DNA of 32,148 bases from Chlamydiae bacterium SM23_39 (GTDB lineage: Bacteria > Chlamydiota > Chlamydiia > Chlamydiales > SM23-39), in the NCBI GenBank assembly GCA_001303765.1, contig LJUH01000009.1:1-32148 (forward strand), written 5' to 3'. Of this stretch, positions 1 to 32,148 are shown piece after piece. Each line of letters begins with the position of its first letter. Position 1 is the stretch's first letter. A program made the translations under genes and the position numbers. The notes below the pieces were generated by a model. It saw nothing but the letters and a program-made list of their open reading frames with translations. It made no database searches and was not told the origin of the DNA.

Positions 1-105
1 AGATAATGCATCATAATTTATGGACGAAATTGCTGAAGGTAAACTCCAAGAAAAATCTCCAAAAATCTTAAAACAAAAAAATATTGCTATAACTATTTTT
101 TTCAT
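1..105 (-). CDS. Partial secreted Asp-box propeller family protein (N-terminus only)
   Basis: Reading leftward from the ATG at 105-103 gives 35 uninterrupted codons running off the window edge. The product begins MKKIVIAIFFCFKIFGDFSW, then SLPSAISS. This closely matches the N-terminus of the complete family members at 240-1781 and 10725-12284, which share the block KIFGEFSW-x-LPS right after the hydrophobic signal segment. It is therefore the start of a fourth paralog, arranged head to tail with the next one. Only the signal peptide and first strand are visible, so nothing can be said about the rest. A promoter-like pair lies just upstream at 123-152. Confidence 0.8.
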   Translation of the reverse strand, partial: MKKIVIAIFFCFKIFGDFSWSLPSAISSINYDALS

Positions 106-122
106 AAAATAAACTTTATATA

Positions 123-152
123 ATCATAAATTTTTTTAAATTTTTATGTAAA
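123..152 (-). promoter_or_regulatory. Putative promoter of the partial propeller gene
   Basis: Read on the minus strand: TTTACA (152-147), an 18-nt A/T spacer, then TATGAT (128-123), 17 nt before the ATG at 105. The spacer is almost the same A-run/T-run as upstream of the two related genes at 1781 and 12284. The match to a sigma-70-type promoter is good, but the base composition makes chance hits common; the conservation between paralogs is the main support. Confidence 0.5.
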
Positions 153-178
153 TATTTTACTGCTCTTTATCAAAAATA

Positions 179-202
179 CTTTTTTATAAAAAATATCTTT
201 TT
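179..202. repeat. 24-bp repeat upstream of propeller genes, copy 1
   Basis: These 24 bases are identical to 1831-1854. Both copies lie upstream of a minus-strand propeller gene (74 and 50 bases before the start codon). The sequence is A/T with a single internal TATC. It probably reflects duplication of the gene with its upstream region; a regulatory role is possible but not shown. Confidence 0.6.
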
Positions 203-239
203 GAAGAATATTCAAAAAACTGATTTTTTTAAAAAAATT

Positions 240-1781
240 CTATTTCACAAATATTGTAGTTTTATCTCGTTGCTCTCCCATATAATCTTCCCAAGTTAAA
301 AAATATCTATTACCTATCTTAGCATTATGTATTGGATATTGTAACTTGGTAGTGGAACTTAGTAGTATTGTTAGATCTTTATCTTTATATAGATTGTATT
401 TCACAGCAAAAGGATTATCATTCCATTCAAGATTGCAAATTAATTCTCTTGTCAGAAAAAAATCTATATTTTCTTTAATTAAATTTGTTTTAATTCCTAT
501 TGATGAATCATACCAACTTCCTGTAACAATATTAACTAAATGATGAGACCCATCACTTCTTAAAAAAGTTAACATAACATAACCTGTTAAATTCATTGCC
601 ATATCTCCTACCCCTGCATTTTGTCCTGCTTCTGAAGCATCTAAAATCTCACTCCATGTATTCCCTTTATCCAAAGTCCATCTAACCTGTCTAATATTGT
701 TAGTTCCATTAGATCTATACCAACTGACAAAAGTATTTCCAAATTTATCAGAAGAAATAACAGTATCCCATGCACTTTGTCCTTCTTCTGAAAGATAACA
801 AGACTCACTCCAACTATTTCCATAATCTGTTGTATGCCTTTCTTGAACTATATTATTAGCTCCATCGAATATCTCCCATACAACACTCGCATATCCATTT
901 TGATCAATAGCACATCTCTGGCTGTCTAGCTGAACATAAAAACCTAACTCTGATAAGTAATAAAGACTAGAGAAATTTTCTCCAGCATCAGTGCTATGCA
1001 GTTCCACTGACTCATTATGTACACCACTTTTACAACTGCTATAAATCACAAAACCTGAATCATTCATTTTTAAATCTCCTCCAGGAGCTGCTTCAGAAAA
1101 AATAAATTCGGAAGAGAAATGCCAACTAGTAGTGTATGTTGCATAACTTCTACATAATTTAGCAAAAAATGTCTCTTGATATAGAAGAACTGCTTGATTG
1201 TTATCATTCATAACAATCTTCGCTATCTGCCGATCACCAGTAGTATCATGCACACCAATATGCCAATTCTTTCCTCCGTTATAACTAGAAGATACACGTA
1301 CCATAATGTTAGTAACACGATCATAAGCAACTAATACTTTTCCATATTTATCCATAGACATAGATAAATTATCAGCACTATCATCTAAAGAAGTACTATA
1401 GTTCCATGTTAACCCATAATCTATGGAATAATAGGCATAAAGGTTACTACCAAACATACCAGGATCTGGCTGGCAACATAATGATATCTGCCCAGAATCA
1501 TTCATAGCTAATTTAAAATATACCACATCTATTGTCTCTGAAGTTATAAAAACATTATCATTCCATGAAACACCATAATCATTAGAAATAGTTCTTTCTA
1601 TTCTTTTTTTCCCTGCATAACTTCTAAGCCATAAACAAATAACATTTCCATAATTATCCATTTTAACTTGAGGAGAAGATGCATTAGAACCTGCTGGAGA
1701 AAGTATTTTTGATGGTAACGACCAAGAAAATTCACCAAAAATTTTAAAAAAAAATAACAAACAAATAATTACTGTTCTCAT
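240..1781 (-). CDS. Secreted Asp-box (BNR/sialidase-like) beta-propeller protein with C-terminal beta domain
   Basis: The 513-residue protein starts with a signal peptide (hydrophobic residues 3-16, then FGEFSW). It then repeats a unit of one strand of the type M-x-D-x-x-G-x-x-x-x-x-W followed by an Asp box. Asp boxes are visible near residues 66 (SNDYGVSW), 119 (SIDYGLTW), 165, 263, 317 (HTTDYGNSW) and 369 (WTLDKGNTW). Such spacing is that of a six- to eight-bladed propeller. Residues about 428-513 form a separate domain also found in the 10725-12284 protein (LGIK/IGIK start, YFLTWED near the end). I see no sialidase FRIP motif or arginine triad, so a binding or adhesin role is more likely than catalysis. 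No clear ribosome site; the likely -10 box is only 12 nt from the ATG, so the leader would be very short. Confidence 0.8.
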   Translation of the reverse strand: MRTVIICLLFFFKIFGEFSWSLPSKILSPAGSNASSPQVKMDNYGNVICLWLRSYAGKKRIERTISNDYGVSWNDNVFITSETIDVVYFKLAMNDSGQISLCCQPDPGMFGSNLYAYYSIDYGLTWNYSTSLDDSADNLSMSMDKYGKVLVAYDRVTNIMVRVSSSYNGGKNWHIGVHDTTGDRQIAKIVMNDNNQAVLLYQETFFAKLCRSYATYTTSWHFSSEFIFSEAAPGGDLKMNDSGFVIYSSCKSGVHNESVELHSTDAGENFSSLYYLSELGFYVQLDSQRCAIDQNGYASVVWEIFDGANNIVQERHTTDYGNSWSESCYLSEEGQSAWDTVISSDKFGNTFVSWYRSNGTNNIRQVRWTLDKGNTWSEILDASEAGQNAGVGDMAMNLTGYVMLTFLRSDGSHHLVNIVTGSWYDSSIGIKTNLIKENIDFFLTRELICNLEWNDNPFAVKYNLYKDKDLTILLSSTTKLQYPIHNAKIGNRYFLTWEDYMGEQRDKTTIFVK

Positions 1782-1792
1782 AAATTTTTATT

Positions 1793-1821
1793 ATCATAAA
1801 AATTTTTTAATTTTTTCACAA
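1793..1821 (-). promoter_or_regulatory. Putative promoter of the 513-residue propeller gene
   Basis: On the minus strand TTGTGA (1821-1816), 17-nt A/T spacer, TATGAT (1798-1793). The -10 box is the same as in the promoter at 123-152 and the spacer is nearly the same. The start codon at 1781 is so close that the transcript would have a leader of only about five bases. Confidence 0.5.
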
Positions 1822-1830
1822 AATAAAATG

Positions 1831-1854
1831 CTTTTTTATAAAAAATATCTTTTT
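1831..1854. repeat. 24-bp repeat upstream of propeller genes, copy 2
   Basis: Identical to 179-202. This copy sits between divergent genes, so it could serve either the propeller gene (minus) or enolase (plus): it contains TATAAA at 1837-1842, spaced 16 nt after TTCACA at 1815-1820, a possible enolase promoter. Confidence 0.55.
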
Positions 1855-1882
1855 TAAAATAAAATAAAAAAAGGATTTTTTT

Positions 1883-3178
1883 ATGAAGATTTTAAATATT
1901 CATGCTATAGAAATATTAGATTCAAGGGGAGTCCCCACTTTAGAGGTAATTTTAGAAACCGAAGGCAAAAATATTCAAAGAGCAAAAGTACCTTCAGGAG
2001 CTTCTACAGGAGAACATGAAGCACTAGAATTAAGAGATAATGATGAAAAAAGATATTTTAAAAAGGGTGTTCTTAAAGCAGTCGCTAATGTTAATGGACC
2101 TATAAATAATCTATTAAAAGGAAAAAATATTTTTGATCAATATCTTTTGGATAAAATGATGATTGACTTAGATGGTACAGAAAATAAAAAAAATTTAGGT
2201 GCTAATGCTATAATAGGAACATCTATGGCTATAGTTAAAGCTGCAGCAAATGCAAAAAAAATTCCGTTATATAGATATATTCAAGAACAATTTTTTGAAG
2301 AAGAAAAAAAATTTATTTTTCCATGTCCTATGATGAATATAATAAATGGAGGAGTCCATGCAGATACTCCTTTAGATATTCAAGAATTTATAATAAGACC
2401 TATAGCTGCACCATCATTTAAAGAAGCTATACGATGGGGATCTGAAGTTTTCCATTCTTTAAAAATGCTTTTAAAAGAAAATAATCTATCAATATCTGTA
2501 GGTGATGAAGGAGGATTTGCTCCTAATATAGACTCAGATGAAAAAGCTTTAGATTTTATCTTAAAAGCTATAGAAAAAGCAGGATATAAACCTAAAAAAG
2601 AGATTTCAATAGCATTAGATGCTGCTGCCTCTTCTTTTTATGATAAAACTAAAAAAAAATATTTCGAACTAAAAAAAAAGATTTCAAAAAAACCATATAA
2701 AGAAAAAACATCAGAAGAACAACTCAAATATTTAGAAAAATTAATTTCTAATTATCCAATAGACTCAATAGAAGATGGATTAGATGAAAATGATTGGGAA
2801 GGATGGATAGAGATGACAAAAAGATTAAAAGATAAAATTCAGATTGTAGGAGATGATATCTTTGTCACAAACAAAAAATTTATAAATAAAGGAATAAAAA
2901 ATAATGTTGCTAATGCTATTATAATAAAATTAAATCAAATAGGAACTTTTTCTGAAACCATAGAAGTAATAAAAATAGCAAAAAAAAATAATTACAATGC
3001 TATAATTTCTCATAGGTCAGCAGAAACAGAAGATACTTTTATAGCAGATCTTTCTGTTGGATGTTCTTCTCGTCAAATAAAAACAGGATCTCTTTCTAGA
3101 TCTGATAGAACTTCTAAATATAACAGACTATTAGAAATTGAAGACGAGCTTAAAGAAAAAATATATTTTAAAGAATAA
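1883..3178 (+). CDS. eno: Enolase (phosphopyruvate hydratase)
   Basis: Enolase converts 2-phosphoglycerate to phosphoenolpyruvate in glycolysis in the cytoplasm. The 431-residue product has the usual length. Visible signatures are the N-terminal [17 protein letters not shown], the mobile loop [27 protein letters not shown], the catalytic Glu segment GDEGGFAPN, the metal-ligand region [11 protein letters not shown] and GDDIFVTN, the catalytic-lysine segment [20 protein letters not shown], and the C-terminal [20 protein letters not shown] replaces the usual SHRSGETEDT, a mild change. The ATG follows a weak AAAAAGGA ribosome site. The next gene, an outer-membrane protein 35 bases downstream, has its own strong ribosome site; the pair may be co-transcribed. 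In Chlamydia enolase also exists as a single-copy gene. Confidence 0.97.
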
Positions 3179-3190
3179 ATTAATAATGTA

Positions 3191-3209
3191 TCCTATCTTA
3201 AATAGGAGG
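3191..3209 (+). promoter_or_regulatory. Hairpin embedding the ribosome binding site of the porin gene
   Basis: TCCTAT (3191-3196) pairs with ATAGGA (3202-3207) across a 5-nt loop, and the right arm is part of the Shine-Dalgarno run AGGAGG (3204-3209), which sits 4 nt before the ATG at 3214. If the stem forms, it hides most of the ribosome site. The stem is only 6 bp with four A-U pairs, so it would be weak and easily melted. Confidence 0.4.
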
Positions 3210-3213
3210 TATT

Positions 3214-4224
3214 ATGCGCAGCATTTTTATAGCTATGTTATTTATTAGTTATGTTGGATATTCGCAAGAAAATGAGTCTCTTGCTATGCATATGATAAGA
3301 GAAGAAAATCAAAAAGAACCCACTATTATAAATCAAAAAAAACCAAAAATTATAAAATATCCAGATAATAGTGGAGCTATCATAAAAATAGAATTTTTAT
3401 ATTGGATGGTAAAAAATAATGCTGCAGTAGTAGCTACCAAAGAAACTGTAACAGATGATGCATCAATTTATAAAAAAGTTGAAAGAGTGAATTTTAAATT
3501 CGAACCAGGTTTTAGATTAGGGTTAGGATATAATTCAACACATGATGAATGGGATATATATGCATATTGGACATATATACATTCAAATGTATCCAAAACT
3601 TTAAACGCATCAAATGATTTTATTTTAATTCCTGTGGAGATAGATCCAGATGAGTCATTTCAAAATGAAGCATATTATTCTAAAGGTTCCTGGTTATTAA
3701 AATACAATAGATGGGATTTAGAGATGGGAAGATATTTTTATCCAGGAAAATATTTTTCACTTAGACCTAATTTTGGATTAATAGCTTTAATTATAGATCA
3801 AAAGTTTACAAATACTTCAAAAGATATAAATAATTTTGGATTTTGTTATAAAAATGATTTTTGGGGAATAGGATTAAAAGGAGGGATGCATATAGATTGT
3901 CACCTTTCTCATTCTTTCTCGATCTTCAATAATATAACAACAGCATTAGTATGGGGAAAAGAAAGCAATCCATCGGATAAATATGAGTATGAAGAAGCTG
4001 ATAAATTATTCTCGAACAAATATTCAAAAATTAAACCTCTTCTACAAATTATGTTAGGATTTGCATATGGAAAATATTTTAACAACGACAAAATATTTTT
4101 CAACATTTATACAGCATATGAAACAAATTATATATGGGATAAACTATCTTTCTCTTCAGCTCCTGAAGATAACCAAGATTTAGAATTTTCTGGAGTAACA
4201 ATAGGAACAAAGATCGAATTTTAA
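3214..4224 (+). CDS. Lpg1974-like pore-forming outer membrane protein (MOMP-like)
   Basis: The 336-residue protein has a signal peptide (MRSIFIAMLFISYVGYS, cut near QENES). After a short lysine-rich linker it shows the pattern of the Lpg1974 family of beta-barrel porins: a strand ending in EFLYWM, then FKFEPGFRLGLGYN, HDEWDIYAYWTYIHS, RWDLEMGRYFYPG, and a C-terminal strand ending in phenylalanine (TIGTKIEF), as outer-membrane barrels do. In environmental chlamydiae, proteins of this type are abundant porins, acting in place of or beside MOMP. The assignment to the family rests on motif memory. Its strong ribosome site TAGGAGGT suggests high expression. It follows enolase closely on the same strand and precedes a convergent hydrolase gene. 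Confidence 0.75.
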   Translation: MRSIFIAMLFISYVGYSQENESLAMHMIREENQKEPTIINQKKPKIIKYPDNSGAIIKIEFLYWMVKNNAAVVATKETVTDDASIYKKVERVNFKFEPGFRLGLGYNSTHDEWDIYAYWTYIHSNVSKTLNASNDFILIPVEIDPDESFQNEAYYSKGSWLLKYNRWDLEMGRYFYPGKYFSLRPNFGLIALIIDQKFTNTSKDINNFGFCYKNDFWGIGLKGGMHIDCHLSHSFSIFNNITTALVWGKESNPSDKYEYEEADKLFSNKYSKIKPLLQIMLGFAYGKYFNNDKIFFNIYTAYETNYIWDKLSFSSAPEDNQDLEFSGVTIGTKIEF

Positions 4225-4297
4225 ACAGCTTAATCTTATCATTGTATAATGTTTTAACCACAACTTGATTAGTTATATTATTTTTTATTTAAGATAA

Positions 4298-4921
4298 CTA
4301 TTCTTCATCAAAAAGATGAATTAGATTTTTACTTTTTCCAATAGTTGTTTTCTTTCCATGCCCTGGAATTACTGTAACATCATTCGGAAGTTTAAATAAC
4401 TTTTTTAAAGATTTTTGCATATCTGATGGATTAGAAAAAGGAAAATCAATCCTACCTATGCCCCCATGAAAAAGAGTATCTCCAGAAAATAAAATCTTTT
4501 CTTTTGATATATAAAAACAAACACTTCCTGGACTATGTCCTGGAGTATGAATAACCTCTATCTCTATATCTCCAACGAATAATTTCATCTTATCTTCTAT
4601 ATAAATATCGGGTTCTACAGGATCTATTTTTACCATGGAAGGCAATTTGTCATAGCCAGGTTTTTTTAAATTTTCACTATCTAACTTATGTATATAAACC
4701 AAAGCATTCGTCTTTTTCTTTATTTTAAAAACATCAGCTATATGATCCCAATGAGAATGAGTTAACAAAATAGTTTTAATAGAAAAATCTTTTTCATATT
4801 TTAAAATCTTCTCATAAGCTCCTATAGAAGGATCTATAATAGCCATCTCTTTCGTTTTTTCACATATCAAAAATATTGTATTTGTTAAAATTGGTCCTAT
4901 TGCAAATATTTTTATTTTCAT
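4298..4921 (-). CDS. Metallo-beta-lactamase-fold hydrolase (glyoxalase II-like, YcbL type)
   Basis: The 207-residue cytoplasmic protein carries the full MBL metal-binding set: THSHWDH (HxHxDH), HTPGHSPGS (third His), SGDTLFHGGIGRIDF (bridging Asp), and IPGHGKKT (last His). Length and motif order fit the short glyoxalase II-like thiolesterases such as YcbL, which act on small thioesters or S-lactoylglutathione-like compounds; the substrate cannot be read from sequence. I start it at the ATG 4921-4919. An upstream in-frame GTG at 4930 would lie inside the tRNA gene and is rejected. The ATG is 5 bases after the tRNA 3' end, so the mRNA probably arises by tRNA processing of a joint transcript and may be leaderless; there is no ribosome site. 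Confidence 0.9.
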   Translation of the reverse strand: MKIKIFAIGPILTNTIFLICEKTKEMAIIDPSIGAYEKILKYEKDFSIKTILLTHSHWDHIADVFKIKKKTNALVYIHKLDSENLKKPGYDKLPSMVKIDPVEPDIYIEDKMKLFVGDIEIEVIHTPGHSPGSVCFYISKEKILFSGDTLFHGGIGRIDFPFSNPSDMQKSLKKLFKLPNDVTVIPGHGKKTTIGKSKNLIHLFDEE

Positions 4922-4925
4922 AAAT

Positions 4926-4999
4926 TGCACCGAAGAGGACTCGAACCTCTAACCTCCTGGTCCGTAGCCAGGGACTCTATCCAATTGAGCTATCGGTGC
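4926..4999 (-). tRNA. tRNA-Arg (anticodon ACG)
   Basis: On the minus strand a full cloverleaf can be drawn. Acceptor stem GCACCGA pairs with TCGGTGC. The D arm is GCTC/GAGT with one G-U pair. The anticodon stem CCTGG/CCAGG closes the loop CTACGGA, giving anticodon ACG. The T arm AGAGG/CCTCT encloses TTCGAGT, and the discriminator base is A. The total is 74 bases with no encoded CCA, so a CCA-adding enzyme is needed (candidate at 12373-13569). ACG is read as ICG after deamination and decodes CGU/CGC/CGA. Confidence 0.97.
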
Positions 5000-5007
5000 G
5001 TTAACAA

Positions 5008-5013
5008 ATTATA
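5008..5013 (-). promoter_or_regulatory. Putative -10 box of the tRNA-Arg promoter
   Basis: A perfect TATAAT on the minus strand lies 8 nt upstream of the mature tRNA 5' end at 4999. There is no good -35 hexamer at the expected distance (only A/T runs), so the call rests on the -10 box and position. Confidence 0.4.
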
Positions 5014-5117
5014 AATCCTTATAAATATTTTTTTATACTTAAAAATTTTTAAATTCATATTATCGACAAAAATTCAATTTACAGTTAAAAAAATATTAAA
5101 AAGGAAAAAAACAATAG

Positions 5118-5705
5118 ATGTTTCCCCAAAAAAAATGTTTTATAGTTGTTGATATGCAAAATGATACCTGTCATATCGATGGAATATATAACAAAAATGG
5201 TTTAGGAATTCAAAATATTCAGTCAATCATTCCAAATATAATAGAAACAATCCATTTTTGTAAAAACAATCAAATTCCAATAATTGCTACTCAATTTACA
5301 ATTTTAGAAGATTTCAATAAAAAAGCAATTGGATTAGATGCTTTTATAGAAGTTAGACCATTTTTAAAAAATGAAGGATTTAGAGAAAATAGTTGGGGGC
5401 ATGATTTTTTAGAACAGTTACCTCAAATAGATTATAAAATAAAGAAATGGAGTATTTCAGGATTTTATCAAACAGAATTAGAAAAATATCTTAATGCTTT
5501 CGATATAAAAGAGATTATTATAGGAGGCGTAACAACTAACGAAGCTGTAGAGATGCTAGCTCGAGAAGCTATGGTAAGAAATTATAGAATAGTGACATTA
5601 ATAGATTGTGTAGCAAATTATAGTGAAGAGTTGCATAAAGCATCTCTCACAAATTTAAGTGCCTTTGGGAAAATAATAAATAGTAAAGATTGGATGCATC
5701 TTTAA
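5118..5705 (+). CDS. Isochorismatase-fold (cysteine hydrolase family) protein lacking the catalytic cysteine
   Basis: The 195-residue protein has the isochorismatase/nicotinamidase fold signatures: FIVVDMQND with catalytic-type Asp12, a lysine before WSISGF (Lys110, aligning with the K-x-x-[YS]-[AG]-F motif), and the cis-peptide loop GGVTTNEAVEMLAREA. In active members this last motif reads G-V-x-T-x-x-C-V, with Cys as nucleophile; here the position is Ala143. Two of the three catalytic-triad residues remain. The protein may be inactive, bind a ligand, or work without thiol catalysis. It opens a plus-strand run with trkA (32 bases downstream) and trkH, but a link to potassium uptake is not implied by the family. 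A weak ribosome site (AAAAAGG) sits upstream of the ATG. Confidence 0.85.
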   Translation: MFPQKKCFIVVDMQNDTCHIDGIYNKNGLGIQNIQSIIPNIIETIHFCKNNQIPIIATQFTILEDFNKKAIGLDAFIEVRPFLKNEGFRENSWGHDFLEQLPQIDYKIKKWSISGFYQTELEKYLNAFDIKEIIIGGVTTNEAVEMLAREAMVRNYRIVTLIDCVANYSEELHKASLTNLSAFGKIINSKDWMHL

Positions 5706-5737
5706 TTTTAATTTTTAAATTTGTATTATAAAAAATT

Positions 5738-7075
5738 ATGAATATCGTTATTTTAGGAGCAGGAGAAAAAGGATCTTATCTAGCAAATATTCTTTCCATA
5801 GAAAAACACAATATAACTATCATAGATAAAGACCCTAAAAAGCTAGAAAAAATATCTGAAGAATCAGATGTAGCTACCATAACTGGATATGCAGCTAGAT
5901 GGAAGATATTGGATGACTTAATAGAACATAAACCATCTCTTTTTATTGCAATAACAGGAGATGATGAAACAAATCTAGTTGCTTGTGCAATAGCTAAAAA
6001 TTTAGGATATCCTAAAACTGTTGCAAGAGTTAAAGAAATAGGATTTTTATCGAGATCTAGATTAGATTTCGGAAGATTATTTTTTGTAGATCATTTTATT
6101 GGAGCTGAAGTTTTAACAGCTTATGATATATTAAAACACGTTATGAATCCTGAAGATATATATATAGAAAATTTTGCTCACGGTATGATTCAGATGAGAA
6201 CCATAACCATTCCTGAAAATTGGAAAAAGAAAGATGTACCTTTAAATAAATTAGCCCTTCCAAAAGAGTTGATTATTAGTTTGATTAGAAGAAAAGATGA
6301 GATAATATTTCCTCATGGAGAAGATCATATCGAACCAAAAGATGAAGTTACTGTTATTGGAGAAACAGGAGAGATGAAACACCTTCACGATCTCTTTAAT
6401 TGTCCTCAAAAAAAAATTAAATCTGTAACTATAGTTGGAGGTAATTCTATAGCTCAAAGACTTGCTCATATATTAGAACGTTCTAATATAAAAACAAAAA
6501 TAATAGAAAAAGATGAAAAAAGATGCAAAGAACTTGCCGATCTTTTACCAAACTCCATAATAATAAATAAAGATGGAGCTAACATAGATTTTTTAACAGA
6601 AGAAGAAGTTTATAAATCAGATATTTTTATAAGTTGTACAAATGATGACAAAGCAAATATTTTAATCTCTCTTTTAGGTAAACAAGTAGGATGTAAAAAA
6701 CTGTTAGCTTTGATATCAGATGTATCTTTAAATCCTCTTCTCAGGGAATTAGATATCCAATTCACCATGTCAGAAAAAGTAGCTATTGCTAATAAAATTT
6801 TATCTATAATCCATGCAGAAAAAATTATCTCAATAGCTTCTTTATGTGAAAATAAAGCTAAAGTTTTAGAGATAAAGGTATCTGCAGAATCAGAGATTGC
6901 AGGTATTCCTCTTTCAGATCTTAAAGCAAGGCTACCTAAAAATCTTTTAGTTGCTGCTATAGAAAATAGGGGAAGAGTTATGATAGGTAAAGGAAATAGA
7001 ATAATATCTCCAGGAGATACAATTATTATCATATCAAGTCCGGAACATATAAATGAATTACAAGATATCTTTTAA
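5738..7075 (+). CDS. trkA: Trk potassium uptake system regulatory protein TrkA
   Basis: TrkA is the cytoplasmic NAD(H)-binding subunit that gates the TrkH channel. The 445-residue product has the classic duplicated build. The first RCK-N Rossmann domain starts MNIVILGAGEKGSYLANIL, with acidic ribose-binding IIDKD; then comes an RCK-C domain ending around residue 210. A second Rossmann domain follows (VTIVGGNSIAQRLAHIL, KIIEKD), and a second RCK-C domain ends in GDTIIIISSPEHI. Length matches full TrkA (about 450-460). No ribosome site is evident before the ATG. The trkH start is 10 bases after the stop, with a ribosome site overlapping the junction, so the two are an operon. Confidence 0.95.
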   Translation: MNIVILGAGEKGSYLANILSIEKHNITIIDKDPKKLEKISEESDVATITGYAARWKILDDLIEHKPSLFIAITGDDETNLVACAIAKNLGYPKTVARVKEIGFLSRSRLDFGRLFFVDHFIGAEVLTAYDILKHVMNPEDIYIENFAHGMIQMRTITIPENWKKKDVPLNKLALPKELIISLIRRKDEIIFPHGEDHIEPKDEVTVIGETGEMKHLHDLFNCPQKKIKSVTIVGGNSIAQRLAHILERSNIKTKIIEKDEKRCKELADLLPNSIIINKDGANIDFLTEEEVYKSDIFISCTNDDKANILISLLGKQVGCKKLLALISDVSLNPLLRELDIQFTMSEKVAIANKILSIIHAEKIISIASLCENKAKVLEIKVSAESEIAGIPLSDLKARLPKNLLVAAIENRGRVMIGKGNRIISPGDTIIIISSPEHINELQDIF

Positions 7076-7084
7076 AAGGAAAAA

Positions 7085-8734
7085 ATGAATTATAAATTAA
7101 TATCAAAAACTTTAGGAACTTATCTATTTTATTTTTCATTAATACTATTTATTCCGTTAGGGGTTTCTTTATATTATCAATTCCTATCTTCGCCAGCAGA
7201 CCATTTACAACCACATTCTTCTTTAGCATTTTTAGAAACTATTGTAATATCTCTTTTATTATCTCTACTATTTTTTTATTTAGGAAAAGATGCAAAAAAA
7301 AACATATCTAGAAGAGAAAGTATTTTACTAGTTGGTTTAATATGGATAGTAACTGCAATAGTAGGTTCTCTGCCTTTTTATTTCAGTAAAACCTTAGAAA
7401 ATCCTATAGATGCTTACTTTGAAACTATGTCTGGTCTTACCACAACAGGAGCTACCTGTATCCATCCTAAAGCTTACGATCCTATAACAAACAAAGAGAT
7501 TATGATAAAAGAAACAAATATCCATGTTACCGAAAAAACATATTCTTTTTATGGCACAATCAAACCTATCATAGATAAAAAAACTGGTAAGGTTTTATAT
7601 TCGGGAGTAGAAGCAGTAGGAAAAGGTATTCTTTTTTGGAGAAGTTTTATTCAATGGCTAGGAGGTATGGGGATAGTTGTTCTATTTTTAGCTATCTTAC
7701 CAACATTAACAGTAGGAGGTAAATTCTTATATCAAATGGAGGTGCCTGGACCTACAAAAGACACCTTAGTACCACGAATTAAAGACACCTCTTCAATTCT
7801 TTGGAAATTGTATCTATTTTTTACAATATTAGAGATCTATCTTCTTGTCTGGACAAATCCTAAAATAAAATTATTTGATGCTTTTTGCATCACTTTTTCT
7901 AACCTTTCTACAGGTGGATTTACTGTAACAAATGAAAGTATAGGAGCTTATAATAATTTAAATACTGAATTAGTCTGTATGTTTTTTATGTTAATAGGCA
8001 GTACTAACTTTGCATTATATTTTCAGTTGATAAAAAGAAAATTATATAGAATCTATGAACCCGATTATCTCTTTTTTTTACTTATAACTTTATCCGGAGT
8101 AATCATTATATCTTTAACTATTGTTGGACATCAAAGAGTATTATTAGATGGAGCTACAGAAACATATACTTTAGGAACAGCTTTAAGAGATGGAGCTTTT
8201 CAATCTATGTCTGCTCAAACATCTACAGGATTTATAACAACAAACTATGATCTATGGCCCTTTTTCCCACAATTGATGCTATTGATATTTATGTTAGTTG
8301 GTGGCATGGCTGGATCTACAGCTGGAGGAATAAAAACATCTCGCATCTACATTTTAGTAAAAATTGTTATACATAAGATAAAAAATATATTTCGACCCCA
8401 TGATATAAGACAATTAAAAATAGGGAAACAGGAGATAAGTTCTACAACAGCCACAACTGTTTTAGTTTTTTTTGTTATCGCTATTTTTTTTGCTGTATTA
8501 GGAATTTTGCTTTTAACATTAGATGGGGTAGATCCAGAATCATCAGTTGCTGTTATAGCAAGCTCTCAAAATAATGTAGGTTTATGTTTTAGAGCTGCGG
8601 GTCCTACACAATCTTTTACTTTTCTATCTAATACTTCCAAAATAATAACAACCTTTTGGATGTTGTTAGGAAGATTAGAATTCTTTGCATTACTTTTACT
8701 CTTTGTTCCTTCATTTTGGAAAGTGGAGAGATAA
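7085..8734 (+). CDS. trkH: Trk potassium uptake channel TrkH with enlarged first pore loop
   Basis: TrkH is the membrane channel partner of TrkA. The 549-residue protein shows four pore repeats with selectivity-filter glycines: SGLTTTGATC near residue 116, NLSTGGFT near 273, QTSTGFITT in the third, and NNVGLC in the fourth, separated by hydrophobic helices. FWRSFIQWLGGMG is a strong family match. Usual TrkH is about 480-500 residues; the excess is mainly an insert of roughly 50 residues (about 127-178) between filter 1 and FWRS, rich in charged and Thr/Tyr residues and predicted outside the membrane. The ribosome site AAAAGGA overlaps the trkA stop. The stop TAA shares its last base with the ATG of the next gene, implying translational coupling. 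Confidence 0.95.
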   Translation: MNYKLISKTLGTYLFYFSLILFIPLGVSLYYQFLSSPADHLQPHSSLAFLETIVISLLLSLLFFYLGKDAKKNISRRESILLVGLIWIVTAIVGSLPFYFSKTLENPIDAYFETMSGLTTTGATCIHPKAYDPITNKEIMIKETNIHVTEKTYSFYGTIKPIIDKKTGKVLYSGVEAVGKGILFWRSFIQWLGGMGIVVLFLAILPTLTVGGKFLYQMEVPGPTKDTLVPRIKDTSSILWKLYLFFTILEIYLLVWTNPKIKLFDAFCITFSNLSTGGFTVTNESIGAYNNLNTELVCMFFMLIGSTNFALYFQLIKRKLYRIYEPDYLFFLLITLSGVIIISLTIVGHQRVLLDGATETYTLGTALRDGAFQSMSAQTSTGFITTNYDLWPFFPQLMLLIFMLVGGMAGSTAGGIKTSRIYILVKIVIHKIKNIFRPHDIRQLKIGKQEISSTTATTVLVFFVIAIFFAVLGILLLTLDGVDPESSVAVIASSQNNVGLCFRAAGPTQSFTFLSNTSKIITTFWMLLGRLEFFALLLLFVPSFWKVER

Positions 8735-9408
8735 TGAATAAATTTCTATTTTTATTTATCTCTTTATTTTTTTTTGAAAAAGCATATTCCATAAATTATA
8801 CATATACCTATGAAGAGACAATAAAAAATCGATCTAATGAATATCAGATTTTTTTGAAAAAAAAAATAAAAGAAATTTGTATAACTTCATCAGATAGATA
8901 TTCCGATATAAAAATTATCTATTCTCCCTCTTTTTTTACCGAAAAATATTTTTATAAATCTAAAAATAAAAATCTTAATTTTTCAATATTAAAACAAAAA
9001 AAAGATCTTTTAGTAAAAGGATATAAAAATGGAAAAATTTTTAAAAAAAAATATAAATTAAAAGATCCTTGGATCCAACAATTTTCCTTTGGATTGAAAC
9101 CGTTTATCTTATCAAAAGAAAAAAAAATATACTTTTGCTTAATTAGTCCTAAGAACTTTTCTAAACAAGATATGCTAGCAAAAAAAATAAAAAAAGAGCT
9201 TTTTTATATTGGAGAAAAAAAGTATACATCTCAAAAAATACATATATCTCTACCTGGATTTAAAAAGATTTTTTGGAAAGCTACCTGTTGGTTTGATATA
9301 GAAAATGGAGACCTTTTAAAATATGAAGGTAATAATGGCCCTAAGACGCCTCTTTCTACAACTCTTTTAAAAACAAAAAAAAAAGGAGAAGTAAAAACTT
9401 CTCCTTAA
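8734..9408 (+). CDS. Secreted protein of unknown function
   Basis: I do not recognise this family. The 224-residue product begins with a signal peptide (MNKFLFLFISLFFFEKAYS) and is then lysine-rich and basic, with alternating short hydrophobic stretches suggesting a beta-rich, LolA/DUF3108-like periplasmic fold. The segment KATCWFDIENGDLLKYEG is the most distinctive and looks like a strand-turn-strand of such folds; this is a guess. The start is set at the ATG 8734, which overlaps the trkH stop by one base and follows the ribosome site GGAGAG; a longer in-frame reading from 8656 inside trkH is not credible. The gene ends within the terminator hairpin 9383-9406. Its coupling to trkH suggests co-expression, not necessarily shared function. 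Confidence 0.7.
   Translation: MNKFLFLFISLFFFEKAYSINYTYTYEETIKNRSNEYQIFLKKKIKEICITSSDRYSDIKIIYSPSFFTEKYFYKSKNKNLNFSILKQKKDLLVKGYKNGKIFKKKYKLKDPWIQQFSFGLKPFILSKEKKIYFCLISPKNFSKQDMLAKKIKKELFYIGEKKYTSQKIHISLPGFKKIFWKATCWFDIENGDLLKYEGNNGPKTPLSTTLLKTKKKGEVKTSP
9383..9406. terminator. Bidirectional rho-independent terminator between convergent genes
   Basis: A perfect 10-bp stem, AAGGAGAAGT with ACTTCTCCTT, around a 4-nt AAAA loop. It is preceded by a run of A (U-tract for the minus strand) and followed by TAATTTTA (weaker U-tract for the plus strand). It overlaps the last codons and the first base of the stop codon of the plus-strand gene and lies 17 bases from the stop of the convergent propeller gene at 9426. 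Confidence 0.8.
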
Positions 9409-9425
9409 TTTTAGATATCTTTCAA

Positions 9426-10712
9426 TTAAAATGATGCAGTAGCTTCTTTAATCACAATTTTACCACTATCATAAGTATTCCATGCTCCTATCACATTACC
9501 ATCAGCACTTGTTGCTATAAATAATTTTGTAATATCTGTAACAGATCCATCCATTACAACTTGCGAACTCCATACTAGTCCGTCAACAGAATCTTTTTCT
9601 ATAACTTTATAATGATCATCTGAATATTCTAACCATGCTACTATTATATTTCCTAATCCATTCACTGAAACAGTTTGCCTTATAATATATTTCCCTACTT
9701 CTGAAATATCTATTACAGGAGCCCAATTTTGTCCATAATCAGCAGAGACTCTTCCTGCTACAGTAGCTTGATCACTTATATAATCTTTATTCCATATAAC
9801 CATAACTTTTGCTTGATTCATTGATATTTGCAATCCTTGAAGAAACTTTGTTTCAGTAGAAAGAGTAACAGGTGTTCCTAACCAAGTCTCTCCTTTATCT
9901 GCTGTTCTATTCATTTTAACAATAAATTTATTTTCTACCCAACAAACTACCACATTTCCTGAATCATCACCTGCTATCTGAGGGGTTACTGAAGCTGCTT
10001 CATCTTCAGAAATAAAAGATCTTGCACTCCAATTATCCCCAAAGTCTGAGGAATGTCTCTCCGCTATTCTCATATAATTACCGCATTGTTCTTTCCATAC
10101 TGCAATAGCTATATTACTATTACTTACAAATATTTTAGGGGTTTCAGAATAAATATTTACATTAGTAAGTATAGTTTCATTTGCTGACCAATTTTTTCCT
10201 GCATCAATAGAATGCCTTTCTCCTATAACAGTTCTTTTTGTAATGTTATCTCTCTCCCATACTACAACTGCTTTCCCATCAGCAGACATTGATATTTCTG
10301 CTATATTTGCATTATTTTTCTCAGGAGATAAATAAGCAGGGGTAGACCAATTCTGTTGAGCTTCTTTATATGATTCTTGTATTCTAAAATTTGATCCATC
10401 AAAATACTTCCATACCGCTACAGCATTACCTGCTTCATCTATTACTACTTTAGGATCTGTTGCTGACTGTGAAGGATTTGAAATCATTACAACACTTGAA
10501 AAGGTTGTTCCATAATCATCAGAATATCTACCCATTATAGCATAGTTTCCATTTACATATTGTGTCCAAATAACTACAGCTTCTCCTAATGAATTAAGTG
10601 CAATTTGAGGATCATAGGATTTAACTCCATCAGATAATGTTTGAGCAGCATTCCATGTTAATGAAAATGCATTAACTGCAACAAATAAAAAAACAAAAAA
10701 TTTTTTAAACAT
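9426..10712 (-). CDS. Secreted Asp-box (BNR) beta-propeller protein, short form
   Basis: The 428-residue protein has a signal peptide (MFKKFFVFLFVAVNAFS). It then has eight copies of an inner-strand motif G-x-A/V-V-V-x-W (LGEAVVIW, AGNAVAVW, DGKAVVVW, SGNVVVCW, LGNIIVAW, DGNVIGAW among them). Between them are seven Asp-box segments (SDDYGTTF, HSIDAGKNW, HSSDFGDNW, RTADKGETW, SADYGQNW and two weaker). This is the clearest propeller of the set. It lacks the C-terminal domain of the 513- and 519-residue relatives and ends after the last blade. The ribosome site AAGGAG lies 8 nt from the ATG, only 12 bases after the upstream paralog's stop, so both are one operon. No sialidase catalytic motif is seen; a surface or secreted carbohydrate/protein-binding role is inferred. 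Confidence 0.8.
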   Translation of the reverse strand: MFKKFFVFLFVAVNAFSLTWNAAQTLSDGVKSYDPQIALNSLGEAVVIWTQYVNGNYAIMGRYSDDYGTTFSSVVMISNPSQSATDPKVVIDEAGNAVAVWKYFDGSNFRIQESYKEAQQNWSTPAYLSPEKNNANIAEISMSADGKAVVVWERDNITKRTVIGERHSIDAGKNWSANETILTNVNIYSETPKIFVSNSNIAIAVWKEQCGNYMRIAERHSSDFGDNWSARSFISEDEAASVTPQIAGDDSGNVVVCWVENKFIVKMNRTADKGETWLGTPVTLSTETKFLQGLQISMNQAKVMVIWNKDYISDQATVAGRVSADYGQNWAPVIDISEVGKYIIRQTVSVNGLGNIIVAWLEYSDDHYKVIEKDSVDGLVWSSQVVMDGSVTDITKLFIATSADGNVIGAWNTYDSGKIVIKEATASF

Positions 10713-10724
10713 AATTATTCTCCT

Positions 10725-12284
10725 TTATTCTACTATTATTTTAGTTGAATCTCTCTGCACTCCAAAATTATCCTCCCAAGTCAAATAATATTGATCTCCT
10801 ATTTTACTATTTCGCATTTCATATTCTAAGGAAGTAGTAGTAGCAATACGTTTTTGTAAATTTGCATATTTATATATGTTATATCTAACTGCAAAAGGAA
10901 CTTTTTCCCAGCTAATAGTATGAACTAATTCTTTTGTTAAAAAGAAATTAACATTTCTTTTGCTAACCTCATTTTTTATCCCTAAATATATACCACTTAT
11001 AGAAAAAGGTATCCATGTTCCATTCGAAGCATAAGCATAAGTTTGTGGTCCTGGTAAAGTACTTCTAAAAACTATAACAACATGTCCTGTTTTATCCATA
11101 GTTATTCCACGTGTATCTGAATTTTGCCCTGCAGGCGATATATCTAATACATCACTCCAAGTGGTAGCTTTATCAAAAGACCACCTAATTTGAACAGGAA
11201 CATAAACACCGGTAGATCTCTGCCAAGTAACAAAAGTATTACCAAATGTATCACATGCAACTTTACAATCATTTGCATTTTGACCAGCTTGAGAAAGATA
11301 TACAAGACTACTCCAATTACTTCCATAATCTATTGTATGTCTTTCCACAATCCTATCATTAGTTCCATCTGATAAATTCCAAACAACTATACCATATCCG
11401 TTATCATCAATACAACACTCATAATCATTACCTATAGCAGGATCTAAAATAACAGAAGAAAAATTAGCGCCAGAATCAAGACTATAAAGTGCATAAGATC
11501 CCGCAGGAGTTGATCCTCTTGCATATAATACAAATCCTGCATCATTCATTTTAACATCAACTATTCTATTAGATGCAGATGAAGGAAAAATCGGAGAAGG
11601 AGGATTTATAAAACCAAAAGTTCCCGCACTCCAATGACCAAACACACGACATACTGGTTCATCAAGAGCAGGATAATCAGAACAAATCATAACTGCGTCA
11701 TCATTATTGTTTATTGCAACCGCAGGAAGATAATAAGTATTAACAGGCGCAGCAGTAAACTCAAGCCCCCAAGTACTACCTCCATCAGGAGTTGAATATA
11801 CATCAACAGAAACTGCAGAAGTAGTAAAAGCAAATAATCCTATCTTATTATCGTTTATAGCTAAACTAAGATGCTTAGCAAATGGATGAATAGGCCCTAC
11901 AATAGAAGACCAATTATCTCCATAGTCTGAAGAATAAGAAGAGTAAAGGGGGTTACTAAATTGAATATTAAATATCACTGCAGCATCACCCACATTATTA
12001 ATATCAAAAGAAAAGTTAGCATTAGAATTAATAGGCGCAGTGGAAATAGTTACAACACTAGACCAAGAAGCTCCATAATCCGATGAAATTACTCTTCTTA
12101 ACTGATAGTCCGCAGCCCCTGAAACATCTGCTATATAAAGACAAAGTACATTTCCATAATCATTCATTTTCACATCCGCGTTTAGTACATCATAACCAGA
12201 AATTACAAGCGAAGGCAAGGTCCAAGAAAATTCTCCAAAAATTTTAAAACAACATAACAAAAAAGCAAAGATTAATTTCTTCAC
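10725..12284 (-). CDS. Secreted Asp-box (BNR) beta-propeller protein with C-terminal beta domain
   Basis: The 519-residue paralog of the 240-1781 protein shares the N-terminal block KIFGEFSWTLPS, the repeat DVKMNDYGNVLCLY, Asp boxes (SSDYGASW, SSDYGDNW, SLDSGANF, HTIDYGSNW, WSFDKATTW) and the same C-terminal domain from YLGIK to YLTWEDNFGVQRDS. Its start is GTG, not ATG: the codon at 12284-12282 sits 6 nt after a strong AAGGAG site, and the signal peptide MKKLIFAFLLCCF follows directly. It is the first gene of a two-gene operon with the short-form propeller. The promoter at 12315-12344 resembles those of its paralogs. No catalytic sialidase motifs are seen. The function is unknown; secretion and binding are inferred from the fold. 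Confidence 0.8.
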   Translation of the reverse strand: MKKLIFAFLLCCFKIFGEFSWTLPSLVISGYDVLNADVKMNDYGNVLCLYIADVSGAADYQLRRVISSDYGASWSSVVTISTAPINSNANFSFDINNVGDAAVIFNIQFSNPLYSSYSSDYGDNWSSIVGPIHPFAKHLSLAINDNKIGLFAFTTSAVSVDVYSTPDGGSTWGLEFTAAPVNTYYLPAVAINNNDDAVMICSDYPALDEPVCRVFGHWSAGTFGFINPPSPIFPSSASNRIVDVKMNDAGFVLYARGSTPAGSYALYSLDSGANFSSVILDPAIGNDYECCIDDNGYGIVVWNLSDGTNDRIVERHTIDYGSNWSSLVYLSQAGQNANDCKVACDTFGNTFVTWQRSTGVYVPVQIRWSFDKATTWSDVLDISPAGQNSDTRGITMDKTGHVVIVFRSTLPGPQTYAYASNGTWIPFSISGIYLGIKNEVSKRNVNFFLTKELVHTISWEKVPFAVRYNIYKYANLQKRIATTTSLEYEMRNSKIGDQYYLTWEDNFGVQRDSTKIIVE

Positions 12285-12314
12285 AAAAAACTCCTTTTGT
12301 TAAAAAATTGCTTT

Positions 12315-12344
12315 ATTGTAAAAATTTTTTTAATTTTTGTGCAA
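12315..12344 (-). promoter_or_regulatory. Putative promoter of the two-gene propeller operon
   Basis: On the minus strand TTGCAC (12344-12339), an 18-nt A/T spacer, TACAAT (12320-12315). The spacer has the same A5-TT-A7-T order as in the promoters at 123-152 and 1793-1821. It is followed by the AAGGAG ribosome site and the GTG start at 12284, giving a leader of about 20-25 bases, longer than in the paralogs. Confidence 0.55.
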
Positions 12345-12372
12345 ATGTTTTTTTTTTACAAAGTTAAATCAT

Positions 12373-13569
12373 TCAAAAACAGCTTTTTAATTTTGAAAGA
12401 ATGGTTTTTTCATCTTCAATTTTTTCATTTATTGAAATCTTTTCAGCTTCTTTTAATAGATATCCCATAAGAGGGCCAGGTTCTATCCCCTCTTTTTTCA
12501 AATGCAAAGCTTTAATAATAGGATCTCTTTTTTTTATCCTCTCTATATATTTAGCTAACTCTTTTTTTTTATTCTCATGTTTTTTAAAAAAATTTTTTTT
12601 TTCTTCTAAAGATAAATGTGAAGCTATAATTTTTAAAACAAGATCTGAATATTTATTAGAATAAAGATATGCTAATTCATAATCAGATCCATTGTGAAAT
12701 TCTTTAAATCTATCATAATAGGTAACAAAATTTATTTCTTTATTCGATAATTTTAAATATCTGCAAAGAGATATTTTTTCTTCTAAAGAATAATCAGGAA
12801 AGAGTTCTAATATTTTTGCAATGGCAGGAGCATTATTAGGAATATATTCCAAACATCTTAACCTCTCTTCTAATAGAGATCTTTCTATTTTTAAAAGGGG
12901 AAAAATAGTTTGTAATATTTTATAATCATAAAAAGAGATAAGTCCCTTTTTAAAATTTTTATATTTAGACATCTTGTAAATCTCTTGATATATCCTTTCA
13001 ATCGCTACATATTTCAAAAGCTCTTCCGCATGAAATATAATTGCTTTTTTTAATGCATCATCTATTGTAAAATCAAATTTAATAGATAAACGAATAGCTC
13101 TTACCATCCTCAACCTATCCTCTTTTATCCTTTCATGAGGATCTCCAATTGCTCTAATTATCTTTTTATTTAAATCTTTCTCCCCCCCAACAAAATCAAT
13201 AATTTCTTCTTTTATTGGATCAAAAAACATGCCATTTATAGTAAAATCTCTTCTTTTAGCATCTTCTAGAGGAGTGGTAAATTCTATTTTATCAGGTCTT
13301 CTTCCATCTTTATAAGAGAGATCTTTTCTAAAAGTAGCTACCTCATAAGAATGCTCTCCCAAAACTACCAAAACTATGCCAAAAGCTTTTCCTATAGGAA
13401 TAGTATGTTTAAAAAGTTTTTCAATAACATCTGGAGAAGCATTAGTAGCAATATCTATATCATCAGAATCTACTCCCAAAAGATAATCTCTAACCCATCC
13501 TCCTGCATAATATGCTATGTATCCATTCTCTCTTAAAATATTTACAATATGTCTTGCTCTTTTATGCAT
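12373..13569 (-). CDS. pcnB: tRNA nucleotidyltransferase / poly(A) polymerase family protein (CCA-adding type)
   Basis: This family adds CCA to tRNA 3' ends or poly(A) to RNA. The 398-residue product is a class II nucleotidyltransferase. Signature YAGGWVRDYLLGVDSDDIDIA at residues about 20-40 holds the two catalytic aspartates in DDIDIAT. RRDFTINGMFFDP is the B/C motif near residue 110, and EDRLRMVRAIRLSIKF is the helix-rich nucleotide-template region. The RRDFTINGM block and DRLRMVRAIR are common to both functions, so sequence alone does not decide between CCA-adding enzyme and poly(A) polymerase. Chlamydia carries two genes annotated pcnB. The tRNA gene in this window lacks CCA, so an enzyme of this kind must exist. 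It is divergent from mutL with 61 bases between. Confidence 0.85.
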   Translation of the reverse strand: MHKRARHIVNILRENGYIAYYAGGWVRDYLLGVDSDDIDIATNASPDVIEKLFKHTIPIGKAFGIVLVVLGEHSYEVATFRKDLSYKDGRRPDKIEFTTPLEDAKRRDFTINGMFFDPIKEEIIDFVGGEKDLNKKIIRAIGDPHERIKEDRLRMVRAIRLSIKFDFTIDDALKKAIIFHAEELLKYVAIERIYQEIYKMSKYKNFKKGLISFYDYKILQTIFPLLKIERSLLEERLRCLEYIPNNAPAIAKILELFPDYSLEEKISLCRYLKLSNKEINFVTYYDRFKEFHNGSDYELAYLYSNKYSDLVLKIIASHLSLEEKKNFFKKHENKKKELAKYIERIKKRDPIIKALHLKKEGIEPGPLMGYLLKEAEKISINEKIEDEKTILSKLKSCF

Positions 13570-13630
13570 TTTTTTAAAAAGTTATATATTTCTAACGCTT
13601 TTTTTAATATATTAAAAAAGAGGATTCTTT

Positions 13631-15262
13631 ATGTCATCAATTTTAATTCTTCCAGAAGATGTTATCTGTAAAATAGCTGCAGGAGAAGTTATCACTTCGC
13701 CTGCATGTATTATAAAAGAGTTAGTCGAAAACTCAATCGATGCTAAAGCTAAAAATATAGAAATAGAGATAAGAGCAAAAGGGATGCAATATATAAGAAT
13801 AACTGATGATGGCAAGGGAATGACTAAAGAAGATTTAAAAAAAGCTATCTTACGATATGCAACTTCCAAATTAAAAACTATAGATGATTTAGAGATAATC
13901 TCAACTATGGGTTTTAGAGGAGAAGCATTAGCTGCAATAGCAGCTATCAGCAAAATAAAAATAGATAGCTATAAAAAAAAATCTTCCCATTCAATTTATG
14001 TAGAAGGTGGAAAAATTATCTCTTTAGATCCATCTAATAGAGAGATGGGGACATCCGTTGAAGTTAGATCTCTATTTTATAATGTTCCTGTAAGAAAAAA
14101 ATTTCAAAAACCTTTATCCTATTTATCATTAGAGATAACAAGACTAATAAATCAATTAACTCTATCCCATCCTGAAATCAATTTTTCCATTATAGATGGT
14201 AACAAAAAATTTTTAGAAAAAAAAATCTCTTTTGAAGAGAGTTTAAAGGAAAGAATCCAAGATATTTTCGGAGAATCTTTTTTTAATAAATTAAAATTTT
14301 TAAGTTTAAAAGAAAAAAATTTTTTTTTAAGAGGATTTATATCTGATCCCTCTTTTACAAAACAAAATAAATCAAATCAATTTCTCTTTTTAAATAGAAG
14401 ATCTATCTTATGTCAAGATATAGAAGATGCTGTAAAAAAAGGATATGGAACAAGGATAAAAGAAAAGGAAAAACCTGTTTTCATTTTATATTTGGATATA
14501 GATACAAAAGAGATAGATATAAATGTTCATCCTCAAAAAAAAGAGGTTAGATTTAAAGATATAGATCTGATAAAAGAAAAAATAATAAAAGCTGTTTCTA
14601 ACTCTTTTGAAAAAGAGATAATAGAAAAAAAAGAGATATTTTTTGAAAAAGATCTTTATTTTTTTAAAGAAACAATTTCTAAAAAAGAAAATATTCCTAT
14701 TGAAAAATATGAAGAGGTAGCTCTCTTTTCTTCTAAAGAGATAATAGCTTTAATAGACCATTATCTCTTAATTCGATCTTTTTTTGAAAAAGATGATCTC
14801 GTATGCTTTGATTTAAAAGCCTCTAATAGTAGAATCTTTTTTGAAAATTTTAAAAATAAAATAAACATTCAAACATTAACTGTACCTTACATCTTAGATC
14901 TTACAGATGAAGAAATCTATATTATTGAAAACTCAAAAAATACACTTTTTGAAATGGGATTTGAAATAAATATAATAGGGAAGAGAACTATATCTATAAA
15001 TGCTATTCCAACATTTTTAGAAAAAGAAGATATCTTTTATATTTTAGAAGTAATTTTAAAAGAATCTAAAAATTTTCAAAAAAATGAACTATCCAATATA
15101 ATAGCAAGAAAAATAAGTAGATTCGTTAAAAAAAAATATACTTTAGAAGAAGCTAAATATATTGTAATAGAACTTTTTAAATGTAAAGAGCCTATGCATG
15201 ATCCAGTAGGTAAAAAAACATTTATCCATTTAAATCTTTTTAATCTATTCTCAAAGATGTAG
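13631..15262 (+). CDS. mutL: DNA mismatch repair protein MutL without the endonuclease motif
   Basis: MutL is the ATP-driven matchmaker of mismatch repair. The 543-residue product carries the GHKL ATPase motifs at its N-terminus: KIAAGEVITSP, KELVENSIDA (catalytic Glu), ITDDGKGM, and the family signature GFRGEALAAIAAIS. The C-terminal dimerisation domain is short. The segment where endonuclease-type MutL proteins have DQHAxxERxxxE reads D394-L-K-A-S-N-S-R-I-F-F-E405, so His and the first Glu are lost. The later CPHGRPT-like box reads HDPVGKKT. It therefore looks like a non-cutting MutL, as in E. coli, where MutH cuts. It is followed 3 bases later by pepP, the same pair as CT575-CT574 in C. 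trachomatis. A weak ribosome site GAGGA is present. Confidence 0.93.
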   Translation: MSSILILPEDVICKIAAGEVITSPACIIKELVENSIDAKAKNIEIEIRAKGMQYIRITDDGKGMTKEDLKKAILRYATSKLKTIDDLEIISTMGFRGEALAAIAAISKIKIDSYKKKSSHSIYVEGGKIISLDPSNREMGTSVEVRSLFYNVPVRKKFQKPLSYLSLEITRLINQLTLSHPEINFSIIDGNKKFLEKKISFEESLKERIQDIFGESFFNKLKFLSLKEKNFFLRGFISDPSFTKQNKSNQFLFLNRRSILCQDIEDAVKKGYGTRIKEKEKPVFILYLDIDTKEIDINVHPQKKEVRFKDIDLIKEKIIKAVSNSFEKEIIEKKEIFFEKDLYFFKETISKKENIPIEKYEEVALFSSKEIIALIDHYLLIRSFFEKDDLVCFDLKASNSRIFFENFKNKINIQTLTVPYILDLTDEEIYIIENSKNTLFEMGFEINIIGKRTISINAIPTFLEKEDIFYILEVILKESKNFQKNELSNIIARKISRFVKKKYTLEEAKYIVIELFKCKEPMHDPVGKKTFIHLNLFNLFSKM

Positions 15263-15265
15263 CTT

Positions 15266-16348
15266 ATGACTTATTTAAAAAAAATAGAAAACATTCAAAA
15301 TTTTTTAAAAAGAGAAAATATAGATTTTCTAATTTTAGAAGATAAAATTTCCCTTTTTTATCTTACAAAAATGGATATAGAAGGTAAGTTGATTATTGGG
15401 AAAAATAAAACACGTCTCTTTGTAGATAAGAGATATGTAGAACAAGCAGAAAAAAAAAATATCTTTGAAGTATTTTTATTGGAAGATGACTTGATATCAG
15501 ACTTTTTTTTAGTACATTCTGATAGCGGAGCTATTGCATTCAATAGTAAAAATTGCTCTTATTTTTCTTATAAAAATTTAAATATTTTTATAGAAAAATT
15601 AAAAAAACAAGCTAGTAAAGAGATAGATTTTAAACTAATAGATATTTATGATCCTTTAAAAGAAGAAAGAGCAATAAAATCTCAAGATGAAATCTATAGT
15701 ATGAAAAAAGCAGCTTCTATAGCATGGAGAGGGTTTGAACATATATGCTCTCTTTTAAAAGAAGGTATATCAGAAAAATCTTTAGCTTTAGAATTTGAAC
15801 TCTTTTGTTTACAAAATGGCGGAGAAGGATTAGCTTTTAATCCTATCATAGCTTTTGGGGAAAATAGTTCTATATGCCACCATACTCCCGATCAAACCCT
15901 TTTAAAAAAAGATGATATCGTACTTATCGATGTAGGTGTTAAAGCCGACAACTATTGTTCTGATATGACAAGGGTTTTATTTTTTGGAACTCCCAATCCT
16001 ATTTTAGAAAAATTTTATGAAATAATAAGAAAAGTTCATAGAAATATTTTAGATCTATGTAAACCTGGAGTTACAATAAAAAAATTAGATGAAACAGCTA
16101 GAGAATTAATCGAAAAAGAAAAAGTGGAAGGAGAGATCTTACATGCTTTAGGACATGGGGTAGGATTAGAGGTACATGAATATCCTATTATAAAATATGA
16201 TGGGCAAGATAAAGATGTGATATTAAGGCCTAATATGGTTATAACAATAGAACCAGCTATTTATAAAAAAGGCATTGGAGGAGTAAGATATGAAGATACT
16301 ATTTTAATCACAAAAGAAGGTTTTGAAAATTTCTATACAATACATTAA
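15266..16348 (+). CDS. pepP: Xaa-Pro aminopeptidase (M24 metallopeptidase)
   Basis: The enzyme removes N-terminal residues preceding proline. The 360-residue product has a creatinase-like N-terminal domain (1-125), then a pita-bread M24 domain. Its two-metal site is visible: LIDVGVKADNYCSDMTR (two Asp ligands), LGHGVGLEVHEYP (His), ITIEPAIY (Glu) and GGVRYEDTILIT (Glu); HHTPD contains the substrate-side His. Length is normal for short PepP/PepQ enzymes. It sits 3 bases after mutL and 3 bases before a histidine kinase gene, so the three are probably one transcript. Context gives no specific role beyond general peptide turnover. Confidence 0.92.
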   Translation: MTYLKKIENIQNFLKRENIDFLILEDKISLFYLTKMDIEGKLIIGKNKTRLFVDKRYVEQAEKKNIFEVFLLEDDLISDFFLVHSDSGAIAFNSKNCSYFSYKNLNIFIEKLKKQASKEIDFKLIDIYDPLKEERAIKSQDEIYSMKKAASIAWRGFEHICSLLKEGISEKSLALEFELFCLQNGGEGLAFNPIIAFGENSSICHHTPDQTLLKKDDIVLIDVGVKADNYCSDMTRVLFFGTPNPILEKFYEIIRKVHRNILDLCKPGVTIKKLDETARELIEKEKVEGEILHALGHGVGLEVHEYPIIKYDGQDKDVILRPNMVITIEPAIYKKGIGGVRYEDTILITKEGFENFYTIH

Positions 16349-16351
16349 AAT

Positions 16352-17473
16352 ATGAAAAAAAATATTTTTTTTCTTTTTTTTATATTTCTATTATTTAATC
16401 TCTTTATAAAAGATATTTATTTTTTAATATTCTCCTCAATATTTTCCTCATTTAATATCTTACTATTAATAAAAAATATAGATAAAAAAAAAGAAAAAAT
16501 TCTTAATTCTTTGATGGAGGGAATTTTAATTTTAGATAGCAATAAAAAAATAAAATATTTTAATGCTGAAACTATAAAAATATTTGGAAAATTAAAAAAA
16601 GGATTTTTTTTAAAAGATATTAAACAAAAACCTTCTCAAATAGAAGATCTCATATTTCTCTGTCAAAAAAAACATTCTCCAATAAAAATAGAACTCTCTT
16701 TTCAAGAAAAATTTTTAGATATTATAGCCATTCCTAAAAAGAAAGAAACAATTTTAATATTTAAAGATAAAACTTTAGATCATCAAGGTAAAGATTTTAT
16801 AGCTAATGCATCTCATGAACTTAGAACTCCTATTACCATTATTAGAGGATTTGCTGAAACTTTAAATGATTTTCCTAAATTATCTAAAAACAAAACAAAA
16901 GAGATAATTAAAAAAATAATAAAAACATCTTTAGAATTAGAAGATCTAATCAAAAATCTTTTAATGCTAGCTAAATTAGATAATTTAGATCCTTACAATT
17001 TAGAAAAAAATGATATTTTTGATATTATTGAAAATATCAAAAAAACCTTTTTAAATATCTATCCAAATGCTCAAATAAATATAAATATCTCTAAAAATTC
17101 TCTTTTCATTTTTTCAGAAAAAAAGCTTTTAGAATTAGCAATAAAAAATATTTTAGAGAATTCAATAAAATATTGTTCTTCTTCTCCCAATATATTTATT
17201 AAAGGAGAAAAAATAGCAAACAAAATTCTGCTCTCTATAAAAGATAATGGAATTGGAATAGATAAAAAAAATTTACCCTTCATATTTAATAAATTTTTTA
17301 CTCTAAATAAAACTAATTCAAAAAAACATGAAGGAACTGGTCTTGGCCTCTCTATAGTTAAAAATGTTATAGAAAAACACAAAGGAATTATAAAAGTTTA
17401 TTCTGAAATAGATAAAGGAACTACTTTTGAAATACTACTTCCCGCCTTTAAAAATGAAGCTCCTTCCTTATAG
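16352..17473 (+). CDS. Sensor histidine kinase (PhoR-like), orphan in this window
   Basis: The 373-residue membrane kinase has two hydrophobic segments at residues 3-19 and 22-41 with almost no loop between, so it has little or no extracytoplasmic sensor. A PAS-like domain follows (about 45-140: MEGILILDSNKKIKYFN). The HisKA box FIANASHELRTPITII holds the phospho-acceptor His155. The HATPase domain has N-box ELAIKNILENSIKY (261-274), G1 DNGIGID (298-304) and G2 GTGLGLS (328-334). The build matches PhoR/WalK-type kinases sensing from the cytoplasm or membrane. No response regulator gene is in the window. It is translationally adjacent to pepP (3-base gap), and its last 26 bases overlap the 3' end of the convergent gene at 17448. 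Confidence 0.9.
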   Translation: MKKNIFFLFFIFLLFNLFIKDIYFLIFSSIFSSFNILLLIKNIDKKKEKILNSLMEGILILDSNKKIKYFNAETIKIFGKLKKGFFLKDIKQKPSQIEDLIFLCQKKHSPIKIELSFQEKFLDIIAIPKKKETILIFKDKTLDHQGKDFIANASHELRTPITIIRGFAETLNDFPKLSKNKTKEIIKKIIKTSLELEDLIKNLLMLAKLDNLDPYNLEKNDIFDIIENIKKTFLNIYPNAQININISKNSLFIFSEKKLLELAIKNILENSIKYCSSSPNIFIKGEKIANKILLSIKDNGIGIDKKNLPFIFNKFFTLNKTNSKKHEGTGLGLSIVKNVIEKHKGIIKVYSEIDKGTTFEILLPAFKNEAPSL

Positions 17474-18281
17474 ATATCTTAGAAATCTCATCTGTACAAA
17501 TAACAACGGAAGCTTCTTTTTCATGCCTCTTATGCGATAAATCTATCAAATCCTCCATATTTAATGGAATTCTTATTTTTTCTTTCATATCTCCATTTCT
17601 AATGGATAATATTTTTATTGCGGTTTCTCTATCAAACATAGCAAAAATAAGTTCTTCTTTAGCTTTTGTAATACATATTTTATCTTTTTTTTCAGATATT
17701 TTTATAAAATCTAAAATAGAAGGATATCCAACATTTTTTTTAAAATCATAAAACTTTGTTCCTTTTAACATTTTATACCAAACACTTTGTAATTGTTGAT
17801 TTTGAAAATCAATCTTTTCTAAATAAAAATCTTTTTTATCTTTAGCCATCAGAATAATTTTATCTAAAAGAGAATCTTCAATTTCTCTATTTAATATCTT
17901 ACCATAAAGAAGTTTCATTAATCTTTTAGTTATCTCATATATCTTCTTCTCTTTTATCTTTCCATTTTTTAGAAGAGGATAAATATTTATCTGTCCACAA
18001 CTAAATATCTTATTATCCTTTTCCTCTTTTTTTTTCTTATTAGTTTTACTTTTTTTTTCTTTATTTTTTTTATTTTTTTCATCAATTGTCTTTTTCTTCT
18101 TTATTGACTTAGAACTTTTATATAAAAAAGATTCATAGCTATTTTGAGAAATTCTATAAGCATTTAAATACCCTTCAATACTTTTTTTCATAATAACGCT
18201 ATCTCTATGATCTTTAAACATAAAATGAGATATCATAGCAAAAATTATTAAAATAGCAGATATAAAAGATAAAATATTCAT
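17448..18281 (-). CDS. Lysine-rich single-pass membrane protein, probably CT566-like
   Basis: The 277-residue protein has one N-terminal membrane helix (MNILSFISAILIIFAMISHF) and a very lysine-rich stretch around residues 62-92. A globular part follows (from CGQINIYPLLKNG) with LMKLLYGKILNREIEDSL, and a C-terminal helix-rich tail ending EISKISIRKELHF. I do not recognise a general Pfam-type domain. Its start overlaps the stop of the pseudopilin-like gene upstream (ATGA), and position and size resemble the CT566-CT568 group next to gsp genes in Chlamydia; that identification is from gene-order memory. A role in a type II secretion-like apparatus is inferred from this neighbourhood only. The 3' end overlaps the histidine kinase gene by 26 bases in the opposite direction. 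Confidence 0.7.
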   Translation of the reverse strand: MNILSFISAILIIFAMISHFMFKDHRDSVIMKKSIEGYLNAYRISQNSYESFLYKSSKSIKKKKTIDEKNKKNKEKKSKTNKKKKEEKDNKIFSCGQINIYPLLKNGKIKEKKIYEITKRLMKLLYGKILNREIEDSLLDKIILMAKDKKDFYLEKIDFQNQQLQSVWYKMLKGTKFYDFKKNVGYPSILDFIKISEKKDKICITKAKEELIFAMFDRETAIKILSIRNGDMKEKIRIPLNMEDLIDLSHKRHEKEASVVICTDEISKISIRKELHF

Positions 18282-18823
18282 AACTCTTCAAAATAGATTA
18301 TTGGGGCAGAAAAAACAAAAAAAGTAAAGCTAAAATTTTTATTTTTATTTTTTATTTTTATTTTTAAAGCTATTTTATTTTTTTTTGATGGAACAATCAA
18401 AGATTTTTTTTTGATAATAATAAATCTTATCTTTTCTATATCTCTTGCTAATATCTCCTCTCTTTTTAACTTCATATCTTTTTCATCAGGAAAAGAATAA
18501 AGTATTAAATTTTTATTTTCATCTAAAAATAAAATAGAAAAAATTGTTTTAGAAAATTTCGGATTTAAATCTATTTTATTATCATAATAAAAATAAAGTT
18601 TATCATCTTTAACCTTGACAGATTTACCAACAACTAAATTAGAAAATAAACCATTTAGTCTTACCCACAAATTATGTTTAAAAAGCACATTTTCTTTAGC
18701 TTTTTTCATTTTTTTTTCCATATTAATTATCTGTGTAAAAAACCTAAAAACAACAGTTAAAATGATAGATAAGATAAAGAGCGAGATCATCACCTCTAAC
18801 AAGGTAAAAAAATATTTTTTCAT
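18278..18823 (-). CDS. Type II secretion minor pseudopilin-like protein (CT567-like)
   Basis: The 181-residue protein starts MKKYFFTLLEVMISLFILS, a type IV prepilin leader: a short basic head, then FTLLE with Glu at +5, then a hydrophobic helix of about 20 residues. The residue before the cleavage site is Phe rather than the usual Gly, which could hinder prepilin peptidase. The rest is lysine-rich with a beta-sheet-like pattern, as in GspJ/GspI-type minor pseudopilins. It overlaps the next gene by 4 bases (ATGA) and follows the 153-residue pseudopilin-like gene after 39 bases, so these are one operon. The order of two pseudopilins and a membrane protein resembles CT568-CT567-CT566. Confidence 0.75.
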   Translation of the reverse strand: MKKYFFTLLEVMISLFILSIILTVVFRFFTQIINMEKKMKKAKENVLFKHNLWVRLNGLFSNLVVGKSVKVKDDKLYFYYDNKIDLNPKFSKTIFSILFLDENKNLILYSFPDEKDMKLKREEILARDIEKIRFIIIKKKSLIVPSKKNKIALKIKIKNKNKNFSFTFFVFSAPIIYFEEL

Positions 18824-18862
18824 TTCTATTATTTTAAAAAAAAAAGATAAAAAAAAGAAAGT

Positions 18863-19324
18863 TCAAATAGACTTTTTCTTAATCTTAGGTATTTTTTTTA
18901 TAAAAAGAAAATATATAAAATATTTTCTCCCTCTTTTTTTAAAAGGTTCTTTTAGAGAAATTTGAAGATGAAGTTTTACATATTTTTCATTTATACCTGA
19001 TTTAGCTCTACCCCAAATAAGATAGTATATTGGTATCTTTTTATCTATTAAACCGTCGATTACTATTCTTTCATCTTTTAACCTTAAATATTTTGCTTCT
19101 TCTTTTTTTTTAGGAAGGTCTTTTATTGAAATCTTATTTTTAATTAATTTTTTTTTAATTTTACAAAAAACTTCATATTCTAAAATTTTAAGTTCCAACT
19201 CTTCTAATTCCTTTATCTCTCTTTTATAAAAATAAAGAGGATTACTTATAATAAGTGCTGTGCATATAGAGATAAGGAAAAGAGCTATTAATATTTCTAA
19301 TAAAACAAAAGAACGTTTTTTCAT
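18863..19324 (-). CDS. Type II secretion minor pseudopilin-like protein (CT568-like)
   Basis: The 153-residue protein begins MKKRSFVLLEILIALFLIS: a basic leader of five residues, then FVLLE with the conserved Glu at +5 and a hydrophobic helix, the type III/IV prepilin signature. Position -1 is Ser, not Gly. A helical stretch rich in Glu/Lys follows (KREIKELEELELKILEYE), then a small beta-rich domain. It lies 18 bases after the pgsA stop and 39 bases before the second pseudopilin-like gene. Together they probably form tip or minor subunits of a type II secretion pseudopilus; gspD, E, F and G are not in the window, so the rest of the machine must be elsewhere or missing. Confidence 0.75.
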   Translation of the reverse strand: MKKRSFVLLEILIALFLISICTALIISNPLYFYKREIKELEELELKILEYEVFCKIKKKLIKNKISIKDLPKKKEEAKYLRLKDERIVIDGLIDKKIPIYYLIWGRAKSGINEKYVKLHLQISLKEPFKKRGRKYFIYFLFIKKIPKIKKKSI

Positions 19325-19342
19325 TTAAAATTTCTTTCTATT

Positions 19343-19858
19343 TTAAATTTTTATTTTACTATGTTTTTGAGGTTTTTTATAAATCAATTCTATAAAAGCT
19401 AATATTCCCAATATAACAAACAAAATATATATATACCAAGACAGATTAAATTTTGCTGTAACAAAAATTATTACAACAAACTGCATAGCTGTTGTTACTT
19501 TTCCCCACCTTATAGATCTAAACTCAAAAAAATCCCATTTTCTTAAAATCAAAGCATAGAAACCATATATTATCAATGCAAAATCTCTAGAAAGCAAGGT
19601 GCATACCTGCCAAAGTTTAATATCATTCTCAAAAAACAAAATAAAAAGAACAAAATAAACAAAGAATTTATCCATGGCTGGATCAAATATTGCTCCAAAT
19701 TTAGAGATAGATTTATTTTTTCTTGCAAAATAGCCATCTACGCTATCGCTTATCATAGCCAAAATAGTAGCTATTAATCTAACAACTATATTTTTTTGAA
19801 GAAAAACTAATGCTAAAGGAACTCGAATAAAAGATAAAAAATTTGATAAAGTAAACAT
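19343..19858 (-). CDS. pgsA: CDP-diacylglycerol-glycerol-3-phosphate 3-phosphatidyltransferase
   Basis: PgsA makes phosphatidylglycerophosphate, the first committed step to phosphatidylglycerol. The 171-residue membrane protein has the CDP-alcohol phosphotransferase motif D-x2-D-G-x2-A-R-x8-G-x3-D-x3-D complete: DSVDGYFAR, then FGAIFDPAMDK. The N-terminal segment FTLSNFLSFIRVPLALVF is the usual first helix of PgsA (NxLTxxR), and four to five further hydrophobic helices follow. Length is normal for PgsA (about 170-200). It is the first gene of a minus-strand run with the pseudopilin-like genes, which may be an accident of gene packing. Upstream lies the decayed region starting at 19859. Confidence 0.9.
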   Translation of the reverse strand: MFTLSNFLSFIRVPLALVFLQKNIVVRLIATILAMISDSVDGYFARKNKSISKFGAIFDPAMDKFFVYFVLFILFFENDIKLWQVCTLLSRDFALIIYGFYALILRKWDFFEFRSIRWGKVTTAMQFVVIIFVTAKFNLSWYIYILFVILGILAFIELIYKKPQKHSKIKI

Positions 19859-19966
19859 TTTTTTAAAAATTAATTTTGATTGTTATTTTACTAAAACCAA
19901 TTTATTAAGCAACCCCTAAATTTTTAATTTATTACTATCATAAAAAAATTTCCAAACAATTTTAAA

Positions 19967-20273
19967 ATGCAAAATTTAAAATATTTAACTATAATTAATG
20001 ATCATCTCATTAATTTTCTAGATAAAAATGAAATAAACAAAAGATTTCCAGGTTTTATTCTTGCAATGATACGAACAAATAATAATAAGAATGCATATTA
20101 TAATCAAAAAAATAATAGAGAATACCATAACAAACTATATAAAGCAAAAAATTTTGATGAATGTAAATCCAAATGATATAATAGAACTTTCAGAAAAAAC
20201 ACTTCTAACTACAATAAAAGATTTTTTCTCAACACTAATAAAATAGATACAATCTTTATTCATAAGAACATAA
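19967..20273 (+). pseudogene. Frameshifted and nonsense-mutated remnant related to the coiled-coil gene at 21406
   Basis: A 69-codon reading (19967-20176) stops, and an overlapping frame from 20157 continues to 20273 with an internal TAG at 20244. The second frame ends TTIKDFFSTLIK-stop-IQSLFIRT-stop, which matches the C-terminus TTIKDFFSTLIKWIKSWF of the intact gene at 21406-21930; the TAG replaces the TGG of the tryptophan. The simplest reading is one broken gene with a frameshift near 20157-20176 and a nonsense mutation. The 69-codon part has no relative I recognise. Nearby stretches 19859-19966 and 20301-20479 hold only A/T-rich sequence with short broken frames. Confidence 0.6.
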
Positions 20274-20300
20274 TTACAAGAGTCTATTATTTAATTTACA
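20211..20300 (+). repeat. 90-bp duplicated segment, copy 1 (in the remnant)
   Basis: Aligns without gaps to 21868-21957, with 81 of 90 bases identical by eye. It covers the last 21 codons of the coiled-coil gene at 21406 plus about 27 bases of its 3' flank, so the duplication included non-coding sequence after the stop. Confidence 0.85.
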
Positions 20301-20479
20301 CCCTTTTTTGCAACTATTCGGCATAGAGTACAACAAATTAAAAAAAAGGCTCTAAAAAAACTGTTCTTGTTTATGATGTATAAAAATTAGACATTTCAGC
20401 TCAAAAACATTGAAGAAGGTTATAAATATTTGATAAAAATATCAAAAGAAAAATGGAGAAACTATTTTTTAAAAAAAAA

Positions 20480-20620
20480 TTATGGATGCTCTAAAATGTT
20501 TGACCACAACATTTTACAATGTTTTAAATTTATTTTTTTGCACTTTACAGCTTTTATTACTGCATTTCTATCGACTTCTTTTTCATTACTCCCCTCCAAA
20601 ATCAATATTTTAGGGATCAT
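20480..20620 (-). pseudogene. Short minus-strand reading frame, possible gene fragment
   Basis: ATG at 20620-20618, 46 codons to a TAA. The product begins MIPKILILEGSNEKEVDRNA and ends WSNILEHP, with a balanced composition (Glu, Asp, Val, Ala) that looks more like real protein than the phenylalanine-rich plus-strand reading over the same bases. I do not recognise it, no ribosome site precedes it, and it ends abruptly, so a leftover fragment of a longer gene is more likely than a functional small protein. Part of it (20493-20515) also forms an 8-bp hairpin. Confidence 0.3.
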
Positions 20621-20653
20621 TTCTACTTAGCCCTGACAAGCATAATTTTTTTC

Positions 20654-20682
20654 TTGTTTTTTTAAAAATAAAAATATATTAT
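20654..20682 (+). promoter_or_regulatory. Putative promoter of the interrupted coiled-coil gene
   Basis: TTGTTT (20654-20659), 17-nt spacer, TATTAT (20677-20682), followed by a strong AAAGGAG ribosome site (20702-20708) 7 nt before the ATG at 20716. The intact signals suggest the broken gene is still transcribed and translated at least to its first stop. Confidence 0.5.
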
Positions 20683-20715
20683 AGAAAAAATTTTCAAAAA
20701 CAAAGGAGATATTTT

Positions 20716-21390
20716 ATGAGTTTCTCAATAAATAATTCTGCATTGACAGAAACCTTGCAAAATATGCAACAACAAATGTTAAAAATGGATGACAAGATTT
20801 CTACTTTAAAGAATGAAAATGCTGAAATAAAAAAAGATTTTAATACCTCAAAAGATGTAATAGGACAATTATCAGCTCAGTTACAACAAACAAACAAACA
20901 AATACTCAATCATAAAAAAGAGTTACAACTTTATAAAAACAAAGTTATTAACTTATAACATAAAAATACTCGTCTACACGTGAATCTTTTAGATTTAAAC
21001 AGATTAAATACAGAATTAAAGAAAAAAAATAATGATCTTGAAAAAAATATTCGAGATTTAGAAGGAAGAATAACCCAACAAGATGAGAATGAAAACAAAT
21101 CTATCCTCTTAGAAGGAATAGTGGCTGAATTAACAAGAGAAAATTAAAAAATATCAGGTAATTTAAAACATCCGCATGATTTTGTTGTTAGATTTTTTAA
21201 AGATATTCCAAAATTTTTAAAATCTTTTAAAAGTATTTTTAATTGTGCTGCTAATCCTTCTCAATTTATAGAAGATAATGTTTCTGAAGCAAGAACTAAT
21301 TTTGAAAAAATAATAAATGATGTAAAAGATACAACGAATGGGGCTAAAATACTTGCAAAATTTGCAAGAGAAATAGGTAATAAACAATAA
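20716..21390 (+). pseudogene. Coiled-coil protein gene interrupted by two in-frame TAA codons
   Basis: From the ATG with a strong ribosome site, one frame runs 224 codons to the TAA at 21388, broken only by TAA at 20956 and 21145. The three parts are 80, 62 and 80 codons. Part one is a Gln/Lys/Asn-rich coiled coil (LTETLQNMQQQMLKMDDKIS). Part two continues the coil (LNRLNTELKKKNNDLEKNI). Part three is amphipathic (FVVRFFKDIPKFLKSFKSIF) and has no ATG, GTG or TTG codon, so it cannot start on its own. Both stops are one substitution from sense codons such as CAA. A young pseudogene is most likely; the first 80 residues may still be made. I recognise no family; helical, acidic-basic coils beside amphipathic ends recall secreted or membrane-associated proteins. 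Confidence 0.65.
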
Positions 21391-21405
21391 GGAAGGCTAT
21401 TTACT

Positions 21406-21930
21406 ATGATCACTCCTACACTAGCAGAAAATATTACACTAGAGACAGTAGAAGCCACAGTTGCTAAATTAGAGACAAAGATCTTATTGCAAAAGATTGA
21501 CATATCAAAAATAACTTCCTACTTTAATGAAAGAAGAGACGAATTAAACGGAATAACAACAATGCTTCGTGATCTTGATGGCACCATATCAATTCAAAAA
21601 AATGAAACTATTAAACAAACAAAAGAGATAAAAAAATTTGACGAAAAGATAAAAAAATTTGACGAAAGGATAAAAAAATTAAAAGAAAATATAAAACAAC
21701 AAAAAAAAGAGGTAGAAAATACTTTAAAAAATGCAAAAAAGGTAGTAAAACCGCAAAAAAAAAATTCAAAAAAAATTTTAAAAAATCAAAAGCCCGTTGA
21801 AGAATCAAAAAATACTTCAACCCCAGAAAAATTTTCACAAAAAAATAAAAAACCAGCATTTTTTACCACAATAAAAGATTTTTTCTCAACACTAATAAAA
21901 TGGATAAAATCTTGGTTCATAAGATCATAA
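21406..21930 (+). CDS. Basic coiled-coil protein with amphipathic C-terminal helix, unknown function
   Basis: Not recognised. The 174-residue product has a helical N-terminal half (VEATVAKLETKILLQK). A heptad repeat follows at residues 75-95 (IKKFDEK, IKKFDER, IKKLKEN). Next are a lysine/asparagine-rich linker (about 105-150) and a C-terminal amphipathic, tryptophan-containing helix FFTTIKDFFSTLIKWIKSWF. This tail could bind membranes. The gene lies 15 bases after the interrupted coiled-coil gene, with a ribosome site AAGGAAGG about 9 nt from the ATG, so the two form a unit. Its tail is duplicated in the remnant at 20211-20300. There is no signal peptide. A type III effector or inclusion-associated protein is possible in a chlamydia but is not shown by the sequence. 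Confidence 0.7.
   Translation: MITPTLAENITLETVEATVAKLETKILLQKIDISKITSYFNERRDELNGITTMLRDLDGTISIQKNETIKQTKEIKKFDEKIKKFDERIKKLKENIKQQKKEVENTLKNAKKVVKPQKKNSKKILKNQKPVEESKNTSTPEKFSQKNKKPAFFTTIKDFFSTLIKWIKSWFIRS
21628..21690 (+). repeat. Three tandem 21-bp units encoding heptads
   Basis: Units at 21628-21648, 21649-21669 and 21670-21690. The first two differ by one base (AAG/AGG at the end); the third keeps the first eight or so bases and then diverges. Each encodes one coiled-coil heptad starting IKK, so repeat expansion would lengthen the coil without breaking its phase. Confidence 0.85.
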
Positions 21931-21957
21931 TGAAAAGAGCCTATTATTTAATTCACA
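21868..21957 (+). repeat. 90-bp duplicated segment, copy 2 (intact gene)
   Basis: Counterpart of 20211-20300 with 9 mismatches in 90 bases. It ends 6 bases before the stop of the convergent ATP/ADP translocase gene, so the duplication boundary falls in the short spacer between the two genes. Confidence 0.85.
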
Positions 21958-21962
21958 ATCTT

Positions 21963-23459
21963 TTAATCTAAAGCCGTTGCAACAGAAATAGTTTCTTTTT
22001 GAGATGCCAATTCATTAAACTGTTTACCCAATGATCTAACAGCAGTTATCCAAATAGCAACAATAAATAAAAACAAAATAGCTATGTAAGGAGCTGTAGC
22101 AGAAAGAGTAGAAAATATTATTAAAAATCCTTGATGAATAATAGAACCTCCAGATTTTCCTATCCTCGATCCAATCCCATCAATAGCAGCTTTACCTTTA
22201 AATTTAGACTCTTTATCTAAGGGAATAAAAGAGATCTCCTTCGTTGCATCAAAAAGAGTATATTTAGAAACTTTTGTCATACAATTTTGGATGCTTCCAA
22301 AAAAAACACTCATCACAAGTGGGGTAAACCCAAAAAAACTTAAAATAGTTATTGAATTAAAATTTTTTAAGAATAAAAAAGAGAAAAATAAAATAGAAGT
22401 TATTAGAATAATAAAAGGAGTTATTAAAGCATTAAACGTCCATGAAAATCTTCTTAAAAAATTACCTGAAATAAATATAGCTACAATAGTTGATAAGATA
22501 CCCATTAATATCATTATTTGGCCCATATAAAAATTATAATCTGCAGCATTAGGATAAAGCTGTTTAACCTGATTTTTCCATATAATCTCAACTAAGTTGA
22601 TAGCAACATGATAGCTCATAACAATAACTGCTATGCAGATGAGATATTTTGATTTAGCAAGATAAAAAAAATTTTTTTTTATTGATATTTTATCTTTTTT
22701 AAAATTTTTTTGTTCTCCTTGAATTTTAGGAATTTTTTTATTTAAAAAGAAAAATATCAAAATTATAAAAAATGCTGAGATAATTATTAACCCATTTAAA
22801 AATAAGACTGATTGATCCCATCCTGTTTTACCAAAAGGTATTTTATAATTAAAAATATTTTTTGAAAAAATCATACTAGTTTTTCCTGAAACTATACTTG
22901 CAAGGTTAGCTCCTACAAAAAAAAGAGAATAAAATCTTTTTGCTTCATTAACTGACATTATATCATTTGCAAATCCCCAAAAAAGAACTGTCAAAATAAT
23001 AGTTCCCCACAATTCTGCCATTACATAAAAAAGAGTGAATGGCCAATTTCTTATTAAAGAGATAAAGCCTTTAAATCCTACCGGCAAAAAATGTTCTAAT
23101 TTTTTAACCAAACCTTCAGGACATAAAAAATCTCTTAAAGGATATAAAAAAAATATAAATAGAATAAAAAAAAGTAGAAAGATAAATATCATAATATAAA
23201 AAACATTTTCTCTAGAAAATTTATTTGAAATTTTAGAATATATATAAGTTATAATAATTGCAGAGGGAAGCATAACCCAAACTTTTATAAAAGGAATAGT
23301 CTCTGCGCCAGAATTAGGAGCTGTTATAACTAATGTATCTTTAGCTATTTTTAACGTATTATAATTAAATGATATTAAAAAAAATATTAGGAACATCGGA
23401 ATAAATTTTTTATATTCTTTCTTTTTTACTGGCCAAAAAATATTTTTTAAATCCTTCAT
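21963..23459 (-). CDS. tlc: ATP/ADP (nucleotide) translocase, NTT/Tlc family
   Basis: This inner-membrane antiporter of intracellular bacteria imports host ATP in exchange for ADP (Npt1 type). The 498-residue product has about 12 hydrophobic helices. Its N-terminus matches chlamydial Npt1 closely in pattern: FWPVKKKEYKKFIPMFLIFF, ISFNYNTLKIAKDTLVITAP, NSGAETIPFIKVWVMLPSA. Later blocks RNWPFTLFYVMAELWG and FWGFANDIM and the C-terminal KEISFIPLDKESKFKGKAAID also belong to the family. Sequence alone does not separate ATP/ADP exchange from uptake of other nucleotides (Npt2 type), but the N-terminal similarity favours Npt1. It follows pgk on the same strand after 103 bases, in which a possible -10 TATAAT (23503-23498, minus) is seen. 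Confidence 0.93.
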   Translation of the reverse strand: MKDLKNIFWPVKKKEYKKFIPMFLIFFLISFNYNTLKIAKDTLVITAPNSGAETIPFIKVWVMLPSAIIITYIYSKISNKFSRENVFYIMIFIFLLFFILFIFFLYPLRDFLCPEGLVKKLEHFLPVGFKGFISLIRNWPFTLFYVMAELWGTIILTVLFWGFANDIMSVNEAKRFYSLFFVGANLASIVSGKTSMIFSKNIFNYKIPFGKTGWDQSVLFLNGLIIISAFFIILIFFFLNKKIPKIQGEQKNFKKDKISIKKNFFYLAKSKYLICIAVIVMSYHVAINLVEIIWKNQVKQLYPNAADYNFYMGQIMILMGILSTIVAIFISGNFLRRFSWTFNALITPFIILITSILFFSFLFLKNFNSITILSFFGFTPLVMSVFFGSIQNCMTKVSKYTLFDATKEISFIPLDKESKFKGKAAIDGIGSRIGKSGGSIIHQGFLIIFSTLSATAPYIAILFLFIVAIWITAVRSLGKQFNELASQKETISVATALD

Positions 23460-23562
23460 CGAAAAATTCTCTGTTATGTGTTGAAATATTTAAGAAAATT
23501 ATATCTACCTCTTAAGAATTAAAAGAAAACCATTGTATTACAAAAATATTTATTTTTAAAAC

Positions 23563-24747
23563 CTATTTTAAAACTTCTATACCTGGCAAGGTACCATATT
23601 CTATAAATTCTAAAGAAGCTCCTCCTCCTGTTGATAGATGAGAAAACTTTTCTTTTAATTTTAATCTATTAATAGCTGCAAGAGAATCTCCTCCTCCTGC
23701 TATTGTAAATGCCTCAGTAGAAGCTATAGCTTTTGCTATCTCATTTGTTCCATTAGAAAAATTATCCATCTCAAAGACTCCCATAGGACCATTCCAAAAA
23801 ATAGTTTTTGCTAATTTTATTTTTTCTCTCCAGCTATCTATCGTCTGTGGGCCAATATCCATCCCTCTCCATGGAGGTAAAATATCTTGAGAAGAAGATA
23901 TTATCTTTGAATTAGCATTATTTTCAAATTTATCTGCAATAACAATATCTAAAGGAATATTTATTTCTATTTTTTTATTCGAAGCAATAGATAAAGCTTT
24001 TTTTACACTATCTATCTGATCCTCTTCTAAAATAGAACTTCCTACCTTTCTCCCTATAGCTTTTAAAAAAGTAAAAGACATAGCTCCTCCAATAAATAAA
24101 GAATCTACCTGTTCTAAAAGTTTTAATAAAACTTTTATTTTTGTAGATACTTTAGCTCCACCAATTATTGCAAAAAATGGTCTTTTAGGATTTTTTAAAT
24201 ATTTATCTAAAATAGAGATCTCTTTTTCTAATAAAAAACCCATTAATGCTTTTTGAGGAAAATATTGAACAATCTGATAGATAGAGGAATGTTTTCTATG
24301 ACAAGCAGAAAAAGCTTCATTTACATATATCTCGCCAAGAGAAGCTAACTTTTTTGCAAAGGAGGGATCTTTTTCAGGGTTTTCCTCTCCTTCATGAAAT
24401 CTTAAATTTTCTAATAATAATATCTCTCCGCTTTTTAAAGAATTTACTTTTTTTTCAACTTCTTCGCCAATGCAATCAGAAGCCATAAAAACCTCTCTTT
24501 TCAAAAGATCGGATAACTTTTTAGCGCATGGTAAAAGAGATAATTTTTTATCAAATCCTTTAGGTCTACCAAGATGGCTCATTAAAACAAGAGAACAATT
24601 TTTTGAAAGAATATAATTTATTGAGGGAAGAGATAGTTCTATCCTTGAAGAATCAGAAATAATTCCATTTTTTAAAGGCACATTAAAATCTACCCTCATC
24701 AATATTTTTTTTCCTGAGATAGGATAATCTTTAATAGATTTAATCAT
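23563..24747 (-). CDS. pgk: Phosphoglycerate kinase
   Basis: PGK transfers phosphate from 1,3-bisphosphoglycerate to ADP in glycolysis. The 394-residue length is usual. Motifs: RVDFNVPLKNG (substrate-binding Asn/Asp), LMSHLGRPKG (Arg of the basic patch), ENLRFHEGEE, VNEAFSACHRKHSS, IGGAKVSTKI, FWNGPMGVFE and the nucleotide/phosphate loops IAGGGDS and STGGGASLEFIE. All expected active-site segments are present. It lies 28 bases after the dnaQ-like gene on the same strand and upstream of the ATP/ADP translocase, which places an ATP-making and an ATP-importing gene side by side. Confidence 0.97.
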   Translation of the reverse strand: MIKSIKDYPISGKKILMRVDFNVPLKNGIISDSSRIELSLPSINYILSKNCSLVLMSHLGRPKGFDKKLSLLPCAKKLSDLLKREVFMASDCIGEEVEKKVNSLKSGEILLLENLRFHEGEENPEKDPSFAKKLASLGEIYVNEAFSACHRKHSSIYQIVQYFPQKALMGFLLEKEISILDKYLKNPKRPFFAIIGGAKVSTKIKVLLKLLEQVDSLFIGGAMSFTFLKAIGRKVGSSILEEDQIDSVKKALSIASNKKIEINIPLDIVIADKFENNANSKIISSSQDILPPWRGMDIGPQTIDSWREKIKLAKTIFWNGPMGVFEMDNFSNGTNEIAKAIASTEAFTIAGGGDSLAAINRLKLKEKFSHLSTGGGASLEFIEYGTLPGIEVLK

Positions 24748-24775
24748 AAATTAAACATACAAAATATTTAACTTT

Positions 24776-25522
24776 TTATAAATCTAAAAAAGGGCTAGAA
24801 GCTTTTTGAAAATTATTTTCATCTTTTCTATTCTTTATTTCCGTCTTTATAGAATAAAGAAGATCTTGATCAAAATTTTTTCTAAGTGCCCATTTAAGAT
24901 AATCTAAAGGAATCTCTGAAAACCTTCTTCCTTTATATTGCCCTAAAGGCATATTCTTCATAAGAATAGGGTTTTTTAATCTAGATATTAAACCATTTAA
25001 TGTTTTAAATTTTTTAGATAAATTTTTAAAAATCTCTATGTTTATACTTGCATCGCTATAAGCTCTATGAGGGTTTTTTTGTTCTATGTTAAAATGTTTT
25101 CTTAAACTCTCTAAAGAATTAACTGAACACTCACCATATAATCTAGCAAGTCTTAAAGTATCGATATACATATTATCAAAACTGCATGGGATATTATTTT
25201 TTTCTGCTTCTTTACAAATAAGATTTATGTCAAATTTTATGCCATGTCCCACAATTATATGATCTCCAATAAATTTTAAATAATCTGGAAGGATCTCTTT
25301 TATAGTTGGCTTGCCTAAAACCATCTCATCAGAAATATTATGAATATCTTGAGATTGTTTTGGAATAATACATTTAGGATCTATCAAGGTCTCCATTTTA
25401 CCTAATATTCCTTTAAAGTTAAATTTAATAACTGCAATCTCAATAATTCTATCTTTCTCTAAATTTAATCCTGTTGTCTCACAGTCTAAACAGATAAATA
25501 TTTCTTCTTTTAATAATTTCAT
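24776..25522 (-). CDS. dnaQ: DnaQ-like 3'-5' exonuclease (DEDDh) with C-terminal DUF3820-type domain
   Basis: The 248-residue protein has the three exonuclease motifs: FICLDCETTGLNLEKDRIIEIA (Exo I Asp/Glu), HGIKFDINLI (Exo II), and HRAYSDASINIEIF (Exo III, His and Asp). After the nuclease domain (to about 180) comes MPLGQYKGRRFSEIPLDYLKWAL, a short domain of the P-x-G-K-Y-K-G / DYLxW type. DnaQ-family proteins with this tail occur in chlamydiae. It may proofread for DNA polymerase III or act in another DNA or RNA trimming step. Its ATG overlaps the tsaE stop (ATGA), so translation is coupled. Order and orientation match CT538-CT537-CT536 of C. trachomatis. Confidence 0.9.
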   Translation of the reverse strand: MKLLKEEIFICLDCETTGLNLEKDRIIEIAVIKFNFKGILGKMETLIDPKCIIPKQSQDIHNISDEMVLGKPTIKEILPDYLKFIGDHIIVGHGIKFDINLICKEAEKNNIPCSFDNMYIDTLRLARLYGECSVNSLESLRKHFNIEQKNPHRAYSDASINIEIFKNLSKKFKTLNGLISRLKNPILMKNMPLGQYKGRRFSEIPLDYLKWALRKNFDQDLLYSIKTEIKNRKDENNFQKASSPFLDL

Positions 25523-25950
25523 ATTTTAAAAATATTTATTTTTCTTTTATTTTCTTCTTCTGTATTGAAAAGATGAACAACTAAAATTTTTTTTGGTAAA
25601 ATAGAATTTATTCTTTCTGCCCATTCTATTAAACAAATCCCATTTTTATATAAATATTCAGATAAGCCCATCTCAATAAATTGTTTTTCATCTTTTATTC
25701 TAAACAGATCAAAATGATATATTTCAAATTTTCCTTTATAAACATTCAAATAATTAAAAGTAGGACTAGTTATATCCACATCTTTAACATCAGATATTTT
25801 ACTTATTATTCCCTTTATCAATGTAGTCTTTCCTGCTCCTAACTCTCCTAAAAAAGAGATAATAGAATTGGCAGATAACTCTTTTGCTATTCTATTTCCT
25901 ATCTCTTTTGTATCTTCTGCTGAATAAGAAAATATCTCTTCTAACATCAC
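25519..25950 (-). CDS. tsaE: tRNA threonylcarbamoyladenosine biosynthesis ATPase TsaE (YjeE)
   Basis: TsaE is the small ATPase that helps TsaB/TsaD put threonylcarbamoyl on A37 of ANN-decoding tRNAs. The 143-residue product has the usual length and motifs: Walker A GELGAGKTTLIKGI, SPTFNYLNVY, the HFDLFR box with catalytic-type residues, and ICLIEWAERI. The first codon is GTG (25950) directly followed by ATG (25947); with no ribosome site to choose, the ATG may be the true start. It begins right after the stop of the DUF2709 gene and overlaps dnaQ by 4 bases. TsaB and TsaD are not in the window. Confidence 0.93.
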   Translation of the reverse strand: MMLEEIFSYSAEDTKEIGNRIAKELSANSIISFLGELGAGKTTLIKGIISKISDVKDVDITSPTFNYLNVYKGKFEIYHFDLFRIKDEKQFIEMGLSEYLYKNGICLIEWAERINSILPKKILVVHLFNTEEENKRKINIFKI

Positions 25951-26670
25951 TTAACTTTCAAACCATTTCTCTAAAAAACCTTCAAATTCAGGAATTTTAG
26001 AAAGAGCTTTTACAAAATTTGATATCTTATCTTCTTTTAATTGATCTTGTAAAAAATTTAAAAAATTTTTTTCTATTTCAAAACGGTTTTGATTTTGCAC
26101 TTCTATAAGAGAGAGCTGCTTTATATAATTTTTTTTAAAATCTTCTAAAACTCCCTCTTCACTATTAAATAGTTTCCCAGAAATAGAAGATGAGTAAACT
26201 TCTTTAATGATTGGTTCTTTTCTTTTTTTAATATAATTTTTTATTAACTCGGGATCTTCTGATACAAAAAATCTTTTAGCATGAAGCCCTCCTTTCCTCT
26301 CCTTATTTTCAGGACACTTTGATACCCAATCATATATAGCATCTTGAGGATTGGGGTGAGTATTATCTCCAAAAACTTTTCCAGTAAAGGGACATATATA
26401 TACTTTTTTTGTATTCTCATCTACATCTTGCTTTTCAAACTGAACTTTAATAGATGTCTTTCTACAAAGCTTATTCTCTTTTTTTAATTTTTCAATTAAA
26501 TCTTCTACACTTTGATATATCTTCTTCTCATGAGGGAATAAAACAGGTTTAAGCTGATGTATATCCTCTATATAAAAAAGATATGACATTATAAGATCTG
26601 CTTTCTTGTTTTTTTTTAAAAACTCTAAAAGCTTTTTTTTAAATTTATCTGAAATCTTAACTTCCACCAT
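25951..26670 (-). CDS. Conserved chlamydial protein, CT538 / DUF2709 family
   Basis: Function unknown. The 239-residue product is predicted soluble and mostly helical, with central segment KKVYICPFTGKVFGDNTHPNPQDAIYDWVSKCPENKER as the most distinctive part; its two Cys and one His might bind metal, but the spacing is not a known zinc motif. I assign it to the chlamydia-wide CT538 family from sequence memory and because it precedes tsaE and dnaQ exactly as CT538 precedes CT537-CT536. In Chlamydia the neighbour on the far side is trxA; here the next gene is a divergent leucine dehydrogenase. The family is nearly limited to Chlamydiota, so it is a good taxonomic marker for this window. Confidence 0.85.
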   Translation of the reverse strand: MVEVKISDKFKKKLLEFLKKNKKADLIMSYLFYIEDIHQLKPVLFPHEKKIYQSVEDLIEKLKKENKLCRKTSIKVQFEKQDVDENTKKVYICPFTGKVFGDNTHPNPQDAIYDWVSKCPENKERKGGLHAKRFFVSEDPELIKNYIKKRKEPIIKEVYSSSISGKLFNSEEGVLEDFKKNYIKQLSLIEVQNQNRFEIEKNFLNFLQDQLKEDKISNFVKALSKIPEFEGFLEKWFES

Positions 26671-26746
26671 ATTTTTTTAATAAGAGTATCTTTTCAATAT
26701 ATTATTGATCAAGTTCAAAAGAATTTTTTATACTATTTTTTTAAAA

Positions 26747-26776
26747 TTGATTTTGTTTTTAAAAAAATGTTATCAT
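26747..26776 (+). promoter_or_regulatory. Putative promoter of the leucine dehydrogenase gene
   Basis: TTGATT (26747-26752), an 18-nt A/T spacer, TATCAT (26771-26776), then an AAAAGGAG ribosome site (26781-26788) 7 nt before the ATG. The transcript leader would be only about 12 nt long, just long enough for the ribosome site. Confidence 0.5.
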
Positions 26777-26795
26777 ATCCAAAAGGAGTTTTTAA

Positions 26796-27908
26796 ATGAC
26801 CACAATTTATCAAAAACAAAAAAATTTTGAAATTGAAGAAATTCCAATAAATGGATATGAAAAAGTTCTAAAAGTTACAAATAAAAATACAGGATTAAAA
26901 GGCATAATAGCTATACATAACACATTTTTAGGCCCTGCATTAGGTGGAATAAGAATATACCCATACAAAAATTTTGAAGATGCTTTGAATGATGTATTAC
27001 GTCTTTCTAAAGGAATGACTTATAAATCAGCAATAGCAGAGGTAGGTCTTGGAGGAGGTAAGAGTGTTATAATAGCTGATCCAGTAAAAGAAAAAAATGA
27101 AGAACTGCTTTTATCCTTTGCTGAAGTAATAGATAGCTTAGAAGGTAAATATATAGGTGCAGAAGATGTAGGATGTTCTACTGAAGATGTAATGATTATT
27201 AGAAAAAAAACTAAATATGTCACAGGTCTGCCGCATGCAAAAAGCAGCGGGAATCCTTCAGTATTCACTGCATGGGGTACTTTTAGAGGTATTCAATCTG
27301 TTTTAAAAAAGCTTTTTAATGATGTCTCATTAAAAGGAAAAAAAATAGCAGTTCAAGGGATAGGAAGTGTTGGAAGCCATCTAATCCCTCTTCTTTTTTG
27401 GCATGGAGCTGAAATCATTGCTACCGATATAAACAGAAAAAAGAGCGAAGAATTTAAACAAAAATATGGCATTAAAATAGTAGAACCTGAACAAATAATG
27501 GAAGTTGAATGTGATGTGTTTTCTCCCTGCGCAATGGGAGGAATTATTAACTCTAATTCTATAAGCACTCTTAAATGTAAAGCAATAGCAGGTTGTGCTA
27601 ACAATCAACTTTTAGATAAATCAGATGGAGAGCTTCTTCATGAAAAAAATATTTTATTTGCTCCCGATTTTATAGTTAATGGAGGAGGACTTATAAATGT
27701 TTCTTTTGAAATAACAAAACAAGGATATCATCCTAAGGGACCTAGAGATAAAACAGATAAAATATTTGATATACTTATGTCTATTTATGAAATAGCAGAA
27801 AAAAACGATATATCTACAAGCAATGCTGCTATAGAGCTTGCAGAGTATAAAATAAAATATGGTATAGGGAAAAGAATGACTGGAATATATTTTCACCATT
27901 CTTTTTAA
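26796..27908 (+). CDS. ldh: Leucine dehydrogenase (Glu/Leu/Phe/Val dehydrogenase family)
   Basis: The enzyme oxidatively deaminates branched-chain amino acids with NAD+, or runs in reverse. The 370-residue product has the family signature GPALGGIRIYPY, the lysine-bearing GMTYKSAIAEVGLGGGKS (Lys77 and catalytic-type Lys89), the conserved AEDVGCSTEDV, the Rossmann loop VQGIGSVGSHL with acidic ATDIN, and the C-terminal FAPDFIVNGGGLINVS. Length agrees with leucine dehydrogenases (about 350-370) rather than glutamate dehydrogenases. Chlamydia has an orthologous gene (CT773). It has its own promoter-like sequence and ribosome site and is followed 5 bases later by argS, so the two may be co-transcribed. 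Confidence 0.93.
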   Translation: MTTIYQKQKNFEIEEIPINGYEKVLKVTNKNTGLKGIIAIHNTFLGPALGGIRIYPYKNFEDALNDVLRLSKGMTYKSAIAEVGLGGGKSVIIADPVKEKNEELLLSFAEVIDSLEGKYIGAEDVGCSTEDVMIIRKKTKYVTGLPHAKSSGNPSVFTAWGTFRGIQSVLKKLFNDVSLKGKKIAVQGIGSVGSHLIPLLFWHGAEIIATDINRKKSEEFKQKYGIKIVEPEQIMEVECDVFSPCAMGGIINSNSISTLKCKAIAGCANNQLLDKSDGELLHEKNILFAPDFIVNGGGLINVSFEITKQGYHPKGPRDKTDKIFDILMSIYEIAEKNDISTSNAAIELAEYKIKYGIGKRMTGIYFHHSF

Positions 27909-27913
27909 AAAAA

Positions 27914-29647
27914 ATGGCTGTATTAATTTCTATTTTAAAAGAAAAAATTAAAAGATCTATACAAGAGTCTTTTAAAAAAGAATTTGAAAAAAAAGAATTT
28001 TCTCCAGAAATTACACCTTGCACCTCAGAAAAATTTGGCCATTATCAATGTAATGATCCATTAAAACTAACTAAAATACTTAAACAAACTCCTTCAGAAA
28101 TAGCAAAAAAAATAGTCTCAAATATAAAAGATAAAAAAATATTTGAAAAAATAGAAATATCAAAAAATGGTTTTATAAATTTTATTTTTGATAAGAATTT
28201 TATCTCTAATGAGTTAGATGCTATTTTTCAAGATCCCTATTTAGGCGTTATACCTAAAAAAAATAAAAAAATAATTGTAGAATTTTCCTCTCCTAATGTA
28301 GCAAAGGAGCTTCATGTTGGACATCTTAGATCAACAATAATAGGAGAATCTTTGTCTAGATTATTTGAATTTTTAAATTATTCCGTTCTTCGTTTAAACC
28401 ATATAGGAGATTGGGGTACTCAATTTGGAATGTTAATAGCATATTTAAAACAAAAAAAAGAAATTTTAGAACAAGCTTCCCTTTCTGAATTAACCAACTG
28501 GTATAAAGAAGCAAAAAAAAGATTTGAAAAAGATTCAGAATTTGCAAAAAAAACAAAAGAAGAAGTTGTTAAATTACAAAGTGAAGAAAAGGAAGAATTA
28601 GAAATTTGGGAAAAGATCTGTGCTATCTCAAGAAAAGCATACAATGAAATATACAATTTATTAGATGTTAAAATATTAGAAAGAGGAGAATCCTATTATA
28701 ATCCTTTTTTAAAAGGCATTGTCAAAGATTTAGAGAAAAAAAATCTTATAACTATTTCTGATGGAGCAAAATGTATATTTTTAGAAGGTTTTACTAGCAG
28801 AGAAAATACACCTCTTCCTTTAATAGTTCAAAAATCAGATGGAGGATTTAATTATGTGACAACAGATATCGCAGCTATGAAACAAAGAGCCTTAGAAGAA
28901 AAAGCTGATAGAATAATTACTGTAATAGATCAAGGTCAATCTCTCCATTTAAAAATGGTTCACGAAGCTTGTGTTAAAGCAAAATATATAGATCCTTCCA
29001 AAACAAAATTTGAACATGTAGCTTTTGGGGTAGTATTAGGTCCTGACGGAAAAAAATTTAAAACAAGAGAAGGAGAAACAGTAAAATTACTCGATCTTTT
29101 AACAGAAGCGATAAATAAAGCTAAAGAAATTCTTATAAAAAAGGATCCTTTAATCAGCAATCATAGATTAGAAAAGCTCTCCCATATATTAGGGATCAAT
29201 GCGATAAAATATTCTGATCTTTCTTGTCATAGACTTAAAGATTATAAATTTTCATATGAAAGGATGTTGAAGTTTGAAGGAAATACATCTACTTTTTTAC
29301 TCTACTCATATGTAAGAATTATGGGGATTAAAAGAAAATTAAAAAATGATCCTAAAAAATTGTTGAAATTTGCAAAAATAGATTTAAAACATCCAACAGA
29401 AATATCTTTAGGATTGCATCTTATAAGATTTGCTGAAGTTATTGAGAATATGGAAAAAGATCTTCTTCCAAATAGACTTGCAGATTATTTATATGAATTA
29501 GCAGAAAAATTCAATGCCTTTTTTAGAGATTGCCATGTAATAGGCTCAAAAGAACAAAATAATAGATTAAAGCTATGTGAATTAACAGCAAAAATACTTA
29601 AAAAAGGATTTTATATTTTAGGATTACAGGTAACAGAAAGTTTATAA
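27914..29647 (+). CDS. argS: Arginyl-tRNA synthetase
   Basis: ArgRS charges tRNA-Arg, including the tRNA-Arg(ACG) of this window. The 577-residue class I enzyme has an N-terminal Add-1 domain (about 1-110, CTSEKFGHYQCNDPLKL), the HIGH-like VAKELHVGHLRST, NHIGDWGTQFGMLIAYL, VTTDIAAM, and the substituted KMSK region GPDGKKFKTREGETVKL typical of ArgRS. It ends with the anticodon-binding helical domain containing YSYVRIMGIKRK and ending in CELTAKILKKGFYILGL. Length is normal (560-580). There is no ribosome site before the ATG, 5 bases after the ldh stop. The dnaB gene follows after 52 bases. Confidence 0.97.
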   Translation: MAVLISILKEKIKRSIQESFKKEFEKKEFSPEITPCTSEKFGHYQCNDPLKLTKILKQTPSEIAKKIVSNIKDKKIFEKIEISKNGFINFIFDKNFISNELDAIFQDPYLGVIPKKNKKIIVEFSSPNVAKELHVGHLRSTIIGESLSRLFEFLNYSVLRLNHIGDWGTQFGMLIAYLKQKKEILEQASLSELTNWYKEAKKRFEKDSEFAKKTKEEVVKLQSEEKEELEIWEKICAISRKAYNEIYNLLDVKILERGESYYNPFLKGIVKDLEKKNLITISDGAKCIFLEGFTSRENTPLPLIVQKSDGGFNYVTTDIAAMKQRALEEKADRIITVIDQGQSLHLKMVHEACVKAKYIDPSKTKFEHVAFGVVLGPDGKKFKTREGETVKLLDLLTEAINKAKEILIKKDPLISNHRLEKLSHILGINAIKYSDLSCHRLKDYKFSYERMLKFEGNTSTFLLYSYVRIMGIKRKLKNDPKKLLKFAKIDLKHPTEISLGLHLIRFAEVIENMEKDLLPNRLADYLYELAEKFNAFFRDCHVIGSKEQNNRLKLCELTAKILKKGFYILGLQVTESL

Positions 29648-29699
29648 AGAAAGATTTTATCAAATAAAAAAAATTTGTTATTTTACAAAAAAGAATATT

Positions 29700-31517
29700 A
29701 TGGTTGAGAAAAAATTAAAAATCAAAACACCTCCTAATTCCAAAGAATCAGAGATGATGGTTTTAGGAAGTATGTTAACTAATTTTAATAGTTTAAATAT
29801 AGCAATAGATGGATTAGAAGAAACAGATTTCTATTATCAAGAACATAGGATAATATTCAAAAGCATAAAAGAACTTTATAAAAAAGATAAACCTGCTGAT
29901 ATCCACATAGTTGCTGAAGAGCTTAAAAATATAGAAAAGCTAAAAGAAGTAGGAGATATAAATTATTTAACCACTTTAGCTCAATATGCTGGAACCTCTG
30001 TTTATGTAGAAGAATATATCAATCTAATCAAAGAAAAATCAATTTTAAGGCAGATGATAGATGTCTCTAATGAAATAATAAAATTCTCTTTAAAATCTCC
30101 TAAAGATGTATATCAAATTTTAGATGAAGCTCAATCCAAATATTTTAATATATCTCAAAAATCAAATAGAAAATATGGAGTTTTGGTAAAAGAACTCTTA
30201 TCTGGAGTTAGTTCAGAAAGTAAACTTCCCTTTTTAAAAGAATTACAAGAAAGGCAAGAAAATTATCAAAAAAAAGGACCTGAAGCTTCAAAAATAATCG
30301 GAGTTGCATCTCATTTTACAGATTTAGATAAATTAATTAATGGCATGACAGCTTCTAATTTAATAATTCTTGCTTCAAGACCAGCTATGGGAAAAACAGC
30401 TCTTGCATTAAACATATCCGAAAACATAAGTTTAAAAAGTTCCCTACCAGTTGGAATATTTTCATTAGAAATGACAGCTGAGCAGCTTCTTCATAGAATA
30501 ATCTGTTCTCAATCAGAAGTTGAATCAGACAAAATAAAAACAGGTTCTTTAAATGGTTTAGAATATCAAAATATAGTTTCAACAGTAAATATTTTAAAAA
30601 ATCATAATATTGTTATCGATGATTATCCTGGTTTAAAAATAACAGATATAAGAGCTAGAGCTAGAAGGATGAAAGAAGTATATGATGTAAAATTTTTAGT
30701 GATAGATTATCTTCAACTAATTTCAGGATCTGGAACTATGAAATCTTCAGAAAGCAGGCAAATAGAAATTTCAGAAATTTCAAGAATGTTAAAAAATTTA
30801 GCAAGAGAATTAAACATACCCATCCTTTGTCTTTCTCAGCTTTCTAGGAAGGTAGAAGAGAGGCAGGGTCACAGACCTATAATGAGTGATTTAAGAGAAT
30901 CAGGCTGTTTAGCAGGGGATACGTTGATAAAAGATTATCAAAATGAGAAGCTATATACAATTGAAGAGCTCGCTAAAAGAAAAATCCAAAAACCTATTTA
31001 CACATATTCTGTAGACAAAAATTTTAAATTAAAAAAACAAAAATTTATTAAATTTTTTTCTTCAGGAAAAAAATTAACATATCTTTTAAAAACAAAATCA
31101 AAATCTATAAAGGCTAGCTCTAACCACCCATTTTTAAAAAAAGAGGGATGGGTTAATTTAGAACAATTAAAAGTAAAAGATAAAATTGCAACTTTTAAAC
31201 TTCAAAACATATATTGGGAAGAGATCATATCAATACAAGAATTAAAAGAAGAAGAAGTATATGATGCCACTGTAGAAAATTTACATAACTTTATAGCAAA
31301 TGATATAATAGTTCATAATAGTATAGAACAAGATGCTGATCTTATCATGTTTATTTTTAGAAATGAATATTATGATCCCTATGATAAACCAGGATACGCT
31401 GAATTGATAGTTGCAAAAAATAGGCATGGAAGAGTAGGTTCTGTTAATTTAACTTTTAGAAAAGAAATAGCTCAATTTTCCAATTACTCAGAAAAAGAAT
31501 ACTTTGTAGAAAATTAA
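29700..31517 (+). CDS. dnaB: Replicative DNA helicase DnaB carrying a mini-intein
   Basis: DnaB is the hexameric helicase of the replication fork. The 605-residue reading consists of a 402-residue N-extein, a 138-residue intein (403-540) and a 65-residue C-extein, giving a mature protein of 467 residues, the usual DnaB size. N-terminal DnaB domain: PPNSKESEMMVLGSML. RecA-like ATPase: Walker A ASRPAMGKTAL with Lys232, SLEMTAEQLLHRI, Walker B FLVIDYLQLI, and PILCLSQLSRKVEERQGHRPIMSDLRESG just before the insertion. After it, SIEQDADLIMFIFRNEYYD and the arginine-finger region VAKNRHGRVGSVNLTF. No ribosome site is seen before the ATG. Activity of the helicase depends on splicing, since the insert breaks the ATPase core. 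Confidence 0.95.
   Translation: MVEKKLKIKTPPNSKESEMMVLGSMLTNFNSLNIAIDGLEETDFYYQEHRIIFKSIKELYKKDKPADIHIVAEELKNIEKLKEVGDINYLTTLAQYAGTSVYVEEYINLIKEKSILRQMIDVSNEIIKFSLKSPKDVYQILDEAQSKYFNISQKSNRKYGVLVKELLSGVSSESKLPFLKELQERQENYQKKGPEASKIIGVASHFTDLDKLINGMTASNLIILASRPAMGKTALALNISENISLKSSLPVGIFSLEMTAEQLLHRIICSQSEVESDKIKTGSLNGLEYQNIVSTVNILKNHNIVIDDYPGLKITDIRARARRMKEVYDVKFLVIDYLQLISGSGTMKSSESRQIEISEISRMLKNLARELNIPILCLSQLSRKVEERQGHRPIMSDLRESGCLAGDTLIKDYQNEKLYTIEELAKRKIQKPIYTYSVDKNFKLKKQKFIKFFSSGKKLTYLLKTKSKSIKASSNHPFLKKEGWVNLEQLKVKDKIATFKLQNIYWEEIISIQELKEEEVYDATVENLHNFIANDIIVHNSIEQDADLIMFIFRNEYYDPYDKPGYAELIVAKNRHGRVGSVNLTFRKEIAQFSNYSEKEYFVEN
30906..31319 (+). other. DnaB mini-intein (138 residues, no homing endonuclease)
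   Basis: The insert lies between DLRESG and SIEQDAD. It starts CLAGDT (block A, Cys403), has block B KASSNHPFL (His476, with Ser473 in place of the usual Thr), block F EEVYDATVENLHNFIANDI, and block G VHN (His539, Asn540), followed by Ser541 as the +1 nucleophile. All residues of a class 1 splicing reaction are present. Site and sequence resemble the Synechocystis DnaB intein (which begins CISGDS and ends FVANDIIVHN), but the endonuclease region between blocks B and F is absent, leaving about 45 residues. It is a natural minimal intein and cannot home by itself. Base composition is like the host gene, so it has been here long enough to adapt. Confidence 0.95.
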
Positions 31518-31595
31518 CAATTTTTTTATTAAAAAAAAAAATCTTTATTTCAAAATAAATATTTTTTAACATTAAGAAAAAAGCAAAAAAAAATT

Positions 31596-32148
31596 ATGAA
31601 AAAGAAAATTATTTTAATTGTATTAATAGCTGCAGCTATTGTGTTAACAAAAAATTTATTTTTTAAAAATAAAACAAAAAAAGGTTCTAATCCTACAAAA
31701 GAAAATTGCGTCCCTCAAAAAAAAGAAAATAGTGATAGGGAAGATAAAAAAGAATTCCCTTCAGAACCTCGCATAGATCAAAATCAAAGTCAAACGGATA
31801 ATTCTGTTTTTTTAAAAAAAAATAAAGATTCCGAAAAAGAAGAATCAGACTCTCAAGAACAAGACTCTGACAATAATCAAAATTCCAACAATGAAGATGA
31901 AAATGATGAAGAACAAAATTCTGAGGAAAAAAATAATAATTCTAATGAAAGTGAAGATTCAACAGATGAAGATGAAATCTTTGAAGAACAAGACTCAGAT
32001 GAAAATCAAGATTCTAATGAAAAAACTAATAATTCTAATAAAAGTGAAGATTCAACAGATGAAGATGAAATTTATGAAGAACAAGACTCCAGTGAAAATC
32101 AAGATTCTAATGAAAAAACAAATAATTCTGATGAAAATGAAGATTCAA
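31596..32148 (+). CDS. Partial membrane-anchored acidic repeat protein
   Basis: An open frame from ATG 31596 runs 184 codons to the window edge without a stop. Residues 1-23 are a basic-headed hydrophobic segment (KKKIILIVLIAAAIVLTKNL), either an uncleaved anchor or a signal. A lysine-rich stretch follows (to about 60), and then a low-complexity region of Glu, Asp, Asn, Ser and Gln with a 31-residue tandem repeat. I recognise no family. The acidic, disordered repeat recalls surface or secreted proteins of intracellular bacteria, but composition alone cannot show function. There is no clear ribosome site and 78 bases of A/T-rich sequence separate it from dnaB. The end of the gene is not in the window. 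Confidence 0.75.
   Translation, partial: MKKKIILIVLIAAAIVLTKNLFFKNKTKKGSNPTKENCVPQKKENSDREDKKEFPSEPRIDQNQSQTDNSVFLKKNKDSEKEESDSQEQDSDNNQNSNNEDENDEEQNSEEKNNNSNESEDSTDEDEIFEEQDSDENQDSNEKTNNSNKSEDSTDEDEIYEEQDSSENQDSNEKTNNSDENEDS
31935..32148 (+). repeat. 93-bp tandem repeat in the acidic repeat gene
   Basis: Units at 31935-32027 and 32028-32120, with a third starting at 32121 and cut by the window edge. Each encodes 31 residues beginning NNS and holding SEDSTDEDEI, then EEQDS and NQDSNEK. Units one and two differ at only a few bases, so the array is recently expanded and its length probably varies between strains. Confidence 0.9.

Follow-up and report, generated by a model that had tools for sequence, protein, structure and literature searches.

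The splicing chemistry of class 1 inteins follows an established pathway. Under the homing-cycle model, alleles are expected to be empty, full, or devoid of the endonuclease (PMC1654191, PMC3229294), and the DnaB intein of Rhodothermus marinus (Liu and Hu 1997, as cited in PMC3229294) is used there to argue that homing occurs between distantly related bacteria. In the mycobacterial DnaB, insertion site a is the H4 DNA-binding loop (PMC6195587). The solved structures nearest by sequence to the intein described here are those of the DnaB inteins of Synechocystis and Nostoc, and a limited search of the open-access literature found no published report of a chlamydial DnaB intein.

The window, by which we mean the whole stretch of 32,148 nucleotides that was analyzed, is one entire contig (G000:C8) of Chlamydiae bacterium SM23_39, the genome of which comprises 1.13 Mb in 67 contigs and is 97% complete. 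DnaB_C matches in this genome come from one gene only (Table 1), in agreement with the first-pass annotation of this DNA, which took the intein host to be an essential replication gene. The same annotation placed the DNA in a chlamydia-like chromosome, a view supported both by the contig gene set (TLC ATP/ADP transporter, DUF2709, argS, and others) and by phylogeny. Specifically, the DnaB extein lies within the clade of its chlamydial family (support 97/96 in the extein tree), the named members of which are Candidatus Anoxychlamydiales and other uncultured Chlamydiae, and RpoB groups with the same neighbors. An assembly of 67 contigs leaves some room for an artefact, with the intein-bearing dnaB binned from another organism, but the entire window is a single contig that bears chlamydial genes, including those for the TLC transporter and DUF2709, and with the concordant placement of DnaB and RpoB, such an error appears extremely unlikely. 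Several other genes of the window were also noted. A reading frame located 3' of dnaB (31596-32147, + strand) runs off the contig and encodes a protein with acidic D/E/N/S repeats (SEDSTDEDEI...) after its hydrophobic N-terminus and with no Pfam match; weak to clear BNR_2 repeat matches occur in three proteins (240-1781, 9426-10712, and 10725-12284, all on the - strand); and three adjoining proteins of 277, 181, and 153 aa (17448-19324, - strand) have no Pfam or PADLOC match.

Table 1. The intein-containing dnaB gene and its functional elements (positions in the window)
Feature	Positions	Strand	Basis
dnaB precursor, 605 aa	29700..31517	+	ORF reading, DnaB_C match
N-extein, 402 aa, C-terminus ...SDLRESG	29700..30905	+	ORF, junction reading
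Mini-intein, 138 aa, precursor residues 403-540	30906..31319	+	profiles, junctions, fold
Cys1, nucleophile of splicing step one; sole Cys in intein	30906..30908	+	direct reading
Block B S-S-N-H, residues 71-74	31116..31127	+	direct reading, alignment
Linker IATFKLQNIYW, residues 94-104, at the endonuclease position of relatives	31185..31217	+	alignment
Block F VYDATVENLHNFIA, residues 118-131	31257..31298	+	alignment
Block G ANDIIVHN, His137-Asn138	31296..31319	+	junction reading, alignment
Ser+1, transesterification nucleophile, residue 1 of C-extein	31320..31322	+	junction reading
C-extein, 65 aa, SIEQDADL... plus stop codon	31320..31517	+	ORF, junction reading

The insert is in frame, flanked by LRESG and SIEQ, with the junctions exactly at RESG/C and HN/S. 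Curated intein models recognize it, namely, Pfam Intein_splicing (PF14890; E = 4e-18, 66 bits against a cut-off of 35.8) and NCBIfam intein_Nterm and intein_Cterm (TIGR01445 and TIGR01443, both above cut-off), so the similarity to Hint domains on which the initial identification hinged is indeed found in profile searches; Intein_splicing matches a single locus in the genome. The AlphaFold2 model of the intein (mean pLDDT 96.7) adopts a horseshoe-like Hint fold, which Foldseek aligns with 1mi8 and 4o1r (TM 0.92 and 1.4 A in each case), and the model is also close to the splicing domain of Mtu RecA (TM 0.94). By its sequence and its modeled structure, the insert is a class 1 mini-intein, far beyond what could be expected by chance. 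The weak match of the insert to the PT-HINT profile (E 1.5e-4, below cut-off) might suggest a bacterial intein-like (BIL) or another Hint domain that cleaves instead of splicing; however, the location inside a conserved enzyme, the canonical HN/S junction, and the closest similarity, in both sequence and fold, to DnaB inteins leave this interpretation with next to no chance of being correct.

All the splicing residues that had been pointed out can be read directly from the translation: Cys1, S71-S-N-H74, D120/T122/H127, His137-Asn138, and Ser+1, that is, the complete class 1 set of a position-1 nucleophile, block B His, block F Asp, His-Asn, and Cys, Ser, or Thr at +1. A class 3 assignment was ruled out by the presence of Cys1 and of the Asp in block F. 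All 83 aligned DnaB inteins among those listed have, without exception, Cys1, the block B His, an Asp and a Thr in block F, and His-Asn at the end, and position +1 is Ser at every site-a junction examined. The RESG/SIEQ insertion site, which the annotation had also highlighted, is shared with many other DnaB inteins: the RESG / S-[IL]-EQ insertion point is common to all chlamydial site-a loci and to most of the others. The Ser in block B, in contrast, was earlier considered a small oddity but turns out to be the rule, being present in 78 of the 81 non-cyanobacterial sequences among the inteins listed, with the Thr of TxxH found in both cyanobacterial ones (our contig scan for inteins permitted either residue). 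Another position in this region varies as well: of the 83 listed DnaB inteins, 81 possess a hairpin Gly ahead of block B (KS-KSIKA), which the window copy has lost by deletion and which is replaced by Lys only in the intein of genome G007.

Taken together, these features make it very probable that the insert belongs to the DnaB site-a family as a cis-splicing mini-intein of class 1 and that it descends from a full-length intein, the splicing activity, the reaction steps, and the deletion in this lineage being inferred. Upon folding of the Hint domain in the precursor, Cys1 would attack the Gly-Cys peptide bond, with the help of the block B His74; the N-extein would be passed on to Ser+1; Asn138 would cyclize with the aid of His137; and RESG would be joined to SIEQ through an acyl shift. 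The predicted product is a DnaB of 467 aa, the mature length that had been proposed and the one obtained by computation when the insert is removed from the translation. Judging from the flanking motif, the insertion site in the window is probably the equivalent of the mycobacterial site a, within the H4 DNA-binding loop, and an insert that stayed in this loop would presumably harm the only replicative helicase. This expectation, the conservation of every splicing residue across a large divergence, and the confident structure model argue against the possibility that splicing is absent or very slow, with DnaB functioning despite the retained 138-aa insert. The splicing of the window intein is a prediction, and this copy lacks the hairpin Gly, for which that of G007 has another residue; even so, we regard a dead or very slow intein as very unlikely.

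The annotation described the mini-intein as endonuclease-free, and this is confirmed: the LAGLIDADG_3 profile has no match in the whole host genome, and in the window copy blocks B and F are joined by the eleven-residue linker. The proposed loss of the endonuclease is supported by the architecture of same-site relatives, which carry approximately 290 additional residues at the linker position, with LAGLIDADG_3 found there in the three relatives scanned. The ancestral full-length intein would have lost its LAGLIDADG endonuclease by a deletion between residues ~94 and 104, although the window copy retains no scar of it, and the resulting intein would be unable to home. Its persistence could be explained by imprecise removal being destructive to the only replicative helicase, together with continuing selection for splicing.

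The survey of Chlamydiota places this putative deletion in a broader context. DnaB inteins were detected in 39 of the 234 genomes (195 had no match): 34 are complete and occupy site a, three are at the P-loop site b only (G001, G013, G152), and two are split between contigs (G024, G175). The complete site-a inteins include 22 mini-inteins (137-194 aa) and 12 in which the endonuclease region is largely or entirely retained (376-431 aa), forming a size ladder from 431 down to 137 aa that includes intermediates; in G159 and G188, short pieces ahead of the SDIYWDE motif look like endonuclease ends, that is, apparent stubs. Full-length inteins are scattered over the tree of DnaB exteins, with 12 changes for 12 sequences, and at least 11 of these changes are forced by well-supported branches; for the part of the family concerned, RpoB yields the same order of hosts. 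Even within one genus (g21), two genomes (G025 and G029) carry full-length inteins and two (G020 and G027) carry mini-inteins. Repeated endonuclease loss is the simplest reading of these scattered states, which may alternatively reflect allele replacement by recombination. Two further observations concern the occupancy of dnaB in this phylum. The P-loop is a second intein site (GK/C...HN/T), with inteins of 305-492 aa that possess Cys1 (L143, L141, L180, L160, L164, and L173, in G001, G013, G152, G153, G163, and G178, respectively), and both sites are occupied in three genomes. Furthermore, apart from its main dnaB with the mini-intein, G020 contains a 122-aa fragment of the DnaB C-terminus (L238:799-1167; G020:C23:20598-20966; site PESG-SLEADAD) that has no intein, is about 70% identical to chlamydial DnaBs, and adjoins a likely transposase; this fragment could be what is left of another dnaB allele, an empty one, or else a binning error.

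Estimates of dN/dS by the Nei-Gojobori method show that mini-inteins of the relatives are subject to purifying selection: for the close pair G020/G027, the ratio is 0.19 compared with 0.046 for the exteins, so the mini-intein evolves faster than the helicase and yet is clearly constrained. The full-length pair G025/G029 yields 0.12. The window genus is represented by one genome, and selection on the window copy is therefore measurable only against distant relatives; the comparison with the G007 intein (dN/dS 0.17 at a near-saturated dS of 1.6) indirectly suggests purifying selection here too.

The persistence of endonuclease-free copies under selection, along with the redox control reported for the class 3 DnaB intein in the P-loop of Mycobacterium smegmatis (PMC6195587), brings up conditional splicing, whereby the intein would splice but delay DnaB maturation as a switch, for example, in response to redox state or developmental stage. 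However, the site-a class 1 intein of M. smegmatis shows no redox response (PMC6195587), no intra-intein disulfide is possible in the window intein because Cys1 is its only Cys, and the presence of these inteins is patchy, with 195 of the 234 chlamydial genomes lacking a match. We consider such a switch unlikely. A more elaborate scenario, with repeated entry into chlamydial DnaB, many independent endonuclease losses, and retention of the endonuclease-free form because slow or conditional splicing couples replication to the stage of the intracellular cycle, has but a slim chance.

With respect to origin, the contig scan retained its best 80 matches, and the non-chlamydial comparison set hence leans to close relatives. 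Among the inteins listed, the nearest ones from Chlamydiota and Patescibacteria share 60-62% identity with that of the window, compared with 43% for the Synechocystis DnaB intein. Placing the Synechocystis and window inteins as sisters is rejected (AU p = 0.0008), so the close relationship that was originally suggested is not supported. In the 83-row tree, the window and G007 inteins are sisters (99/87), but in the 52-row tree, which left out three long branches and 28 other rows, this pairing is gone and G007 joins its host relatives (99/98); the sister of the window intein thus differs between the two trees, and with 140 alignment columns, deep branches are poorly resolved. The phylogenetic check that had been proposed was carried out with chlamydial inteins included, with other Bacteroidota site-a inteins substituting for that of Rhodothermus. 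Bacteroidota and Chlamydiota are mixed in the intein tree; the AU tests of vertical groupings give p ~0.22, and the data do not reject a single clade that unites the chlamydial inteins (p = 0.22). The correlation between intein and extein distances is only moderate (Spearman 0.41, and 0.28 when distant pairs are taken), which demonstrates neither a purely vertical nor a purely horizontal mode of descent. Both the mixed tree and the patchy distribution are compatible with horizontal movement, in one entry or several, and subsequent local descent; the horizontal origin put forward by the annotation appears likely, with one chlamydial clade still compatible with the data. Viral sequences were considered as donors and set aside: the best viral matches are at most 40% identical over most of the length and reach 45-56% over 32-38 residues only, so no viral donor is indicated. 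Similar mini-inteins were also encountered in another host protein, presumably DnaE, of a Campbellbacteria genome and an uncultured bacterium (L078:4001-4411 and L127:4001-4462; flanks FNK/C...HN/SHAASYG), which suggests spread between genes.

Taken singly, the window intein is of an ordinary, well-known kind. The value is in its relatives, where empty, full-length, partly eroded, and minimal inteins are found at one site, in one gene, in one phylum, with full-length and mini forms occurring even in one genus (g21). With these allele states side by side, the homing-cycle prediction that the endonuclease decays while splicing stays under selection becomes testable on close natural alleles. Moreover, if the intein splices in the expected way, these obligate intracellular bacteria rely on protein splicing for an essential step of replication.

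Among the known systems, the Synechocystis sp. PCC 6803 DnaB mini-intein (PDB 1mi8; M86 variant 6frg/6frh) shares with the window intein the gene, the fold, and the class 1 residues, as well as the insertion site, judging from the known site and the flanks of relatives. It differs in the Thr of block B and groups with the inteins of Nostoc and Thermoflexus, unlike the window intein; furthermore, the mini form in 1mi8 was engineered from a larger intein, in contrast to the natural one in the window. The Nostoc punctiforme DnaB mini-intein (PDB 4o1r) has the same fold and the same residues, with 40% identity over the aligned columns. The Rhodothermus marinus intein likewise resides in DnaB; in its place, other Bacteroidota site-a inteins were compared. 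In M. smegmatis, DnaBi2 is a class 1 intein at site a in the H4 DNA-binding loop, as predicted for the window intein, but retains its endonuclease, whereas DnaBi1 is a class 3 intein at site b, in the P-loop (PMC6195587). The full-length DnaB inteins of 429-431 aa from Chlamydiota, Bacteroidota, and Patescibacteria have the same site and the same splicing domain, with up to 62% identity among those listed, and differ from the window intein by the approximately 290 additional residues between blocks B and F.
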